Shown here piece after piece: positions 1 to 64,000 of a stretch of 64,000 bases of DNA. This stretch comes from Mesoflavibacter sp. (GTDB lineage: Bacteria > Pseudomonadota > Alphaproteobacteria > UBA8366 > Aestuariispiraceae). Numbering within the stretch: the first letter of the stretch is position 1; each line of letters starts with the position of its first letter. Both the position numbers and the translations under genes were made by a program. Location: positions 4,804,148-4,868,147 of the forward strand of contig CP051228.1 in NCBI GenBank assembly GCA_017792345.1, in the 5' to 3' direction. The notes beneath the pieces are model-generated. The model saw only the letters and a program-made list of their open reading frames with translations, did no database searches and had not been told where the DNA came from.

Positions 1-90
1 CTGATGCCGATGATCTATGACAATTGCATGCGCGATCTGCAGAAATCGCTGACCGACGCCCTGGACGAAACGGTGCCGGGCGCGGGATAG
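1..90 (+). CDS. C-terminal fragment of an unrecognised protein
   Basis: Reading frame 1 is open from the window edge to a TAG at 88-90 and gives about 29 residues, including the segment MPMIYDNCMRDLQKSL. Only the 3' end is present, so the family cannot be named. It points toward the next gene on the other strand (convergent, stop codons about 11 bases apart). The reading frame is inferred from the absence of stops and the ending just before the opposing gene; it is short enough that chance openness cannot be excluded. Confidence 0.45.
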   Translation: MMPMIYDNCMRDLQKSLTDALDETVPGAG

Positions 91-101
91 GCCTGCCCTG
101 T

Positions 102-626
102 TCAGGACAGGCAGGTCGACGCCGAGATCACAGCGCGGCCGTCGGTCCCGAACCGGGCGACGGTCGGCGGCACATCGTCGCCCGCCAGATCGAACTTCAG
201 CGCCGCCGTCGCCCCCAGAATCTCGCCGCCTTCGATGGTCGTGGGGCCGGACCGGCCGCTGTCGTCCAGATCAATGGTGAACCCGACCGACTCCGCCGGC
301 CCGAGATGCGTCAGAGACAGGGTCACGATCGTCCCGCCATCCGACACATTGGTGACAGAACGGACCCGGTCGCCGCCGGTATAGATGCGAAATGGCTGGT
401 ATTCGGACACACCCGCACCGCTGGCCGTCGTATCGAAATAGAGGCCGCCCGCCGAGGTCGAAAGATCGATTGTCACCGAAACCGGCCCCAACTCGCAGAG
501 ATCCTTGTTCCGGATCGTCATGTAATCGTTAGGCGATCCTTCTTCGAACACAATCTCGACATCCGCATGAACCGATATCGGTACTGCGAACATCATCGCC
601 GCCAAGGTCAGAAAAAATCCGCGCAT
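102..626 (-). CDS. secreted hypothetical protein (aggregation-factor-core-like)
   Basis: A 174-residue protein with a clear signal peptide (MRGFFLTLAAMMFAVPISVHA, cleavage after HADV or nearby) followed by an all-beta-looking mature part with a conserved-looking start (VVFEEGSPNDY-like, then CELGPVSVTIDLS) and a C-terminal cysteine. The pattern resembles short proteobacterial proteins labelled aggregation factor core, a label by similarity with no proven role; this is recalled, not searched. The two mature cysteines (CELG and the near-terminal STCLS) could form a disulfide. ATG at 626 has only a weak GGCGGG-type ribosome site. Likely exported; function unknown. Confidence 0.7.
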   Translation of the reverse strand: MRGFFLTLAAMMFAVPISVHADVEIVFEEGSPNDYMTIRNKDLCELGPVSVTIDLSTSAGGLYFDTTASGAGVSEYQPFRIYTGGDRVRSVTNVSDGGTIVTLSLTHLGPAESVGFTIDLDDSGRSGPTTIEGGEILGATAALKFDLAGDDVPPTVARFGTDGRAVISASTCLS

Positions 627-913
627 GTCACCCGCCGGCCCTGCCGATCACATTTTATTCAGCGTAGCGCATATTTACTCGAATTTAACCGGAATCGCCC
701 CAATATATTTCTTATCAGTGGCGTCCCGGAATACGTATGGGATGCCCACAGGTGGTCTGGCCCCGCCTGCCCGTCAGTTATCGGGCGATAGACGGGACCC
801 CAAAAGAGGAAGTGCATCAGCAGGGAGCGTAGGCGAAACAGCGCAGAATGCGCAGTGGCATTGGGTCGGCAGGCCCCGTTCGGAGCCAGTACCGGTCCGG
901 AAAGGAGAACGCC

Positions 914-1333
914 ATGAAACGCTCGCAAGCTAGGTCCACGGATCGCTATTTCTCTCAGGACATTTCTCGGCAAGGTGCCGCAGGGTTGGACGCCGGCCAC
1001 CGCACTGCAAGCCGCACTGTCGGTCTGCTAGCGGCAGCGACGGCGGCGATTGTCGCCCTGACCTGGCCCTTGGATAGCGCGAAAGCTCAATGGGCTGCGT
1101 GCGCCGAGCGCGCCGCCGTGGTGGAACGCCTTAAAGTCGGCTATCAGGAATCCGAAGCGGGCTACGGCGTGACCGGCAGCGGCCTGGTTGCCGAATTGTT
1201 CGTGTCGGAGACCGGCTCCTGGACAATCGTCATCACCCGTCCGGACGGGGTGAGTTGCCTCGTCGCCGCCGGCCAATCCTGGGAAACGCAGCCCGTGGCC
1301 CCGCGAACGGTGACAAAGGGGCCGGCTTCTTAA
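914..1333 (+). CDS. membrane-anchored or secreted hypothetical protein
   Basis: A 139-residue protein. The start at ATG 914 is chosen because AAAGGAGAAC lies just upstream. After a polar N-terminus of about 35 residues there is one hydrophobic stretch (VGLLAAATAAIVALTW), then a short globular domain beginning near WAACAERA and containing ERLKVGYQES, ELFVSETGSWTIVITRP and GVSCLVAAG. Small alphaproteobacterial proteins with this C-terminal pattern are common but uncharacterised. The two cysteines flanking the domain suggest a disulfide in the periplasm. The long N-terminal extension before the hydrophobic segment makes the true start slightly uncertain. No operon partner. Confidence 0.65.
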   Translation: MKRSQARSTDRYFSQDISRQGAAGLDAGHRTASRTVGLLAAATAAIVALTWPLDSAKAQWAACAERAAVVERLKVGYQESEAGYGVTGSGLVAELFVSETGSWTIVITRPDGVSCLVAAGQSWETQPVAPRTVTKGPAS

Positions 1334-1353
1334 CGGTAACCGTCCGGCACACC

Positions 1354-1818
1354 CTATAACCGCCTGTCCATGAGGCTATAGGTTTCGCCGTCGTCGTAAT
1401 CGAAGGTCTCGACAGAGCGCCAGCCGCAACGCGCATAGAACGGCGCTTTGTCGATTGTATAAAGAGAGACCGTCGCGAATCCCCGATCCCGCGCGGCAGC
1501 TTCCACCGCCTGCACAAGAAGGCGGCCGATCCCCTGCCCGCGCGCCGCCTCGACGACATAGATCGCCGCCAGCCAGGGCGCGCGCTCGTAATCCCGCTCC
1601 ATCAACTCACGTGGCACCAGCATCGCCCCTCCGACCAGATCGCCCTCCCGCAGCGCCCCCAGCACCGCCCAGGGACCACGATCGGCACAATGATCGACGA
1701 CCTGCTGTTCCGATTCCGAATAATCGTCCTCCGCCGGATCGAAGAAGGCCTCATAACGCCACCGCGAATAGCGGTACATCCAATCCGTCCCGGACTCGAT
1801 TGATCGAATCTTCATCAT
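1354..1818 (-). CDS. GNAT-family N-acetyltransferase
   Basis: A 154-residue protein that would transfer an acetyl group from acetyl-CoA to an unknown amine. The acetyl-CoA binding region is visible as LAAIYVVEAARGQGIGRLLVQAVEAAA (motif A with the Q/RxxGxG/A loop, ARGQGIG), followed by FATVSLYTIDKAPFYARCGW, the usual motif B with the FYARCGW ending. Start: ATG ATG at 1818 and 1815 behind GGGGGAGG; the open frame continues further upstream but without a better site. It is divergent from the small gene at 1923, and a Fur-type palindrome lies in the shared intergenic region, so iron control is possible. Substrate cannot be inferred. Confidence 0.85.
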   Translation of the reverse strand: MMKIRSIESGTDWMYRYSRWRYEAFFDPAEDDYSESEQQVVDHCADRGPWAVLGALREGDLVGGAMLVPRELMERDYERAPWLAAIYVVEAARGQGIGRLLVQAVEAAARDRGFATVSLYTIDKAPFYARCGWRSVETFDYDDGETYSLMDRRL

Positions 1819-1872
1819 CCCTCCCCCTTTCCCGGCCAATCTCAGCGTTCGGGCGAAATCGTCATTTGCAAT

Positions 1873-1887
1873 TGCGACTGATTCGCA
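1873..1887. promoter_or_regulatory. Fur-type 7-1-7 palindrome (candidate operator)
   Basis: TGCGACT-G-ATTCGCA: the two 7-base arms match in 6 of 7 positions when one is reverse-complemented. This is the 7-1-7 architecture of Fur-family operators. It lies between the divergent GNAT gene (start 1818) and the small secreted-protein gene (start 1923), and so could serve either. A better copy occurs at 2942-2956. Inference from pattern only. Confidence 0.5.
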
Positions 1888-1922
1888 TTATCGAGGCGCG
1901 CCATTCACATCGGGACCCAGTC

Positions 1923-2183
1923 ATGCATGCCATTTTCGCCGTCATGTTGATCGTCGTTTGCAAACCGGATCTCCTTCATTGCGGGCCGGTCACCCATTGG
2001 AATTACGGCTGGCAGTCCGTCGAGAGCTGCAACAGCGAACGCAGCAGAATTCAGACGATCGCCCGCAGCCGCGCGCCGGAAACATCGGTCGTCATGACCA
2101 AGTGCAAACTGTTCCTGAACGAGGCGCCGCGCCCGCCCTTCCCAACCTATCTGGATCAATCTGAAACCGGGAAATATTTCTGA
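1923..2183 (+). CDS. small cysteine-containing hypothetical protein, likely exported
   Basis: An 86-residue protein starting at ATG 1923. The N-terminus is hydrophobic (MHAIFAVMLIVVC), then come W-rich and C-rich stretches (HWNYGWQSVESCNS, VVMTKCKLF). Many alphaproteobacteria encode short secreted proteins with this layout, an aromatic motif followed by a cysteine and a terminal CKL; none that I know of has a defined role. There is no strong Shine-Dalgarno sequence. The gene sits 35 bases downstream of a Fur-type palindrome. The open frame extends upstream on paper, through the divergent gene, and that part is rejected. Function unknown. Confidence 0.55.
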   Translation: MHAIFAVMLIVVCKPDLLHCGPVTHWNYGWQSVESCNSERSRIQTIARSRAPETSVVMTKCKLFLNEAPRPPFPTYLDQSETGKYF

Positions 2184-2272
2184 CCCCGGCATGCGGTAGA
2201 CAGGTGTCCGGCCCGCCATTAGGGTTGCGCCCGGCGGATCGTGGTCGTTTCAGATGCCAGAGGATAGGTTCC

Positions 2273-2428
2273 ATGCGTGTGGTTGCTTTGACCAGCCTAT
2301 TGCTTGTTCTAACCGGCTGTGCCGATTGGAACTGGCGTGAATCCGGACGCGCCCTCCTGAAACAGCTTTGCTTCGCCGAATCCTCCGTCAGTTGCGACGA
2401 AGAACGCGCGTCGCAAAGACGGTACTGA
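2273..2428 (+). CDS. small lipoprotein
   Basis: A 51-residue protein with a textbook lipoprotein signal: MRVVALTSLLLVLTGC, the lipobox being LTGC with the lipidated cysteine at residue 16. The mature peptide is only about 36 residues and holds two more cysteines (KQLCFAE and SVSCDEE). ATG 2273 follows AGAGGATAGGTTCC. It ends 13 bases before the YqaA-like gene and is probably co-transcribed with it. No named family recognised; residue +2 after the cysteine is alanine then aspartate, so retention in the inner membrane is possible but not certain. Confidence 0.6.
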   Translation: MRVVALTSLLLVLTGCADWNWRESGRALLKQLCFAESSVSCDEERASQRRY

Positions 2429-2441
2429 GATCGCCGGATTC

Positions 2442-2882
2442 GTGGCTGAATTCATCGTCGTATACAGCGGCCTTTTCCTTCTGTCCTTCCTGGCCGCGAC
2501 CATCTTCCCGGCCCAGTCCGAGATCGGCCTGGCAGCCCTGATCCTGTCCCAGGATTACAGTCTGGTCCTGCTGATTGCCGTAGCCAGTGCCGGCAACACA
2601 TTGGGCAGCGTCGTGAACTGGGCGCTGGGCCGGGGTGTCGAACGGTTTCGCGACAAGCGCTGGTTTCCCGTCAAACAGGATCAACTGAACCGGGCCATCG
2701 CCTGGTACCGGAAATATGGCCGATGGAGCCTGTTGATGAGTTGGGCGCCCTTCATCGGCGATCCGCTGACCGTCGTCGCGGGTATCCTGCGGGAACCGAT
2801 CCTCAGCTTCGTCTTGCTGGTCGCCATCGCAAAGACGGTCCGCTACATCGTCGTCGCCGCCTTGACGCTGCAGTGGCTGTGA
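2442..2882 (+). CDS. yqaA: YqaA-family (VTT/DedA-related) inner-membrane protein
   Basis: A 146-residue polytopic membrane protein that aligns by eye with E. coli YqaA (142 residues): the same order of F..SFL.AT..P..SE, GN.LG, a central RYGR..LL.SW.P..GD, and a C-terminal K..RY..VA..T. YqaA belongs to the SNARE-associated/VTT superfamily, related to DedA proteins proposed to flip lipids; the substrate of YqaA itself is unknown. The conserved acidic (SEIG) and arginine/aspartate (RKYGRWSLLMSWAPFIGD) residues of the reentrant region are present. The start is GTG 2442, with no strong ribosome site, 13 bases after the lipoprotein stop, so translation may be coupled. Confidence 0.85.
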   Translation: MAEFIVVYSGLFLLSFLAATIFPAQSEIGLAALILSQDYSLVLLIAVASAGNTLGSVVNWALGRGVERFRDKRWFPVKQDQLNRAIAWYRKYGRWSLLMSWAPFIGDPLTVVAGILREPILSFVLLVAIAKTVRYIVVAALTLQWL

Positions 2883-2922
2883 TCCCTTTCCACCGGAGTT
2901 GAAGATTCTTCGCAGACAGGGG

Positions 2923-2956
2923 TTGACGTAGAGCCTGATATTGCAAATCATTCGCA
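2923..2956 (+). promoter_or_regulatory. promoter with overlapping Fur-type operator for the DUF2325 operon
   Basis: A -35-like TTGACG at 2923-2928 is followed after 17 bases by AATCAT at 2946-2951. A 7-1-7 palindrome TGCAAAT-C-ATTCGCA at 2942-2956 covers the -10 position (6 of 7 arm positions match). That is how Fur repressors usually sit. The ATG of the operon's first gene is 27 bases downstream. The palindrome is seen; the assignment to Fur (or a related Irr-type regulator) is inferred. Confidence 0.55.
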
Positions 2957-2982
2957 TTCTCAGAACATCTTATGAGGATGTC

Positions 2983-4224
2983 ATGTGCGAGAAATGTGAA
3001 CCGGCCGCCATTGGCGCCGGCCTGGAACGGCGGCGGCGCCTTTGGGAAATCGATTCGAACTGGCATTGCTCCATCGTGGGCACCTGCCTGACCTTGGGCG
3101 ATCTACGCCGCGTCGCGCGTAAGCTCGGCTACAAGCCCCCCGTCGATCCCTATTACGATGTCGACAGCTACCTGCACGGCTATTTCGTGAAGCTGTGCGG
3201 CAAGCCTACCATCGCGGCGAAAATGCTGGAAAAGGTGCTGAACCGGCGCCATGCTGGCGCAATCCGCAAGCTGCAGAAGGTGAAGACGGTCGGCGATCTT
3301 TGCGACGCCTGGACCGCAGCCTTCAGCATCGGCGACGTGCCCGGCCCCTATTGGGCCATGCTCAGCCATCCGCTGATCGACCTGCGCCTGGGCAGCAAGA
3401 TCTATAACGACGTCCACATGCTGTCGCATCTGGTCGGCGCATCGAACCGCGCGGACCTTGCCAATCTGCGCCGCCTGGAAAGCGACCTGGCCGGTGCGCA
3501 GGAACTGGCGGAGCAGACGCGGGCCCGGTCGGCCGCCAAGATCCGGGAAAAGGACGCGCGAATCGAAGAGCTGGAAGCGCAGGTCGCCAGCCTGTCCGGC
3601 CGCCTGGAATCCGCCCGTAAGGAAAGCAAGAAAGGGCCGCCCTGTGCCATTGACCGCGATCAATCCGGCGCGGTCGTTGCCCATTTGGAGACGCAACTTG
3701 CCCGTATGACGGAGCAGAACGAAATCCTGCAACGCGACAATGCGACCTTTCTTACACTGGTTCCGTCCCTGCGCGACGAAATCCAGGCGCTGGAGCGGGC
3801 ATTGGGCGATCCGGACGAGGCTGAGCCGGGTGAAGCGGGCTGCGACAACTTCCGGTGCGATCTGAAAGACCGCTGCCTTCTCTATGTCGGGGGAAGGACC
3901 CGCCATGTCGGGCAGATGCGGAATCTGGTGTCTGACTGGAACGGCATCCTTCTGCATCACGATGGCGGGTTGGAACAGTCGCTGGAAGAACTTTCCGGCG
4001 CGATCCTGAAGGCGGATGCGGTCTTCTTTCCGACCGATTGCGTCAGTCACAAGGCGATGTACCGCCTGAAATCCGTCTGCCAGCAGACAAAGAAGCCTTT
4101 CGTCCCGCTGCGCACCTCCAGCCTGTCCTGTTTCCTGGCCGGATTGGAGAAAACCCTGAAGGACGGCGGCGCTGCAACGTCCGCCCAAGAAACCCCGCCG
4201 GAAGAGACGAGGAACTACCTGTGA
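2983..4224 (+). CDS. DUF2325 domain protein with central coiled coil
   Basis: A 413-residue cytoplasmic protein. The start is ATG 2983, chosen for the GAGGA five bases upstream; the frame is open to 2941 (TTG), but that would place the coding sequence over the operator. N-terminal part: cysteine pairs MCEKC and HCSIVGTC, then a globular region (about residues 30-165). Middle: a long charged coiled coil (about 170-270, LESDLAGAQELAEQTR onward). C-terminus: CDNFRCDLKDRC leading into the DUF2325 domain (LLYVGGRTRHVGQMRNLV, ADAVFFPTDCVSHKAMY). DUF2325 has no settled function. The cysteine clusters could bind a metal or a Fe-S cluster. It is translationally coupled to the next gene (overlap TGTGA) and is probably iron-regulated. 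Confidence 0.8.
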   Translation: MCEKCEPAAIGAGLERRRRLWEIDSNWHCSIVGTCLTLGDLRRVARKLGYKPPVDPYYDVDSYLHGYFVKLCGKPTIAAKMLEKVLNRRHAGAIRKLQKVKTVGDLCDAWTAAFSIGDVPGPYWAMLSHPLIDLRLGSKIYNDVHMLSHLVGASNRADLANLRRLESDLAGAQELAEQTRARSAAKIREKDARIEELEAQVASLSGRLESARKESKKGPPCAIDRDQSGAVVAHLETQLARMTEQNEILQRDNATFLTLVPSLRDEIQALERALGDPDEAEPGEAGCDNFRCDLKDRCLLYVGGRTRHVGQMRNLVSDWNGILLHHDGGLEQSLEELSGAILKADAVFFPTDCVSHKAMYRLKSVCQQTKKPFVPLRTSSLSCFLAGLEKTLKDGGAATSAQETPPEETRNYL

Positions 4225-4757
4225 GCCACCTTGCCGACGAAGCCTATCTGAAAGAAAGTTTCCGCGCCCTGACCCATCCGGAGCAATTGGCCCTGTGGGC
4301 GATCCGCATGTGGGTGCGCGCCTACCGGACCGAGGACCGGGAAGCCGCGGAAGCCATCCGGCACGGTTTGATCCTCTCGGATGTACCTGAGGGGACGGAT
4401 GCGGCGCTGGACCGGTTCATGACGGTCCTTGCCGTCTCGACCCAGGTCTCCATCGACATCCGCTGCCCGAATTGCAAGAGCGTCAGCCCGGACGAGCACC
4501 GCCTGATGGGAGCCCTGGCGGCGATGCAGCAGACCGGCCGTCACGATCCGGCAATCCTGCCCATGGCGCCGGACCGGTATCTGTCGGTCTGGCTGCCCCC
4601 CGCCGCGATCCGATTGTCCCGCGCGCCTCTACAGGCCCTGGCCCATGCTTTCGATGAGGCCGAACTGCGCCTGCGTCCGCGAAGCTGGGTCTTGCAGTCG
4701 GCCGCTGTCGGCGAGGCCATCGAGGGGCGGAGCGCAACGGTCCACACGATCCATTGA
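4221..4757 (+). CDS. DUF2325-associated hypothetical protein with CPNC motif
   Basis: A 178-residue soluble protein. GTG 4221 overlaps the stop of the preceding DUF2325 gene, and GAGGA lies upstream, so the two are translated together. The N-terminal half is helical and aromatic-rich (ALWAIRMWVRAYRTEDREAAE). The centre carries IDIRCPNCKSVSPDEHRLMGALAAMQ, a CxxC motif that could bind a metal or act in redox chemistry, though a single CxxC is not a complete zinc site. The C-terminal half contains VWLPPAAIRL. I do not recognise a named family. Strict coupling implies it works with the DUF2325 protein, possibly by sharing a metal site. Ends 44 bases before the convergent PepSY gene. Confidence 0.75.
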   Translation: MSHLADEAYLKESFRALTHPEQLALWAIRMWVRAYRTEDREAAEAIRHGLILSDVPEGTDAALDRFMTVLAVSTQVSIDIRCPNCKSVSPDEHRLMGALAAMQQTGRHDPAILPMAPDRYLSVWLPPAAIRLSRAPLQALAHAFDEAELRLRPRSWVLQSAAVGEAIEGRSATVHTIH

Positions 4758-4801
4758 AGGGCAGAGGGGGACGGGTCTTCGGGACCCGGCCCCCTTACAA
4801 A

Positions 4802-6214
4802 TCAGGACAGGGCCCGCTTCAGCGCCGGAAGGCGGCGCAGCACCAGAACGTCCAATGCGATGATGGACAGAAGTGCGATTCCGGCCATCGGGAAAGCCAG
4901 CGACACCGCCAATCCGACCAGTACCGCCCCCTGCCACAGTGGCATGTCGCGCGGCATGGGCGGCGCGGCGAGGCGCAGGGCGCGGCTGGGCCGGCGCTTC
5001 CACCACATGACGATCCCGCTGACGCACAGGAACACCACCGACAGGCAGAACACGGTGTTCAGCGCGACATTCCAGGCCCCCAGATCGCCCTCGTGGAAGG
5101 CAATCCCGACAGCCATGCCCTGGCCGTAGATCGAGTAATCGGCAAAGCCGACATCGGCCAGAACCTTGCCGGTATACCGGTCGAGATGCATCGTCCGGTC
5201 CGAGGTCGGATCCTCGCTGTCATTGCTCATCGAATCCCGCGACAGGGTCCAGACACCTTGATCGCCGCGCGGGAAGGCAAGCTGGAAACGGCCGTCGAAA
5301 CCGGTCTGGCGCGCAAAGGCGACGACACTGTCCAGCGACACCGCCTGCCCATCCGGAATGCCCGGGGCTCCGGCATCCGACCCGGAAACCGGCATCAGCG
5401 TCTGTTCCAGCGCCCAGGGAACTTCCTTGCGGCCGGCATGGTTCATCGACGCGTGGGTGTCGTCCGACAGCGGAACATTGTCCCATTTCTCCGCCGGGAA
5501 GGTGCTCCAGGCCTGAACGAATTTCTCGCCCCAGATCCCCGCCCAGGACAGACCGGAAATCAGGAAGACGACCAGGATCAGCGAGATCCAGACGCCGATG
5601 ACGGAATGCAGATTCTTCCACAGCGCCCGGCCCCGGGCCGAGAAACTGGGAATGAAGGCGCTCAGCGTCCCGCCATTGCGCGGCCACCACAGGTAAAGGC
5701 CGGTCGCGATCATGACGAGGGCCAGGGACGCGGCCGCTTCGATCGCGCGATCGCCGATTGTGCCGATCAGCAACGTGCCGTGAATGTCGTCGGCCAGATC
5801 ATAGAGGCCGCTGCGGCGCGGGAAACTGTCCAGCACCGTCGCGGTATAGGGATCGACGGCGACCATGATCGCATCCTCGCCCCGGTCGACCCGGAAGATC
5901 GCGGCCAGGTCTTCGGCGCGGGGGGCGATGTACTGACGCAGATCGCCGTCGATGGCCGCCCGCGCGGCCTCCGCCTGCTGCGACACCGGCAGCGGTGTCC
6001 CGGCGGCACTGGGGACTTCGACCCATTCGCCGTCGCGGCCCTGCAGGACGCTGGTCCACAGCATGATCATGCCGGTCGTGGCGAGTACCAGCAGAAAGGG
6101 GATGACATAAAGACCGGCATAGAAGTGCCAGCGCCAGGCGGCGCCATAGAATTTCACATTTGCGGAAGCACGCGCTTCCAGACCGGCATCGCCGGTTTGG
6201 TCGATGGAAACCAT
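4802..6214 (-). CDS. PepSY-associated TM protein (PiuB-like)
   Basis: A 470-residue inner-membrane protein of the PepSY_TM family, often encoded with TonB-dependent siderophore receptors and suggested to act in siderophore reduction or release of iron in the periplasm. Visible are TM1 (FYAGLYVIPFLLVLATTGMIML, about 33-54), a periplasmic PepSY-like part (LDSFPRRSGLYDLADDIHGTLLIG), further TM helices (ALVMIATGLYLWW; VWISLILVVFLISGLSW), a second PepSY-like region (MHLDRYTGKVLADVGFADY) and C-terminal helices (VFLCVSGIVMWWKRRPSRALR). The WWxRR after a helix and the HGTLLIG histidine are family hallmarks. AGAGGAAAG precedes ATG 6214. It is the second gene of a pair with the DUF2946 gene, 40 bases apart. 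No receptor gene is adjacent. Confidence 0.85.
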   Translation of the reverse strand: MVSIDQTGDAGLEARASANVKFYGAAWRWHFYAGLYVIPFLLVLATTGMIMLWTSVLQGRDGEWVEVPSAAGTPLPVSQQAEAARAAIDGDLRQYIAPRAEDLAAIFRVDRGEDAIMVAVDPYTATVLDSFPRRSGLYDLADDIHGTLLIGTIGDRAIEAAASLALVMIATGLYLWWPRNGGTLSAFIPSFSARGRALWKNLHSVIGVWISLILVVFLISGLSWAGIWGEKFVQAWSTFPAEKWDNVPLSDDTHASMNHAGRKEVPWALEQTLMPVSGSDAGAPGIPDGQAVSLDSVVAFARQTGFDGRFQLAFPRGDQGVWTLSRDSMSNDSEDPTSDRTMHLDRYTGKVLADVGFADYSIYGQGMAVGIAFHEGDLGAWNVALNTVFCLSVVFLCVSGIVMWWKRRPSRALRLAAPPMPRDMPLWQGAVLVGLAVSLAFPMAGIALLSIIALDVLVLRRLPALKRALS

Positions 6215-6254
6215 GATTTCTTTCCTCTGAATGAAGACTGCGGATGCGGTTCAA

Positions 6255-6665
6255 TCAGAGGGAAAGCGGCGGCGCCCGCGCCTCGGGCGTCTCGCGCAGA
6301 GACCGGGGCGCGGCATCTGTATCCCCGATGGGAAAGCACAATGCCGCCACCGGACGCGATTCGATGAATGCGATATCGTTCTGTTGCGGGACGGACAGCG
6401 ACTTGGCGGCCGCGCAGAGCGGGCAGACCGGCTGAAATCCCTGGCCATCTTCGTCGGCGTCGCCCGGCTGTTCCGCCGGGGCCTCTGCCGTCATTTCAGC
6501 CGATACGGTGATCTGTGCGAAACCGGTTCCGGTACAGATCCAGATCGTCCGGCCGGAATCGGACGTTCCGGCCATGGCATGGCCGACACCTGTGACGCTC
6601 GCGAGGCAATACAGCAGCGCGACGACGGCGTTCAGGAATGTCCTGCGGCGGAACATGTTTTTCAC
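6255..6665 (-). CDS. DUF2946-like secreted protein
   Basis: A protein of about 136 residues with a signal-like N-terminus (FLNAVVALLYCLASVTGVGHAMAG) and a short cysteine-bearing mature part: ICTGTGF, then FQPVCPLCAAA, then the C-terminal proline-rich tail. The CPLCAAA motif with the preceding IC is typical of the small DUF2946 (DUF2946-type) periplasmic proteins found next to PepSY-TM or copper/iron uptake genes. Start: GTG 6665 has GAGGG four bases upstream; ATG 6656 (MFRRRTF) is the alternative, with poor spacing. Upstream gene of the pair with the PepSY protein. A metal-binding role is inferred from cysteines and context only. Confidence 0.7.
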   Translation of the reverse strand: MKNMFRRRTFLNAVVALLYCLASVTGVGHAMAGTSDSGRTIWICTGTGFAQITVSAEMTAEAPAEQPGDADEDGQGFQPVCPLCAAAKSLSVPQQNDIAFIESRPVAALCFPIGDTDAAPRSLRETPEARAPPLSL

Positions 6666-6856
6666 CCGACCCTCAAATCCGCGATCCCGCCCGGGTCCGC
6701 GAACTTCCTCGCGCAAATGACACGCAAGGCCGAACCACGTCAAGCCGGTGGACGGTATCTGGGCCCATAGCCTGCCTTCTTAACCTTTGCTTAGGGGGTT
6801 CGCGCTATCGTCGCGATTGAGGGTGGGGAGCGACTGGAAGCGAAGGTTGCTCCGCC

Positions 6857-7462
6857 ATGTTTTATCAAGCGTTTATGTCTGCCGCGACTACCCGCGCAGC
6901 CCCAAACCTGGCCCCGTCGTCAGACCTGATTCCGACGCATCAGGAACATTACTGGTTGTCCGAATATCTGGCCGGAATCGCGCCGGAGGACGGCATCGTG
7001 GATTGGAGCAGTATCCGACCGGAGGAGTTCCATCCGTCGATCTTCCCCTATCTGGTGCTGTTCGAGGTCGTAGAGGACGATGACGGCGAAGCGGTGGATT
7101 TTGTTTACCGCGTGATGGGCGAAAGGCTGATCGAGTTTGCCAGGGTCAACATGACGGGCAAGCCGCTATCGATGTTCCCCTTCCCGAACATCCGCGCCAG
7201 CGTCATGTGCCTGGCCCAGCGCGCCCATGAGACAAAGCGCCCGGTCTTCTCCAACACCCGGTCCAGTTTCGACTACGAGAAGTCCTTGATGACGGAACGC
7301 AGTTTCTACCCGGTCACCCGCAACGGCCGCCCCAGCGTCCTGGCGCTGATCACCGTCACCAAACCGCCGGTCCCCTTCGCCGACCTGTTCAGCGCCGCCA
7401 CATTGCCCCAGGCGGAAATCGAACATTTCCGCGTCCTGGAAACGCCGCACGCCTGGGTCTAA
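6857..7462 (+). CDS. PAS_5-family domain protein
   Basis: A 201-residue soluble protein dominated by one PAS-like domain of the type abundant in Rhodospirillales (PAS_5): HYWLSEYLAGIAPEDGIVDWSSIRPEEFHPSIFPYLVLFEVVED, then YRVMGERLIEFARVNMTGKPLSMF, and ERSFYPVTRNGRPSVLALITV. Proteins of this kind are stand-alone sensors with no output domain; ligand unknown. ATG 6857 lacks a good ribosome site, and the downstream in-frame ATG 6875 is not better. It converges with the histidine kinase gene (stops 33 bases apart), so proximity to a kinase is suggestive only. Confidence 0.75.
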   Translation: MFYQAFMSAATTRAAPNLAPSSDLIPTHQEHYWLSEYLAGIAPEDGIVDWSSIRPEEFHPSIFPYLVLFEVVEDDDGEAVDFVYRVMGERLIEFARVNMTGKPLSMFPFPNIRASVMCLAQRAHETKRPVFSNTRSSFDYEKSLMTERSFYPVTRNGRPSVLALITVTKPPVPFADLFSAATLPQAEIEHFRVLETPHAWV

Positions 7463-7495
7463 GCCCAACCTCTTTTCATCCGGAAAATTCGGGCT

Positions 7496-8923
7496 TCAGG
7501 CCGCGGGCAGGGTCACCGTCACGGTGGTGCCCTGCCCCGGCGTGCTGGTGATTTCCATCGAACCGCTGGCCTTGACCAGCAGTCCCTTCACGATCGCCAG
7601 ACCGAGACCGACACCCTTCTGTGCAACATGCGGGTTCCGGCCTAATTGGGCGAAGGGTTCCACGATCCGCTGTATCTCCTCCGGCGCCAAGCCGACCCCG
7701 GTATCGATGAAATCGACGTGAACGTCCCCACCGGCCGTCCGACCACGAATATCGATACGTCCGCCATCAGACGTAAACTTGATTGCGTTGGATAACAGAT
7801 TCGAGGCGATCCGATTGAAGGCATGCGGGTCGATTAAGGGCACCGGCGGCGGATCCGACAGATCCAGATGGATGGCGACATCCCTATCCGGATTGGCGGC
7901 GCGCACCTCGGCAATACAGGCGGACAGAACGCTGCCTAGTTCGAGCGGCCGCGCGTTATAAGCCGACTTCGTCGATTCGACCGCGGACAGGTCCAGAATA
8001 TCGTTGACCAGGGCCAGCATGTTGCTGCCGCTATGGTGGATCATTTCCGCGTATTCGGCGCAGGCTTCCGCATCCTTGGCCCGGCCAATGCCATGCCGCA
8101 TCAGATCCGAAAAACCCAGAATCGAGTTCAAAGGCGTGCGCAGATCGTGGCTCATGCAGGCCATGAAGTCCGCCTTCACCTGTTCCGCCCGCTCCGCCCG
8201 CTCACGCTGGGCGATCAAATCGCGGCGCTGCGCCCGAAGCCGCCGAAGGACCATGTATACCGCGATACAGGGAACCAGCAGCAGAACCGCGATGGCACCG
8301 GAAACCACGACACCAAGCGCCAGAAACTGCATATGAATCTGCCGCGACGCGACGGATTCATCCAGATAGACCTCCGCAACGCCGATGACATTTCCATCAA
8401 CGCGTACCGGCACATAGGTTTCGACATAAACGTCGGGCCGGTCGATCTTACCTCGCCCATCTTTCAGAAAAGATTGAGAGACGCCGGTCGCCGCTACTGC
8501 CGCGGCAACTTCGGCGTTATGGTCGCGTAAAGGCGACATTGCCAACCCGTCAGCGTTGGACACTAGAACCAGATCCCCATTTGGGGCGAATAGCTTAAAC
8601 TGGAAAATTCCAGGCACCGACAAGGCAGACGCCATGAAGCGCCGCTCAGTATCAGTCGGGACCTCTCCCTGGAACACTTCGGTGTCATGGCCAATGCCGT
8701 GCCCCAGAAACTCCGCCCAACTCAGTGAGTATTTTTCCGCCTGCAGGACAGCGACGTCCCGTGCGCGATTTTCAAAGTCGATATAGAGAGCGTAGAGAAT
8801 GCCCAAGGTTAGCACGGCATAGATAACCGTTAGCAGCCCCGCCCGCGACCTGAAGGGTAATGCCGGAACCCACCTGCGCGGCGTTTTCTTAGCCCATTCG
8901 TTTGATGGGTTCGCAATGGTCAT
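7496..8923 (-). CDS. membrane-bound sensor histidine kinase
   Basis: A 475-residue kinase. Layout: TM1 about 29-47, periplasmic sensor about 50-198 (contains FKLFAPNGDLVLVSNADG and VYVETYVPVRVDGNVIGVAEVYLD, a Cache/PAS-like fold ending), TM2 about 200-226, a short linker coiled coil with no recognisable HAMP, HisKA with the phosphoacceptor in SHDLRTPLN (His259), and HATPase_c with N-box NLLSNAIKFT, G1 DTGVGL and G2 GVGLGLAIVK. All catalytic boxes are intact. There is no receiver or cognate regulator gene beside it (orphan kinase). Ligand unknown. ATG at 8923 is used. Confidence 0.92.
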   Translation of the reverse strand: MTIANPSNEWAKKTPRRWVPALPFRSRAGLLTVIYAVLTLGILYALYIDFENRARDVAVLQAEKYSLSWAEFLGHGIGHDTEVFQGEVPTDTERRFMASALSVPGIFQFKLFAPNGDLVLVSNADGLAMSPLRDHNAEVAAAVAATGVSQSFLKDGRGKIDRPDVYVETYVPVRVDGNVIGVAEVYLDESVASRQIHMQFLALGVVVSGAIAVLLLVPCIAVYMVLRRLRAQRRDLIAQRERAERAEQVKADFMACMSHDLRTPLNSILGFSDLMRHGIGRAKDAEACAEYAEMIHHSGSNMLALVNDILDLSAVESTKSAYNARPLELGSVLSACIAEVRAANPDRDVAIHLDLSDPPPVPLIDPHAFNRIASNLLSNAIKFTSDGGRIDIRGRTAGGDVHVDFIDTGVGLAPEEIQRIVEPFAQLGRNPHVAQKGVGLGLAIVKGLLVKASGSMEITSTPGQGTTVTVTLPAA

Positions 8924-9039
8924 CTACTAGCCCGCCGATTCTCATCCCGAGATGGCATACGTTTTTCCTAATATGGCTAGATACCGCAGAACTCCTTAAC
9001 TCCCCGTAAAGACGCTGGGTCCCAAGGCGCAAAAAGAAT

Positions 9040-9066
9040 GGCCCCCGGCGACCAGCGCCGGGGGCC
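9040..9066 (-). terminator. rho-independent terminator of clpA
   Basis: An 11-bp perfect G+C stem (9040-9050 with 9056-9066) around a five-base loop. Read on the minus strand, it is followed by ATTCTTTTTG. It lies 29 bases beyond the clpA stop. Confidence 0.85.
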
Positions 9067-9094
9067 TGAAAAACGTACCGGTAGTGCGAAAGAC

Positions 9095-11440
9095 CTACGC
9101 CTTCTCGCCCGTCTTCGGCACGGAGCTGGAACCCTTGCCCTTCTTGCCCTTGGCTTTCTTCGCCGTTGTATCGGGGAAGGCGAAGCGGAGCTTGTCTTCG
9201 GCCTTGTCGGTGTCGACCAGGACATTGCCGCCACTGGCCAACTTGCCGAACAGCAGTTCCTCGGCCAGCGGACGCTTGACGTGTTCCTGGATGATCCGGG
9301 CCAGCGGGCGGGCGCCGTATAGGTCGCTGTATCCCTTCTCGCCCAGCCAGGCGCGTGCCTCGTCGGTCAGTTCGATCGTGACGTCGCGGTCCGCCAGCTG
9401 TGCTTCCAACTGGATCACGAACTTGTCGACGACCTGGCCGATCACATCCTTCGACAGGCGCGCGAAGGGGATGATGGCGTCCAGGCGGTTGCGGAATTCC
9501 GGCGTGAACATGCGTTCGATCGCCTCGGTATCCTCGCCCTCGCGCTGTTCGCGGCCGAAGCCGATGGCGGGTTTCGCCATATCGGCGGCGCCGGCATTGG
9601 TGGTCATGATCAGGACCACATTGCGGAAATCGACCGACTTGCCGTTATTGTCCGTCAGCTTGCCGTGATCCATGACCTGCAGCAGCACGTTGAAAAGGTC
9701 GGGGTGGGCCTTTTCGATCTCGTCCAGCAGCAGTACGCAATGCGGCGTCTGGTCGATGGCGTCGGTCAGAAGACCGCCCTGGTCGAAGCCGACATAGCCC
9801 GGAGGCGCGCCGATCAGCCGGGAAACCGTGTGGCGTTCCATGTATTCCGACATGTCGAAGCGCTTCAGTTCGACGCCCATGGTGCGGGCGAGCTGCTTGG
9901 CGACCTCGGTCTTGCCGACGCCGGTCGGGCCGGAGAACAGGTAGGACCCGATCGGCTTTTCCGGTTCGCGCAGGCCGGCGCGGGCCAGCTTGATCGCGGA
10001 CGTCAGGGCGTCGATTGCCTTGTCCTGGCCATAGACCATGGTCTTCAGGTCGGATTCCAGGTTCGACAGGGCGTCGCGGTCGTCGCGGCTGACCTGTTTC
10101 GGGGGGATGCGCGCGATCTTGGCGACCACGGCCTCCACATCCTTGGTGCCGATCTGCTTCTTGCGCTTGCTTTCGGCCAGCAGCATCTGCGCCGCGCCGA
10201 CCTCGTCGATCACGTCGATGGCCTTATCCGGAAGCTTGCGGTCGTTGATGTAGCGCGAGGACAGTTCCACCGCCGTCTTGATGGCGTCATGGGTGTATTT
10301 CACCCGGTGGTGATCCTCGTAATACGGCTTCAGGCCCATCAGGATCTTGATCGCATCCTCGACCGACGGTTCTGTCACGTCGATCTTCTGGAAGCGGCGG
10401 GCCAGCGCCCGGTCCTTCTCGAAATGGCCGCGATATTCCTTATAGGTCGTCGACCCGATGCAGCGCAGCGTGCCGGATTGCAGCGCGGGCTTCAAAAGGT
10501 TCGACGCGTCCATCGCGCCGCCGGTCGTGGCCCCGGCGCCAATGACGGTGTGAATTTCGTCGATGAACAGGATCGCGCCCTCGGTCGCTTCCAATTCTTT
10601 CATCACCGCTTTCAGGCGTTCCTCGAAATCGCCGCGATAGCGGGTGCCGGCAAGCAGCGCGCCCATATCCAGGGAATAGATCGTGCAGGTGGCCAGAACG
10701 TCGGGCACGTCCAGTTCCACGATCCGCTTGGCCAGGCCTTCCGCGATGGCCGTCTTGCCGACGCCCGGATCGCCGACCAGCAGCGGGTTGTTCTTGGTCC
10801 GGCGGCACAGGACCTGGATCACGCGCTCCACTTCCTGGGTGCGGCCGATCAGCGGGTCGATCTTGCCCTCGCCCGCCTTGTGGTTCAGGTCGACGCAATA
10901 GGCGTCCAGTGCCTCGTGGCCGGACTTGTTGACCTCCTCGGCCTTGGCATCCTCCTCGGTCCCGGACGGCGCGGCGCTGGCGGCGGCCTGATCCGGCTCC
11001 TGCCCAGGCACCTTGGCGATGCCGTGCGAGATGTAATTGACCGCGTCAAACCGCGTCATGTCCTGAAGCTGCAGGAAATAGACGGCGTGGCTTTCCCGTT
11101 CGGAGAAGATCGCGACCAGGACGTTGGCGCCAGTCACTTCCTCGCGGCCCGAGGACTGGACGTGGATAGCCGCGCGTTGAAGCACGCGCTGGAAGCCGGC
11201 GGTCGGCTTCGGATCTTCGTCCAGCAGGGTGACGAGGTTGCTGAGATCGTTGTCGATATAGTCGGACAGGCTGCCGCCCAGTTTCTCGACATCGACCCCG
11301 CAGGCGCGCATGACGGCGACGGCGTCCTGATCTTCGGTCAGGGCCAGCAACAGGTGCTCCAGCGTCGCGTATTCATGGCTGCGCGATCCGGCATGGCCGA
11401 GCGCGCGGTGCAGAGTCTGTTCGAGAGCCTTGGATAACAT
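9095..11440 (-). CDS. clpA: ATP-dependent Clp protease ATP-binding subunit ClpA
   Basis: A 781-residue AAA+ unfoldase that feeds substrates to ClpP. It shows the ClpA N-domain (residues 1-145, [14 protein letters not shown] and [13 protein letters not shown]), AAA-1 with Walker A GDPGVGKT and Walker B ILFIDEIH, and AAA-2 with Walker A GPTGVGKT and Walker [14 protein letters not shown], plus the C-terminal D2 small domain. The tail is lysine-rich ([10 protein letters not shown]), a lineage-variable end. AGGAG lies ten bases before ATG 11440. The adaptor gene clpS is just upstream on the same strand, 159 bases apart, as usual in proteobacteria. clpP is not in the window. Confidence 0.98.
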
Positions 11441-11599
11441 GTAACGGCAGTCTCCTGGTTCGAGGAGCCGGCCTGGTGGGGGATTCCGTCCGGTGGCCGG
11501 CCCTGATGACTCGAGTCTAACGCGAGTCGGGTTAACGAAGTCCTTAAGACTGAGTTTGGAACGCGGGCATCGCTATGCAAGCCCCGCGCCGAATTTCCC

Positions 11600-11983
11600 T
11601 CACTCCTTCTCCAGCGTGCACTGGAGGGGATGGCCTTCCTTGCGCGCCAGGTCCATGACCTGGGTCGCCTTGGTCTCCGCAACTTCATAGGTATAGACGC
11701 CGCATACGCCGACGCCGCGATTATGGACGTGCAGCATGATCTGCGTCGCCTCCTCGCGGCTCTTGTTGAACAGGCGCTCCAGAATGAAGACGACGAACTC
11801 CATCGGCGTGTAGTCGTCGTTCAGCATCAGCACCTTGTACATCGACGGCTTCTTGGTTTTCGGACGCGTCTTGGTGACCACGCCCGTCCCGGGCGCACCG
11901 CCATCACCGCCATCCTTGCGGTCGTCCCGATCCGGTCCGCCGTGAAGCGCCGATTTGGGTTCCTGCCGCTGCCATTCCGTCAT
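11600..11983 (-). CDS. clpS: ClpS adaptor, N-end rule recognition
   Basis: A 127-residue adaptor that delivers N-degron substrates to ClpA. The N-terminal 40 residues are a flexible, glycine-rich extension ([15 protein letters not shown]), and the core starts with [24 protein letters not shown] (the NDDYTPM motif that binds the N-terminal residue), followed by [21 protein letters not shown]. This is the length and order expected for an alphaproteobacterial ClpS1. A strong promoter is visible upstream (12077-12105). Confidence 0.97.
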
Positions 11984-12076
11984 GTCTGTTCCGACCGATC
12001 GTGATCTGGATTGGAAATTCGGCGTGCCGGGAACGGACCGCGATGGCCGAACCGGGTCACTGCCCTAGTGCACCGC

Positions 12077-12105
12077 ATTATATTGTGCGATTCAAGCGCA
12101 TTCAA
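12077..12105 (-). promoter_or_regulatory. sigma-70 promoter of clpS
   Basis: On the minus strand, TTGAAT (12105-12100), 17 bases, then a perfect TATAAT (12082-12077). It lies about 94 bases upstream of the clpS start, giving a leader of roughly 85-90 bases. Confidence 0.75.
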
Positions 12106-12200
12106 AGGGGGAGATCGAGGCATGACGCCGGTTGATTTGAGTTCGGGCCCGTGCTGGTCTGCCTAACCCCCTGACATTGGGGCAGCTTGAGGAGACGGTC

Positions 12201-12581
12201 ATGAAGTTCGACGCCAAACAGCCGCCGCGCGCGTTCCGGGTCGGCGCCGACGGCGGGATCGAGTTGCTGGATTGCGGGACCGTCTGGCTGGCGCCGGACG
12301 AACAGGTGACGTTCCGGACCGACAACCGCGCCGCCACGGCCTTCGACGTCACGCGCAAGGAGTTCGGCTATTACGCCGCCAATTCCCTGAACGGGACCCT
12401 GCCGCGCCAGGGCCTGCGCGCTGCTCTATGCCGGAACGATGCCCATTCCTTGCTGTACATGCTGTTTGTCGAGGACGGAAAGGAAGACCAGTACCGCGCC
12501 TATCTCGACGCCGAAGGCATGACGCATCTGGGCTGGATGGACGAGTTGGACCCGTCGACCCTGCCGGCGCGTGCGCCCTGA
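12201..12581 (+). CDS. conserved hypothetical protein
   Basis: A 126-residue soluble protein with GAGGAGACGGTC directly before ATG 12201. The N-terminal half looks like a beta-sandwich or barrel segment (RAFRVGADGGIELLDCGTVWLAPDEQVTFRTD); the second half has FDVTRKEFGYYAANSLNGTLPRQGLRAALCRN and VEDGKEDQYRAYLDAEGM. The sequence resembles uncharacterised Rhodospirillales proteins I have seen in passing; no function is known to me. No signal peptide. It is convergent with marC, whose stop is 9 bases away, so it is not part of an evident operon. Confidence 0.75.
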   Translation: MKFDAKQPPRAFRVGADGGIELLDCGTVWLAPDEQVTFRTDNRAATAFDVTRKEFGYYAANSLNGTLPRQGLRAALCRNDAHSLLYMLFVEDGKEDQYRAYLDAEGMTHLGWMDELDPSTLPARAP

Positions 12582-12590
12582 AGCAATCGG

Positions 12591-13241
12591 TCAGGAGCCG
12601 GGCGGCAGCAGTTCGAGCAGCCCCAAATCCTGGAACCCGCCCAGCACCGCATCGACCGCGATGGTCGCCAGCACGATGCCCATGACCCGGCTGACGACAT
12701 TCGCGCCGGTATTGCCCAACAGGGGTTTCAGCTTGGCCGCCAATAGCAGCAGCACCAGCGTGATCGCCATGACGACCAGCAGCAAAACGCCGGTCGCGGC
12801 CTGTTCCGCGATCGGCGTCTCGTGATTGTCCGTCAGGACGACTATGGCCAGCATCGCCCCCGGAGAGGCGATCGACGGCATGGCCAACGGAAAGACCGCG
12901 CCGGACAGATAATCCCGCTCCGCTTCCTTGATCTCGCGATCCGATTTGGCCTCGCCGAAGATCATCGTCATGGCGAAGAGGAACAGGATGATGCCGCCCG
13001 CAACCTGGAAGGATCCGAAGCGCAGCCCCAGCGATTCCAGCAACAACTGACCGGCGACGAGGAAAAGAAGCAGCACGATCGTGGCGATCAATACCGCACG
13101 TATCGCAAACTTTATATGAAGGTGCCGGGGTACACGGGCCGTCGCAAAGTAGAAGACCGGTAGGGATCCGATCGGATCCACGACCACCAGAATGGTTATG
13201 AACTCCCGCGCAAGTTCCAACCAATTAAGCCATTCCGGCAT
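12591..13241 (-). CDS. MarC-family (UPF0056) membrane protein
   Basis: A 216-residue inner-membrane protein with six predicted helices. The family hallmark is visible near the N-terminus: ILVVVDPIGSLPVFYF (the DPxGxxPxF motif). Later segments include LLFLVAGQLLLESLGLRFGSFQVAGGIILFLFAMTMIFG, PLAMPSIASPGAMLAIVVL and VVSRVMGIVLATIAVDAVLGG. MarC proteins were once linked to multiple antibiotic resistance, a role since doubted; function remains unknown. ATG 13241 is used; TTG one codon upstream is the alternative. Monocistronic. Confidence 0.9.
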   Translation of the reverse strand: MPEWLNWLELAREFITILVVVDPIGSLPVFYFATARVPRHLHIKFAIRAVLIATIVLLLFLVAGQLLLESLGLRFGSFQVAGGIILFLFAMTMIFGEAKSDREIKEAERDYLSGAVFPLAMPSIASPGAMLAIVVLTDNHETPIAEQAATGVLLLVVMAITLVLLLLAAKLKPLLGNTGANVVSRVMGIVLATIAVDAVLGGFQDLGLLELLPPGS

Positions 13242-13336
13242 CAAAAATCCCTAGTTTCCAAATTGCCCGGGCCCCAAAACACCCCTTATCCATATATGGC
13301 CCGATTCATGAAATTGGGAGATATCGGAAGTATATT

Positions 13337-13609
13337 TTATTCTGTCCCGATCCGGGGCGGGCCGCCCTTCGCGGCCTGGCTCGGCCCAAAGGCCTTGTCC
13401 AGCACGCGGGTGGAGTCCTCGGCCAGTCTGATGGCCTCACTCAGATGTTCCAGAACCTTGATATTGTTCGCCAGGACGTGCTGAGCCTCGGGACGAGCAT
13501 CATCCGAAATCTTGGTACAGCGGATCAGAACATCCTTGCGCAGGACCCGCAGGATCGTTTCCAGGCGTTGCCCATCCGGATGCTCCTCGGAAACCAGAAA
13601 ATGCGTCAT
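13337..13609 (-). CDS. small conserved hypothetical protein
   Basis: A 90-residue soluble protein that looks wholly helical: MTHFLVSEEHPDGQRLETILRVLRKDVLIRCTKI, then ARPEAQHVLANNIKVLEHLSEAIRLAEDSTRVLDKAFGPS. GAGGAG eight bases before ATG 13609 supports the start. The sequence feels like a conserved Rhodospirillales family, but I cannot name a function. A helical bundle of this size with the DED-like charge pattern could be a protein-protein adaptor; that is speculation. It is divergent from rpmE (225 bases apart). Confidence 0.75.
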   Translation of the reverse strand: MTHFLVSEEHPDGQRLETILRVLRKDVLIRCTKISDDARPEAQHVLANNIKVLEHLSEAIRLAEDSTRVLDKAFGPSQAAKGGPPRIGTE

Positions 13610-13833
13610 TGGACAGTCTCCTCACCTTGATGTTCTTCAGCGGACATTCCCGATCGCCCTTGGATGCAGCATAGCCCCGTTCTCTTGCAGGCGTCGACAG
13701 CGAGATTTTCCGCAGAAACCGGTTGCATTGCGCCTTCCGCGCGGGTACAAGCCGCGTCCGATACGCATAGACGAAGCCGTCGGACCCGCGCCCTGGGCGC
13801 GCCGCGACGCAAGACTTTTGGAGCGCGAGTGCG

Positions 13834-14055
13834 ATGAAAAAAGAAATTCATCCGGATTACCACTGGATCACCGTCACCATGACCGACGGCACGAGCTACA
13901 AGACGCGCTCGACCTGGGGTTCGGAAGGCGACGAGATGAAGCTGGACATCGATCCGACCGGTCACCCGGCCTGGACCGGCGGCACGGGCAAGCTGATGGC
14001 GTCCGGCCAGCTGGACCGCTTCAACAAGCGCTTCGCCAACTTCGGCATCAAGTAA
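13834..14055 (+). CDS. rpmE: 50S ribosomal protein L31
   Basis: A 73-residue ribosomal protein. The family signature is clear: [46 protein letters not shown], and [11 protein letters not shown]. It contains no cysteine, so it is the C-minus (zinc-free) form common in alphaproteobacteria. GGAG lies about ten bases upstream of ATG 13834. A strong terminator follows at 14082-14105, so the gene is its own transcription unit. Confidence 0.96.
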
Positions 14056-14081
14056 GCAGCGCTTGCGCCAGCGAATTTACG

Positions 14082-14105
14082 GGGCGGCCCTTTGGCCGCC
14101 CTTTT
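14082..14105 (+). terminator. rho-independent terminator of rpmE
   Basis: Eight-base G+C stem GGGCGGCC / GGCCGCCC (14082-14089 and 14094-14101), loop CTTT, then TTTT. Starts 27 bases after the rpmE stop. Confidence 0.9.
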
Positions 14106-14130
14106 CGCGTTCTAGGCGCGATTTTTCCCT

Positions 14131-14159
14131 CTTGAACAGAAAAATTCCGGTTCCTATAT
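14131..14159 (+). promoter_or_regulatory. sigma-32 (RpoH) heat-shock promoter of hsp20
   Basis: CTTG (14131-14134), 18 bases, then CCTATAT (14153-14159). This is an exact match to the alphaproteobacterial RpoH consensus CTTG-N17/18-CYTATNT. A small heat-shock gene starts 140 bases downstream. Confidence 0.85.
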
Positions 14160-14165
14160 CCCGGT

Positions 14166-14299
14166 TGCCGACCGATGCCGTGGAATGCCCAGGCTGGGGT
14201 TCCGACACACGGACAGACATCGGAAGGCAAAAACGGGAGACGCCGCCGGCTTCGGGGCGTCTCGGGAAAAACTGGTATCGCTCAAGAAGGAGGATCACC
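14166..14299 (+). ncRNA. ROSE-type RNA thermometer in the hsp20 leader
   Basis: The roughly 130-base leader carries a stable upstream hairpin (14237-14244 with 14256-14263, perfect 8 bp, extended inside by CCG/CGG) and, next to the start codon, a second hairpin that buries the ribosome site. In it TCGCT (14278-14282) pairs with the Shine-Dalgarno AGGA (14291-14294) leaving one G bulged, the hallmark UYGCU motif of ROSE elements. The stem is extended by GGTA (14274-14277) with T(C)ACC (14295-14299); loop 14283-14290. At high temperature the weak helix should melt and allow translation. Structure worked out by hand; transcript start assumed from the promoter. Confidence 0.8.
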
Positions 14300-14764
14300 A
14301 TGCGTGGATTCGACATGACCCCGCTGTTGCGTACGACCGTCGGCTTCGACCGTCTGGCCCGTACCCTGGACACCCTGTCCGCCGAACAAATTCCGTCCTA
14401 TCCGCCCTACAACATCGAAAAGCTGGATGAAGAACGCTACACCATCACGATGGCGGTGGCCGGCTTCTCCCAAGACGATCTGGACATCACGGTCCAGGAG
14501 AATCAGCTGACGGTGAAGGGCAAGATCGAAGCGCCGGAAGGCGCGATCGAACGCCACTTCCTGCATCGCGGCATCGCCGAGCGCGCCTTCGAGCGTCAGT
14601 TCAGCCTGGCCGACCATATCAAGGTCGCCGACGCGTCGTTGGAAAACGGCCTGCTGCATATCTCGCTGAAACGCGAAGTGCCGGAAGAAGCCCGTCCGCG
14701 TCAGATCGCGATCACCAGCGCGACCGGCGGCAAGCGCGCGGCCATCGAAAAGAAAGCCGCGTAA
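14300..14764 (+). CDS. Hsp20/IbpA-type small heat-shock protein
   Basis: A 154-residue alpha-crystallin-fold chaperone that holds unfolding proteins for the DnaK/ClpB system. It begins MRGFDMTPLLRTTVGFDRLARTLDTL, the IbpA-type N-terminus, followed by PPYNIEKLDEERYTITMAVAGFSQDDLDITVQENQLTVKG and ERAFERQFSLADHIKVADASLENGLLHISLKREVPEE (the A-x-x-x-n-G-L motif). AAGGAGG precedes ATG 14300; the longer upstream reading frame is the leader and is rejected. Heat control is expected at two levels, transcription (sigma-32) and translation (ROSE leader). The symbol ibpA would fit but is not certain. Confidence 0.96.
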   Translation: MRGFDMTPLLRTTVGFDRLARTLDTLSAEQIPSYPPYNIEKLDEERYTITMAVAGFSQDDLDITVQENQLTVKGKIEAPEGAIERHFLHRGIAERAFERQFSLADHIKVADASLENGLLHISLKREVPEEARPRQIAITSATGGKRAAIEKKAA

Positions 14765-14791
14765 CGCCTTCGACTCACCGGACAGAAGGCA

Positions 14792-14820
14792 GGGCGCGCC
14801 GGGCAACCGGCGCGCCCTTT
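14792..14820. terminator. bidirectional terminator between hsp20 and the CHAT gene
   Basis: A perfect 11-bp stem (14792-14802 with 14807-14817) with a GCAA tetraloop and TTT on the plus side. It lies between the convergent stops at 14764 and 14845. The minus side has no strong T run, so termination is better supported for the hsp20 direction. Confidence 0.8.
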
Positions 14821-14844
14821 CGCGTTCTTCACGAACGGCTCGCG

Positions 14845-17301
14845 TCAGACGGAGCCTGTCAGTTGGAACGCCGACCAATAGACCGGATGGGGGAATTCCT
14901 TGCGGGTTTCGATCATCGCCGAGCGCAGCGCCTGTGCCTTCGGCATGGTCCGCAGATTCCGATAGAATCGTTCCATCAGATAAGCAGTCCCCTCATCCGA
15001 CACCGGCCACAGGCTGGCCACGACCGATTGCGCACCGGCATAGAGGAAACCGCGGGTCAGGCCGATCACATCGTCGCCTGTCTCGACTGTCCCCAGACCG
15101 GTATCGCAGGCGCTGAGCGTCACCAGATCGGCATTGAGGCGCAGACCGTATAACTCATCCACCGTCAGCGACCCGTCTTCCCCCTCGCCCGGCGACAGCA
15201 GCAGGCGGGACGACAGCGGGGCTTCCGGATCGAACTGGCCATGGGATGCCAGATGCAAGTACCGGAAAGCCGGCGCGAACTTCTTGAAGCTCGATTCCGA
15301 CGCGTATTGGCGCAGCAGGATGCGCGACTGCGCCCAGCCCTTGTCGATCGCGCGCGTTTCGTTCTCTGCCCCCGGCAGGTCAAGCGACGGATCGCCCAGA
15401 TCGGGATTGCCGAAGGCCAGTAGTTCCTCGGTCGGGGTGGTGTCCTTGTTCAGGAAACGCATGACCGATGCACTGGGCAGAATGCGCAAATTGTAGCGGT
15501 CGATCAGGAAGCCCGATCCGTCATGCAGCGCGGCGAAGGGAACGTAATGCAGCGGTCCATGCGGCACGATGGTCAGGCGCTTGCCGGACAATTGATCCGC
15601 GACCGGGGCGATCAGACGGTCATAGACGCGTTGACCGGCGACCATATACGCATCCGCCCGCACATTCTGTACCGAGCGCCGGAAGTTGGTGACGGTCGAC
15701 GCCAGCGGGAAGCGCGGCAGGGCGACCGCCCGGATCTCGCTGCGAGTGACGGTAAAGGCGTACAAGTTCTCGCCCTGACCGAAATACTCCAGCAGCACTT
15801 CGTCCGGTGCCAGACGCGCCTGGATCGCCGCCGCCTGTTCCGGCGAGACGGTCACCAGCGATGCCAGTTCCGGCGCGGCGGCCTGAAGGGCCTGACGTTT
15901 TTGATCCAGCGTGGCCGCCCGTGTCGCCTGGCTGTCCGCGTCCAGGGATACGATCTCCACCGATTTGCGCTCCAGCGCGTCCAACTCACCCACCAACGCC
16001 GCCGCCTGGGGATTATCCGCAGCGAACTGGCTGCGGCTTGCCAGCATGTCGACCATGGCCCGCGCCTTGGCTCGTTCGGCATAGTCGAACGCAGCGACGG
16101 CGTCGCCCTCCTCCACCAGCAATACGACAAGATCCTGATAGACATCGTTGCGGTTGCCGACGAAGCCCAGCTTGTAGGCCTCGCTTTCCAGATGCGACCG
16201 TTGACGCTCCAATACATCGATCGCGCGGCGGAAATACTCACCCGCCCCCGTGCGATCACCATCGGCGGCGGAAATTTGACCGCGTTCATAGAGCAGTTGG
16301 AAATAGGTATCGCCGAAATTCGCGACGCGCGGTTCCTGAAGAACCTTGTCATAGCCGGCGCGCGCTTGGTCGAGACGGCCGGATTTATAGGCAGCCCGGT
16401 AGATCATGACCTCTAACGGGAAATCGTGAACGAAGGTAACGTCGTCCAAATTGGTGCCCGTCACCGCGTAGGCGATCGGCTCCAAAATCGGCTTCTCCAG
16501 GAAGGTCAACGCCTCAAAGAATCCGTCGGCAACCTTGTCCAGGTCACTGCGGTCGTCCCGCACGAAAGCGGCGTAGGCGTCCTCGTACTTCCCTTCAATG
16601 AAATAGCTTTGGCCCAGCCAACGCCGGATGCTGGCCAATTGAGGGCCATTGTTGAATTCCGACTTGTCGGTCCCCGCTAGAATCTTCAAGAGCTCCTCGC
16701 GGTACCCTTGCGCCGCCTCCGCATTGCCGCGCAGCGCCTCCACGGTTGCCAACATGCCAAGGGGTTCAATCTTCGCATGGGTGCGGATCTGCTGGGCATA
16801 GACGCCGTCTTCGTCATTAATGTTGTTTATGCCCAGGGTCAGAATGGAGGTCATGGCGCTGTAAGCACTGTTCATAATGATCTGGGGCTTACGGTGGGAC
16901 GCGCCATAGGCGGCCCGCGCATTTTGATACGCCGTATCGTACTGCCCCAAAGCCAGATGTTTTTGAACCTCGATCCCTTCCACCAGGATTTCGACGAAAT
17001 CCGCATTGTAGGAGAATAGCGGCGCCGGGCTGAACGGGTCCTTGCCGACCCGCGCCCGCAATTGCGGCAGACAGCGATCCAGTTCCGAATAGCGCTGCAG
17101 CGATTGCAGCGCCTTGCAGACGTTGTAATGGTCAAAAGCCGAAAGTTGAGAATAGTCGGTCTGCGCGGTTCCCTCCACGACAGCGGCGTATTTTCCCTGC
17201 CCCGCATCCCGGGATGTCGCGGTCACGCAACCCGCCAACGTCAATCCCGCGACAACACATACGGACGCCGCCAAACGCCCGTTCAACCGACAAAACCTCA
17301 T
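14845..17301 (-). CDS. CHAT-domain lipoprotein with TPR-like repeats
   Basis: An 818-residue predicted lipoprotein. ATG 17301 (MRFCRLNGRL) has GGGAGG seven bases upstream; an open frame runs to 17412 but lacks that site. The lipobox LTLAGC ends at Cys25. Residues about 60-440 are helical repeats of the TPR type (YDTAYQNARAAYG, YEDAYAAFVRDD, FDYAERAKARAMVDMLASRS), then a coiled stretch, then a C-terminal CHAT domain (about 560-818). Both catalytic residues of this caspase-like fold are intact: His about 687 in HLASHG and Cys about 732 in LSACDTG. CHAT/TPR fusions are usually proteases or scaffolds; an extracytoplasmic lipid-anchored one suggests a periplasmic target. Substrate unknown. Confidence 0.85.
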   Translation of the reverse strand: MRFCRLNGRLAASVCVVAGLTLAGCVTATSRDAGQGKYAAVVEGTAQTDYSQLSAFDHYNVCKALQSLQRYSELDRCLPQLRARVGKDPFSPAPLFSYNADFVEILVEGIEVQKHLALGQYDTAYQNARAAYGASHRKPQIIMNSAYSAMTSILTLGINNINDEDGVYAQQIRTHAKIEPLGMLATVEALRGNAEAAQGYREELLKILAGTDKSEFNNGPQLASIRRWLGQSYFIEGKYEDAYAAFVRDDRSDLDKVADGFFEALTFLEKPILEPIAYAVTGTNLDDVTFVHDFPLEVMIYRAAYKSGRLDQARAGYDKVLQEPRVANFGDTYFQLLYERGQISAADGDRTGAGEYFRRAIDVLERQRSHLESEAYKLGFVGNRNDVYQDLVVLLVEEGDAVAAFDYAERAKARAMVDMLASRSQFAADNPQAAALVGELDALERKSVEIVSLDADSQATRAATLDQKRQALQAAAPELASLVTVSPEQAAAIQARLAPDEVLLEYFGQGENLYAFTVTRSEIRAVALPRFPLASTVTNFRRSVQNVRADAYMVAGQRVYDRLIAPVADQLSGKRLTIVPHGPLHYVPFAALHDGSGFLIDRYNLRILPSASVMRFLNKDTTPTEELLAFGNPDLGDPSLDLPGAENETRAIDKGWAQSRILLRQYASESSFKKFAPAFRYLHLASHGQFDPEAPLSSRLLLSPGEGEDGSLTVDELYGLRLNADLVTLSACDTGLGTVETGDDVIGLTRGFLYAGAQSVVASLWPVSDEGTAYLMERFYRNLRTMPKAQALRSAMIETRKEFPHPVYWSAFQLTGSV

Positions 17302-17510
17302 ACCGAAACCTCCCAACGACCCTGAACCGGCCAACGAAACGCCTGCCCCCATGTCCCGCTCGTCAGCGACTAACGACGCATTAAAGCGGTTATCCCTGAT
17401 CGGCCCAACCAAAAGTTAATGACACAGAAATTCTTAGCTGAGGCCGAGGCTTTCGATCTTGCCGACCCAATCCGGTCAGGCACTATGCGGCGAAACTTGC
17501 GGAGGCCCCG

Positions 17511-18134
17511 ATGACCGACCTGACTCTTTACGACTGCCTGGAAAGCGGCAACGGACACAAAGTCCGCTTAATGTTGAGCCTTCTGGATATCGACTACACC
17601 CTTGTTTTAAAAGACATTCATAAGGGAGAGACCCGGACGCCGGAATTCCTGGCGATCAACCCGATCGGCCGCATCCCCACACTGCAATTCTCCGACGGTC
17701 GGGTGCTGGCCGAATCCAACGCCATCCTGTGCTATCTGGCCGAAGGCTCCGATTATCTTCCGCAGGACCGGTTCGCGCGGGCCCAGGTGCTGAGCTGGCT
17801 GATGTGGGAGCAATACGAGCACGAACCCAATATTGCGGTCGCCCGGTTCTGGATGCACCATCAGGAGATGACGCCGGAACGGGTGAAACTGCTGACCGAA
17901 AAGCAGGAAAAGGGACGCAAGGCCCTGGACCTGATGGAGATGAATTTCACCTATGCCAACTGGGCGGTCGGCAACGATCCCACCGTCGCCGACGTGTCGC
18001 TGTATTCCTATACAAGCGTTGCGGAGGAAGGCGGCATCGACCTGACCCCCTATTCGGCGATTCGGAAGTGGCTGGACCGCATGGCGGCCCTGCCCGGCTT
18101 CATCCCCATGGAACCGTTCGAAGACACGAAGTGA
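17511..18134 (+). CDS. glutathione S-transferase family protein
   Basis: A 207-residue GST. The N-terminal thioredoxin-like domain has the expected LYDCLESGNGHKVRLMLSLLDIDY opening, the glutathione-contact motif IPTLQFSDGRVLAESNAILCYLA, and the C-terminal helical domain has SVADVSLYSYTSV (here VADVSLYSYTSVAEEGG). GGAGG precedes ATG 17511. It is followed after 1 base by the TIGR03084-like gene, so the two probably form an operon; thiol-dependent isomerase or detoxification chemistry would be consistent. Substrate unknown. Confidence 0.9.
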   Translation: MTDLTLYDCLESGNGHKVRLMLSLLDIDYTLVLKDIHKGETRTPEFLAINPIGRIPTLQFSDGRVLAESNAILCYLAEGSDYLPQDRFARAQVLSWLMWEQYEHEPNIAVARFWMHHQEMTPERVKLLTEKQEKGRKALDLMEMNFTYANWAVGNDPTVADVSLYSYTSVAEEGGIDLTPYSAIRKWLDRMAALPGFIPMEPFEDTK

Positions 18135-18135
18135 T

Positions 18136-18921
18136 ATGCAGCAGGCCGAGGATTTCCGGGCGGAAAGCCTCGCCCTTCACGCATTGCTGAAGGACCTGCC
18201 GGATCACCGCTACCGGGAACCGACCCAGTTCAAGGACTGGACCGTCGACGATATTCTGCAGCATCTGCATTTCTGGAACGGCATGGCCGCCTTGCAGATC
18301 ACCGATCCCGACCTTCTGGCGGAACGGATCGACGGTGCCCTGTCCGACAAGCGCGGCATGCGGGCATTTGAGCGCGAGACGCTGGGCGATCCGCGCGGCA
18401 GGCCGCTTCTGGATGCCTGGATCAATGAGGCCCATCGTGTGGCAGACCTTTACGCCGAGGTCGACCCGAAGCGCCGACTGCGCTGGGCCGGGCCGGATAT
18501 GAGCGCCCGCTCCTCCATGACCGCGCGCCTGATGGAAAGCTGGGCCCATGGCCAGGCGGTCTATGACCTTTTGGGTGTCGTCAGGCAGAACGAGGATCGC
18601 ATTCGGAACATCGTCGTCCTGGGCTTGAACACCTACGGTTGGAGCTTCTCCAATCGCGGCGAGGACGTACCCTCCGCCATCCCCCTGCTGCGCCTGACCG
18701 CGCCGTCGGGGGAGATCTGGACTTTCGGGGAGGATACCGGGGGCGGCGAAATCAGTGGCCCGGCGGAGGCCTTCTGCCAGGTCGTCACCCAGTGCCGCAA
18801 TGTGGCGGATACGCCGCTGCGCGTGGAAGGTCCCAATGCAGCGGCCTGGATGGCCCGCGCGCAATGCTTCGCCGGTCCGCCGATGACACCGCCGGCCACC
18901 GGCACCCGCGGTATTCGATAA
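18136..18921 (+). CDS. TIGR03084/maleylpyruvate isomerase-like metal-binding protein
   Basis: A 261-residue protein of the DinB-like four-helix family, in which a few histidines hold a divalent metal. The typical N-terminal DWTVDDILQHLHFWN (first metal histidine region), RAFERET and the central ARLMESWAHGQAVYDLLG (metal histidine) are visible, then a C-terminal SCP2-like part (IWTFGEDTGGGEISGPAEAFCQVVTQCRN). Relatives include mycothiol- or glutathione-dependent isomerases, so its placement one base behind a GST gene makes sense. Exact substrate unknown. Confidence 0.8.
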   Translation: MQQAEDFRAESLALHALLKDLPDHRYREPTQFKDWTVDDILQHLHFWNGMAALQITDPDLLAERIDGALSDKRGMRAFERETLGDPRGRPLLDAWINEAHRVADLYAEVDPKRRLRWAGPDMSARSSMTARLMESWAHGQAVYDLLGVVRQNEDRIRNIVVLGLNTYGWSFSNRGEDVPSAIPLLRLTAPSGEIWTFGEDTGGGEISGPAEAFCQVVTQCRNVADTPLRVEGPNAAAWMARAQCFAGPPMTPPATGTRGIR

Positions 18922-19017
18922 ATTTCGTCCAAAACAAGATAGTTTACGTCCATTACATATTCCGCCAGCGACGGAATTGCCCTAAGCTGACACGATCTTC
19001 CGTCAGACATTCGTCCC

Positions 19018-20331
19018 ATGAACCCCGTCATCGCCGTCAGCGCCATTATTTCCGGGATCGTCCTTTTGCAGGGCGGTATGGGACTGCTGACCGCCGTATT
19101 GCCCCTGCGCATGAACGAGGCGGGATTTACGTCCACCGAAATCGGGATCATGGCAGCCGGCTTCTCCGCCGGGTTCCTGGCCGGCTGTATCTATGCGCCC
19201 AGACTGATCGCACGCATCGGCCATATTCGCGCCTTTTCGGCCTTCGCGACCGTCCTGTCCGCCTTCACCCTGGCCTTCGCGATCGACACGTCGCTGGTCC
19301 TATGGACCGGCGCGCGGTTGATTTCCGGCGTCTGCTTCGCGGGATTGCTGACCGTTTCGGACAGTTGGATTTCGGGGGAGACCGACAAATCCGTGCGCGG
19401 CCGGGTCATGGGCGTCTACATGATCCTTTATAAGCTGGCCCAGGCGTCCGGCCCTTTGATCTTCACCTTCGCGTCGATCACCGGGAACTGGCATTTCATG
19501 CTGGTCAGCGCGCTGTTCTCGCTGTCTCTGGTCCCCGTCGCGCTGCGTCATGGCGGCAATCCGACCCCGCCCAGTGACGAACGCATGGGCCTGATGAGCG
19601 TCTATCGCACGACGCCGCTGGCCATCGTCGGCTGTATCTGCCTCGGCATGTCCAACAGCCCGCTGAACAATCTGATGCCGCTCTATGCCGTGGAGGTCGG
19701 CCTGGGTGTCGCCGGGGCGGCGATCCTGAGTTCCGCCTTGCAACTGGGCGCCCTTATCCTGCAATGGCCGATGGGCTGGGCATCGGACAAGACCGACCGG
19801 CGCAAGGTGATGATCTTCGGCATGGCCGCCGTCGCCGGGTTCAGCACGCTCCTGGCCGTATCGCCGGGTCTGCCGCTGTGGATCACCACCGCCATCGTCT
19901 TCGTGGTCGGCGGGTTCGCCATGTCAATCTATCCGGTACTGCTGTCCCATGCCGGGGATTTCGTGCCGCCGTCGAAGATGGTGCCGCTCTGCGCCACGCT
20001 GATGCTGGCCTTCGCCTTTGGCATGACCTTGGGCCCGATCACCGCCTCCGCCCTGATGGACCTGATCGGGCCGAATGGGCTCTACATGCATTCCATCTTC
20101 TTCTGCAGCTTCTTCATCCTGTTCGCACTGTACCGGATGATCCGGCGATCCGCCCCGCCGACGGAATCGCGGTCTGCCTATGTCAACATGCCGGCGAGTT
20201 CGACCGCGATTTCCCAGTTGGATCCGCGCGCACCGCACCCTGAAGTCGACGAGAGCATAGAAGCGGCCTTCGGGCGCGACGACGCGGATGGCCGCGCCGA
20301 GCCGCCGCGCTACAGCCCGTCGACAAAATAG
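19018..20331 (+). CDS. MFS transporter (YcaD-like)
   Basis: A 437-residue major facilitator superfamily carrier with 12 predicted membrane segments. The first is IIS-GIVLLQGGMGLLTAVLPL; the loop after TM2 reads YAPRLIARIGHIRAF, the MFS motif A position; the central loop contains SDKTDRRKVMIFG, its second copy. The C-terminus is a 55-residue cytoplasmic tail. The N-terminal pattern resembles E. coli YcaD and related proteins, whose substrates are not known. The gene starts 96 bases after the preceding stop and appears to be its own unit. Confidence 0.88.
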   Translation: MNPVIAVSAIISGIVLLQGGMGLLTAVLPLRMNEAGFTSTEIGIMAAGFSAGFLAGCIYAPRLIARIGHIRAFSAFATVLSAFTLAFAIDTSLVLWTGARLISGVCFAGLLTVSDSWISGETDKSVRGRVMGVYMILYKLAQASGPLIFTFASITGNWHFMLVSALFSLSLVPVALRHGGNPTPPSDERMGLMSVYRTTPLAIVGCICLGMSNSPLNNLMPLYAVEVGLGVAGAAILSSALQLGALILQWPMGWASDKTDRRKVMIFGMAAVAGFSTLLAVSPGLPLWITTAIVFVVGGFAMSIYPVLLSHAGDFVPPSKMVPLCATLMLAFAFGMTLGPITASALMDLIGPNGLYMHSIFFCSFFILFALYRMIRRSAPPTESRSAYVNMPASSTAISQLDPRAPHPEVDESIEAAFGRDDADGRAEPPRYSPSTK

Positions 20332-20404
20332 GGCCGATTGCCCAGCCGTTACGGGTTGGCTAGGCTCCCCCGATCATCAGTCTTCGCCTCAAGGGACCCC
20401 ATCC

Positions 20405-21478
20405 ATGCGTGAATACAAGATCGCCGCCATCCCCGCCGACGGTATCGGGCCGGAAGTCATTGAGGCCGGTCAGGCCGTTTTGGAAGCGTTGCAGGCACGC
20501 ATGGGCGACATCGCCTTCCGCTTTGAGAAATTCGACTGGGGGTCGGATTACTTCAAGCGACACGGCGTCATGATGCCGGCCGACGGGATGGAACGCCTGA
20601 AAGGATTCGACGCGATCTATTTCGGTGCGGTCGGCGCGCCGGACGTGCCCGACCACATCACGCTGTGGGGCCTGCGGCTGCCGATCTGCCAGGGGTTCGA
20701 CCAATACGCCAATGTCCGGCCGACCCGGATCATGCCGGGCATCACCTCGCCGTTGCGCAATGCCGGACCGGGCGACCTGGATTGGGTCATCGTGCGCGAG
20801 AATTCCGAGGGCGAGTATTCCGGTCATGGCGGGCGCGCCCATCGCGGCATGCCGGAGGAAGTCGGTACCGAGGTCGCGATCTTCACCCGCACCGGCGTCA
20901 CCCGGATCATGCGCTATGCCTTCAAACTGGCCCAGGCCCGGCCGCGCAAGCTGCTGACCGTCGTCACCAAGTCCAACGCCCAGCGCCACGGCATGGTGAT
21001 GTGGGACGAGATCGCGGCGGAGGTTGCACAGGAGTTCCCCGACGTCACCTGGGACAAGATGCTGGTCGACGCCATGACCGTGCGTATGACGCTGAAACCG
21101 CAAAGTCTGGACACGATTGTCGCCACCAATCTGCATGCCGATATCCTGTCCGATCTGGCAGGGGCGCTGGCCGGCAGTCTGGGCGTCGCGCCGACGGCCA
21201 ATATCGACCCGGAGCGCCGGTTCCCGTCGATGTTCGAACCGATCCACGGCTCCGCCTTCGACATCACCGGCAAGGGCATCGCCAATCCGGTCGCGACTTT
21301 CTGGACCGGGGCACAGATGCTGGAGCATCTGGGAGAACCCGCCGCCGCCGACCGGCTGATGCGCGCGGTCGAACAGGTCTGCGAGGCGGGTATTCTGACA
21401 CCCGATGTCGGGGGCACGGCGACGACCAAGGACGTCACCGACGCAGTGATCGGCGCGATCCGGGGATCGAACGTCTAA
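20405..21478 (+). CDS. tartrate dehydrogenase/decarboxylase-type isocitrate/isopropylmalate dehydrogenase family enzyme
   Basis: A 357-residue NAD-dependent beta-hydroxyacid oxidative decarboxylase. The tartrate dehydrogenase subfamily is suggested by WGLRLPICQGFDQYANVRPTR, RENSEGEYSGHGGRAHRG, the catalytic lysine region TKSNAQRHGMVMWDE and the metal aspartate DAMTVRM; isopropylmalate enzymes differ at the first two. Tartrate dehydrogenases also accept malate, so D-malate dehydrogenase (dmlA) and TtuC are the competing names. ATG 20405 is used; the open frame extends upstream to 20288 within the end of the MFS gene, which is rejected. Probably cytoplasmic. Confidence 0.88.
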   Translation: MREYKIAAIPADGIGPEVIEAGQAVLEALQARMGDIAFRFEKFDWGSDYFKRHGVMMPADGMERLKGFDAIYFGAVGAPDVPDHITLWGLRLPICQGFDQYANVRPTRIMPGITSPLRNAGPGDLDWVIVRENSEGEYSGHGGRAHRGMPEEVGTEVAIFTRTGVTRIMRYAFKLAQARPRKLLTVVTKSNAQRHGMVMWDEIAAEVAQEFPDVTWDKMLVDAMTVRMTLKPQSLDTIVATNLHADILSDLAGALAGSLGVAPTANIDPERRFPSMFEPIHGSAFDITGKGIANPVATFWTGAQMLEHLGEPAAADRLMRAVEQVCEAGILTPDVGGTATTKDVTDAVIGAIRGSNV

Positions 21479-21700
21479 CCCCGGCAACCGACCGCCGGCA
21501 TTTCCGTAAAATCCCACCCATTTTGAACCACTGCCAGGATCGCGCCGTATCGACAACGGTACGAAACAGGGCGGCGCGGCCGCCCCGTGCCCTGAACGGG
21601 AGGGGCCCCGGTACCGGATCCGCCAGACGCCGGCGGATCGCGAACCTGCCCAGGAAGGGCGACCGGGTTCGACAACAGGCGCGATCAGGAGATTCTAAGA

Positions 21701-22120
21701 ATGCTGAAGTCCACCCTGCGCTGGGGCATCCTGGCCTCCGTCCTCGCCAGCACCACCGCCTTCGCCGCCGCCCATGGCGGCCTGTCCGTGAAAGCCTCCG
21801 ACCAGGACGTGTCAGGCGGCACCGTCACGGCGGACACGATCATGGCGGAAAAGAACGGCTGGATGGTCGTGCACCGCACCGGCAGCGACATGAAACCCGG
21901 CCCCGTCGTCGGCTATGCGCCGCTGAAAGCCGGTGAGAACATGCACGTCACCGCGATCCTGACCGAGGAGGTCAAATCCGGCGAAATGCTGATGCTGATG
22001 CTGCATGGCGAAGACGGCGGCATGAAGACCGGCATCTTCGAATACACGCTGGGCGCCAAGGAAGACGGCCCGGTGAAGGTCGATGGCAAGCTGGTCATGA
22101 CGGTCGTCACGGCCCAATAA
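21701..22120 (+). CDS. secreted DUF7282-like domain protein
   Basis: A 139-residue exported protein. It has a signal peptide (MLKSTLRWGILASVLASTTAFAAAHG) and a small beta domain: LSVKASDQDVSGGTVTADTIMAEKNGWMVVHRTGSDMKPGPVVGYAPLKAGENMHVTAILTEEVKSGEML. The VVxR..GSD..PGPVVGY..L..GEN pattern recalls the DUF7282 domain seen in extracellular proteins of bacteria and archaea. AGGAG lies upstream of ATG 21701, and a good terminator follows. Single-gene unit; function unknown, perhaps surface- or ligand-binding. Confidence 0.75.
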   Translation: MLKSTLRWGILASVLASTTAFAAAHGGLSVKASDQDVSGGTVTADTIMAEKNGWMVVHRTGSDMKPGPVVGYAPLKAGENMHVTAILTEEVKSGEMLMLMLHGEDGGMKTGIFEYTLGAKEDGPVKVDGKLVMTVVTAQ

Positions 22121-22139
22121 ACCGGACACTCCGGCCTGA

Positions 22140-22167
22140 GGACCCCGCCCCCCGGCGGGGTCCTTTT
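22140..22167 (+). terminator. rho-independent terminator after the DUF7282-like gene
   Basis: Stem GGACCCCGCC / GGCGGGGTCC (22140-22149 with 22154-22163), loop CCCC, then TTTT. Starts 20 bases after the stop codon. Confidence 0.9.
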
Positions 22168-22275
22168 CTATTTCCGCGCCGGCCCTGCCATAGCCCAAGC
22201 CTTGAACGAGGATGTCATCCCCTTATGATGACATCACGGTGATTGGGACGAAATGTACGGTAGTCGGGGGTTTCC

Positions 22276-23844
22276 ATGCGGTTTTGGGTTGTCGCTTTTC
22301 TGTGCGCCTTCGTGTCGTTCCACAGTCCTGCGAGCGGCAACACGCCTGAAACCCGCAAAGCCCTTGTGATCGGCAACGGCGCATACGGTGTCAGTCCGCT
22401 CCCCAATCCGCTCAACGATGCGCAGGCGATGACGCAGGCGCTGGAAATGTCTGGCTTCGACGTCACACTGGCGACGGACCTCTCCTATCGGGATCTGCAG
22501 CGTGCCGTTGTCCGATTCAGCCGGGAGGTACGGGCCGCCGGTGAGGAAACGGTCGCCATGGTCTACTATGCGGGCCATGCGGTACAGGCGAACGGCGAGA
22601 ACTATCTGATCCCCGTCGACGCGGATATTCAGGATTCGCTGGATCTGGAAATTCAGTCGCTTCGGCTATCGACCGTCATGCAAAGCCTGGAGAGCGCCGG
22701 GAACCGGTTGAACCTCGTGGTGCTGGACGCCTGCCGGGACAATCCCTTCCCCAGCATGAGCCGATCCGGATCGCGCGGATTGGCGAAGGTGGATGCGCCA
22801 TATGGGACACTTCTGGCCTATTCCACGGCACCCGGCGACGTCGCCGCGGACGGGGCGGGACGCAACTCCCCCTATACCGCCGCCCTGGTCAAAGCCCTGC
22901 GTGTCCCTGGCCTGCCGGTCGAACAGGTCTTCAAACGGGTGCGTGTCGATGTCATGGAGCGCACCGGCAAGCAGCAGGTTCCTTGGGAAAGCTCATCCCT
23001 GACCGGCGACTTTTTCTTCACACCGGAACGCCCCGCAGTCACCGCCGCGGAACCGCCCGCGCCGGTGCCCCTATCCGCCCCCGACACAAGCGAAGAGATC
23101 GATTACTGGCGTTCGATCGCAACAAGCGATGACACGACCCTGTTCGAAAGCTATCTGGCCCAATATCCGGACGGGCTTTTCGCGGATATCGCCCGTCAGC
23201 GTATCGACGCGCTGGCCGCCGCCCGATTGTCCAGGGAGGCGGAACAGGCCAGCGTCCGCCGTCTGGAAGAAGCAAAAGCGTTCTGGGAAAGCGTCAAGGA
23301 CAGCCCTGATCCATCCCTGTTCGTACCGCTGATCGAGAATTACGGCGACACGTTCTATGCGAAACTGGCTCAAGCCCGCGTGGAATCGCTGAATGCGCAG
23401 GCAGAGGCCAATCGGGCCCGGGCGCAACAGCAAACCGCACAAGTGGACCAGCCCCAGCAGACGGCCGCGCTGTCCACGCCCGCAGCGCCACCGGAACCGC
23501 CGCAGTCCGCCGCCTCAGCCGGTGCACAATGGCGCATCGAATGGTCCGTCGGTAGAAGCCAGGGAAGCGATGCTTTCTGCCGTCCCGGCGAAAACGCCGC
23601 GCTGGATTTCACTCTGGTCGACGGCGCTTTCTCCGGCCGCCTGACCTCATCGCAAGGTCACTATGCCGATCTGAAAATGAGCACCAGTTCAAGCGGGCGT
23701 CTCAGGGTCGATGCCCGGATTCCCAGATGGGTTCAAAGCCGGAATGTCTTTTTTCTGGACCTGGATGGCGATGGCGACCGCATCGAATTTGTGACGCCGA
23801 ACGGCTTTGCCTGCATGCTGATTATCGAGTTGGTCAAGCTCTGA
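22276..23844 (+). CDS. secreted caspase-like (peptidase C14) protein
   Basis: A 522-residue predicted secreted protein with signal peptide (FWVVAFLCAFVSFHSPASG). Residues about 28-250 form a caspase/metacaspase-type domain: KALVIGNGAYG at the start, the catalytic histidine in VYYAGHAVQANG (His101) and the catalytic cysteine in VVLDACRDNPF (Cys153), both intact. The remaining half has two alpha-helical repeat-like blocks (TSEEIDYWRSIATSDDTTLFESYLAQYPDG and AFWESVKDSPDPSLFVPLIENYGD) and a C-terminal beta domain with FCRPGENAALDFTLVDGAFSG and SRNVFFLDLDGDGDRIEF (calcium-binding-like acidic loop). Substrates unknown. Confidence 0.85.
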   Translation: MRFWVVAFLCAFVSFHSPASGNTPETRKALVIGNGAYGVSPLPNPLNDAQAMTQALEMSGFDVTLATDLSYRDLQRAVVRFSREVRAAGEETVAMVYYAGHAVQANGENYLIPVDADIQDSLDLEIQSLRLSTVMQSLESAGNRLNLVVLDACRDNPFPSMSRSGSRGLAKVDAPYGTLLAYSTAPGDVAADGAGRNSPYTAALVKALRVPGLPVEQVFKRVRVDVMERTGKQQVPWESSSLTGDFFFTPERPAVTAAEPPAPVPLSAPDTSEEIDYWRSIATSDDTTLFESYLAQYPDGLFADIARQRIDALAAARLSREAEQASVRRLEEAKAFWESVKDSPDPSLFVPLIENYGDTFYAKLAQARVESLNAQAEANRARAQQQTAQVDQPQQTAALSTPAAPPEPPQSAASAGAQWRIEWSVGRSQGSDAFCRPGENAALDFTLVDGAFSGRLTSSQGHYADLKMSTSSSGRLRVDARIPRWVQSRNVFFLDLDGDGDRIEFVTPNGFACMLIIELVKL

Positions 23845-23870
23845 CGGCGAAAAGCCACACCGGAACAGCA

Positions 23871-23899
23871 AAAGGCCGGGCCCAACGGGCCCGGCCTTT
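23871..23899. terminator. bidirectional terminator between the caspase gene and rpsD
   Basis: A perfect 13-base inverted repeat AAAGGCCGGGCCC / GGGCCCGGCCTTT (23871-23883 with 23887-23899) around AAC. It reads as a hairpin with A on one side and T on the other in both directions, and lies between the converging stops at 23844 and 23926. Confidence 0.92.
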
Positions 23900-23925
23900 C
23901 GTGTAACGAACTTCGAACCGGTCGA

Positions 23926-24540
23926 TTAGCGCGAGTAGAACTCGACGATCAGGTTCGGTTCCATCTGCGTCGGGTAGGGAATGTCTTCCAGTTTCGGCGT
24001 GCGGGTGATGGAAGCGCTGAGCTTGTTGTGGTCCACTTCCAGATATTCCGGAATTTCGCGTTCGGCGCTCTGGATCGCTTCCAGGACCAGCGGCATTTCA
24101 CGGGATTTCTGACGGACTTCGATGATGTCGCCGATCCGCACGCGGTAGGACGCGACGGTGACGCGGCGGCCGTTCACCAGGACATGGCCATGGTTCACGA
24201 ACTGGCGGGCGGCGAAGACGGTCGGGACGAATTTCGCGCGGTAGACGATGGCGTCCAGGCGATGTTCCAGCAGACCGACCAGGTTTTCGCCGGAATCGCC
24301 GCGCAGGCGCGTGGCTTCTTCGTAGTATTTCCGGAAGCGCTTCTCACCGATATTGCCGTAGTAGCCTTTCAGCTTCTGCTTCGCCATCAGCTGCGTACCG
24401 AAATCGGACGGCTTGCGGCGGCGCTGACCATGCTGGCCCGGCGGGGTTTCGCGCTTGTTGAACGGGCTCTTCGGACGGCCCCAGAGGTTGACGCCAAGGC
24501 GGCGGTCAATCTTGTGCTTTGCGTTAATACGCTTCGACAT
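23926..24540 (-). CDS. rpsD: 30S ribosomal protein S4
   Basis: A 204-residue primary assembly protein of the small subunit. All hallmarks are present: [20 protein letters not shown] at the N-terminus, [35 protein letters not shown], and the S4 RNA-binding domain [30 protein letters not shown]. It stands alone here rather than in the alpha operon, which is usual in alphaproteobacteria. A promoter-like site lies upstream (24682-24710). Confidence 0.98.
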
Positions 24541-24681
24541 AAGTTACTCTCCCGTTGTCTCACGGTGTTGTGCCAAGTTGTCCCGGTAGTCCGATCCCAG
24601 CCCGCCTATTCAGGCGTTCGGGTGGCGGGAGAGCGCGATGGGACAAGTCCCGACGCAATCCACATTCCCGGAAAGCGCGCC

Positions 24682-24710
24682 GAAGTATCAGCCAGAATGT
24701 AACTTGTCAA
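24682..24710 (-). promoter_or_regulatory. candidate promoter of rpsD
   Basis: On the minus strand, a perfect -35 TTGACA (24710-24705), then 17 bases to TACTTC (24687-24682) as a partial -10. The start codon of rpsD is about 140 bases downstream. The same segment may also hold the end of the urtE transcript; no clear terminator is seen for urtE. Confidence 0.45.
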
Positions 24711-24746
24711 ACCCCGATGGCGGATTTCCTGGGATTTCGGGGTGCG

Positions 24747-25442
24747 TCAGACCGTCAGCCACTTGCGAACGTCGGTTTCGACCATACCCGACTTGTCCGT
24801 CGCATGCACGATCTCGCCCCGGTCCATCACGAAGAACCGGTCGCCCAGATCCCGGGCGAAGTCGAAATACTGCTCCACCAGCAGGATCGCCATGTCGCCC
24901 TTGCCGCGCAGATGTTCGATGGCCCGGCCGATATCCTTGATGATCGACGGCTGAATCCCCTCCGTCGGCTCGTCCAGGACCAGCAGCTTGGGCCGCGTCA
25001 CCAGCGCCCGGCCGATGGCCAGCTGCTGCTGCTGCCCGCCGGACAGGTCGCCGCCGCGCCGGCCCAGCATGTCCTTCAGCACCGGGAACAGCTCGAACAC
25101 TTCATCGGGGATCGTTCGCTGGCCGCGCGGCAGGGGCGCGAAACCAACCTCCAGATTCTCTCGAACGGTCAGGAGCGGGAAGATCTCGCGCCCTTGCGGA
25201 ACAGAAGCCACCCCCAATCTGGCTCGCTGATCCGGGCGAAGACCCTGTATTTCCCGCTCCTGCCATCCGATCCGCCCCCCGGATATCTTCCGTCGCCCGA
25301 CAATGGCGCGCAGCAAGCTGGTCTTGCCGACACCGTTGCGTCCCAGGAGACAGGTCACCTCCCCCGGTACGACCGTCACCGACACATTCGTCAGGGCCTG
25401 GGCGGCACCGTAGTGGAGATCGACATTCTCGACGTTCAGCAT
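24747..25442 (-). CDS. urtE: urea ABC transporter ATPase UrtE
   Basis: A 231-residue ATP-binding subunit, the last gene of the urt operon. Walker A is GRNGVGKT, the ABC signature is LSGGQQQQLAIGRAL and Walker B is LLVLDEPTEGIQP, all intact. UrtD and UrtE are the two ATPases of the branched-chain-amino-acid-type transporter for urea. It starts 9 bases after urtD. With the complete order urtABCDE on one strand, urea uptake is the likely role; a branched-chain amino acid transporter is the alternative, but urtB with its HEAT-like extension favours urea. Confidence 0.93.
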   Translation of the reverse strand: MLNVENVDLHYGAAQALTNVSVTVVPGEVTCLLGRNGVGKTSLLRAIVGRRKISGGRIGWQEREIQGLRPDQRARLGVASVPQGREIFPLLTVRENLEVGFAPLPRGQRTIPDEVFELFPVLKDMLGRRGGDLSGGQQQQLAIGRALVTRPKLLVLDEPTEGIQPSIIKDIGRAIEHLRGKGDMAILLVEQYFDFARDLGDRFFVMDRGEIVHATDKSGMVETDVRKWLTV

Positions 25443-25451
25443 GTCGCCCCC

Positions 25452-26198
25452 CTATCGGCCCAGATAGACTTCGACGACACGCGGGTCGGCACTGACATGA
25501 TCCAATGTGCCTTCAGAGAGCACGGAGCCCTCATGCAGCACGGTCACGCGCACATCCAACATGCGGACGAAGTCCATATCGTGTTCGACGACGATGACCG
25601 ACCGTTCGCCCGCGATGTCGCGCAGCAGCTTCGCGGTCTCCATCGTCTCGTCATCGGTCATGCCCGCCGCCGGTTCGTCGACCAGCAGCAATTCCGGTTC
25701 CTGCGCCAGCAGCATGCCGATCTCCAGCCATTGCTTCTGGCCATGGGACAGATCCGCCGCCGGCTCATGCCGTCGGGCGGTCAGGCGCACAAGGTTCAGA
25801 AGCTCGTCGATACGCGCCTTCTCCGCACCGGTCACCGCCGCGAACAAGGTAGTGAAGACGCCCCGGTCGGCCTTCAGGGCCAGGCGGATATTGTCCTCCA
25901 CCGTATGGGTCTCGAACACCGTCGGGCGCTGGAACTTACGGCCGATGCCCAGCCGTGCGACGCTGGCCTCGTCTTCCTTGGTCAGATCGACCTCGCCCTT
26001 CCACAGGACGTCGCCGGTATCGGGGCGCGTCTTGCCGGTGACGATATCCATCATCGTCGTCTTCCCTGCCCCGTTCGGCCCGATCACTGCGCGCAACTCG
26101 CCGGGTTCGATATAGAGCGACAGGTTGTTGATCGCCTTGAACCCGTCGAAGGAGACGGTGACATTGTCCAGATAGAGGAGCGCATTGGTCTCCTTCAT
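25452..26198 (-). CDS. urtD: urea ABC transporter ATPase UrtD
   Basis: A 248-residue ATPase. Walker A GPNGAGKTT, signature LSHGQKQWLEIGMLL (the H in place of the usual G is normal in this subfamily), Walker B LLLVDEPAAGM, and an H-loop histidine in VVEHDMDFV. Its ATG overlaps the stop of urtC by four bases (ATGA), so translation is coupled. It forms the cytoplasmic motor together with UrtE. Confidence 0.94.
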   Translation of the reverse strand: MKETNALLYLDNVTVSFDGFKAINNLSLYIEPGELRAVIGPNGAGKTTMMDIVTGKTRPDTGDVLWKGEVDLTKEDEASVARLGIGRKFQRPTVFETHTVEDNIRLALKADRGVFTTLFAAVTGAEKARIDELLNLVRLTARRHEPAADLSHGQKQWLEIGMLLAQEPELLLVDEPAAGMTDDETMETAKLLRDIAGERSVIVVEHDMDFVRMLDVRVTVLHEGSVLSEGTLDHVSADPRVVEVYLGR

Positions 26199-27349
26199 CG
26201 CAGCATTCTCCCCGTCCGCGCCGCGCCGAGTTTCTCGAGCAGCAGTTTGATCTTCGCGCCCCCGCCGCCGTCACCGCGCAGCAGGCCCATGACGCCCTTC
26301 GGCATGAACAGGGTCACGCCCACGAACAATGCGCCCAGGGCGAACAGCCAGATCTCCGGGAACCAGCCGGTGAACAGGGTCTTCGCGCCGTTGACGATGA
26401 TTGCGCCCAGAACCGCGCCGATCAGCGTGCCGCGCCCGCCGACAGCGACCCAGACCACGACCTCGATGGAGTTGGCCGGGCTGAATTCGCTGGGGTTGAT
26501 GATCCCGACCTGGGGCGTGTAGAGCGCGCCCGCGACCCCGGCCAACATCGCCGACAGGACGAAGACGAACAGCTTGTAGCCTTCGACCCGGTAGCCCAGG
26601 AACCGTGTGCGGCTTTCGGCATCACGGATCGCCACCAGGACCTTTCCGGCCTTCGATCGCACGACGAAGCGGCAGATCGAATAACCCAGCCCCAGTGCCA
26701 GGATACTGGCCACGAACAAACCGCACCGCGTCGTGTCGTGCTGCAGATCGAAGCCCAGAATGTCCTTGAAGTCGGTCAGCCCGTTATTGCCGCCGAACCC
26801 CATTTCGTTGCGGAAGAAGGCGAGCATCAGGGCGAAGGTCAGCGCCTGAGTGATGATCGACAGATAGACACCGGTAACCCGGCTGCGGAAGGCGAACCAA
26901 CCGAAGACGAAGGCCAATACCCCCGGGACCGCGACGATCATCAGCAAGGCGAAGGGGAAGAAATCGAATCCGTGCCAGAACCAGGGCAGTTCCTTCCAGT
27001 TCAGGAACACCATGAAGTCCGGCAGGATCGGATCGCCGTAAACGCCGCGCGGCCCGATCTCCCGCATCAAATGCATGCCCATCGCATAGCCGCCCAGCGC
27101 GAAGAAGGCACCGTGGCCAAGCGACAGGATCCCGCAATAGCCCCAGATCAGGTCGATGGAGAGGGCGAGCAGCGCGTAGCAGACATATTTCCCGAACAGC
27201 GACACGCCATAGCTGGGAATGTGAAAGAAGGATCCCGCCGGCACAGCCAGGTTCATCACCGGAACCAGAACCGCGATGGCCAGCAGGACCAGAAGAAACG
27301 CCTGGGACCGCGCCGCGACCGCCCGGCCGATCAACGAAGAATGCGCCAT
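26195..27349 (-). CDS. urtC: urea ABC transporter permease UrtC
   Basis: A 384-residue permease of the LivM family with about ten membrane helices (ISLAVPVMNLAV-type N-terminus, then GILSLGHGAFFALGGYAMG, YLSIITQALTFALMLAFF and the coupling stretch IRDAESRTRFLGYRVEGYKLFVFVLSA). GHGAFFALGGYAMG is the hallmark of the LivH/LivM channel. It overlaps urtD and follows urtB with one base between stop and start. UrtB and UrtC pair to make the channel across the inner membrane. Confidence 0.94.
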   Translation of the reverse strand: MAHSSLIGRAVAARSQAFLLVLLAIAVLVPVMNLAVPAGSFFHIPSYGVSLFGKYVCYALLALSIDLIWGYCGILSLGHGAFFALGGYAMGMHLMREIGPRGVYGDPILPDFMVFLNWKELPWFWHGFDFFPFALLMIVAVPGVLAFVFGWFAFRSRVTGVYLSIITQALTFALMLAFFRNEMGFGGNNGLTDFKDILGFDLQHDTTRCGLFVASILALGLGYSICRFVVRSKAGKVLVAIRDAESRTRFLGYRVEGYKLFVFVLSAMLAGVAGALYTPQVGIINPSEFSPANSIEVVVWVAVGGRGTLIGAVLGAIIVNGAKTLFTGWFPEIWLFALGALFVGVTLFMPKGVMGLLRGDGGGGAKIKLLLEKLGAARTGRMLR

Positions 27350-27350
27350 G

Positions 27351-28982
27351 TCAGGACTCCACCGCCCGGCCCTTCAGCGGGAACAGGCCCCGCGGCCGCT
27401 TCTGGATGAACAGGATGATGAAGACCAGCACCAGGACCTTGGCCAGCACCGCGCCGGAGAACGGCTCCAGGAACTTGTTCGCGATGCCCAGCGTGAACGC
27501 CCCGGCCAGTGCGCCCCACAGATTGCCGGCTCCGCCGAAGACGACGACCATGAAACTGTCGACGATGTAGCCCTGCCCCAGATTGGGGGAGACGTTGTCG
27601 ATCTGGCTGAGCGCGACCCCGGCCAATCCGGCGACCCCCGCCCCCAGGCCGAAGGTCATCGCGTCGACCATGCCGCTGCGCACCCCCATGTCGGAGGCCA
27701 TCGCCCGGTTCTGCGTCACCGCGCGCATCTGAAGCCCGATGGCGGTCTTTTTCAGCAGCAGCAGCAGACCGGCGAAGACCGCCAGGGCGAAGACCAGGAT
27801 CCACATCCGGTTATAGGTGATGGTCAGATAGCCCAGTTCGAACCCGCCGGTCATCCAGGACGGGTTGCCGACTTCCTTGTTCGTCGGCCCGAAGATCGAC
27901 CGGACCGTCTGCTGCAGCAGCAGGCTGATCCCCCAGGTGGCCAGCAGGGTTTCCAGCGGCCGGCCATAGAGGAAACGCACCACGCCGCGTTCGATGGCGA
28001 TCCCGACCAGGCCGACAATGGCAAAGGCCAAGGGTGCCGCGATCAAAAGCGAATAGTCGAAGAGATGCGGCGCGGAACTGCGGATCGCGTCCTGCACCAC
28101 GAAGGTCGTATAGGCGCCCAGCATAACCAGTTCGCCATGCGCCATGTTGATGACACCCATGACGCCGAAGGTGATCGCCAGCCCGATCGCCGCCAGCAGC
28201 AGAACCGAGCCGAGCGACAGGCCGTACAAGACATTCTGTCCCAGCGCCCAAAACTGCAGTTCCTTGTCGATGGCCGCCGCCGCCGCTGTGGCCGCATCCG
28301 CGACTTCCGGGTCCTGGTCGCCCGCCGCGCCGGATAGAAGCGACATCATACTGCGTCCGCCGCGCGCCTTCAGCGCCGCAACGGCCTCCAGACGGTCCGC
28401 CTGAGCCGCGGAAGTGTCATAAAGAACGATGGCGGAGCGTGCCGCGATCATGACGTCGCGGATGTGATCCTGCTCCTCCGCTTCGATCGCGGCTTCCAGG
28501 GCGTTCAGACCGGACGGATCGCGTTCCTTCAGCAGGGACTGGGCGGCACTGAGCCGCTGTTTCGGATCAGCCGACCGGAGGGTCAGCGAGCCCAGGAGCG
28601 CGTCGATCTGGCCGCGCATGGAATTGTTCACGATGATCCGTTCGACGGCGCTCTTGGACAGGGTTTCCACCTCGTCGCCCGACACCAGATCGTGGAGCGC
28701 GAAGGCGCTGCCTTTGCGGATAGCGCGAAAATAGGTGCCGTCGGATTTGCGCCGGTAGAGATCGCCCGCGCCCAGCGTCTTCAGCAGCGGGACGACCATC
28801 GGGTCGTCGATGGCCGCGATGGCCGCCACCGCATCGGCCTTCTGTTTGAAATTGCGGGTATCGAGTTTTTCAAGCAGCGGGGTAAGCTGCGGGTTGGTCT
28901 GGGCGAAGCCGCTATGAGCCCCCCCAAAGGTCAGCCCGAGCCACAGCCCGGCGAAAAGCATCAGTCGCAAGGCAGACGCCAT
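27351..28982 (-). CDS. urtB: urea ABC transporter permease UrtB
   Basis: A 543-residue permease, long because residues about 30-250 form an alpha-helical periplasmic extension (two HEAT-like repeats, TRNFKQKADAVAAIAAIDDPMVVPLLKTLG and LEAAIEAEEQDHIRDVMIAARSAIV) after a signal-like start. The LivH-type membrane part follows (LGSVLLLAAIGLAITFGVMGVINMAHGELVMLGAYTTF, then FGPTNKEVGNPSWM). The extension is characteristic of UrtB and separates it from LivH. No gap in the reading frame. The downstream gene urtC follows at once. Confidence 0.94.
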   Translation of the reverse strand: MASALRLMLFAGLWLGLTFGGAHSGFAQTNPQLTPLLEKLDTRNFKQKADAVAAIAAIDDPMVVPLLKTLGAGDLYRRKSDGTYFRAIRKGSAFALHDLVSGDEVETLSKSAVERIIVNNSMRGQIDALLGSLTLRSADPKQRLSAAQSLLKERDPSGLNALEAAIEAEEQDHIRDVMIAARSAIVLYDTSAAQADRLEAVAALKARGGRSMMSLLSGAAGDQDPEVADAATAAAAAIDKELQFWALGQNVLYGLSLGSVLLLAAIGLAITFGVMGVINMAHGELVMLGAYTTFVVQDAIRSSAPHLFDYSLLIAAPLAFAIVGLVGIAIERGVVRFLYGRPLETLLATWGISLLLQQTVRSIFGPTNKEVGNPSWMTGGFELGYLTITYNRMWILVFALAVFAGLLLLLKKTAIGLQMRAVTQNRAMASDMGVRSGMVDAMTFGLGAGVAGLAGVALSQIDNVSPNLGQGYIVDSFMVVVFGGAGNLWGALAGAFTLGIANKFLEPFSGAVLAKVLVLVFIILFIQKRPRGLFPLKGRAVES

Positions 28983-29057
28983 GTCTTCCTCCGCCGCGCG
29001 GTCGCACCGTTACAATGTTGATCGGAATTGGCTGGTAAACTCATCCGAAGGCGGCAG

Positions 29058-29085
29058 CGGGCATGGGCCTAGCCACCCATGCCCG
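29058..29085 (-). terminator. hairpin between urtA and urtB (attenuator or mRNA end-stabiliser)
   Basis: A perfect 10-bp stem CGGGCATGGG / CCCATGCCCG (29058-29067 with 29076-29085), extended by GGCGG/CCGCC after small bulges. It lies 14 bases after the urtA stop and has no T run, so it is not a classical terminator. In binding-protein-dependent operons such hairpins often limit downstream expression so that the binding protein is made in excess; that is inference. Confidence 0.55.
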
Positions 29086-29098
29086 ACCGCCGTCCGGG

Positions 29099-30391
29099 TT
29101 ACTGACCCTGCATGCCGCCGCAGGTGCCCGAAGCGGTATTGAAGTTGCCGCAGCTCATCGGCGCCCGCCAATCGGAGATCAGGTCCTTGGAGTCCGGTAG
29201 ATAGTCGGACCAGGCATCGCCGACGACCAGACCGGGCGTCTCGAAGACCGTCGCGAACTGACCGTCATCCTGAATTTCACCGATCAGAACCGGCTTGGTG
29301 ATGTGGTGGTTCGGCATCATCGCGGAATAGCCGCCCGTCAGGTTCGGAACCGCCACGCCGACGATGGAGTCGATGACCGCATCAGGCGCCGTCGTGCCGG
29401 CCTTCTCGACCGCCTTAACCCACATGTTGAAGCCGATGTAATGGGCTTCCATCGGGTCGTTGGTCACACGGCCTTCGTCGCCGATGAAGGCGTGCCAAGC
29501 CTTGATGAATTCGGCGTTCTCCGGGGTGTCGACGGACATGAAATAGTTCCACGCGGCCAGGTGTCCGACCAGCGGGCCAGTATCGATACCCGCCAGTTCC
29601 TCTTCACCGACCGAGAAGGCGACGACCGGAATATCGGACGCGGCGATGCCCTGGTTGGCCAGTTCCTTGTAGAACGGCACGTTGGCGTCGCCGTTGATCG
29701 TCGAGACGACGGCGGTCTTCTTGCCGGCCGACCCGAACGCCTTGATATCGGCGACGATGGTCTGCCAGTCGGAGTGACCGAACGGCGTGTAGTTGATCAT
29801 GATGTCTTCTTCGGCGACGCCGCTGTCCTTCAGATAGGTCTCAAGGATCTTGTTGGTCGTGCGCGGGTAGACATAGTCGGTGCCGGCCAGGACCCAGCGT
29901 TCGACGCCTTCGACCTCGGCCAGGTAATCGACGGCCGGGATGGCCTGCTGGTTCGGCGCGGCGCCGGTGTAGAACACGTTGCGCTGGCTTTCCTCGCCCT
30001 CGTACTGCACCGGATAGAACAGCAGCGAGTTCAGTTCCTCGAAGACCGGCAGAACCGACTTGCGGCTCACCGACGTCCAGCAGCCGAAGACCACATCGAC
30101 CTTGGATACTTCGATCAACTCGCGCGCCTTTTCCGCGAAAAGCGGCCAGTCCGACGCCGGGTCGACCACCACGGCTTCCAACTGCTTACCCAGAATGCCG
30201 CCCTTCTTGTTCTGCTCTTCGATGAGCATCAGCATGGCGTCTTTCAGCGTGGTTTCGGAAATGGCCATCGTCCCCGAGAGCGAATGAAGAACTCCGACCT
30301 TGATCGTGTCCTGGGCAAGGGACGTCCCCATAACGCCCGTATACCCGACGAGACCGGCAATGGCGGCCCCCATGAGTTTCATTGATTTCAT
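29099..30391 (-). CDS. urtA: urea-binding protein UrtA
   Basis: A 430-residue periplasmic binding protein. Start ATG 30391 (MKSMKLMGAAIAGLVGY) has AGGGGACAG upstream; the longer frame to 30532 passes through the promoter and is rejected. The signal peptide ends near TSLAQDTIKVGV. The body has the UrtA-type sequence: LHSLSGTMAISETTLKDAMLMLIEEQNKKGGILGK, then VVFGCWTSVSRKSVLPVFEELNSLLFYPVQYEGEE, EAHYIGFNMWVKAVEKAGT. FGCWTSVSRK and YPVQYEGEE are strongly associated with urea- and amide-binding members (UrtA/FmdD/AmiC). First gene of the operon, expected to be nitrogen-regulated. Confidence 0.95.
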   Translation of the reverse strand: MKSMKLMGAAIAGLVGYTGVMGTSLAQDTIKVGVLHSLSGTMAISETTLKDAMLMLIEEQNKKGGILGKQLEAVVVDPASDWPLFAEKARELIEVSKVDVVFGCWTSVSRKSVLPVFEELNSLLFYPVQYEGEESQRNVFYTGAAPNQQAIPAVDYLAEVEGVERWVLAGTDYVYPRTTNKILETYLKDSGVAEEDIMINYTPFGHSDWQTIVADIKAFGSAGKKTAVVSTINGDANVPFYKELANQGIAASDIPVVAFSVGEEELAGIDTGPLVGHLAAWNYFMSVDTPENAEFIKAWHAFIGDEGRVTNDPMEAHYIGFNMWVKAVEKAGTTAPDAVIDSIVGVAVPNLTGGYSAMMPNHHITKPVLIGEIQDDGQFATVFETPGLVVGDAWSDYLPDSKDLISDWRAPMSCGNFNTASGTCGGMQGQ

Positions 30392-30742
30392 CGCTGTCCC
30401 CTGTTCGAAATTCGGCCCTTGCCGAGCCAATGTTGCAACTGCGATGCCGCAGCGCAGCATTGCAGCGCAAGTTCCATGCCACCAATGACACAATTTCGTA
30501 ACCCGCGACCTATTACATTGATTAAACGACATTTTTTAGGATGATTGCCCGAATAACACTCGACAATCTGGGATCAGAATCATGCCGGATAGATTAATTT
30601 TTAGTCACATAATTTCGCTATCGCACAAACTGCGCATTTTTATATCACTTTGGTTTGTTTCGCCATTCCGGCTGGATTCTGCTGCTTGTTCCAGGATAGA
30701 TAGAAAAATCGCAGCCCGTTGTCGCGATTTTGGGAGGTCTTA
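30392..30742. other. 351-base divergent intergenic region, A+T-rich
   Basis: Separates urtA (minus) from the DMT permease (plus). Besides the sigma-54 site described separately, it holds a markedly A+T-rich stretch (about 30495-30660, low GC compared with the coding DNA) with several T and A runs. No open frame or RNA gene is evident. I looked for a palindromic NtrC enhancer (GCAC-type inverted repeat) and found only a weak candidate near 30630. The A+T-rich zone may bind nucleoid or activator proteins. Confidence 0.5.
30467..30481 (-). promoter_or_regulatory. sigma-54 promoter of the urt operon
   Basis: On the minus strand the sequence is TGGCAT-GGAAC-TTGC. The invariant GG (30480-30479) and GC (30468-30467) are ten bases apart, the fixed -24/-12 spacing of sigma-54 promoters; the consensus is TGGCAC-N5-TTGC. 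It lies about 75 bases upstream of the urtA start. Urea transporters in many bacteria are NtrC/sigma-54 controlled, which fits. Confidence 0.75.
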
Positions 30743-31669
30743 GTGCAGGCGGAGTATCAGGAATCGGCCGCGTATCAGGCGAGCCAGTATCGTAACGGCT
30801 TCGCGATGACCCTGCTGGGAGTCTTGCTGATCACCCCAGACGCCTTGATCGTCCGGCTGATCGATGCCGATGCCTGGACGATGGTCTTCTGGCGCGGTGT
30901 ACTTGTCCCCACGACTTTCCTGTGCTTCCTGACCCTTCGCTTCGGCCCGTCGATGATCCGCGACAGTTTGAAAGTCGGCGGTTCGGCCGGGATCGGCGTC
31001 GCTCTGTGCTATACGGGCACCACATTCGGCTTCATGGGCGCGCTGCATCATACCAGCACCGCCAACACCCTGGTCATCCTGGCGGCTTCCCCCTTCTTCG
31101 CGGCCCTGCTGTCACGTCTGATTCTGAAGGAACGGACGCCGCCGCAAACCTGGGCCGCCATCGTCATCGGCTTTGCCGGGATCGGCGTTGTCATGTTCGA
31201 AGGCCTGGACGCCGGCGCGGGGCGGGCCAGCCTGCGCGGCGACGCGATGGCGCTGTTCGCGGCGCTGATGCTGGCTTCCAGTTTCGTGCTGATCCGGCGC
31301 CGCAAGGAAGTCAACATGGTGCCCGCGACCGCAGTGGGCGGCTATTTCGCGGCCCTGATCGCCCTGCCCTTCGCCGCGCCTCTGGCGGTCGATCAAGACC
31401 AGGCGCTCCTGATCGGGCTCCTCGGCGTGGTCCTTCTGCCTGTGTGTTTCGGATTGATCGCGCTGGGCCCGCGCCGCCTGCCCGCAGCGGAGGTTAGCCT
31501 TTTGATGCTTCTGGAAACGATCATCGGACCCATCTGGGTATGGGCCGTGATCGGCGAAGTCCCCGGACCCTATGCGGTAATCGGCGGATTGATCGTGCTG
31601 GGGGCGTTGACCGCACACGCGATCTGGCGCCTGAAACGGCGTCCCGCCGTCAGCGCAACAACCGCTTAG
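30743..31669 (+). CDS. DMT-family (EamA) permease
   Basis: A 308-residue membrane protein with ten helices in two EamA repeats, for instance FAMTLLGVLLITPDALIVRL, GVALCYTGTTFGFMGALHHTSTANTLVILAASPFFAALLS (the conserved HHT..A..L..ASP.F.A.L), and LLMLLETIIGPIWVWAVIGEVPGPYAVIGGLIVL in the second repeat. GTG 30743 is used because GGGAGG lies five bases upstream. Substrate unknown. It ends 10 bases before the convergent glmM stop. A second permease of the same superfamily is encoded at 60072. Confidence 0.88.
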   Translation: MQAEYQESAAYQASQYRNGFAMTLLGVLLITPDALIVRLIDADAWTMVFWRGVLVPTTFLCFLTLRFGPSMIRDSLKVGGSAGIGVALCYTGTTFGFMGALHHTSTANTLVILAASPFFAALLSRLILKERTPPQTWAAIVIGFAGIGVVMFEGLDAGAGRASLRGDAMALFAALMLASSFVLIRRRKEVNMVPATAVGGYFAALIALPFAAPLAVDQDQALLIGLLGVVLLPVCFGLIALGPRRLPAAEVSLLMLLETIIGPIWVWAVIGEVPGPYAVIGGLIVLGALTAHAIWRLKRRPAVSATTA

Positions 31670-31679
31670 CGCAAAGGGA

Positions 31680-33017
31680 TCAGGCCGCAGCCTCGATCGC
31701 TGCGGCGATCCGGGCGATGACTTGATCAATCAGCGCCGGATCGTCGGCTTCCGCCATCACGCGAATGACGGGTTCGGTGCCCGACGGGCGGATTACCAAA
31801 CGGCCGCTGCCGTTCAGCGTCGTCTCCGCTTCCTCGATCGCGCGCTTCACCGGTGCGGCGTCCAGGGGTTTGCCGCCGGAATAGCGCACATTGTGCAGCT
31901 TCTGCGGAACCGGTGAGAAGACCCGGCTCAACGCGCTCATCGCCTTGCCCTGTCGGGCGGCAACGGCCAGGACCTGCAAGGCGGCAATCAACCCGTCGCC
32001 GGTCGTCGCATAGTCGCTCAGCACGATATGGCCGGATTGCTCTCCGCCCAGATTGCAGGCGCGGCTCCGCATGGCATCGACGACATAGCGGTCGCCGACC
32101 TTGGTGCGGACCAGTCCGATATTGCGCCCGGCCAGAAACCGCTCGAACCCCAGATTGGACATCACCGTCGCCACGACATCGCCGCGCAGCAACCCTGCCG
32201 CCGACCAGGAATCGGCGATCAGTGCCATCAACTGGTCGCCGTCCACGACACGGCCATGCTCGTCGCAAACGATCAGACGGTCGGCGTCGCCGTCCAGGGC
32301 CAGGCCGATATCGGCGCCATGGGCCATGACGGATTCGCACATCGCGGTCGGCGAGGTCGCGCCGCAATGGGCGTTGATGTTCTTTCCATTCGGGCTGACG
32401 GCGATCGGAACGACGGTCGCGCCCAACTCGCGCAGCACGATCGGGGCGACCTTATAGGCGGCGCCATGGGCGCAATCGACGACGACCTTCAGGCCTTCCA
32501 GGCTCAGATCTTCCGGGAAGGTGCGCTTCACCGCTTCGATATAACGGCCGGCGGCATCATCGATCCGGGTGGCGCGGCCGATATCTTCGGGTGCGGCACG
32601 GTCGCCGACGCCCTCGTCCATCAGGCGCTCGATCTCGGTTTCGGTCTCATCGGAGAGCTTGTACCCGTCGGGCCCGAATAGCTTTATCCCATTGTCCCGA
32701 TAGGGGTTGTGCGACGCGGAGATCATGACGCCGACATCGGCACGCATCGACCGCGTCAGCATGGCAACCGCCGGGGTCGGCAGCGGCCCCAGCAGCATGA
32801 CATCCATACCCATCGCACTGAATCCGGCTGTCAGCGCGTTTTCCAGCATATAGCCGGACAGGCGCGTATCCTTGCCGATAACGACGCGGTGACGGTGCCC
32901 GCCACGCCGGAAATGCGCACCGGCAGCCAAGGCCAGACGCAATACCGTATCCACCTCGATCGGCGCGCTGTTCGCCGTGCCGCGAATGCCATCCGTCCCG
33001 AAATACCGGCGAGACAT
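31680..33017 (-). CDS. glmM: phosphoglucosamine mutase
   Basis: A 445-residue enzyme that converts glucosamine-6-phosphate to glucosamine-1-phosphate for UDP-GlcNAc, hence peptidoglycan and LPS. The start is ATG 33017 ([13 protein letters not shown]), giving the same length as E. coli GlmM, with GGAG upstream. The phosphoserine loop is [16 protein letters not shown], the metal-binding loop [10 protein letters not shown], the sugar-binding loop GGEQSGH and the phosphate-binding end [13 protein letters not shown]. In many alphaproteobacteria glmM lies next to ftsH; here 6.6 kb of other genes separate them. Confidence 0.97.
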
Positions 33018-33149
33018 GCCAAACTCCATACCGCAATTTCACCCTATCTATGCGGGGGAGTCCCGGCATAAGCAAGGTTTGAACGCTTGCCCGACCGGGG
33101 GAATGCGGGCCATTCTGCGCCGCACGCGGTAAGGCAACGGGGGGCCGGC

Positions 33150-34136
33150 ATGCCGGAAGAGATCAACGAGGCGAAGGACCCGCCGGTCCTGTCGCTCGTC
33201 ATACCCATGTTCAATGAAGAGGACGGGCTGGACATCCTGTTCGACCGGCTGTGCCCGATGCTGGACGGTATCGGTGAGCCGTACGAGATCGTCTGTGTCG
33301 ACGATGGCAGTCGCGACGGGACCCTAGCCGCGCTGACGAAGATCCAAGATCGCGTCCCGCAACTGGTGATCGCCGAACTGTCCCGGAATTTCGGCAAGGA
33401 ATCCGCGCTCAGCGCCGGGCTGGATATTGCCCGCGGACAAGCCGTCGTCCCGTTCGACGCCGATTTGCAGGACCCGCCGGAACTGATCCCCGATCTGGTC
33501 GCCAAATGGCGTGACGGTTTCGACGTCGTGCTGGCCCGACGTACGGACCGCCGCGCCGAAGGGGCGCTGAAACGGTTCACGGCCTGGGCCTTCTATCGCA
33601 CGCATAATGTCCTGGCAGAGCATCCGATCCCGAACAATGTCGGCGACTTCCGCCTGATGGACCGCCGCGTGGTGGATGTGCTGACACGCCTGCCGGAACG
33701 GCGGCGCTTCATGAAGGGGCTTTTCGCCTGGGTCGGGTTCAAGACCGCCATCGTCGATTTCGAACGCGCCCCGCGCGCCGCCGGCGATACGAAATGGAAC
33801 TATTGGAAGCTCTGGAACTTCGCGTTGGAGGGTATCACCTCCTTTTCCAGCCTGCCCTTGCGGTTCTGGTCCTATATCGGCGCGGCGGTGGCGGCGATCT
33901 CCTTTCTTTACGCCGCCTTCATTGTTCTGTTCACCCTGTTCGCGGGCATAGACGTGCCGGGTTATGCCTCGCTGCTGGTGATTGTCCTGTTCCTCGGTGG
34001 ACTTCAGCTTCTGTCGCTGGGCCTGCTGGGCGAATATGTCGGCCGCATCTATGCGGAGGTGAAGGGAAGGCCGCTATACGTTTTGCGGCGGGTTCATCGC
34101 AGCGGCGATGCGGAGAACAGGTCGTCAGATGCCTAG
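33150..34136 (+). CDS. family-2 undecaprenyl-phosphate glycosyltransferase (DPM1/GtrB-like)
   Basis: A 328-residue inner-membrane enzyme. It shows the GT-A domain LSLVIPMFNEEDGLD, EIVCVDDGSRDGT, NFGKESALSAGLDIARGQAVVPFDADLQDPPELIP (DxD) and the acceptor region FRLMDRRVVDVL, followed by two C-terminal TM helices (FWSYIGAAVAAISFLYAAFIVLFTL and LLVIVLFLGGLQLLSLGLLGEYVGRIY). This is the architecture of ArnC/GtrB, which put a sugar on undecaprenyl phosphate. First gene of a four-gene operon; the start codon of the next gene overlaps its stop. ATG 33150 is chosen; the longer frame overlaps the divergent glmM promoter region. Confidence 0.93.
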   Translation: MPEEINEAKDPPVLSLVIPMFNEEDGLDILFDRLCPMLDGIGEPYEIVCVDDGSRDGTLAALTKIQDRVPQLVIAELSRNFGKESALSAGLDIARGQAVVPFDADLQDPPELIPDLVAKWRDGFDVVLARRTDRRAEGALKRFTAWAFYRTHNVLAEHPIPNNVGDFRLMDRRVVDVLTRLPERRRFMKGLFAWVGFKTAIVDFERAPRAAGDTKWNYWKLWNFALEGITSFSSLPLRFWSYIGAAVAAISFLYAAFIVLFTLFAGIDVPGYASLLVIVLFLGGLQLLSLGLLGEYVGRIYAEVKGRPLYVLRRVHRSGDAENRSSDA

Positions 34137-35559
34137 TCTTCCCCGTTTTAGCGCGACTTCGTGGTTCTGGATTGCAATCGGCGGCATCATCACCGTTCGG
34201 ATCGTCGCGGTGGCGTTCTACCCGGCGACCGGGTTTCCCGACCGGTTCGGCTATCTGGCCTATGCCGAGACGATCCTGACCGGGACCGAGTGGCTGCACC
34301 AGGCCTATGACGGGTCCCCGCTGCCGGGGACCGCATTCCGGGCGCCGGGTTACCCCTTGATTCTGGCCGGGCTACAGATTCTGTTCGGCCAACAGGGTTT
34401 CGCGTGGGCCGTCCAAATTCTGCAATGCGCCGCGACCGTTCTGGCCTGCCTGCCGCTGTTCGGTACGGCGCGTCGTCTGGTGGGGCCGGCTGCGGCGGCC
34501 CTGACGGTCCTGGGATTCGGACTATCGGTGACCGTAGCCTACGAATTGTCGATCCTGCCGGACGCATTCTTGATCGCCGCCTGGATCGCACTTCTGTCCA
34601 TCACGGCGATCCATTGGCTGGACAGGCGCCCGATGAAGCCCGCGGCGGCCCTACTGCTCGGCCTGATGGCCGTCTATGTGGTGATGGCGCGCGGCAACGG
34701 ACTGCATCTCCTGCTGCTCACGCTGCCAGTGGTCGTGTTGGCGACTTGCCAGCCCGGGCAAAGACGCGATCTGCGGGCGGTGTCGCTGCTTCTTGTCTAT
34801 CTGCCGGGCTTCCTGGCCTATGGCGCGGTCAGCCTCTGGAACGAATATCGGACCGGCGAGCGGTTCTTCACCACAGGCGGTCAGATCGCCATGGTGCAGC
34901 CGGTGATCCGCATGGCGGAGTTGGGGGCCTCCCCTTTTGTCGGCGACGATCTGTTGCGCCGCACGATCCGCGAACACGCGCCTGATCTGAGCTATGAACA
35001 AATCTATGATGTCGATCGCGCCCTTTCCACCGAACACGGACTGACCCCCAATCAGATCGCCAACGCCAACGTTCGGCTCTATCTGGACACGGTCATCGCC
35101 TTTCCCGCTGCCTTCGCAAGGATGTGGGTTTCAAATTTCGACGACAAGTTCGCCATAGGTTTGGTAAACCCGGCCTTCGGTCTGCACGAGGCGCATCGAT
35201 TGGTCCTCGGGGAAAGGGCCTTGCCAGGATTTTCCGCCATTCTGAAACGCGGCGAAGGTGGCGTCGCGGCCATTCCCTATGCGATCCTCTATGCCTTGGG
35301 CATGCTGGTTTCCATCGTGATTTTTGCGGCCGCGGTCCTCGGTACGCCCGTACGGTTGGCCCTGGCTTGGCGACAGGGCACGCTGGATCGGCGGGCGGTT
35401 CTGTCGGCGGCGCTATGGATCACTTGCGCAGCGGTCATCGCCTATTACTGCGCGCTGTTTCTGGTCTTGCGTTATGTCATCATGTTAAGCCCCTTCCTGA
35501 TCGCCATTGGCGTCTGGACCCTGACCCGCCCTGCAAAACAATCGGAGAGCGCCGCATGA
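34129..35559 (+). CDS. polytopic membrane glycosyltransferase (ArnT/GT39-like)
   Basis: A 476-residue protein of about a dozen helices. The start is ATG 34129, eight bases inside the preceding stop region. After the first helix there is a periplasmic loop with acidic residues and an aromatic patch (TGFPDRFGYLAYAETILTGTEWLH, then PLPGTAFRAPGYPLILAGLQILFG) where the GT39/ArnT catalytic loop lies. A large loop before the last helices (about residues 270-360) contains DVDRALSTEHGLTPNQIANANVRLYLDTV. It would take the lipid-linked sugar made by the previous gene and pass it to a glycan or lipid. The family assignment (GT39-like) is by topology and loop pattern only. Confidence 0.7.
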   Translation: MPSLPRFSATSWFWIAIGGIITVRIVAVAFYPATGFPDRFGYLAYAETILTGTEWLHQAYDGSPLPGTAFRAPGYPLILAGLQILFGQQGFAWAVQILQCAATVLACLPLFGTARRLVGPAAAALTVLGFGLSVTVAYELSILPDAFLIAAWIALLSITAIHWLDRRPMKPAAALLLGLMAVYVVMARGNGLHLLLLTLPVVVLATCQPGQRRDLRAVSLLLVYLPGFLAYGAVSLWNEYRTGERFFTTGGQIAMVQPVIRMAELGASPFVGDDLLRRTIREHAPDLSYEQIYDVDRALSTEHGLTPNQIANANVRLYLDTVIAFPAAFARMWVSNFDDKFAIGLVNPAFGLHEAHRLVLGERALPGFSAILKRGEGGVAAIPYAILYALGMLVSIVIFAAAVLGTPVRLALAWRQGTLDRRAVLSAALWITCAAVIAYYCALFLVLRYVIMLSPFLIAIGVWTLTRPAKQSESAA

Positions 35560-36200
35560 GCGCGGAACGCCGTCACGGACTTTGGCACCTGCTGTCCCGG
35601 GCCGGGGTGTATGACACCCTGCAGGCGGTTCTGGGGGCGGAGAAGTGGCGCCGCGCCCTGATCGAGGATCATGCCAAGCCGTTGGCAGGGGAACGCATTC
35701 TGGACCTCGGTTGCGGGACCGGTGCGCTGCGCCGCTACGTTCGGCAGGCGGACTACCTGGGCATTGACCGGAACCCGGACTACATCGCTGCAGCGTCCGA
35801 ACGGTACCCACCCGCATCCGATTGGATGGCGGCCGATGTCGCCGATCTGGCGGCAATCGAAACCGGCAGGTTCGACGTCGTCGTCGGCGCCGGGCTGCTG
35901 CATCACCTCGACGATACCGTCTCGCAGGATATGATCCGAACGGCCGCTAGCCTGCTTAAGCCGGGCGGGCGCCTGGCCATGCTGGACCCGGTCTTCATCG
36001 ACGGGCAGCACCCCATCGCCCGACGCCTCGCCGAGTTGGATCGTGGATGCCATGTCCGGCGGCCGGATGAATACAGGGCGTTGCTGTCACCGGTCTTCCA
36101 ATCGGTCGAAATCGTCATCCGCGATGACTTGCTGAACCTGCCCTATAATCACGCGATATCGATCGGCCGCAGGCCGAACCAAGGCGGTCATGGAGCCTGA
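35556..36200 (+). CDS. class I SAM-dependent methyltransferase
   Basis: A 214-residue soluble enzyme. SAM-binding motif I is ILDLGCGTGALRRYV and motif II/III follow as YLGIDRNPDYIAAA and FDVVVGAGLLHHLDD, the end of the Rossmann core being LKPGGRLAMLDPVFIDG. ATG 35556 overlaps the previous stop (ATGA), so translation is coupled. The target (sugar, lipid or protein) is unknown, but the context suggests sugar modification. No membrane segment. Confidence 0.9.
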   Translation: MSAERRHGLWHLLSRAGVYDTLQAVLGAEKWRRALIEDHAKPLAGERILDLGCGTGALRRYVRQADYLGIDRNPDYIAAASERYPPASDWMAADVADLAAIETGRFDVVVGAGLLHHLDDTVSQDMIRTAASLLKPGGRLAMLDPVFIDGQHPIARRLAELDRGCHVRRPDEYRALLSPVFQSVEIVIRDDLLNLPYNHAISIGRRPNQGGHGA

Positions 36201-36930
36201 AACCTATCGCCATATGGCGGCGGTCGAAGAAAGCCATTGGTGGTTCAAGGGACGGCGACGCATCGTGACGGCCGCTCTTCGGCGGCTCCTGGGCGATTTC
36301 AATCCCAACCGCCGCATCCTGGAACTCGGCTGCGGCGTCGGCGGCAATCTTGAGATGCTCTCACGGTTCGGACGTGTCGATGCCGTCGAACCGGATGCGT
36401 GGGCAGCGGGCAAGTCGCGCGAGAAAGGATGTGCGGCCGTCCTGCAGGGTGCGTTGCCCGATCACCTGCCGGAGGATTTGGCGCCCGCCTATGACCTGAT
36501 CGCGATGTTGGACGTGCTGGAGCATATCGACGATGCGCCCGGCGCCCTGGCGGCGATCCATGGCCGTATCGCGCGCAACGGCCGTCTGCTGCTTACCGTT
36601 CCCGCCTATCCGTGGATGTATGGCGACCACGACCGGCGGCATCATCATCTGCGGCGCTATAAGCGGTCCACATTGCGGGCCGAACTGCGCGGCGCGGGTT
36701 TCGACATCTGTTTCATGGGGCATTTCAATCTGCTGCTGTTGCCGTCCGCCGTTCTGGTGCGTCTTGCGCAGCGATATACGCCCTTCCTGAAAGGCGACGA
36801 CGAGGCACGCGGCGCGACCGGCCCCGCTAATGCCGTGCTGAACGCCGTCTTCGCCCTGGAAGCACCGCTGGCCACCCGCATCCCGCTCCCGGCTGGACTG
36901 TCGATCCTGGCGGTCGCACGGCCGGTTTAG
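36190..36930 (+). CDS. SAM-dependent methyltransferase
   Basis: A 246-residue enzyme starting eleven bases inside the preceding gene. Motif I is ILELGCGVGGNLEML, the acidic residue follows in RVDAVEPDAWAAG and motif III is YDLIAMLDVLEHIDDAP. The sequence around HYDRRHHHLRRY (DHDRRHHHLRRYKRSTL) and the hydrophobic stretch CFMGHFNLLLLPSAVLVRLA suggest association with the membrane. Similar methyltransferases are common in polyisoprenoid-linked glycan loci. Last gene of the operon; a 15-base tandem duplication straddles its 3' end. Confidence 0.88.
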   Translation: MEPETYRHMAAVEESHWWFKGRRRIVTAALRRLLGDFNPNRRILELGCGVGGNLEMLSRFGRVDAVEPDAWAAGKSREKGCAAVLQGALPDHLPEDLAPAYDLIAMLDVLEHIDDAPGALAAIHGRIARNGRLLLTVPAYPWMYGDHDRRHHHLRRYKRSTLRAELRGAGFDICFMGHFNLLLLPSAVLVRLAQRYTPFLKGDDEARGATGPANAVLNAVFALEAPLATRIPLPAGLSILAVARPV

Positions 36931-36947
36931 TAGCGGCCGGTTTAGTA
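36919..36947. repeat. tandem duplication (14-base unit, 15-base period)
   Basis: CGGCCGGTTTAGTA occurs at 36919-36932 and again at 36934-36947. The first copy holds the stop of the methyltransferase and the second the end of the GST coding region on the opposite strand (whose stop is in the TTAGTA). It looks like a recent slippage or recombination event that created the gap between converging genes. Confidence 0.85.
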
Positions 36948-37589
36948 TTCGACCCGTCCCCGCATGTCTTCGAAGGACAGCATGACCGCTGCGCGATAGG
37001 CGGGCCGTGCGGTCAGACGGGCATACATCGCCTCGACCCCCGGAACCGACGGCCGCTCGATATCCATTTCGAAATAGCGGTAGAGATGCGTGCCGATGAC
37101 AATGTCGGCCAAGGTCAGCTTGTCGCCCAGCAGGAAGAACCGGTCGCCGATCTCGCGCTCCAGCAGGGTCATATGGGCGGCGCAGCGTTGGATTTTGGCG
37201 CGGACGGCGGCCTTGTCCTGTTTCTCTTCCGGAACGCGGAAGCCGTTCCAGAAAACGCCGTTCAAGAAATCGGGCTGCAGTACCGTCTGCCCCCAATCCA
37301 TCCACTGTTCGATACGTGCGCGCTCCGCCGGTTTGGCCGGCCAGTAATCCGGCGCACCGAACGTCGCGCCCAGGTACCGCAGGATCGTATGGGATTCCCA
37401 GATCGCCGCACCGTCATGCAGGATGACCGGCACCTTGCCATGCGGGTTCATGCGGCGGAATTCCGGATCGTCCAACCCGCCATGGGACCCGCCCTTTTCG
37501 ATATGGCGGTGCTCTAGGCCCAATTCCCCAATCAGCCACAGGACTTTCTGAACATTGAACGCAGAACGGCGGCCATAGACTGTCAGCAT
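36942..37589 (-). CDS. glutathione S-transferase
   Basis: A 215-residue GST. N-terminal domain: LTVYGRRSAFNVQKVLWLIGELGLEHRHIEKGG, HGKVPVILHDGAAIWESHTILRYLG (GSH binding), then the helical C-domain with LLGDKLTLADIVIGTHLYRYFE. ATG 37589. It is co-oriented with the DUF3095 gene, whose stop is 9 bases upstream, so the two may share a transcript. Substrate unknown. A second, unrelated GST is encoded at 17511. Confidence 0.92.
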   Translation of the reverse strand: MLTVYGRRSAFNVQKVLWLIGELGLEHRHIEKGGSHGGLDDPEFRRMNPHGKVPVILHDGAAIWESHTILRYLGATFGAPDYWPAKPAERARIEQWMDWGQTVLQPDFLNGVFWNGFRVPEEKQDKAAVRAKIQRCAAHMTLLEREIGDRFFLLGDKLTLADIVIGTHLYRYFEMDIERPSVPGVEAMYARLTARPAYRAAVMLSFEDMRGRVEY

Positions 37590-37598
37590 TCTGAACCT

Positions 37599-38804
37599 TC
37601 ACCTTGCGCTTCGAAGCTGTTCCTTGAACGGCAGGCTGGCAGCGGCAAATCCGCCATTTCCGCCGTCGACGAAATGCACATGCTCACCCTGGTCCAGATT
37701 GAAGACCAAGCAGGTCATTAAGGCATGATCCGCGCGGTGCGTGCCATAGACAACTTTGGCCAGGCCATGCAACTCGCGCAGCAACCCCTCAATGGCATCC
37801 GCCTGCGCTTCGGTACAGTCCAAGGTCAGGCGCAGGACATCGTCAAACCGCCGGTAATCCGAATTGGCTCGCAATTCCCGGCGATAGGAGGGGGCATCGT
37901 ACCCGCCGGCGGCCCGATCGAACTTCTCCAACAGGAACTGGATGAAGCTCTCGACCACCAGCCACAGATATCGCCGCCAGGTCGACCGTACGCCGCGGGT
38001 CAGGCGGGCTTCCATCCGCAGGCCGTTCGGGATCCAGCGGAACCGCATGGTGTCGGCGGTAACCGGACTGGCGGCCGTCAAATCGCCGCCCAGAATACGT
38101 TCCACGCCCTGCAGTACACCGTCATAGACCACTCGACGGGCGGCCGTCTCCTCCGGCAGGGCAAGCACAATCATGCACAGCATGACGCCCAGTCGTGCCT
38201 TCAGCGGCTCCCATCGACAGGATAGTCCGGTCATGTCGGGTTCTTCAGCGCTCTGCAGCGTCGCGATGCGATAACGCCCGCCGGTCTCCGGTTCGGCTTT
38301 GATCCGGCGCTCCGCTTCCAGAACACCGCCGCCGCCAGCCGCGGCCAATTCGTTGCCGGGCGACAAACGCAGCTTGCCTAGAGTTAGGTCGAACCCGTCA
38401 TCCCGAAGATCGCGCACCGCCACGGCGCCGATCCGCAGTTCGAATCCGAACTCCCGCCGCGCCAGCACCTCCGCGCCCAGCAAGGCGGTTCGGATCGGTG
38501 CCAACAGGGACGCAGGAATAAAGAGGCTCGCCCCGTCCCCGCCAAAAATATAGGCGATATCTAGTTCCGGTGCCGCGTCCGAGGCCGCGTTACAGGCCGC
38601 GGTGATACAGGCCGCACCCAGCATGTTGACGTCTTTGTAGCGGCCTTCGGCGATCGCCTGGGTTGAGCCGCGAATATCCGCCAGCACAACATACCAATCG
38701 TCCGGAACCGGCACGAACGCCTCAGGATCCGCGACCCGATCGAATTCTTCGAAAGGCGGCAGATCGGTATAGAACCGGTCGTCACTCGGCACGGACCGAG
38801 GCAT
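37599..38804 (-). CDS. DUF3095 protein, cyclase-like
   Basis: A 401-residue cytoplasmic protein. The N-terminal half begins with FYTDLPPFEEFDRVADPEAFVPVPDDWYVVLADIRGSTQAIAEGRYKDVNMLGA, which has the ADIRGST motif seen at the metal site of class III nucleotide cyclases, then AYIFGGDGASLFIPASLL, a second cyclase-like signature with GGDG. DUF3095 proteins are annotated as adenylate cyclase-like. The second half is uncharacterised. Aspartates are present at both metal positions (AD and GGDG), so activity is possible; product not known. GAGG sits upstream of ATG 38804. Confidence 0.82.
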   Translation of the reverse strand: MPRSVPSDDRFYTDLPPFEEFDRVADPEAFVPVPDDWYVVLADIRGSTQAIAEGRYKDVNMLGAACITAACNAASDAAPELDIAYIFGGDGASLFIPASLLAPIRTALLGAEVLARREFGFELRIGAVAVRDLRDDGFDLTLGKLRLSPGNELAAAGGGGVLEAERRIKAEPETGGRYRIATLQSAEEPDMTGLSCRWEPLKARLGVMLCMIVLALPEETAARRVVYDGVLQGVERILGGDLTAASPVTADTMRFRWIPNGLRMEARLTRGVRSTWRRYLWLVVESFIQFLLEKFDRAAGGYDAPSYRRELRANSDYRRFDDVLRLTLDCTEAQADAIEGLLRELHGLAKVVYGTHRADHALMTCLVFNLDQGEHVHFVDGGNGGFAAASLPFKEQLRSAR

Positions 38805-38902
38805 ATGGGCCTCACCCAGGATCAGTTTGATTACATTGCTAACAATAGGTCCCGATGCCGCCTCGCACAGTATGCCATCCGAAGCTATGGACTACGCCTG
38901 GG

Positions 38903-39529
38903 TCACACTTCCTTGAAATGCGGTTCAAAGCCCTGAAAGGCGGCCTTCCTGCGATCAACTTCTTCCGGCGGCAGGTTCGAGAAATCGCACATTGCGATCA
39001 GATCACGCCTGCTTCTCTTTGGTCCGCGCCATTCGACACGGCTTACCGACTTCAGTGTCTGCCCCGACAGGACGTCCCTCGCCGTCGCATTCAACAGATC
39101 GAATGCTCTCCGATCCGCTTCGAGACGAAGTTCGCCGGGCGTATTCTGAGTAATAGGAAATTCAATCACCTTGATGATTTCACCCGCATCGACCTTCTCC
39201 GTCATGCGGTGCAGCGTCACGCCGTAACTCTTAACGCCGTCATAAAATGCCCAATGGTGGGGATCGCGCCCGGGATAGGTATTCGGGGCAGGATGAATGT
39301 TATAGGCCTGACGATACCGGACCAGGATTTCGGGGCTGACAATGACCCCCGTGCAGCACGCGATCAACGTGTCGCCGCCGGACAGATCATCCGCTGTCAT
39401 TGCGACCTTACAGTCGACACTCACCAAATCCGGTTTATTGGTCAGGATCGTCAGCATTTCACATTCCCGGGCGACCGATGCCTTCCGGAACAGGTCTGCA
39501 ATAGGCGGTCCATAGCCATGTTTATCCAA
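38903..39529 (-). CDS. formyltransferase-fold protein (possibly N-terminally short)
   Basis: A 208-residue protein with the formyl-THF-dependent transferase core: LIACCTGVIVSPEILVRYRQAYNIHPAPNTYPGRDPHHWAFYDGVKSYGVTLHRMTEKVDAGEII. The catalytic triad of this fold (N, H, D) is present in NIHPAPN and DAGEII context. Only a TTG start (39529) is available, with a stop four codons upstream and no strong ribosome site; the N-terminus lacks the usual GTP.FA-like beginning. Either the gene starts at TTG or it is truncated. It is isolated between ftsH and the DUF3095 gene. Related proteins formylate amino-sugars, which would fit a glycan role. Confidence 0.65.
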   Translation of the reverse strand: MDKHGYGPPIADLFRKASVARECEMLTILTNKPDLVSVDCKVAMTADDLSGGDTLIACCTGVIVSPEILVRYRQAYNIHPAPNTYPGRDPHHWAFYDGVKSYGVTLHRMTEKVDAGEIIKVIEFPITQNTPGELRLEADRRAFDLLNATARDVLSGQTLKSVSRVEWRGPKRSRRDLIAMCDFSNLPPEEVDRRKAAFQGFEPHFKEV

Positions 39530-39567
39530 CCGAAAAATTCATCGACCGAAACCCGGGCCCTATGCAA

Positions 39568-39589
39568 ATCGGGCCCTTCAGGGCCCGAT
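39568..39589 (-). terminator. hairpin after ftsH
   Basis: ATCGGGCCC / GGGCCCGAT (39568-39576 with 39581-39589), loop TTCA, perfect 9 bp. On the minus strand it is followed by TTTGC, a weak T run, 25 bases after the ftsH stop. It is likely the terminator of the large ruv-tol-ftsH run, though a third GGGCCC nearby allows other folds. Confidence 0.55.
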
Positions 39590-39613
39590 CGCATAACACC
39601 ATGAAATCCCGGA

Positions 39614-41530
39614 TCACTCCGCCGGGTCCGGCTCGGCGCCCGGGGGCGGTTCGGCCGGTTTGCCGGTCGTCGGCACGGAGGCGCGATGTCCGGTCTTTGC
39701 CGACGGTTCGTCGTCTTCCGGACGGTGGATCGACTCCCCGTTCAGCAAACGGCGCACTTCGTCGCCGGACAGCGTTTCGTATTCCAGAAGCGCGTTGGCC
39801 AGCGTGTGCAGCTCATCCTCATGTTCGCGCAGGACGGCATAGCACCGCGTCTCGGCTTCCTCGCAAATCCGGCGGATTTCGGAATCGATGATCTCCGCCG
39901 TCTTCTCGGAGATATTCTGTTCGCGCGCCACGGAATGCCCCAGGAAAACTTCGTCCTGGTTCGAATTGTAGCGCAGCCGGCCCAGTTTCTCGGACATGCC
40001 GAATTCGGTGACCATGGCGCGGGCCAGATTGGTCGCCTGCTGCAGGTCGTTGGACGCGCCGGTGGTCACGTTCTCCGGGCCGAAGATGATGTCCTCCGCC
40101 GCGCGGCCGCCATACATCATGGCCAGCTTCGCGTTCATCTCCATCTTCTTGTAGCCCAGGCGATCCCGCTCCGGCAGGTTCATCGTCACGCCCAGCGCAC
40201 GGCCGCGCGGGATGATGGTCACCTTATGCAGCGGATCGTTGCCGGCGACATGAATGCCGACCAGGGCATGGCCCGCCTCGTGATAGGCGGTCAGCTTCTT
40301 CTCTTCCTCCGACATCACCATGGAGCGGCGTTCGGAGCCCATCAGGACCTTGTCCTTGGCGTCTTCCAACTCGCGCATCGAAACGACCTTGCGGTTCCGG
40401 CGGGCGGCCAGAAGCGCGGCCTCGTTCACAAGGTTCGCCAGATCGGCGCCGGAGAATCCAGGCGTCCCACGGGCGATGACCTTAGAATCGACATCCGGCG
40501 CGGTCGGCACTTTGCGCATATGGACTTTCAGGATCTTCTCGCGGCCCAGAATGTCCGGGTTCGGCACGACGACCTGACGGTCGAAGCGGCCGGGGCGCAG
40601 CAGCGCCGGGTCCAGCACGTCCGGACGGTTGGTCGCGGCGATCAGGATCACGCCCTCATTCGCCTCGAAGCCGTCCATTTCGACCAGCAACTGGTTCAGG
40701 GTCTGCTCGCGCTCATCATTGCCGCCGCCGAGACCGGCGCCGCGATGACGGCCCACCGCATCGATTTCGTCGATGAAGATGATGCAGGGCGCGTTCTTCT
40801 TGCCCTGTTCGAACATGTCACGGACACGGCTGGCGCCGACACCGACGAACATTTCGACGAAGTCAGAGCCGGAGATCGTGAAGAAGGGTACGTTTGCTTC
40901 GCCGGCAACGGCGCGCGCGGTCAGGGTCTTACCCGTACCCGGGGGACCAACCAGCAGCACGCCCTTCGGGATTTTGCCGCCCAGGCGCTGGAATTTCTGA
41001 GGATCGCGCAGGAATTCGACGACTTCCTGCAATTCCTGCTTGGCCTCGTCGATCCCGGCGACGTCTTCGAACAGGACCCGGCCGTGCTTTTCGGTCAGCA
41101 GCTTTGCCTTGGACTTGCCAAAGCCCATGGCCTTGCCGCCACCGCCCTGCATCTGACGGAAGATGAAGAACCAGAAGGCGATCAGGATCAGGATCGGCAG
41201 CGCATTCAACAGGATCGCAGCCAGTGAGATGCTGTTATCCGGCGGAATGGCTTCGACGCGCACGCCCCGATCGGTCAGGGTGCGGACCAAATTGGGGTCT
41301 TCCGGCGCATAGGTGACGAAGGGCGCGCCGGACGTATAGGTCCCGGTGATCTGCCGTCCTTCGATCTTGACGCTTTTCACCTGCCCGGATTCAACCTGGG
41401 ACAGGAATTCGGAATAGGCCGTCGCTTCGGATTGGACCTGACTACGATTGCCGTCGAAGGCGTTGATCAGGAACAACAGCAGTAAAATGATGACAATCCA
41501 GAGTGCCAGGTTCTTTCCGAAGAAATTCAC
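39614..41530 (-). CDS. ftsH: ATP-dependent zinc metalloprotease FtsH
   Basis: A 638-residue membrane protease. Two N-terminal TM helices (residues about 8-25 and 105-122) flank the periplasmic domain; the AAA domain has Walker A GPPGTGKT and Walker [16 protein letters not shown]; the zinc site is HEAGH. The C-terminal tail is proline-rich. It lies 168 bases downstream of tilS, as in many alphaproteobacteria. The start codon at 41530 begins [19 protein letters not shown]. Confidence 0.98.
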
Positions 41531-41698
41531 GGTCTACGTCATCCTTCCGTCAGGGGCGCCGAGAGCCCCAAAATAGACAAAAACTCGGCCGATCCGTTGC
41601 GCTGTCGCGCATTTAACCGGGTCGGACCCACTGCGTCCAGCGGAGATGCTGGAATTTTGCGGCCGTTCCGGTATGCGATGCACGCGATCCGATGCGGT

Positions 41699-43057
41699 CT
41701 ACATAGGTCGCGCGGCAGGGTTTGAAAAGGGCAAGCGCCTTTGAAAGTCCTCTCCCCACGCCGTGGAAACCGCCCGGAAGGAAATCTCACCCCCCGGTAC
41801 CGCGCCTCCGGCCTGATATCCGACATGCGGGACGCTGACGATGCGGCCGTCACGACGCAGCGCCGGAAGGCCCGTACGCACCGGACCGGGTAATGTTTCG
41901 ATGCATTCCGCGCCGGATCGGCGGATTTCCGTAACGCCTTCGCGGCCCAAGGCACCGAGTTGAAGATCGGCCCCGACCGCCCCATTGCCGGGCACATGCA
42001 GGACAAAGCGGCTATCCCAGACCGCCCCACCACATACCGCGACCGGCGGGTCAACGCCCGCCCCTTCCCGGCAGATCAGAACGCGCCCGCGCCATTCGGC
42101 GATCTTTGTCCCGGCGAGCGTCCGCCCGCCGCCCAATGTCCCGACGGCGATGGCCTCCCGCAGGGCGATCAGATGGGCCTCGCGCGGTGGATAGGACCGG
42201 CCGCCCAGGACACGCACAGCCTGAGACAGGACGCGCAGGCCGACTTCTTCCGGCAGTTTCAGGAAAGCGTCGGGCGCGAAGGTCAGGAAACCCGCGGCGT
42301 CTGCCGTAACCTCGGTTTCGACGAAGCGGTCCCGTGCCGCGTCCAGCGCATCCCGGACCCGGGCCATCCGGGCGGCCGTCTCGGCCAGACGCTTCGGCGT
42401 CATTCCCTCCGCCGCGAGGGCATCGCTCAGATTACGCAGCCGGACCCTCGCGAAGGCTTCGTTCCGGTTGGACGGGTCAATCACGACCGGCAAGCCTGAT
42501 AGCCGGGCCGTCACTTCGAGCCGCGATTTCGGAAAGGCCAGTAGAGGCCGCAGCAAGGTCATGCCATCGCGCCCGGAAACGGGTGCCATGGCGGACAAGC
42601 CGTCGACCCCGCTGCCCCGAGCCAACCTCAATAGAACCGTCTCAGCCTGATCGTCTTGATGATGGGCCAGGAGAACCGCGCTGAACGGCTGGGTCGCCAG
42701 CCAATCGGCGATCAGGCGGTAGCGGATTTGTCGGGCGGCGGCTTGAATGTCGCGGCGCGGGACCGGCCCGTCGTAATGCAGGGCTGTTGTGGGAAGGCCG
42801 TTCTCGCTCAGAAGCCGGGCGGTGCGGTCGGCCTCGGACGGGGCTTCGGGCCGCAGGCCGTGGTCGACGGTCACGCCGACGCAGAAAATTCCCGCCGCGC
42901 GCGCCCAATCGCGGGCCAAGAGGGCCAGTGCGAGGCTGTCGGGACCGCCGGAACAGGCAACGACGACCCCAGCCGCTGTTTGGGCCCGAAAGGGCGCCAT
43001 GGCGGCGGCAAACTCCGCCGTGTCGATGGGTCTGGAATGAGCGCTGTCTGGTTGCAT
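41699..43057 (-). CDS. tilS: tRNA(Ile)-lysidine synthase
   Basis: A 452-residue enzyme that modifies C34 of the AUA-decoding tRNA-Ile to lysidine. The P-loop-like SGGPDS motif is at VVACSGGPDSLALALL, followed by VTVDHGLRPEAPSEADR and VLLAHHQDDQAETVLLRLARGSGVDGL, the characteristic ATP-binding set. The C-terminal domain (about 230-430) includes the TilS-C-type PPREAHLIALREAI. The stop of cpoB precedes ATG 43057 by 12 bases. Confidence 0.95.
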   Translation of the reverse strand: MQPDSAHSRPIDTAEFAAAMAPFRAQTAAGVVVACSGGPDSLALALLARDWARAAGIFCVGVTVDHGLRPEAPSEADRTARLLSENGLPTTALHYDGPVPRRDIQAAARQIRYRLIADWLATQPFSAVLLAHHQDDQAETVLLRLARGSGVDGLSAMAPVSGRDGMTLLRPLLAFPKSRLEVTARLSGLPVVIDPSNRNEAFARVRLRNLSDALAAEGMTPKRLAETAARMARVRDALDAARDRFVETEVTADAAGFLTFAPDAFLKLPEEVGLRVLSQAVRVLGGRSYPPREAHLIALREAIAVGTLGGGRTLAGTKIAEWRGRVLICREGAGVDPPVAVCGGAVWDSRFVLHVPGNGAVGADLQLGALGREGVTEIRRSGAECIETLPGPVRTGLPALRRDGRIVSVPHVGYQAGGAVPGGEISFRAVSTAWGEDFQRRLPFSNPAARPM

Positions 43058-43069
43058 GGGCCCCCGGGG

Positions 43070-44266
43070 TCAGCAGCCGTACTGCGCCCCCCGGTCTTCG
43101 GCCAGTTTCAGGACCGCGCGGCGCGCATTGGGATATTCCGTCTGTAACGTGCTGAGAGCCGAGCAGGCCTCGGCCTTGTTGCCGAGCGCGTGCAGCGACA
43201 TGCCCAGTTTCAACAGGCTGTCCGGCGCCTTGGGGCTTTTCGGGAACCGCGAATAGACATCCACGAAGGAGAAGGCCGCGTCGCGGTAGTTGTTGCGGAC
43301 ATAGTGGGTTTCGCCGAGCCAGTAGAGCGCCGACGAGGCCAAGGCGTGATCCGCATGTTTGTCGAGGAACACCTGCAGCGCGGATTCCGCCTCGGCGTAA
43401 TCGCCCTGCCGCATCAGGCCGAGGCTGAAATCGTAAAGCCCCTGCGGGTCCGTCGGCATCGACGCCGTTGCATTCGATCCGGCGGATGCGATATCCCCGC
43501 CTTCAACGGGCCCCGCGCTTTGAACCGTCGACGGGATGGAAGGCGCGGCCCCGGTATTGGACCCTGCCGGCGCCAGAGGGGTCGATCCCTGCGTCGCCTG
43601 AGGATTCGCCTGTCCGCCGACCACATTGCCCTGTGCGTCCACGATCAGCGTGCCTAGCGTCCCGCCCTGAAGGCCACCTTGGGGCACGGAGGCCCCACCC
43701 GAGGCGTTTTCCGCCCCGGAAGAGGAAATGATCGTCGTGCCGGATCCCGGCACTTGAATGACCGGCTGCGCGCCGGTCTCACCACTCGACACCGCGCCCG
43801 AATTCGGAATCCCCGATCCGCTCTGCCGGGGCGGCGCCGGGTTTCCGCCTTCCAGGCGGGTCAGTCGGTATTCGATATCCTGCATCGCCGTTTCCAGGCG
43901 CTGCTCCATCTGGCGCATCTTGAACTGGACTTCTTCGACCTTGCCGGTCGTGTCGCGCAGACGGCGCTCCAATTCCTGGATGCGGACCTGCAGGCGCGCG
44001 GCGACATCGCCGGAAAGAGCCTCGCCGCCGGGATTGGCACTGTCTTGCGACGGCGCCAGCGTGGTTGGCGCGGGGCCAGTCTGACCGCGATAAACATAGC
44101 GCTGAAGATCGGCCAAATCGCGCTTCAGATTTTGGATTTCCCGGGAGACGTCCTGGGCCGCGGCCGGAGCCGGGGCGCTAACGCCAAATGCCGTAAGCGC
44201 GATCGCGCAAGCGGCCAGCGCGGTCCGAAGGGAGGGATTACGCCGATGAACTGTCATACCTGTCAT
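43070..44266 (-). CDS. cpoB: Tol-Pal system protein CpoB (YbgF)
   Basis: About 398 residues. A signal peptide (SLRTALAACAIALTAFGVSAPAPAAAQ) leads to an N-terminal trimerising coiled coil (VSREIQNLKRDLADLQRYVY; VEEVQFKMRQMEQRLETAMQDIEYRLTRLE), a long low-complexity Gly/Ser/Pro linker (about 150-265), then TPR repeats (DPQGLYDFSLGLMRQGDYAEAESALQVFLDKHADHALASSALYWLGETHYVRNNYRDAA). It couples Tol-Pal to peptidoglycan synthesis. Two starts are close (44266 and 44257); neither has an ideal site. The unusually long, Gln/Gly-rich linker is larger than in E. coli (about 263 residues). Confidence 0.9.
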   Translation of the reverse strand: MTGMTVHRRNPSLRTALAACAIALTAFGVSAPAPAAAQDVSREIQNLKRDLADLQRYVYRGQTGPAPTTLAPSQDSANPGGEALSGDVAARLQVRIQELERRLRDTTGKVEEVQFKMRQMEQRLETAMQDIEYRLTRLEGGNPAPPRQSGSGIPNSGAVSSGETGAQPVIQVPGSGTTIISSSGAENASGGASVPQGGLQGGTLGTLIVDAQGNVVGGQANPQATQGSTPLAPAGSNTGAAPSIPSTVQSAGPVEGGDIASAGSNATASMPTDPQGLYDFSLGLMRQGDYAEAESALQVFLDKHADHALASSALYWLGETHYVRNNYRDAAFSFVDVYSRFPKSPKAPDSLLKLGMSLHALGNKAEACSALSTLQTEYPNARRAVLKLAEDRGAQYGC

Positions 44267-44369
44267 GGTCAAGATGCTGACCCATGTTCGTGGCAACAAT
44301 AGGGCGGCCGTCGGATCATTTCGCGACGGCCGCCCCACTGTCGTTAACGCGCTTTGAGAAGCGAAACCG

Positions 44370-44897
44370 TTAGCTGCTGTAACCGGCGGTGAGCACGGTC
44401 ACGGAGCGACGGTTCTGAGCCCAGGAGGCTTCATTCGAACCGGTCGCCACCGGGCGGCTTTCGCCCAACGGCAGGGTCTCGATCCGGCCGGCCGAAATGC
44501 CACGAGCGATCAGGTAATCGCGGGCGGCGGCGGCGCGACGGGCGCTAAGAGCCAAGTTGTAATCGTCGGTGCCGCGCTCATCAGCGTGACCTTCGACGGT
44601 GATGGTCACGGCCGGGAAAGCCGCGAGCCAGGAAGCCTGGGCGTCCAGCGTGCTCTGCGCCTGGGCCGACAGCTCCGAGCTGTCGTAAGCGAAGAAGACG
44701 CGGTCGCCAGCGACCTGCATGAACTGTTCAATGGAGCCTTCGGCCGGACCCGACGGGGCGGGCGGCGGCGGCGGCGGAGCCGGCTGAGCGGCCTGGGTGC
44801 TGCCGGTGTCGTTCGTCGCGACGGCTTCTTCCTCGTTGGTCGAGCAAGCGGCGACCAGAGTCGCGGCGGCCAGCAAGGCAATAACTTTCAAGCGCAT
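44370..44897 (-). CDS. pal: peptidoglycan-associated lipoprotein Pal
   Basis: A 175-residue lipoprotein. Start ATG 44897 (MRLKVIALLAAATLVAAC), lipobox LVAAC with the lipid cysteine at residue 18. After a disordered linker with a run of prolines, the OmpA-like domain begins: RVFFAYDSSELSAQAQSTLDAQASWLAAFPAVTITVEGHADERGTDDYNLALSARRAAAARDYLI, holding the diaminopimelate contacts (D and R). It links outer membrane to peptidoglycan. Own promoter visible upstream (45004-45033). The 218-base gap to tolB holds a strong stem-loop-like inverted repeat as well. Confidence 0.95.
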   Translation of the reverse strand: MRLKVIALLAAATLVAACSTNEEEAVATNDTGSTQAAQPAPPPPPPAPSGPAEGSIEQFMQVAGDRVFFAYDSSELSAQAQSTLDAQASWLAAFPAVTITVEGHADERGTDDYNLALSARRAAAARDYLIARGISAGRIETLPLGESRPVATGSNEASWAQNRRSVTVLTAGYSS

Positions 44898-45003
44898 TGA
44901 GGTACCCCCTACGCGGTCGCCGCGATTGTCGGGCGACGTGTACATCTCGTGTTCTGCCGACGTCGAGTGAACATGCGAACCATCCTCACCCTTCGGCGGC
45001 GCA

Positions 45004-45033
45004 ATAATAAGCATGCCGGAATTCTGTTTTCAA
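45004..45033 (-). promoter_or_regulatory. candidate promoter of pal
   Basis: On the minus strand, TTGAAA (45033-45028), 18 bases, TATTAT (45009-45004): five of six matches at both boxes. It lies within the 218-base tolB-pal gap, about 107 bases upstream of the pal start. An inverted repeat with ATTCCGG/CCGGAAT overlaps it and may be a tolB mRNA end. Confidence 0.6.
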
Positions 45034-45115
45034 TAGAATCCGGTAGGATTCCCGGCATATTTCCTAATCTGTAGCAATTGTGTCCAGGTGCCGTTCGATC
45101 CCTTGATGGTTAACG

Positions 45116-46441
45116 TCAGCGGTTGAGGGGTGACCAGGCCGGATCCGCCGCCAGTCCCGGCGTCGGGATGCGTCGCTCATTGTACCCGGTCACGTCGATG
45201 GAATAGAGAAACGTCGTGGCGTCGTCGCCGCGCGTCTCGCGATAGTACATCAACACACGACCATTGGGCGACCAGGTCGGGCCCTCATTGTGGTAGCCCT
45301 GGACCAGCAAGCGCTCGCCGGTGCCGTCCGGCCGCATGACGCCGATATAGAACTGGCCCTGCAGAATCTTCGTGAAGGCGATCAGGTCCCCGCGCGGCGA
45401 CCAGACCGGCGTGCCATAGCGCCCTTCCCCAAAGCTGATACGGTGCTGATTGCTGCCGTCGGCATTCATGACATAGATCTGCTGCGACCCGCCGCGGTCT
45501 GATTCGAACACGATCCGCTGTCCGTCGGCCGAGAAACTGGGCGAGGTGTCGATCGACGGGTCGTTGGTCAGGCGCGTCGACTGCCGCGTGCGCAGATCCA
45601 TCACGTAGATCTCGGAATTGCCGCGTTCCTCATAGGTCAGGACGACACGGTTCCCGTCCGGCGAAAAGCGCGGCGAGAAGGTCATGCCGTTGAATGGGCC
45701 CAACACTTCCCGGCGCCCGGTCTCCAGGTTGAACAGGTAAACGCGCGGCGTGTTGTTGTAGAAATCCAAATAGACGATTTCCTTGCGCGCCGGCGAGAAG
45801 CGCGGTTTCACGACCAGGCTGCTGCCATCCGTCAGGAAGCGGTGACCGGCGCCGTCCTGGTCCATGATGGCCAGCCGATGGGTCCGGTTATCCTTCGGGC
45901 CGCTTTTGGCGACATAGACGATCTGGCTGTCGAAATAGCCGTCCTCGCCGGTGATGCGCTTATAGATCGCGTCGGACACGACATGGGCGACGCGCCGCCA
46001 ATTGACGCTGTCCGCGGAATAGCGGCGGCCCAGCATGTGTTCGGCGGCGAACACGTCCCACAGCCGGAATTCGACGGTAACCCGACCATCGGCCTCGACC
46101 GTTACCTTGCCGCTGACCAGCGCCTGAGCGTCGATCTTGCGCCAGGAGTCGAAGCGCGGCCGGACGGCCAGGCTCTTGGAATCCTGGTTGAAGGCCGCGC
46201 GGTCGATGGCGCGGAAGAGGCCGGAATTGACCAGGTTGGCCTGGACCACATCGGCGATCTGACGCCCCAATTCCCCTTCCTGCTGATTGAGGCCGAAGAA
46301 TTCCGGGATCGCGATCGGCAGGGGTTCGATATTGCCGCGCGTGATGTCGATGCGGACTTCCGCGCCGGCGGGGGCGGACGGCAGTCCGACCGCGACAAGG
46401 GTCAGGATCAATGCCAAAGAGGTCACGAAGGCGCGTTTCAT
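45116..46441 (-). CDS. tolB: Tol-Pal translocation protein TolB
   Basis: A 441-residue periplasmic protein with a signal peptide ([23 protein letters not shown]), an N-terminal TolB domain ([18 protein letters not shown]) and a six-bladed beta-propeller with repeats such as [25 protein letters not shown] and [34 protein letters not shown] seven bases before ATG 46441 makes this the preferred start. Ends 73 bases from tolA. Confidence 0.96.
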
Positions 46442-46514
46442 TCCCATCCTCGCTTGGCCCGGTCAGGGCCGATTTGAAAGCATTTCCGTATCGTCATTCG
46501 TCATCCGCCGACGC

Positions 46515-47501
46515 TCAGAACACCATATCCCGAGGCGAGAATGTCAGAATGATCTTATTCCATTCGCCAAATTTGCCATCCGGCAGTTTCAGCGGCTGAC
46601 ACCGCAAGACCGCCCGCACGACGCTTTCCCCGAACTGCTTAGTAGCCGATTCCGACAATTCTGTGACGTTGGCCGTCCCCACCGTCTTGTCGGGGTTCAT
46701 GACAATTTCGACCACGGCCTGCATGTCCTGGACATTGGCCGCGCCGACCGGCGGGTTCCAGCAGCGCACGATCTGATCACGCACCACGGCCAGTTCGGAA
46801 TCGGTCAGCCCCGGAGACGAAACGCGGGTTTGGGCCGGTTGCGGCTGCTGTTGCTGTCGGCTCAACGCCGCTGCGACGGCATCGTTCAGTGTCGTCTTTT
46901 CCTTTTCCTTCTCCGGCGGCGGCGGCGGCGGTTTGTCCTCGACCTTCGCCAACGTGTTCAGAACCGACGACGCCAGATCGCGCTTCGGCTTGTCCGGCTC
47001 CGGCGGCTTCGCCGGCGGCTGGAAAGCCGGTGCGGGCGGTGTCGGCGCGGGCGGCGGTTCCGGCGCGGGTTCCGGCTTCGGCTCAGGTTTCGGCTCCGGC
47101 TTAGGTTCCGGTTCCGGGATGGGCTCCGGTTTCGGCTCGGGCACAGGCTCCGGTTCCGGGGTCGGTTCTGGCACCGGTTCCGGTTCAGGCTGCGGCTCGG
47201 GTTCCGGCGGCGGTGGCGGCGGTGGCGGCGGCGGTGGTGGCGGCGGTGGCGCAGGGGGCGGCGGCGGAGGTGGCGGCGGCGGTTCCGGCTTCGGCTCAGG
47301 TTCCGGCTTCGGCTCCGGCGCGGGCTTGGGTTCCGGGACTGGCGCAGGCGGCGCTTCGGCGATTTCGGCCTCGGCGACGACCTCGAAAGATTGCTCGCTG
47401 CCCAGCTCCACCAAATCCCGATCGCTGCTCGGCCATTGGATGACGGCGGCGATCAGGATCGCAATGTGAAACAGAATGGAGAAGACCACAGGGCCGCGCA
47501 T
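46515..47501 (-). CDS. tolA: TolA, inner-membrane to outer-membrane energy transducer
   Basis: A 328-residue protein: one N-terminal TM helix (VFSILFHIAILIAAVIQW), then a very long Pro/Glu/Lys-rich linker (residues about 50-155, repeats of EPKPEP and a run of about fourteen prolines), then the TonB/TolA-like C-terminal domain (ELAVVRDQIVRCWNPPVGAANVQDMQAVVEIVMNPDKTV). E. coli TolA has an Ala/Lys-rich helical rod instead; this proline-type linker would be an extended strand. Its strand-opposite frame looks glycine-rich and coding, but that is a shadow. Confidence 0.94.
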   Translation of the reverse strand: MRGPVVFSILFHIAILIAAVIQWPSSDRDLVELGSEQSFEVVAEAEIAEAPPAPVPEPKPAPEPKPEPEPKPEPPPPPPPPPPAPPPPPPPPPPPPPPPEPEPQPEPEPVPEPTPEPEPVPEPKPEPIPEPEPKPEPKPEPKPEPAPEPPPAPTPPAPAFQPPAKPPEPDKPKRDLASSVLNTLAKVEDKPPPPPPEKEKEKTTLNDAVAAALSRQQQQPQPAQTRVSSPGLTDSELAVVRDQIVRCWNPPVGAANVQDMQAVVEIVMNPDKTVGTANVTELSESATKQFGESVVRAVLRCQPLKLPDGKFGEWNKIILTFSPRDMVF

Positions 47502-47527
47502 GATGAACGTCGTCCGTCCTTAAACCC

Positions 47528-47986
47528 TTATTGCGCCTTGGAACTCTGGGCGTCAGGCAGTTTGGCCAGCAGCGCCACTTTCTTGAACCCGGCCGCGCTG
47601 ATCTGACCCATGACCTCCATGACGCGTCCGTATTGGATCGACGCGTCGCCGCGCACAAAGACGCGGATATCCGGATTGGCCCCATGGGTCGCGACCAGGG
47701 TCGCCACCAGGCGCGGCAGATCCGTCGGCTCCTCGTCCAGGAAGACGTCGCCGTCCTTGTTCACGGTGACGATCAACGGCTCGTCACTGTCGTTCAGGGT
47801 CGCGGCCTCGGTCTTCGGCAGGTCGACCGGAACGCCGACCGACAGAAGCGGCGCCGTCACCATGAAGACGATCAGCAGGACCAGCATCACGTCCACAAAG
47901 GGCGTGACGTTGATTTCGGAGACCGGGCGGTAGCGCTTGCGGCGCAGCCCGGGGCGGATGCCGCTATGATCCAGATGAGCGCCCAT
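47528..47986 (-). CDS. tolR: TolR, Tol-Pal proton-motive force complex subunit
   Basis: A 152-residue ExbD/TolR protein: SEINVTPFVDVMLVLLIVFMVTAP, with the essential aspartate within the TM helix (FVD), followed by the periplasmic domain (DGDVFLDEEPTDLPRLVATL). Same operon as tolQ, whose stop is at 47992. ATG 47986. Confidence 0.97.
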   Translation of the reverse strand: MGAHLDHSGIRPGLRRKRYRPVSEINVTPFVDVMLVLLIVFMVTAPLLSVGVPVDLPKTEAATLNDSDEPLIVTVNKDGDVFLDEEPTDLPRLVATLVATHGANPDIRVFVRGDASIQYGRVMEVMGQISAAGFKKVALLAKLPDAQSSKAQ

Positions 47987-47991
47987 CGCGA

Positions 47992-48741
47992 TCAGCCCCG
48001 ATCGTCGAGCTGACGCGAGATGATCGCGCCGAACTCACCCGAGAAGCTTTCCAGCCGCCCGGCATAACGGCCCAGGTCGGAGGACAGCTTGTTGAAAGCC
48101 AAAGTCGCGGGAATGGCCGCGACCAGCCCCAGCGCCGTGGCGAACAGGGCCTCCGCGATCCCCGGCGCAACGACGGCCAGGCTGGTCTGGTTTGTGGCGG
48201 CGATGGAGGAGAAGGAATTCATGATCCCCCAAACCGTGCCGAACAATCCGACGAAGGGCGCCGCCGACCCGACCGACGCCAGGAAGGGCAGATACCGTTC
48301 CAGCTTGTCGATCTCGCGGTTCATGGTCAGTTGCATCACCCGTTCGATCCGCTGCTGCAGCCCGACCGCGGATCCGGAGGATACCCGTCCGGCCGAGCGC
48401 TCCCATTCCCGCATGGCGGAGGAGAAGACCGACGACATCGGATCGGCGGGATATTGCCCGATCCGCCCGTACAGTTCCTCCAGCGAACCGCCCGACCAGA
48501 AGGCGTCTTCGAACTTGTTGGCCAGGCGCGCCATGCGGCGGAACCGCAGGGATTTCTCGAAGATGATCGCCCAGGTCCAGATCGAGGCGAGGATCAAAAT
48601 GATCATCACGATCTTGACGACCACATCCGCCTGAAGGAACAGCGAGAAGATCGACAATTCATGTCCGCCGACCGGCAACTGACCGGCGATTACCGTATCG
48701 AGGATACCGGAGGGGGCCGCGCCGCCCGTTTGCTCTTCCAT
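47992..48741 (-). CDS. tolQ: TolQ, Tol-Pal proton channel subunit
   Basis: A 249-residue MotA/TolQ/ExbB protein. TM1 is VVVKIVMIILILASIWTWAIIFE, and the TM2-TM3 region is LPFLASVGSAAPFVGLFGTVWGIMNSF and IAEALFATALGLVAAIPATLAF. It forms the proton-driven motor with TolR and TolA. Its first codon (48741) lies 3 bases from the end of ybgC. Confidence 0.97.
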   Translation of the reverse strand: MEEQTGGAAPSGILDTVIAGQLPVGGHELSIFSLFLQADVVVKIVMIILILASIWTWAIIFEKSLRFRRMARLANKFEDAFWSGGSLEELYGRIGQYPADPMSSVFSSAMREWERSAGRVSSGSAVGLQQRIERVMQLTMNREIDKLERYLPFLASVGSAAPFVGLFGTVWGIMNSFSSIAATNQTSLAVVAPGIAEALFATALGLVAAIPATLAFNKLSSDLGRYAGRLESFSGEFGAIISRQLDDRG

Positions 48742-48744
48742 GGT

Positions 48745-49182
48745 CTACCCTTTTCCTTCTTCTTGGACGCCACAGACACCGACCAGAGCCTGGCGCACAT
48801 GCGGCGGCAGACGCGACGGGCGTCCCGAGGCGTCTACCACTCCCAACGTGACGGCCAATTCGCACAAGATCGTGTCATTTCTAAGGACATATTGGGCCAT
48901 CTCGAACTTCGCCCCATGCACTCGGGTCAGCCGCGTTTCCACCCTCAAAAGGTCGTCCAACCGCGCCGGTTTGAGATAGTCCACTAGGCAGCGCCGGACA
49001 ACGAAACCGAGTCCGTGATCCTGTGCCATGGCGCGATGATCGTGCCCCAGATCACGCAGGAATTCGGTCCGTCCGCGCTCTGCGAATTTCAGGTAGTTGG
49101 CGTAATAGACGATGCCGCCGGAATCCGTGTCCTCGTAATATACGCGGATATCCGTGCTGTGCGCTGCGCCCTTACTTGCCAT
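48745..49182 (-). CDS. ybgC: YbgC-type acyl-CoA thioesterase
   Basis: A 145-residue hot-dog fold thioesterase of the Tol-Pal cluster: [32 protein letters not shown] contains the catalytic aspartate (the [13 protein letters not shown] signature). It precedes tolQ and overlaps the 3' end of ruvB by eleven bases, so it is translated from the same message. Confidence 0.95.
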
Positions 49183-50242
49183 TGCCGGTCCCGTCCGCCG
49201 GGGCGGCCTTCTGCAACAGGTCCAACTGCGCGGCCGTCGTGGCGGGCATGTCGAGACCGATATAGGACCAGCCTTGCCGCGTCAGCATGCGGCCGCGCGG
49301 CGTGCGCTGCACAAGTCCCTGCTGGATCAGAAAGGGCTCCACGACCTCTTCCAACACATCGCGCTCATTCCCCAAAGCCGCGGCAAGGGTTTCCGCCCCG
49401 ACCGGTCCGCCGCCGTAATTCTCCGCGATATTACTGAGGTAGCGCCGGTCCATCGCGTCCAACCCGCGGGAATCCACATCCAGACGCAGCAGAGCCCGAT
49501 CGGCGGCACCGGCATCGATCGCCCCCTCCCCCGCCACGGCGGCGAAGTCGCGGACTCGGCGCAGCAGACGGTTGGCGACGCGCGGCGTGCCCCGGCTGCG
49601 GCGGGCAACCTCGCGGGCACCGTCTTCGGTCATGTCCATGGACAGAACCCGCGCGGCGCGCCGGACGATTTCGGTCAGCTCGTCCTCGGTATAGAAATTC
49701 ATATGCAGCGGAATGCCAAAGCGCTCGCGCAGCGGTGTGGTGATCAGACCGGCGCGCGTCGTCGCCGCGACCAGCGTGAATGGGGGCAGATCGATGCGCA
49801 CGGACCGCGCTGCCGGCCCCTCCCCGATGATCAGGTCGAGCTGAAAATCCTCCATCGCCGGGTAGAGAATCTCTTCGACCGCCGGGGACAGGCGATGGAT
49901 CTCGTCGATGAACAACACGTCGCGCGGCTGAAGATTGGTCAGCAGCGCCGCCAGATCGCCCGCCTTGGCGATGACCGGGCCGGAGGTCGCGCGGAAACCG
50001 ACGCCCAGTTCGCGGCTGACGATCTGGGCCAGGGTGGTCTTGCCCAGACCGGGCGGCCCATAGAACAGCACATGGTCCATCGCCTCGCCGCGCCCGCGCG
50101 CCGCGTCGACGAAGATCTTCAGGTTCTCCTTGACCGCACCTTGCCCCACGAACTCCGCGAGGGTCAGCGGGCGCACGGTGCTGTCGCGCTGATCTTCCTC
50201 GGCCGCCTGCGGGCTGACCATGCGGCCGTCCATATCGCTCAT
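49172..50242 (-). CDS. ruvB: Holliday junction DNA helicase RuvB
   Basis: A 356-residue AAA+ motor of branch migration. [16 protein letters not shown] is Walker [11 protein letters not shown] Walker B, then [18 protein letters not shown] (sensor 1 and arginine finger context) and the winged-helix C-terminus ([13 protein letters not shown]). Four bases overlap with ruvA (ATGA-type). Standard length. Confidence 0.98.
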
Positions 50243-50853
50243 CGGCTAAGTTCCTTGAGCGCGCCCCGGATCAGGGCGGAGACGTCGCCGCCGCCGTCGC
50301 GGGACGCCTTGGCGACCGCCGTGAAGGCCTCGCTGCGGCCATAGCCGAGATTGATCAGGGCGGAAACCGCGTCCTCCGCGGCCCCGGCATCGGCCGCCGG
50401 CGCGGCATCGCCTTCTTTGGTGCCCTTGGCGGCGACCGGACCCAGCGCCATGCCGCCGACCTTGTCCTTCAATTCCGCGACAACCCTTTGCGCCAGTTTC
50501 GGACCGACGCCGTTGGCGCGCGCCACAGCGGCCTTGTCCTGTGCCGCCACCGCCTGCACCAGCGCCTCGGGCGTCAGCACGGAAAGGATGGCCAGGGCGA
50601 CCCGGGCGCCGACCCCCTGAACGGTCAGCAGCAGGCGGAACCAGTCGCGGTCGCCCCGGTCCAGGAAGCCATACAGATTGATGTGATCCTCGCGGACATG
50701 GGTTTCGATTTCCAATCGAACCGCCTCGCCCCGTCCCGGCAGTTTCCCCAGGGTCCGCGACGAGCAGTGGACCAGATAGCCGACGCCCCCGACATCGATG
50801 ATCACGGTATCGTCGTCGACCTCGTCCAGGATGCCTTTCAGCCGCGCGAACAT
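50239..50853 (-). CDS. ruvA: Holliday junction branch migration protein RuvA
   Basis: A 204-residue protein: domain [29 protein letters not shown], the acidic region and helix-hairpin-helix pairs in domain II ([38 protein letters not shown]), and domain III, which contacts RuvB ([19 protein letters not shown]). ATG 50853 preceded by GAGGGG is chosen over a longer frame. Overlaps ruvB by four bases. Confidence 0.97.
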
Positions 50854-50863
50854 CCGAGCCCCC

Positions 50864-51367
50864 TCACCGCGCGCCGATGCCGGCGGCCCAGCGCCGGTCG
50901 GTGTCGGCGTGATGTCCGTGACAGATGGCAACGGCGAGGGCATCCGCCGCGTCCTCGCTGTCGGGATTGCAGCCGGGCAGCAGGGTACGGACCATGATGC
51001 CGATCTGATCCTTGGTCGCGCCGCCCGTTCCGACGACCGCCTGCTTCACCGATTTCGCGGCGTATTCCGAGACGGGCAGGCCGAACAGTGCGGGCACCAA
51101 CAGGACCACACCGCGCGCATGGCCCAGTTTCAAGGTCGTGCCCGGATTCTTGTTCAGGAAGGTTTCCTCGACCCCGGCCTCATCCGGCTGCCAGTCGCGG
51201 ATGACCGCGCTTACGCCGTCATGAAGCGCCTTCAGACGGTCCGCCATGGCCCCGTCACTGGGCGGATGCACCGTCCCGCAGGCGACAAATCGCAGATGGC
51301 CGTCGCGGCTATCCACGACGCCCCAGCCGGTATGCCGGAGACCCGGATCGAGACCGAGAATGCGCAT
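50864..51367 (-). CDS. ruvC: Holliday junction resolvase RuvC
   Basis: A 167-residue nuclease with RNase H fold. The metal-binding acidic residues are in MRILGLDPGLRHTGW (Asp7), AGVEETFLNKNPGTTLKLG (Glu) and the C-terminal DSEDAADALAVAIC (Asp/Glu). ATG 51367. Only ten bases separate it from ruvA. Confidence 0.97.
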   Translation of the reverse strand: MRILGLDPGLRHTGWGVVDSRDGHLRFVACGTVHPPSDGAMADRLKALHDGVSAVIRDWQPDEAGVEETFLNKNPGTTLKLGHARGVVLLVPALFGLPVSEYAAKSVKQAVVGTGGATKDQIGIMVRTLLPGCNPDSEDAADALAVAICHGHHADTDRRWAAGIGAR

Positions 51368-51426
51368 CGCTCTTACCAAACTCCCCAAACCATGCGGCCG
51401 CAGGCCGGGGCAAATTGCGCCTCGGC

Positions 51427-52179
51427 CTAGCCGTTCGCGATCTTTTCCATCACCTCGTCGGAGATGTCGTAGTTCGCGTATACGTTCTGAACGTCGTCAT
51501 TGTCGTCCAGATTGTCGAGCAGACGTAGCAGCGATTCTGCCGCGTCGCCATCGACAGGTGTCAGATTCTGCGGTTTCCACACTAGCTTCGATTCGTCAGG
51601 CTCGCCGAAGCGTTCTTCCAACGCCTGGGAAACCTCACTCAAATCCTCCGCGGCGCAGATGATCTCATGCGCATCATCACCGCTGACGACATCTTCGGCC
51701 CCAGCTTCCAGTGCGGCCTCGAAGACAGTTTCGGCATCCGCCGCATCGCCTTTCAGAACGACCTGTCCGACCCGGTCGAACATGAAGGAAACGGAGCCGG
51801 TTTCCCCCATATTGCCGCCGCCCTTGTTGAAGATGGAGCGGATGTCCGCGGCCGAACGGTTTCTGTTATCGGTCAGGACGTCGACGATAATGGCGACGCC
51901 CGCCGGGCCATAGCCTTCATAGCGGATTTCCTCGTAATCCACGCCGTCGCCGCCGCCGGCGCCTTTCTGGATCGCGCGTTCGATATTGTCCTTGGGCATC
52001 GACTGGGCGCGCGCAGTCTGGATCGCCAGGCGCAGGCGCGAATTGGAATCCGGATCGCCGCCGCCCATTTTGGCGGCAACCATGATTTCCTTCCCCAGTT
52101 TCGCGAAGAGCTGCGCGCGCTTTTTGTCCTGCGCGCCCTTGCGGTGCATGATGTTCTTGAATTTCGAATGGCCGGCCAT
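51427..52179 (-). CDS. yebC: YebC/PmpR-family regulatory or translation factor
   Basis: A 250-residue protein starting [32 protein letters not shown], the invariant start of the family, with GGTGAG upstream of ATG 52179 and no support for the longer upstream frame. YebC proteins are described as transcriptional regulators or as factors that help ribosomes through proline stretches; TolA's long proline run in the same region makes that possible link interesting but unproven. 60 bases from ruvC; usual alphaproteobacterial neighbour. Confidence 0.95.
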
Positions 52180-52505
52180 GGTCTCACCATACGGATGTCC
52201 GGCCCCGATCTGACATGGTCGGCCGGAAGGTTGATTGTCTTTTGCCGATATCTCGCACAGATTAAATCTATTCGAACGGCCGGTCGGGATCGGTCCTATC
52301 CGCGAAGTTCGACCCCTCCGGCAATCGGCGGAGCAGTGATTATGCTCTTGCCGACGGTTTTGCAATGGCCGGATAGGAGAAACGATGTTGCGTCGCAATA
52401 CGATCCCTCGAACAATGAAGACTTGTATTGAGCGGCGTCTGGACCCTCCAGAGGTTCAAGATCGGACCCTACCCAGCTCTGCACAGGAAACAGCGTGATC
52501 AGCCG
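52180..52505. other. 326-base intergenic region with a short ORF
   Basis: Separates yebC (minus) from the response regulator (plus). It holds divergent promoter material, an A+T-richer stretch near 52255-52280, and a short ORF at 52385-52498 described separately. Beyond that I see no RNA gene and no strong inverted repeat. Confidence 0.4.
52385..52498 (+). CDS. short ORF (37 aa) directly upstream of the response regulator
   Basis: ATG 52385 has AGGAG ideally placed (TAGGAGAAACG), stronger than the ribosome site of the regulator gene that begins seven bases after its TGA (52498). The peptide is basic and hydrophilic ([21 protein letters not shown] then PPEVQ). It may be a leader whose translation couples to the regulator, or chance. 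Not recognised. Confidence 0.4.
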
Positions 52506-52988
52506 ATGGCCTTAGATTTCAGCCGCTTGAATGTGATGATTGTGGACGACAATCCCCATATGCGGATCCTCATTCGCGATATTCTTTTGGGGTTTGGGGT
52601 TAAGGATGTCGTCGAATGTCCGGACGGGTCGGAAGCCATCTCCGAATTGCGGCACCGGCCTGCCGACATCGTCATCGCGGATTGGATGATGGAGCCTTTG
52701 GACGGTCTGGACTTTACCCGCCTGATCCGAACCGCGAATGACAGCCCCAGTCGATTTGTGCCGATCATCATGTTGACGGGACACACGGAACGCCATCGCA
52801 TCGTCGAGGCCCGGGATGCGGGCGTCACCGAGTTTCTGGCAAAGCCGGTCACCGCCAATGGTTTGTACGCGCGGCTCCGAAGCGTGGTCGAAAACCCGCG
52901 GCAATTCGTGCAGACGCAATCCTTCTCCGGCCCTGACCGTCGGCGCCGCACAGAGGATGTCGACGGTCGCGACCGGCGCAAGGATTGA
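52506..52988 (+). CDS. CheY-like response regulator
   Basis: A 160-residue single-domain receiver: VMIVDDNPHMRILIRDIL has the acidic pocket, DIVIADWMMEPLDGLDF the phosphoacceptor Asp, PIIMLTGH the switch threonine and FLAKPVT the lysine. Then a C-terminal charged tail (GPDRRRR, DGRDRRKD). There is no output domain, so it must act by protein contact. MALDF at 52506 is chosen; a frame to 52428 is open. It heads a set of three co-oriented genes with two Hpt-like proteins, 71 bases upstream of the first. Confidence 0.93.
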   Translation: MALDFSRLNVMIVDDNPHMRILIRDILLGFGVKDVVECPDGSEAISELRHRPADIVIADWMMEPLDGLDFTRLIRTANDSPSRFVPIIMLTGHTERHRIVEARDAGVTEFLAKPVTANGLYARLRSVVENPRQFVQTQSFSGPDRRRRTEDVDGRDRRKD

Positions 52989-53059
52989 ACCTGACGACAA
53001 TCGGGGTAGAATCAGTTCAAACAGTTGGGCCCTTTTGGATTATCGGATGTCAGGACGCG

Positions 53060-53572
53060 ATGAACGACGGTAACGGAAAGACCTCAAACGGAGCCGGTGC
53101 GCAGATTTTCTCGCCGCCGAACACCGTCCGGCAGAAGGTCACGGGCAGCGGCGGTCCGACACCGGAGATGCTGGCGAAAGCAGACGCTGCCATCAAAAAG
53201 ATGACAGAGGACTATCCATCCTGGGCCATCAACGAAGTGGACCGTCTCGGTGAACTGATCCAGTCAGAGGCCGACGATCAGACGCGGGACCAGGAGCGCC
53301 TGAAGGAGGCGTACAAGCTGTCCCACGACATGCGTGGCCAGGGTGGCAGTTTCGGATATCCGATGATCACCGGTGTGGCCGGGTCCTTCTGTAGTTTCGT
53401 CAATTCCTTGGACGCGATCGACGGCAAGGCGGTCGATATCCTGCAAGCCCATGTGAAGGCGATGCGGGCCGTGCTGCAGAATCGGATCGCCGGAGACGGC
53501 GGCCCGATCGGTGCAAAGATTCTGGACGGTCTGAACAAGGCCGTTGCGAAATACGCCGCAAACAAGGGCTGA
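53060..53572 (+). CDS. Hpt-like phosphotransfer protein (paralogue 1)
   Basis: A 170-residue protein. The N-terminal 30 residues are disordered; a helical bundle follows with the Hpt-type core YKLSHDMRGQGGSFGYPMITGVAGSFCSFVN, where the His in SHDMRGQGGSFG sits like the phospho-accepting histidine (HxxRGxxxxFG). The preceding segment GGPTPEMLAKADAAIKKM is shared with the next gene. AGGA lies seven bases before ATG 53060. Paralogous to the following gene; identity across the core is high by eye. Likely partner of the CheY-like regulator. Confidence 0.75.
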   Translation: MNDGNGKTSNGAGAQIFSPPNTVRQKVTGSGGPTPEMLAKADAAIKKMTEDYPSWAINEVDRLGELIQSEADDQTRDQERLKEAYKLSHDMRGQGGSFGYPMITGVAGSFCSFVNSLDAIDGKAVDILQAHVKAMRAVLQNRIAGDGGPIGAKILDGLNKAVAKYAANKG

Positions 53573-53745
53573 GTTCGCCCGAATTAACACTTAATAAATT
53601 TTCTTGCGGCAGATTGACGATCCATCCGGTTGGGTTGCGCCGTCTCTATTTTTCGTTTGAGCGCGAAGCCCGCCAAACCGGCGCCTATGCCGGTCCGGAT
53701 TCGATTGTCGGTGCCCGACGGCAATGTGAACGCGAGTTATCCGGC

Positions 53746-54261
53746 ATGGCAAAAGACGATACGACCAAGCAAGGCACGGAACCGATGCGAGATGCTGTCA
53801 TGAGAGACCTTCGCCCGATGGGCGTCCACAGCCGGGGCGGCCCCACGCCGGAAATGCTGGCGAAGGCGAATGCGACGATCGACAAGATGACCCAGGACTT
53901 CCCGAACTGGGCGAGCAAGGATGTCGACAAGCTGGATTCATTGCTGGCGGAAGTGGCGTCAGGAGATGCCGATCCGGCCATGATCAAGGATGTCTATAAG
54001 CTGGCCCATGACATGCGCGGCCAGGGCGGCAGTTTCGGCTATCCGGTCGTCACCGGCGTGGCCGGGTCCTTCTGCAAATTCGTCAACAGTCTTGACGAGA
54101 TCGACCAAGGCGCGATCGAAATCCTGCAGGCCCATGTGAAAGCGCTACGGGCGGTATTGCAGAACAAGATCGCCGGGGACGGAGGTCCGATCGGGGCCAA
54201 AATTCAGGATGGCTTGGACCGCGCCATCGCCCGCTATCACGAAAAGCGCGCCGAAGGCTAA
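53746..54261 (+). CDS. Hpt-like phosphotransfer protein (paralogue 2)
   Basis: A 171-residue paralogue of the previous gene: the core reads YKLAHDMRGQGGSFGYPVVTGVAGSFCKFVNSLDEIDQGAIEILQAHVKALRAVLQNKIAGDGGPIGAKIQDGLDRAIARY, with the putative phosphohistidine conserved. The N-terminal 35 residues differ, suggesting divergence of docking. ATG 53746 is used; no strong ribosome site is seen. The two genes are 173 bases apart in tandem, the product of a duplication. Confidence 0.75.
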   Translation: MAKDDTTKQGTEPMRDAVMRDLRPMGVHSRGGPTPEMLAKANATIDKMTQDFPNWASKDVDKLDSLLAEVASGDADPAMIKDVYKLAHDMRGQGGSFGYPVVTGVAGSFCKFVNSLDEIDQGAIEILQAHVKALRAVLQNKIAGDGGPIGAKIQDGLDRAIARYHEKRAEG

Positions 54262-54276
54262 TCCGGTCAGGCCAGG

Positions 54277-55092
54277 CTATACCGGCCAAGCTCGGGACAG
54301 CCGCCCGCCAACCCGGATCGGCAGGATCTTGGCCGCGAGTCCGGTCTTCGGATCGGTTTCCACCACCGTACCGCAGACGGTCGCGTCGCCTTCCGCAGGC
54401 TGCATGCGCGGCTTCGGCAATTGGTTCAGGAACCGGCCAAGCGACGCTTCCTTTTGCATGCCGATCACGCTGTCATAATCGCCGCACATCCCGGCATCGG
54501 TCTGATAGCCGGTGCCGTTCTCCAGGACATGCGCGTCTGCCGTCGGCACATGGGTATGGGTGCCGACAACCAGGCTCGCGCGGCCGTCGCAATAATGGCC
54601 GATGCCGTACTTCTCCGACGTCGCCTCGCCATGCATGTCGACCAGCACGAAATCGAAGCCGCTTTCGGACGGCGTGGCGGCCGGCAGCGCGCTTTCCAGC
54701 ACGTCGAACGGATTGTCCAGCAGTTCCATGAACAGCCGGCACATCACATTGATGACCAAGACCCTCGCGCCGTCGCGGGTTTCGAACAGGCCGACCCCGC
54801 GCCCCGGCGTGCCCTTGGGAAAGTTGGCCGGGCGCAGCAGGCGCGGCTCGTCATCGATGAACGGCAGAATTTCCGTGCGGTCCCAGGAATGGTTGCCGCC
54901 GGTGATGACATCGACGCCGGCCTCGAACAGCTCCTCGCAATTCTTCGGGGAAATGCCGAAGCCGTGGGTCGCGTTCTCGCCATTCGCGACGACGAAGTCC
55001 AACCCGAGTTGCGCGCGCAGCCGCGGCACTTCCTCGATCACTGCCTCGCGGCCGGACCGGCCGACGATATCGCCCAAAAACATGACTTTCAC
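54277..55092 (-). CDS. ymdB: YmdB-type metallophosphoesterase (TIGR00282)
   Basis: A 271-residue calcineurin-like phosphoesterase. Metal ligands: FLGDIVGRSGR, VANGENATHG, ITGGNHSWD, VDMHGEATSEK and GTHTHVPTAD. Bacillus YmdB has 2',3'-cyclic nucleotide phosphodiesterase activity; the alphaproteobacterial role is unknown. The start is GTG 55092 (GTGAAAGTCATG) with GAGGAATGAAGTC upstream. The preceding cyclo-ligase gene ends five bases away, so they are likely co-transcribed. Confidence 0.94.
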   Translation of the reverse strand: MKVMFLGDIVGRSGREAVIEEVPRLRAQLGLDFVVANGENATHGFGISPKNCEELFEAGVDVITGGNHSWDRTEILPFIDDEPRLLRPANFPKGTPGRGVGLFETRDGARVLVINVMCRLFMELLDNPFDVLESALPAATPSESGFDFVLVDMHGEATSEKYGIGHYCDGRASLVVGTHTHVPTADAHVLENGTGYQTDAGMCGDYDSVIGMQKEASLGRFLNQLPKPRMQPAEGDATVCGTVVETDPKTGLAAKILPIRVGGRLSRAWPV

Positions 55093-55096
55093 GACT

Positions 55097-55708
55097 TCAT
55101 TCCTCTCCGGCCGGACGGAAGGCCCCCGCCTCCGTCACGATCCAATCCAGCGGCTGGTCGTAAACGCCGCGCGGGACAATGTCCACTTCCTGACCCGCGA
55201 AGGCGATGCCGACCGCCGTGACGGTCTTGGTCCGGCGCAGGGCTTCAAGACTGCGGTCATAGAAACCGCCGCCATAGCCCAACCGGTATCCGGCCCGGTC
55301 GAAGGCCAGCATCGGGACGATCAGAATATCCGGCGCGACCGCCGGGGCGCTGTCCGCCGGAGCCTTGGTGCCGAAGGCTTCCGTCACCAGGGGATCGCCG
55401 GGCGACCACAGGCGGAATTCCAGCGGCTGGGCCGGGGCGATGACACAGGGCAGGCAAATCTTACAGCCGGCGCCACGCGCGGCTTCCAGCGCCGGCAGGA
55501 CATCGATCTCGCTGCCGATGGGCAGAAAGCCGGATACGACGGTGCCAAGTTCTGGTCTCAACGCGCTCACGAAGATTTCCGCGACCCTTTCGGCGGCATG
55601 CTCGCCCGCCGCCTGTTTCGCCGCCTTGCGCACCGCGGACGCGGCCTTGCGCGCCGCGACCTTGATCTGTGCCAGGTCGCTGGAATCGTTCTTCGCCGTC
55701 TCGGTCAT
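55097..55708 (-). CDS. 5-formyltetrahydrofolate cyclo-ligase
   Basis: A 203-residue enzyme that recycles 5-formyl-THF to 5,10-methenyl-THF. The family end is VPMLAFDRAGYRLGYGGGFYDRSLEALR (LGYGGGYYDR motif), and the ATP part is near VAARKAASAVRK. ATG 55708 is used; an open frame continues to 55735. The arrangement zapA - structured RNA - cyclo-ligase matches the E. coli zapA-ssrS-ygfA order. Symbol fau/ygfA is applied variably. Confidence 0.93.
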   Translation of the reverse strand: MTETAKNDSSDLAQIKVAARKAASAVRKAAKQAAGEHAAERVAEIFVSALRPELGTVVSGFLPIGSEIDVLPALEAARGAGCKICLPCVIAPAQPLEFRLWSPGDPLVTEAFGTKAPADSAPAVAPDILIVPMLAFDRAGYRLGYGGGFYDRSLEALRRTKTVTAVGIAFAGQEVDIVPRGVYDQPLDWIVTEAGAFRPAGEE

Positions 55709-55773
55709 GGCTCCGCCATTGTCTATGCCGACCACGGGGCCTCGGACGGCTTGGGTCTTCGGAAGGTTCGGGC

Positions 55774-55937
55774 GGGCGCGGCCACATCCGCCGTGGCCTC
55801 TTCTCTTATCCTCTGGAGCCTACAATAGTAGGTGGGCGCCGCGGTACCAGGACCTGGGTCCCGGCAGAGACAGCTCCCAAGAGGAGAGTATAGCCCCCGG
55901 GACAAGTTTGGCTTCACGCACGGCGCAGCACGCGCCC
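55774..55937 (-). ncRNA. ssrS: probable 6S RNA (ssrS)
   Basis: The 239-base gap between zapA and the cyclo-ligase gene has no ORF but is strongly structured on the minus strand. Three nested helices: GGGCGCG/CGCGCCC (55931-55937 with 55774-55780), GCCGTG/CACGGC (55919-55924 with 55790-55795) and CCTCTTGGGAGC/GCTCCAGAGG with a two-base bulge (55873-55884 with 55810-55819), enclosing a large bubble and an inner CCTAC-TATT-GTAGG hairpin. About 164 bases, the usual 6S size, in the conserved zapA-ssrS-ygfA position. 6S RNA binds sigma-70 polymerase in stationary phase. Ends are estimates; a promoter-like TATACT at 55887-55892 could start a shorter transcript. Confidence 0.6.
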
Positions 55938-55947
55938 GTGCCCTTAA

Positions 55948-56352
55948 TTAGGCATCTTCCAGCGATGCAGCAATAGAGGAGATGCGATCCGTCGCTGCGG
56001 CAAGCTGCGCTTCCAGCTCCGCGACACGGCGTTCGGCCGCTTCGGCGCGGGCTTCGGCAGCTTCCTCCCGGCCGTCATCGGCGGGGGCGGCGGCCGGGGC
56101 GGCGGCAGGGTTGGCAGCAGGTACCGACGCGCTCTGCCCGTCCAGTTCGGCGGCCAGATCGGCCATCCGGTCGACCAGCGAAAGACCGGCGATGACCAGC
56201 AGGCGCGTGTCCCCCACTTGGCCGATTGCAGTGGCCAGGCCGCTGACTTCTTCGTCAAGCGCCGCCGCCAATTCACGCAGGCGCGGTTCCTGACCGTCTT
56301 CGCAGGCGACGGTATAGGGTCGCCCGTTGATCGAGATGGATACCTGAGCCAT
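55948..56352 (-). CDS. zapA: cell division protein ZapA
   Basis: A 134-residue FtsZ-ring cross-linker. The ZapA domain begins MAQVSISINGRPYTVACEDGQEPRLRELAAALDEEVSGLATAIGQVGDTRLLVIAGLSLVDRMADL, followed by a C-terminal coiled coil (AEARAEAAERRVAELEAQLAAATDRISSIA) after an Ala/Pro-rich hinge. Starts 6 bases after the DUF4164 gene ends. Confidence 0.94.
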   Translation of the reverse strand: MAQVSISINGRPYTVACEDGQEPRLRELAAALDEEVSGLATAIGQVGDTRLLVIAGLSLVDRMADLAAELDGQSASVPAANPAAAPAAAPADDGREEAAEARAEAAERRVAELEAQLAAATDRISSIAASLEDA

Positions 56353-56358
56353 CGTTTC

Positions 56359-56685
56359 CTACTCCGCAGCCGGACCGGTTTCGAGCGCCGAGAGCAGATC
56401 ATCCACCCGCGCGGTCGCGGCGTCGACCTTGCGCAGGGCCTGCCCGCGCCGCGTTTCGGCATCGCCGAGCGCGGACTTAAGGGACGCGTTTTCGGCTTTC
56501 AGGGTTGCGACTTCTTCTCGCAGCGCTGTCAGTTCAGCCGCGCTTTCGTCTTCCACGGCAGCAGCCTGCGGGGCTTGCGCCGCCGCTTCAGCCGCGTCCT
56601 GGGCCGCCTGAACGCGGGCGTCGACAGCGTCCCGCAGGCGCGTCAGGGCGGCCTCCAGCTCGGCAGGCAAGGCGGGGTTGGTCAT
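56359..56685 (-). CDS. DUF4164-like coiled-coil protein
   Basis: A 108-residue protein made almost entirely of a coiled coil (ALREEVATLKAENASLKSALGDAETRRGQALRKVDAATARVDDLLSALE). Alphaproteobacteria often keep a small coiled-coil gene of this kind (DUF4164) directly upstream of zapA. Its role may be in the division ring; that is inference from position and coil. ATG 56685. Confidence 0.8.
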   Translation of the reverse strand: MTNPALPAELEAALTRLRDAVDARVQAAQDAAEAAAQAPQAAAVEDESAAELTALREEVATLKAENASLKSALGDAETRRGQALRKVDAATARVDDLLSALETGPAAE

Positions 56686-56873
56686 CGGCGCGAACCTTGT
56701 CGAATTTCCATCGCTTCGAAACTAGGCCAAGCCGCCGCGCAGCGTCAACCGATCCGCGTGCGCCCATGCGTCCGGACAAATAGGCAGATTTCCGCGACGA
56801 ATCGGTTGACCGGATGGGTCGGTCTGGGCATGTTGCCGCCGCTTTCGACCCCCTACCAGGACAAGCGACAGAT

Positions 56874-58871
56874 ATGCCCGCAGCGCAAACCGACCAAGCC
56901 GCCCTGAAACACATGGCGAACGCCATCCGCGCCCTGTCCATGGACAGCGTGGAACGCGCCAAATCCGGCCATCCCGGCATGCCGATGGGCATGGCCGACG
57001 TCGCCACGGTCCTGTTTACGAAGTTCCTGAAGTATGACGCCGCCGCGCCGAACTGGCCGGATCGCGACCGCTTCGTTCTGTCCGCCGGGCACGGATCGAT
57101 GCTGCAATATTCGCTGCTGTATCTGACCGGCTACAAGGACATGTCGCTGGACGATCTGAAGAATTTCCGTCAGATCGGTTCCAAGACGGCCGGCCATCCG
57201 GAGTTCGGCCATGCGTCCGGTATCGAGACCACGACCGGGCCGCTGGGCCAGGGTCTGGCCAACGCCGTCGGCATGGCGCTGGCGGAACGACTGCTGGCCG
57301 CACGCTTCGGCGACGATTTGGTCGATCACTATACCTATGTCATCGCCGGCGACGGCTGCCTGATGGAAGGGATCAGCCACGAGGCGATCTCGATGGCAGG
57401 CCATCTGAAACTGTCGAAGCTGATTGTCCTGTTCGACGATAACGGCATTTCCATCGACGGTCCGACCTCGCTGTCCGTGTCGGACGATCAGGCTGCCCGC
57501 TTCAAGGCCTCGGGCTGGGATGTGCGCAGCGTCGACGGCCACGATCCGGAAGCGATCGAAAAAGCTATCAAGGCCGCCAAGCGCACCAAGAAACCGTCGA
57601 TGATCGCCTGCAAGACGACGATCGGCTATGGCGCGCCCAAGAAGGCCGGGACCGCCGGCAGCCACGGCGCGCCGCTGGGTTCCGAAGAAATCGACGGCGC
57701 CCGCAAGGCGCTGGGCTGGAGTGACGCGCCCTATGACATTCCGGCCGACGTACTGGACGCCTGGCGCGCCGCCGGGGCCCAGGGCGCCAAGACCCGCGAA
57801 GCCTGGGAAATCCGTCTGGCCGACGCCGATGCCGAAAAGCATGCTCAGTTCACCCGCGCCCTTGCCGGCAAGCTGCCGGAAGGTTGGGAAATCGCGCTGA
57901 CCAAGTACAAGAAGAAGCTGTCGGAAGACGCGCCGAAACTGGCAACCCGCGCCGCCTCTCAGAAGGCATTGGAAGTCCTGACCGAGGCGATTCCGGAAAT
58001 GATCGGCGGGTCCGCCGACCTGACCGGGTCGAACAACACCAAGACCCCGGCCACCGCGCCGATCTCCGCCGACGATTTCTCCGGCCGCTATGTCTATTAC
58101 GGCGTTCGCGAGCACGGCATGGCGGCGGCGATGAACGGCATGGCGCTGCATGGCGGAATCATCCCCTATGGCGGCACCTTCCTGGTCTTCACCGACTATT
58201 GCCGGCCGTCAATCCGCCTGTCCGCCCTGATGGGGCAGCGCGTGGTCTATGTCATGACCCATGATTCGATCGGATTGGGTGAAGACGGGCCGACGCACCA
58301 GCCGGTGGAGCATCTGGCGGCCCTGCGCGCCATTCCGAATCTGAACGTCTTCCGCCCCTGCGACGCGGTCGAGACCGCCGAGTGCTGGGCCTTGGCGCTC
58401 AGCACGGAAGGCGCGCCGTCGGTCCTGGCACTGACCCGTCAGAACCTGCCGACGATCCGCACGATCCCGCAGGACGAGAACCTGTGCGCCCGCGGCGGTT
58501 ACGTCATGCTGGAAGCAGCCGCCGGACCGCGCCAGGTCACGCTGCTGGCGACCGGGTCCGAGGTAGAAATCGCCGCCGAAGCGCGCGCCGCGCTGGAAGC
58601 GGACGGCATCGGCACGGCCGTCGTCTCCGTCCCGTGTTTCGAGCTGTTCGCGAAACAGGACGCCGCCTACCGCGAAAGCGTGCTGGGCAAGGGCGGCCTG
58701 CGCATAGGGATCGAGGCCGCGATCCAACAGGGTTGGGAACCCTTGCTGGGTCAGGACGGTCTGTTCATTGGAATGAGCGGCTTCGGCGCGTCGGGTCCGT
58801 ATGAGGCGCTGTACAAGCATTTCGGGATAACCGCGTCTGCGGTGGTGGATGCAGCCAAAAAGCGGCTGTGA
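56874..58871 (+). CDS. tkt: transketolase
   Basis: A 665-residue thiamine diphosphate enzyme of the pentose phosphate and Calvin pathways. Visible are [53 protein letters not shown], and the ThDP/Mg motif [32 protein letters not shown] (GDG...N). Start ATG 56874; an upstream frame to 56814 is rejected. Followed after 39 bases by gap, so the two probably form a carbon-metabolism operon. Confidence 0.97.
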
Positions 58872-58910
58872 CAACAAGGACCAGTAACACTGGAAGGAAG
58901 GAGTATCGCC

Positions 58911-59921
58911 ATGGCGGTTCGGGTTGCGATTAACGGTTTCGGTCGGATCGGCCGGTTGGTTCTGCGCGCGGCGATGGAAGCCGGCCGCAAGGACATCGAA
59001 TTCGTCGCGATCAACGATCTGGGTTCGGTTGAAGCCAACGCCCATCTGCTGAAATACGACACCGTCCACGGACGCTTCCCGGGCGATGTTTCGACCGGCG
59101 ACGACTGGATGGATCTGGGCGCGGGCAAGATCAAAGTGACCGCCGTGCGCAATCCGGCGGAACTGCCGTGGAAGGAACTGGGCATCGACATCGCCCTGGA
59201 ATGCACCGGCATCTTCGCCTCGAAGGACAAGGCCGCGGCCCATATCGACGCCGGCGCCAAGCGCGTACTGGTGTCGGCCCCGTGCTCCGGCGCGGATGCG
59301 ACCATCGTCTATGGCGTCAATGACGATACGCTGACCGCCGACCACACGGTTGTGTCGAACGCGTCCTGCACCACGAACTGCCTCGCGCCGGTCGCCGCCG
59401 TCCTGCACAAGGCCGTCGGGATCCAGCGCGGCTTCATGTCGACGATCCACGCCTTCACCGGCGACCAGCGCACGGTCGACACGCTGCACAGCGATCTGCG
59501 CCGTGCCCGTGCCGCCAGCATGTCGATGATCCCGACCTCCACCGGCGCCGCTAAGGCCGTCGGCCTGGTGCTGCCGGAACTGGCGGGCAAGCTGGACGGT
59601 ACGGCCATCCGCGTGCCGACCGCCAACGTCTCGCTGATCGACCTGAAATTCGACGCCGCCAAGGCGACGACGGTTGAGGAAGTGAACAACGCGATCAAGG
59701 CCGCCGCCGCCGAAGGCCCGTTGAAAGGCGTGCTGGCGACGAATGAAGAGCCGCTGGTCTCGATCGACTTCAACCACAACCCGGCCAGCTCGACCTTCGA
59801 TCTGACCCAGACCCAGGTCGTCGACGGCACGCTGGTCCGCGTCCTGAGCTGGTACGACAACGAGTGGGGCTTCTCCAACCGCATGTCCGACACGGCCATC
59901 GCGATGGGCAAGCTCGGCTAA
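58911..59921 (+). CDS. gap: glyceraldehyde-3-phosphate dehydrogenase
   Basis: A 336-residue glycolytic/gluconeogenic enzyme. NAD-binding [15 protein letters not shown], active-site [13 protein letters not shown] (Cys about 155), then [14 protein letters not shown] and [22 protein letters not shown] precedes ATG 58911. A terminator follows. The order tkt-gap is frequent in alphaproteobacteria. Confidence 0.98.
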
Positions 59922-59946
59922 GGTCGATCCGCATCGGATTGCAAGC

Positions 59947-59980
59947 GGGCCTCCGGCGGCAGCCGGGGGCCCGTTTCGTT
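59947..59980 (+). terminator. rho-independent terminator of gap
   Basis: An 11-base stem GGGCCTCCGGC / GCCGGGGGCCC (59947-59957 with 59962-59972, one T-G wobble), loop GGCA, followed by GTTTCGTTT. Starts 25 bases after the gap stop. Confidence 0.8.
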
Positions 59981-60071
59981 TGGCGCAACCCACCAGATGC
60001 CTGGCGCAAGTTTCGGGTGTCGCGGTCTCGGCGGCACGGCTAAGGTCGCCTGTCCCTGACGAGAGAATCAC

Positions 60072-61013
60072 ATGACCCAGACGACCGGAACCGCCCGGGC
60101 GATGACGCCCGGAGAATGGCTGATGCTGCTGACTCTGTCCCTGATCTGGGGCGGGTCCTTCTTCTTCAACGAAATCGCGGTGCGTGAGTTGCCGACCTTC
60201 ACGGTCGTCGTCGCCCGCGTCGTGCTGGCCGCAGCGATCCTGCATCTGGTCTTGATCGCGCGCGGACAGCGCCTGCCCATGACCGCCGCCGTCTGGTTAG
60301 CCTTCTTCGGCATGGGCCTGCTGAACAACGCGGTTCCGTTCAGCCTCCTGGTCTGGGGGCAGACCCACATCACCTCCGGACTGGCGTCGATATTGAACGC
60401 GATGACGCCCCTTTTCACCGTGCTGGTCGCCCATATCGCAACCAGCGACGAAAAACTGAATGCGGGCCGGGTCCTGGGTGTCGTCGTCGCCCTGTCCGGG
60501 GTCGCGGTGATGATCGGGGCCGACGCCCTGGTCGGTCTGGCGGACGATGTCCTGGCGCAGCTCGCCTGCGTCGCGGCTGCCGTATCCTATGCCTGCGCCG
60601 GGATCTTCGGGCGCCGCTTCCGCCGCCTCGGTCTGACGCCTTTGGCCACCTCGACCGGTCAGGTCACGGCGTCCAGTTTGCTGATGCTGCCGCTGGTGCT
60701 GCTGATCGACCAGCCCTGGACCCTGCCCATGCCCAGCCTGGCCGCCATCGGGGCCCTGCTGGGGGTCGGCATCCTGTGCACGGCCATCGCCTATCTGCTT
60801 TACTTCCGGATCCTGTCTTCGGCCGGAGCGACCAGTATTTCCCTGGTCACCTTTCTGGTGCCGGTCAGTGCGATCCTGCTGGGCGTCGTCTTCCTGGGCG
60901 AGGTGTTGGAAGTGAAGCATGTGCTGGGCATGGCGGCGATCGGGTTCGGCCTGGCGGCGATTGACGGGCGCCCGGCCGCAGCGCTGCGCCGCCGCTGGAC
61001 GCCGGCCGCCTGA
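60072..61013 (+). CDS. DMT-family (EamA) permease
   Basis: A 313-residue ten-helix transporter: LMLLTLSLIWGGSFFFNEIAVREL, then FGMGLLNNAVPFSLLVWGQTHITSGLASILNAMTPLFTVLVAHI, and a second EamA repeat ending FLVPVSAILLGVVFLGE. These are typical DMT drug/metabolite or amino-acid exporters. ATG 60072. Own unit, 150 bases after gap. Confidence 0.9.
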   Translation: MTQTTGTARAMTPGEWLMLLTLSLIWGGSFFFNEIAVRELPTFTVVVARVVLAAAILHLVLIARGQRLPMTAAVWLAFFGMGLLNNAVPFSLLVWGQTHITSGLASILNAMTPLFTVLVAHIATSDEKLNAGRVLGVVVALSGVAVMIGADALVGLADDVLAQLACVAAAVSYACAGIFGRRFRRLGLTPLATSTGQVTASSLLMLPLVLLIDQPWTLPMPSLAAIGALLGVGILCTAIAYLLYFRILSSAGATSISLVTFLVPVSAILLGVVFLGEVLEVKHVLGMAAIGFGLAAIDGRPAAALRRRWTPAA

Positions 61014-61137
61014 CACCGGTTGCTTGAAACCCGATGACTCGCCTGCCACTTAATGGTATAAAGATTGCTAGAGCGTATAGGTCCGGGTCGTCAGAAGGCG
61101 GTCCGACAGAGCCGACAGAAGTGGAAAGGCCAGCGCC

Positions 61138-62247
61138 ATGTCGCTGTTCACGCCCCTGATCAATGCCATCACCGGGTCCTCTGGGACCAGCGGTGTGTCC
61201 AGCATTTTGAGCGCGGGTACGCGGGGCCAGAAGCTGGGATCCGGCACCAGCGCCGTCGCCAATATTCAGCGCACGCTCGACGCCGCAAAGGCGGATGCCG
61301 GCAAGCAGCAGATCATGGCGGCCGTCCAACTGCGCATTCAAGGTATCGTGCAGGGCCTGGTCGAACCCCGGGAAGTTTGGGAGAAGGTCGCCGGCTTCTC
61401 CGCGATCACGGGTCAACCCTTCACCTATACCGTCGACAATGCCGGCCAGATCGAAGTTCAGTCGCAGACGGTGGACGACCTGTCCTTCGTCAACCCCGGT
61501 CAGCGCGAGGCGATGCGCGCCGCGCTCAACCGTCTCGATGAGGTTCGCAGCGCAGTCGACACTGTCGTGACCAAGGCCAATCTGCGCTCGACATTGACCG
61601 GCGCGGTCGCCCGGATCGATCAACTGGAGCTTCATGCCCCGGCCGAGGCCCAGTGGGAACGCGATTTTCAAACGGTCAAGAAGCTGGGGCGGCCCGTTCT
61701 TGTGGGTCTCAGCCCGGACGGCAATCTGCGCGCGATCAATCAGCTCGAATCGAATTTCGACTATGTCGAAGACCCTGCCAAACGCCTGAAGCTCCAGGCG
61801 GCCGGCCGCGAACTGGCCAACATCCTGGACGGCACCACCAGCGCCACCAAGAGCTGGCACTACGAAGCCTTGGGCAACAAGCTGGAAAAAGACGATTATT
61901 TCCTGGATGTGGACACCAACAACGAGATCGTTGTCCGCCGCAACCGCGACCGGCGCGGCGTGTCCGCCGTCCGACCGCTGTTTCAGCAGGCCGGGAACAG
62001 CGATTTCCACATTATCCCGGAATTTCTGAAGGCGACATCCGAGGACAACCGGATTTTCAAGGCCAATTGGGAACGGGAGGCCGCCGCGCTGATCCAGGCG
62101 AAGAAGCCCTTCCATCTGGAGATTCAGGGCGACCGCGTCATCGTGCGGGAAACCAATTTTGCCTCCGTCCGCCGCCTCGATATCCTGAACTCGGTGACCG
62201 GCGGGGCGGCGAAGGTCGGTCAGGCGACCGTCAACATCATCTCCTGA
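61138..62247 (+). CDS. unrecognised 369-residue protein
   Basis: Starts ATG 61138 with AAAGG eight bases upstream. The N-terminus is Ser/Gly-rich (LFTPLINAITGSSGTSGVSSILSAG) without a signal peptide; the rest is helical with charged surfaces, for example DAAKADAGKQQIMAAVQLRIQGIVQGLV, then ITGQPFTYTVDNAGQIEVQSQTVDDLSFVNPGQREAMRAALNRL, ALGNKLEKDDYFLDVDTNNEIVVRRNRDRRG and ILNSVTGGAAKVGQATVNII. I do not recognise a domain. The Ser/Gly-rich N-terminus and valine-rich C-terminus resemble some secreted or filament-associated proteins, which is only an impression. Codon usage is like its neighbours. Confidence 0.7.
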   Translation: MSLFTPLINAITGSSGTSGVSSILSAGTRGQKLGSGTSAVANIQRTLDAAKADAGKQQIMAAVQLRIQGIVQGLVEPREVWEKVAGFSAITGQPFTYTVDNAGQIEVQSQTVDDLSFVNPGQREAMRAALNRLDEVRSAVDTVVTKANLRSTLTGAVARIDQLELHAPAEAQWERDFQTVKKLGRPVLVGLSPDGNLRAINQLESNFDYVEDPAKRLKLQAAGRELANILDGTTSATKSWHYEALGNKLEKDDYFLDVDTNNEIVVRRNRDRRGVSAVRPLFQQAGNSDFHIIPEFLKATSEDNRIFKANWEREAAALIQAKKPFHLEIQGDRVIVRETNFASVRRLDILNSVTGGAAKVGQATVNIIS

Positions 62248-62279
62248 TCCCGAGATCCAGACGACCGGAAAGCGTCGGC

Positions 62280-62732
62280 TCAATCCGGCGGCATGCCTTT
62301 CGAACGCAATTCACCGACCGCCTTGTCGTTTTTCCTCAGATCGCTCATCCCCATCCCGCGCAGGACATTCGGTGCCTTGCTGAACTGGACATTCTCGTAG
62401 GCGACGATCTCGACCATATTCCCCCAAGGGTCTCGGAAATCCAGGAACCGCCGGTCTTCGACTGCCACGCCCGCTTCCGTCAGCAGGGCGCGGAACCGTT
62501 CCTTGTCATCGACCACCAGACCGAAATGACGGCCACTCTGCTTATCGGTCGGGTCGGCCTTGGACAGGGCGATGAACTGATCGCCCAGATCGATGAAGGC
62601 GTCGGCCTCGCTTTTGCCCCGCAATTTGACCTCGAAGAACTGACCATAGAAAGCCAAGGCCGCATCGATATCCCCGACTTCGATGGCGACATGGTTGATC
62701 CCGACCGCCCGCACTTTCGCTGTTTTAGTCAT
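62280..62732 (-). CDS. VOC-superfamily (glyoxalase-fold) protein
   Basis: A 150-residue vicinal-oxygen-chelate protein: VRAVGINHVAIEVGDIDAALAFYGQFFEVKLRG, then RHFGLVVDDKERFRALLTEAGV and DFRDPWGNMVEIVAYENVQF, with the usual metal-ligand pattern (H in NHVAIEV and E in MVEI). It could be a dioxygenase, lyase or binding protein. ATG 62732. Confidence 0.88.
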   Translation of the reverse strand: MTKTAKVRAVGINHVAIEVGDIDAALAFYGQFFEVKLRGKSEADAFIDLGDQFIALSKADPTDKQSGRHFGLVVDDKERFRALLTEAGVAVEDRRFLDFRDPWGNMVEIVAYENVQFSKAPNVLRGMGMSDLRKNDKAVGELRSKGMPPD

Positions 62733-62804
62733 TCAATCCTCGCTTCCTGATGTCTTCGAGATATAGCGGAGACCGTCGCAGCCCGCCGCCTCGTATTTCT
62801 GTCC

Positions 62805-62836
62805 CTGAGACCAAGCTATTCTGAGACCAAGCTATG
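62805..62836. repeat. tandem 16-base duplication
   Basis: CTGAGACCAAGCTATT (62805-62820) is followed directly by CTGAGACCAAGCTATG (62821-62836): fifteen of sixteen bases identical. It lies in the gap upstream of the TPR-sulfotransferase gene. Confidence 0.85.
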
Positions 62837-62925
62837 CTGGGACAAACTAAGCAGGGACTGGCCGTTAAGCGGCGAACCATGTAGTCAGAGGCCCGGTCGG
62901 CACAGTCCGGAAAGGGGCATCGTCA

Positions 62926-64000
62926 ATGTCAGAGGCGGATTCCATCGTCGAGTCGGGGCGCGCCGCCCATCGGCAAGGCGCATTGGATCGCGCCGCCGAA
63001 GCCTATCGCCACGCCCTGACGCTCGACCCCACCCATGCGCTGGCGACGGCCGGTCTCGGCGTCATCGCGCTGCAAACCGGCGATATGGCCGGAGCCGTCA
63101 ATCTTCTGGAGAAAGCCGCGCGACTGGCGCCCGGCAACCCCACGATTCAGAACAACCTTGGCAATGCGCGGATCGCGGCGGGCGATGTTTCCGGGGCGGA
63201 AGCGGCATTCGACGCCGCCCTTGCCGCCGAACCCGGCCTGACCGATGCGCTCTATAACCGCGCGGTCGCCCGTCAGCGCCTCCGCCGTCGCAATGAGGCC
63301 GAGGCGGACTACCGCGCGGTGCTGTCGCGGGACCCGATGCGGATGGACGCGGCCGTCAACCTGGCCGCCGTGCTGCGCGAGGCCGAAGATCCGGCGGCTG
63401 CGATCTCCGTGCTGGAGGCTGCGTTGCAAGACGCCCCGCCTCTGCCCGACGCGCTCATGGCGCTCTCCTCCCTCTACGAAACCGTCGGCCGGGTGGATGA
63501 AGCAGGCGCGACGTTGGACCGTCTTCCGGCCGGATCGGCACAGGATCCGCAGGCACTTTTGGTCCGTGCGCGCATTGCGCTGCGGCGCGGCCAGGCGGAG
63601 GTCGGCCTGGCGGCATTGGAAGGCCTGAACGACGGAACCCCGGCTCCGGCGCGTCGGCAGGCAACCTATATCCGGGGGCTGCTCCTGGACCGGCAGGGCC
63701 GTTACGAGGACGCGTTCCGGGCCTTTTCCGATGCGAACGACTTGGCCCGCGCGGGCCGGTCGGACGCGGACCGGCTGGCACAGTCCTATCGGGATAGGAT
63801 CGCGGTCTATCGGGACACTTTGCCCGGCGTATCCGAGCACGCGGCGCGATTGGCACACTCCCCGCCCCCGCCCCTGCCCTTCAACCTGGTCTTCTTCTGC
63901 GGCTTTCCGCGTTCGGGGACGACCTTGATGGAACAGGTCCTCGCGGCCCATCCGGCGACGCTGACGACGGGCGAGGACAGCCCTCTGCACCGCCTGTACG
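62926..64000 (+). CDS. TPR-sulfotransferase protein (5' part, runs off the window)
   Basis: ATG 62926 behind AAAGGGG opens a frame that stays open to the window end (about 358 codons). The N-terminal part is a series of TPR-like repeats (QGALDRAAEAYRHALTLDPTHALATAGLGVIALQTGDMAGAVNLLEKAARLAPGN, then NLGNARIAAGDVSGAEAAFDAALAAEPGLTDALYNRAVARQRL). The C-terminal part begins a sulfotransferase domain: FNLVFFCGFPRSGTTLMEQVLAAHP, the PAPS-binding P-loop-like motif. TPR-sulfotransferase proteins transfer sulfate to glycans or proteins. Truncated by the window, not by mutation as far as visible. Confidence 0.85.
   Translation, partial: MSEADSIVESGRAAHRQGALDRAAEAYRHALTLDPTHALATAGLGVIALQTGDMAGAVNLLEKAARLAPGNPTIQNNLGNARIAAGDVSGAEAAFDAALAAEPGLTDALYNRAVARQRLRRRNEAEADYRAVLSRDPMRMDAAVNLAAVLREAEDPAAAISVLEAALQDAPPLPDALMALSSLYETVGRVDEAGATLDRLPAGSAQDPQALLVRARIALRRGQAEVGLAALEGLNDGTPAPARRQATYIRGLLLDRQGRYEDAFRAFSDANDLARAGRSDADRLAQSYRDRIAVYRDTLPGVSEHAARLAHSPPPPLPFNLVFFCGFPRSGTTLMEQVLAAHPATLTTGEDSPLHRLY

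Follow-up and report, generated by a model that had tools for sequence, protein, structure and literature searches.

Results

A predicted Fur-controlled operon that couples a long DUF2325 protein to a small helical protein

The two genes located at positions 2983-4757 of the window (the whole 64,000-nucleotide stretch of DNA analyzed here) are predicted to form a Fur-repressed operon that is induced upon iron starvation and that aids in the movement or release of scarce iron, a reading to which we give a probability of roughly 0.7. The parts of this reading differ in strength. Fur-family iron control of the operon is very probable, and it is likely that the gene 1 and gene 2 products act together; a role in handling metal, rather than in sensing, signaling or oxidative protection, is speculative and only tentatively preferred. 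Specifically, when iron is plentiful, Fe2+-loaded Fur bound at 2942-2956 would cover the -10 element and block the promoter, and when iron is scarce the release of Fur would allow synthesis of a two-gene message from which gene 2 would be translated by coupling. Gene 1 would provide a cytosolic protein in which a helical domain with invariant His and Cys residues and a long coiled coil are combined with a Rossmann-like DUF2325 domain. Gene 2 would provide a small helical partner, and we infer that both proteins together would move or release scarce iron after its uptake. Their roles would be split: gene 2 would be specific for iron, and DUF2325, given that a sister clade is linked to the molybdenum repressor ModE, would be metal-neutral. 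No function has so far been assigned to DUF2325.

A putative Fur-type operator overlaps the gene 1 promoter

Upstream of gene 1 there is a sigma-70-type promoter on the + strand at 2923-2951, with the -35 sequence TTGACG at 2923-2928 separated by a 17-nt spacer from the -10-like sequence AATCAT at 2946-2951. A promoter scan picks up the same TTGACG/AATCAT pair independently. Overlapping the -10 is a Fur-type operator, TGCAAATCATTCGCA (2942-2956, + strand), a 7-1-7 palindrome (TGCAAAT-C-ATTCGCA) in which 6 of 7 arm positions pair and that ends 26 nt before the gene 1 ATG at 2983. These coordinates agree with the original prediction, which had placed a palindrome over the -10 of a TTGACG promoter upstream of a DUF2325 gene. 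A 7-1-7 Fur-type box at the promoter is a trait of Fur regulon members, and boxes of this type are also found before relatives of the gene. In the congener G003 the box is identical, as are the -35 and the promoter spacing, and together they form a conserved island in a region where much of the flanking DNA has diverged. By sequence, then, 2942-2956 is a putative Fur-type operator that is conserved together with both genes. The island upstream of window gene 1, inspected by eye, contains the Fur box; a ModE-type sequence (CGNTATAT-N8-ATATANCG) is absent from it.

The operator is rare, both locally and genome-wide. The window contains four strand-wise matches within two mismatches versus 0.41 expected, and scans of the whole genome (4,907,657 bases), which are pattern matching only, found a single exact copy of TGCRAATNATTYGCA, that of the DUF2325 operon, and four sites including this one when up to one mismatch was allowed, with the reversed-pattern control giving zero in both cases. 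The three additional sites are located upstream of a TonB-dependent receptor (with Plug and barrel domains), upstream of a small ORF coupled to a gene-2 paralogue, and at 1873-1887 in the window, before another small ORF. A looser Fur pattern, TGMDAATNATTHKCA, gave 15 genome sites with up to one mismatch versus one for the control, and its two exact sites belong to the DUF2325 operon and again to the gene-2 paralogue. Several further near-matches of the box lie inside genes. The genome also codes for a Fur protein (PF01475, E 2.9e-38, at 1688694).

The second Fur-like site in this region, TGCGACTGATTCGCA (1873-1887, + strand), is located 35 nt upstream of its small ORF and is probably a separate promoter. 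This ORF (1923-2183) codes for 86 amino acids with a hydrophobic start and is 73% identical in G003, where the homologue is preceded at -54 by a weaker box, TGCGACTCATTATTA, with two mismatches. The other small ORF is found at locus L077 (G000:C1:1583226-1583981), where a perfect Fur box lies upstream of a 54-amino acid Cys-rich ORF (MTQAPSSGCCAGCPKSDAPRGPTC...) that overlaps, or is coupled to, the gene-2 paralogue and that is 65% identical in G003.

Fur or ModE-type boxes upstream of relatives of gene 1

A single-sequence search of genome contigs for gene 1 relatives gave no matches, and an alignment of 11 orthologues used as query recovered 348 relatives in public genomes; 80 of these were retained, and 77 were analysable. 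Within 1200 nt upstream, and allowing one mismatch, 26 of 72 loci have a Fur box (0-1 with altered patterns) and 32 of 72 have a ModE-type box, CGNTATAT-N8-ATATANCG (0 with altered patterns), the ModE pattern having been applied after its half-sites had been spotted in the same sequences. When two mismatches are allowed for ModE, the 77 loci, which are not independent as they include 17 Methylobacterium-type rows, are labeled as 26 Fur, 42 ModE, five weak and four unassigned, and none of the 77 has both types of box. Of the four unassigned loci, two carry a ModE box upstream of the gene that comes before DUF2325 in the operon. In a quick tree of 82 proteins, the ModE group including those two loci forms one clade (SH-aLRT 99), a single change suffices to account for Fur versus ModE, and window gene 1 falls outside the ModE clade. 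Eleven loci have an AphA-like (PadR-type) regulator gene upstream of DUF2325, and there the Fur box is mostly located before the first gene of the operon.

Of 398 sampled proteobacterial genomes, 27 have DUF2325. Among 24 DUF2325 loci from across the phylum, a Fur box occurs within 600 nt at 12 (controls, 0) and a ModE-type box at four. One proteobacterial genome (G688) codes for three DUF2325 proteins, two of which are Fur-boxed and one of which has a perfect ModE box, and five loci that are related to each other (L178, L179, L181-L183) have neither. The original prediction could have failed had orthologues not kept the palindrome upstream; the box proved to be identical in G003, and before members of both gene families Fur boxes recur across Proteobacteria with near-zero controls. 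Note that a few records carry unexpected titles. L115, titled Anaerolineae, is identical over DUF2325 to L116 from Alphaproteobacteria, and L111, titled Mycobacterium sp. KBS0706, falls within Inquilinus on the tree; these are likely mis-binned or mislabelled.

Architecture and invariant residues of the long DUF2325 protein

Gene 1 (2983-4224, + strand) codes for a 413-amino acid protein that matches PF10087 over residues 298-390 (E 7.2e-21; 74.6 bits versus a gathering threshold of 33.6) and that looks cytosolic. Its predicted structure, modeled from 45 sequences with a pLDDT of 87, consists of a helical N-terminal domain (residues ~20-145; 3040-3417, + strand), a long coiled coil assigned from the secondary structure of the model (residues ~134-274; 3382-3804, + strand) and a four-stranded, parallel alpha/beta DUF2325 domain (residues 298-390; 3874-4152, + strand). 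In the 45-sequence alignment, residues H28, C29, G33, T34, C35, H65, W110, W124, H145 and H149 are invariant in the N-terminal domain. The same is true of H326, D327, G329, C353, S355 and H356, located in the conserved HHDGG and DCxSH stretches of the DUF2325 domain, and of C366. One ModE-type relative has Tyr in place of Cys353. The invariant residues are common to the Fur-type and ModE-type proteins of this alignment, which makes it improbable that the activity they conserve is tied to a single metal.

Structural comparison of the DUF2325 domain gave a best Z of 10.8 (96 residues, 2.7 A) and many folds at 8-9.6, with the best Foldseek E being 0.02. The modeled domain resembles receiver domains, PTS IIB, nucleoside deoxyribosyltransferases and other Rossmann-like folds, a resemblance that as modeled carries no functional information. 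Sequence searches of solved structures gave nothing beyond coiled-coil noise.

Gene 2 belongs to an unnamed family with Fur boxes

Gene 2 (4221-4757, + strand) starts with a GTG at 4221, giving a 4-nt overlap with the gene 1 stop codon (TGA), and its 178-amino acid product contains CPNC at residues 82-85 (4464-4475, + strand), both of which agree with the earlier description of a translationally coupled second gene with its own CPNC motif. No family was matched in Pfam or NCBIfam. The model is all-helical (pLDDT 80.5), with no Foldseek structural match at E <= 0.001 and a best VIA Z of 4.0. Likeness to AhpD, a helical protein with CxxC, was considered and dropped for its low score, the matches being weak.

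In G003 and in six other organisms (L094, L095, L097, L098, L099 and L101), DUF2325 is immediately followed by a relative of gene 2, and these DUF2325-linked copies are the closest relatives of gene 2. A profile search of 385 sampled alphaproteobacterial genomes detected the family in 93 of them, and the ModE-class DUF2325 loci yielded no gene-2 homologue. Fur boxes precede 29 of 44 gene-2 family loci, distributed over two sets (16/20 and 13/24 loci, within 500-600 nt upstream), with controls being 0 in both; three of the four loci of the first set that lack a close box have one further upstream in the locus. Some genomes have two gene-2 relatives side by side, arranged either in tandem or divergently. 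At four loci (L063, L064, L065 and L066) the gene-2 relatives are divergent from another unnamed family, which has CCPC or a motif close to it and resembles them in its N-terminal pattern, LTEAERFVVRSIRKWLFG.

The cysteine motifs are less constant than the boxes. The N-terminus of gene 1 is MCEKC, and this MCxxC is present in 12 of 26 Fur-class and in none of 42 ModE-class proteins. CPNC of gene 2 is kept in DUF2325-linked copies and lost in some paralogues, with CxxC being absent from 3 of 11 aligned family members, including the paralogue in the source genome. Cysteine clusters were on these counts ruled out as a common core, as CxxC motifs are too variable in both families to be the core of the system. 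Of the iron-controlled, cysteine-rich pair that had been proposed, the predicted iron control is supported, with Fur boxes over near-zero controls and iron genes as neighbors, and the cysteine motifs do not define the families.

Gene neighborhoods follow the type of box

The neighbors of Fur-class DUF2325 genes are Fur, an FbpA-like binding protein, DUF4856, imelysin and a di-haem oxidoreductase (DHOR), and those of ModE-class genes are ModA, ModB, ModC, Mop, MoeA and a protein with a ModE-type repressor domain, a family present in 13 ModE-class loci. When both the gene 1 and gene 2 families are considered, ferritin and peroxiredoxin are added to the Fur-class list, and gene-2 relatives located elsewhere sit among imelysin, ferritin, Fur, peroxiredoxin and DUF4856 genes. 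At L057 and L052, from two other genomes, a Fur-family gene lies directly after, or is convergent on, the DUF2325 gene.

Imelysin and DHOR are exported proteins that make up irpA-type iron operons. In some relatives the pair lies directly upstream of these genes, the order DUF2325 - gene 2 - imelysin - DHOR being found in L097, L098 and some Rhodospirillaceae, and gene-2 relatives are located inside such operons. The window differs in that no imelysin operon adjoins the pair, and the pair looks cytosolic. Downstream in the window, convergent on the - strand, are a gene for a PepSY-TM protein at 4802-6214 and one for a DUF2946 protein at 6255-6743. Both families often accompany iron or copper uptake.

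Discussion

The presence of two wirings, Fur or ModE, with one switch between them on the tree narrows the role of DUF2325 to metal scarcity. It is possible, though we would not put it above even odds, that the long DUF2325 protein is a general cytosolic metal-starvation machine that operates alike for iron and molybdenum, with nothing exchanged in evolution except its partners and its repressor, Fur in one case and ModE in the other, and with the gene-2 family giving iron specificity. These proteins offer a comparative design in which the same conserved residues serve under two metals. Gene 2 also brings a second unnamed family into the predicted Fur regulon.

Several described systems can be compared with the pair. 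C. jejuni cj1384c is iron-repressed, derepressed in a ∆fur strain and has a Fur motif (PMC4491227, PMC3815106), and its function has been called unknown (PMC9426514). Cj1384c has the DUF2325 domain and the Fur motif in common with gene 1, with iron repression having been measured for cj1384c alone. It differs in being a 104-amino acid short form that lacks the helical and coiled-coil regions, in being coded next to katA, in being also regulated by PerR (PMC9426514) and in having no reported gene-2 partner. Mo-boxes of the ModE regulon are described in Rhodobacter capsulatus (PMC6925177). The sister clade of gene 1 has ModE-type boxes among mod genes, whereas gene 1 of the window is Fur-boxed, lacks a ModE box and falls outside that clade. 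Within the literature searched, with most subscription journals outside its scope, DUF2325 is mentioned in four papers, and no link between it and molybdenum was seen. The alphaproteobacterial Fur regulon of Sphingobium SYK-6 (PMC7376174) is similar in having the box at the promoter and a TonB-dependent receptor as co-target, and the part of that report covered here names neither the gene-1 nor the gene-2 family.

The strongest competitor to metal handling, itself rather unlikely, is a sensor or signaling module in which the binding of a nucleotide or another small ligand by DUF2325 is relayed, through the helical and coiled-coil regions, to a transporter or regulator during metal starvation. 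The likeness of the domain to receiver domains and the other folds listed above would suit such a role, as would a long coiled coil for signal transfer, the placement of one protein under two metal repressors, which fits a metal-neutral signal, and the AphA-like regulator gene upstream of DUF2325 in many operons. However, such folds are common and no guide to function, no receiver-type phosphorylation site was identified, and signaling leaves the invariant His and Cys residues without explanation. Less likely again is that the pair are Cys- and His-rich proteins that protect the cell once repression by Fur-family proteins is lifted under iron or peroxide stress. An oxidative-stress role does fit cj1384c, because PerR also controls this gene, which is located by katA and which, at 352-fold under violet-blue light, was the most strongly induced gene of that experiment (PMC9426514). 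Peroxiredoxin genes also adjoin gene-2 relatives. Set against this, cj1384c is under Fur control as well, and the ModE-controlled clade has no evident peroxide link, its neighbors being molybdate uptake genes.

Regarding the repressor, it is improbable that the operator serves another member of the Fur family (Irr, PerR or a Mur-like protein) in place of Fur. There are four Fur-family genes in the genome and boxes of this family are alike, but a like box precedes the TonB-dependent receptor and the gene-2 paralogue, Fur-family genes adjoin relatives of the pair, and the Irr motif of rhizobia differs from this box, which counts against Irr. That the palindrome is a chance occurrence without a role is the least credible reading by far. 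Palindromes of the bare 7-1-7 type, paired at 6 of 7 arm positions, are common, numbering 151 in the window, so the weight rests not on the palindrome per se but on its Fur-like letters, its position and its conservation. Chance was rejected on the rarity of the box in the genome, the box counts at DUF2325 loci and the conservation in G003; the box also recurs before members of the gene 1 and gene 2 families, where the controls are near zero.
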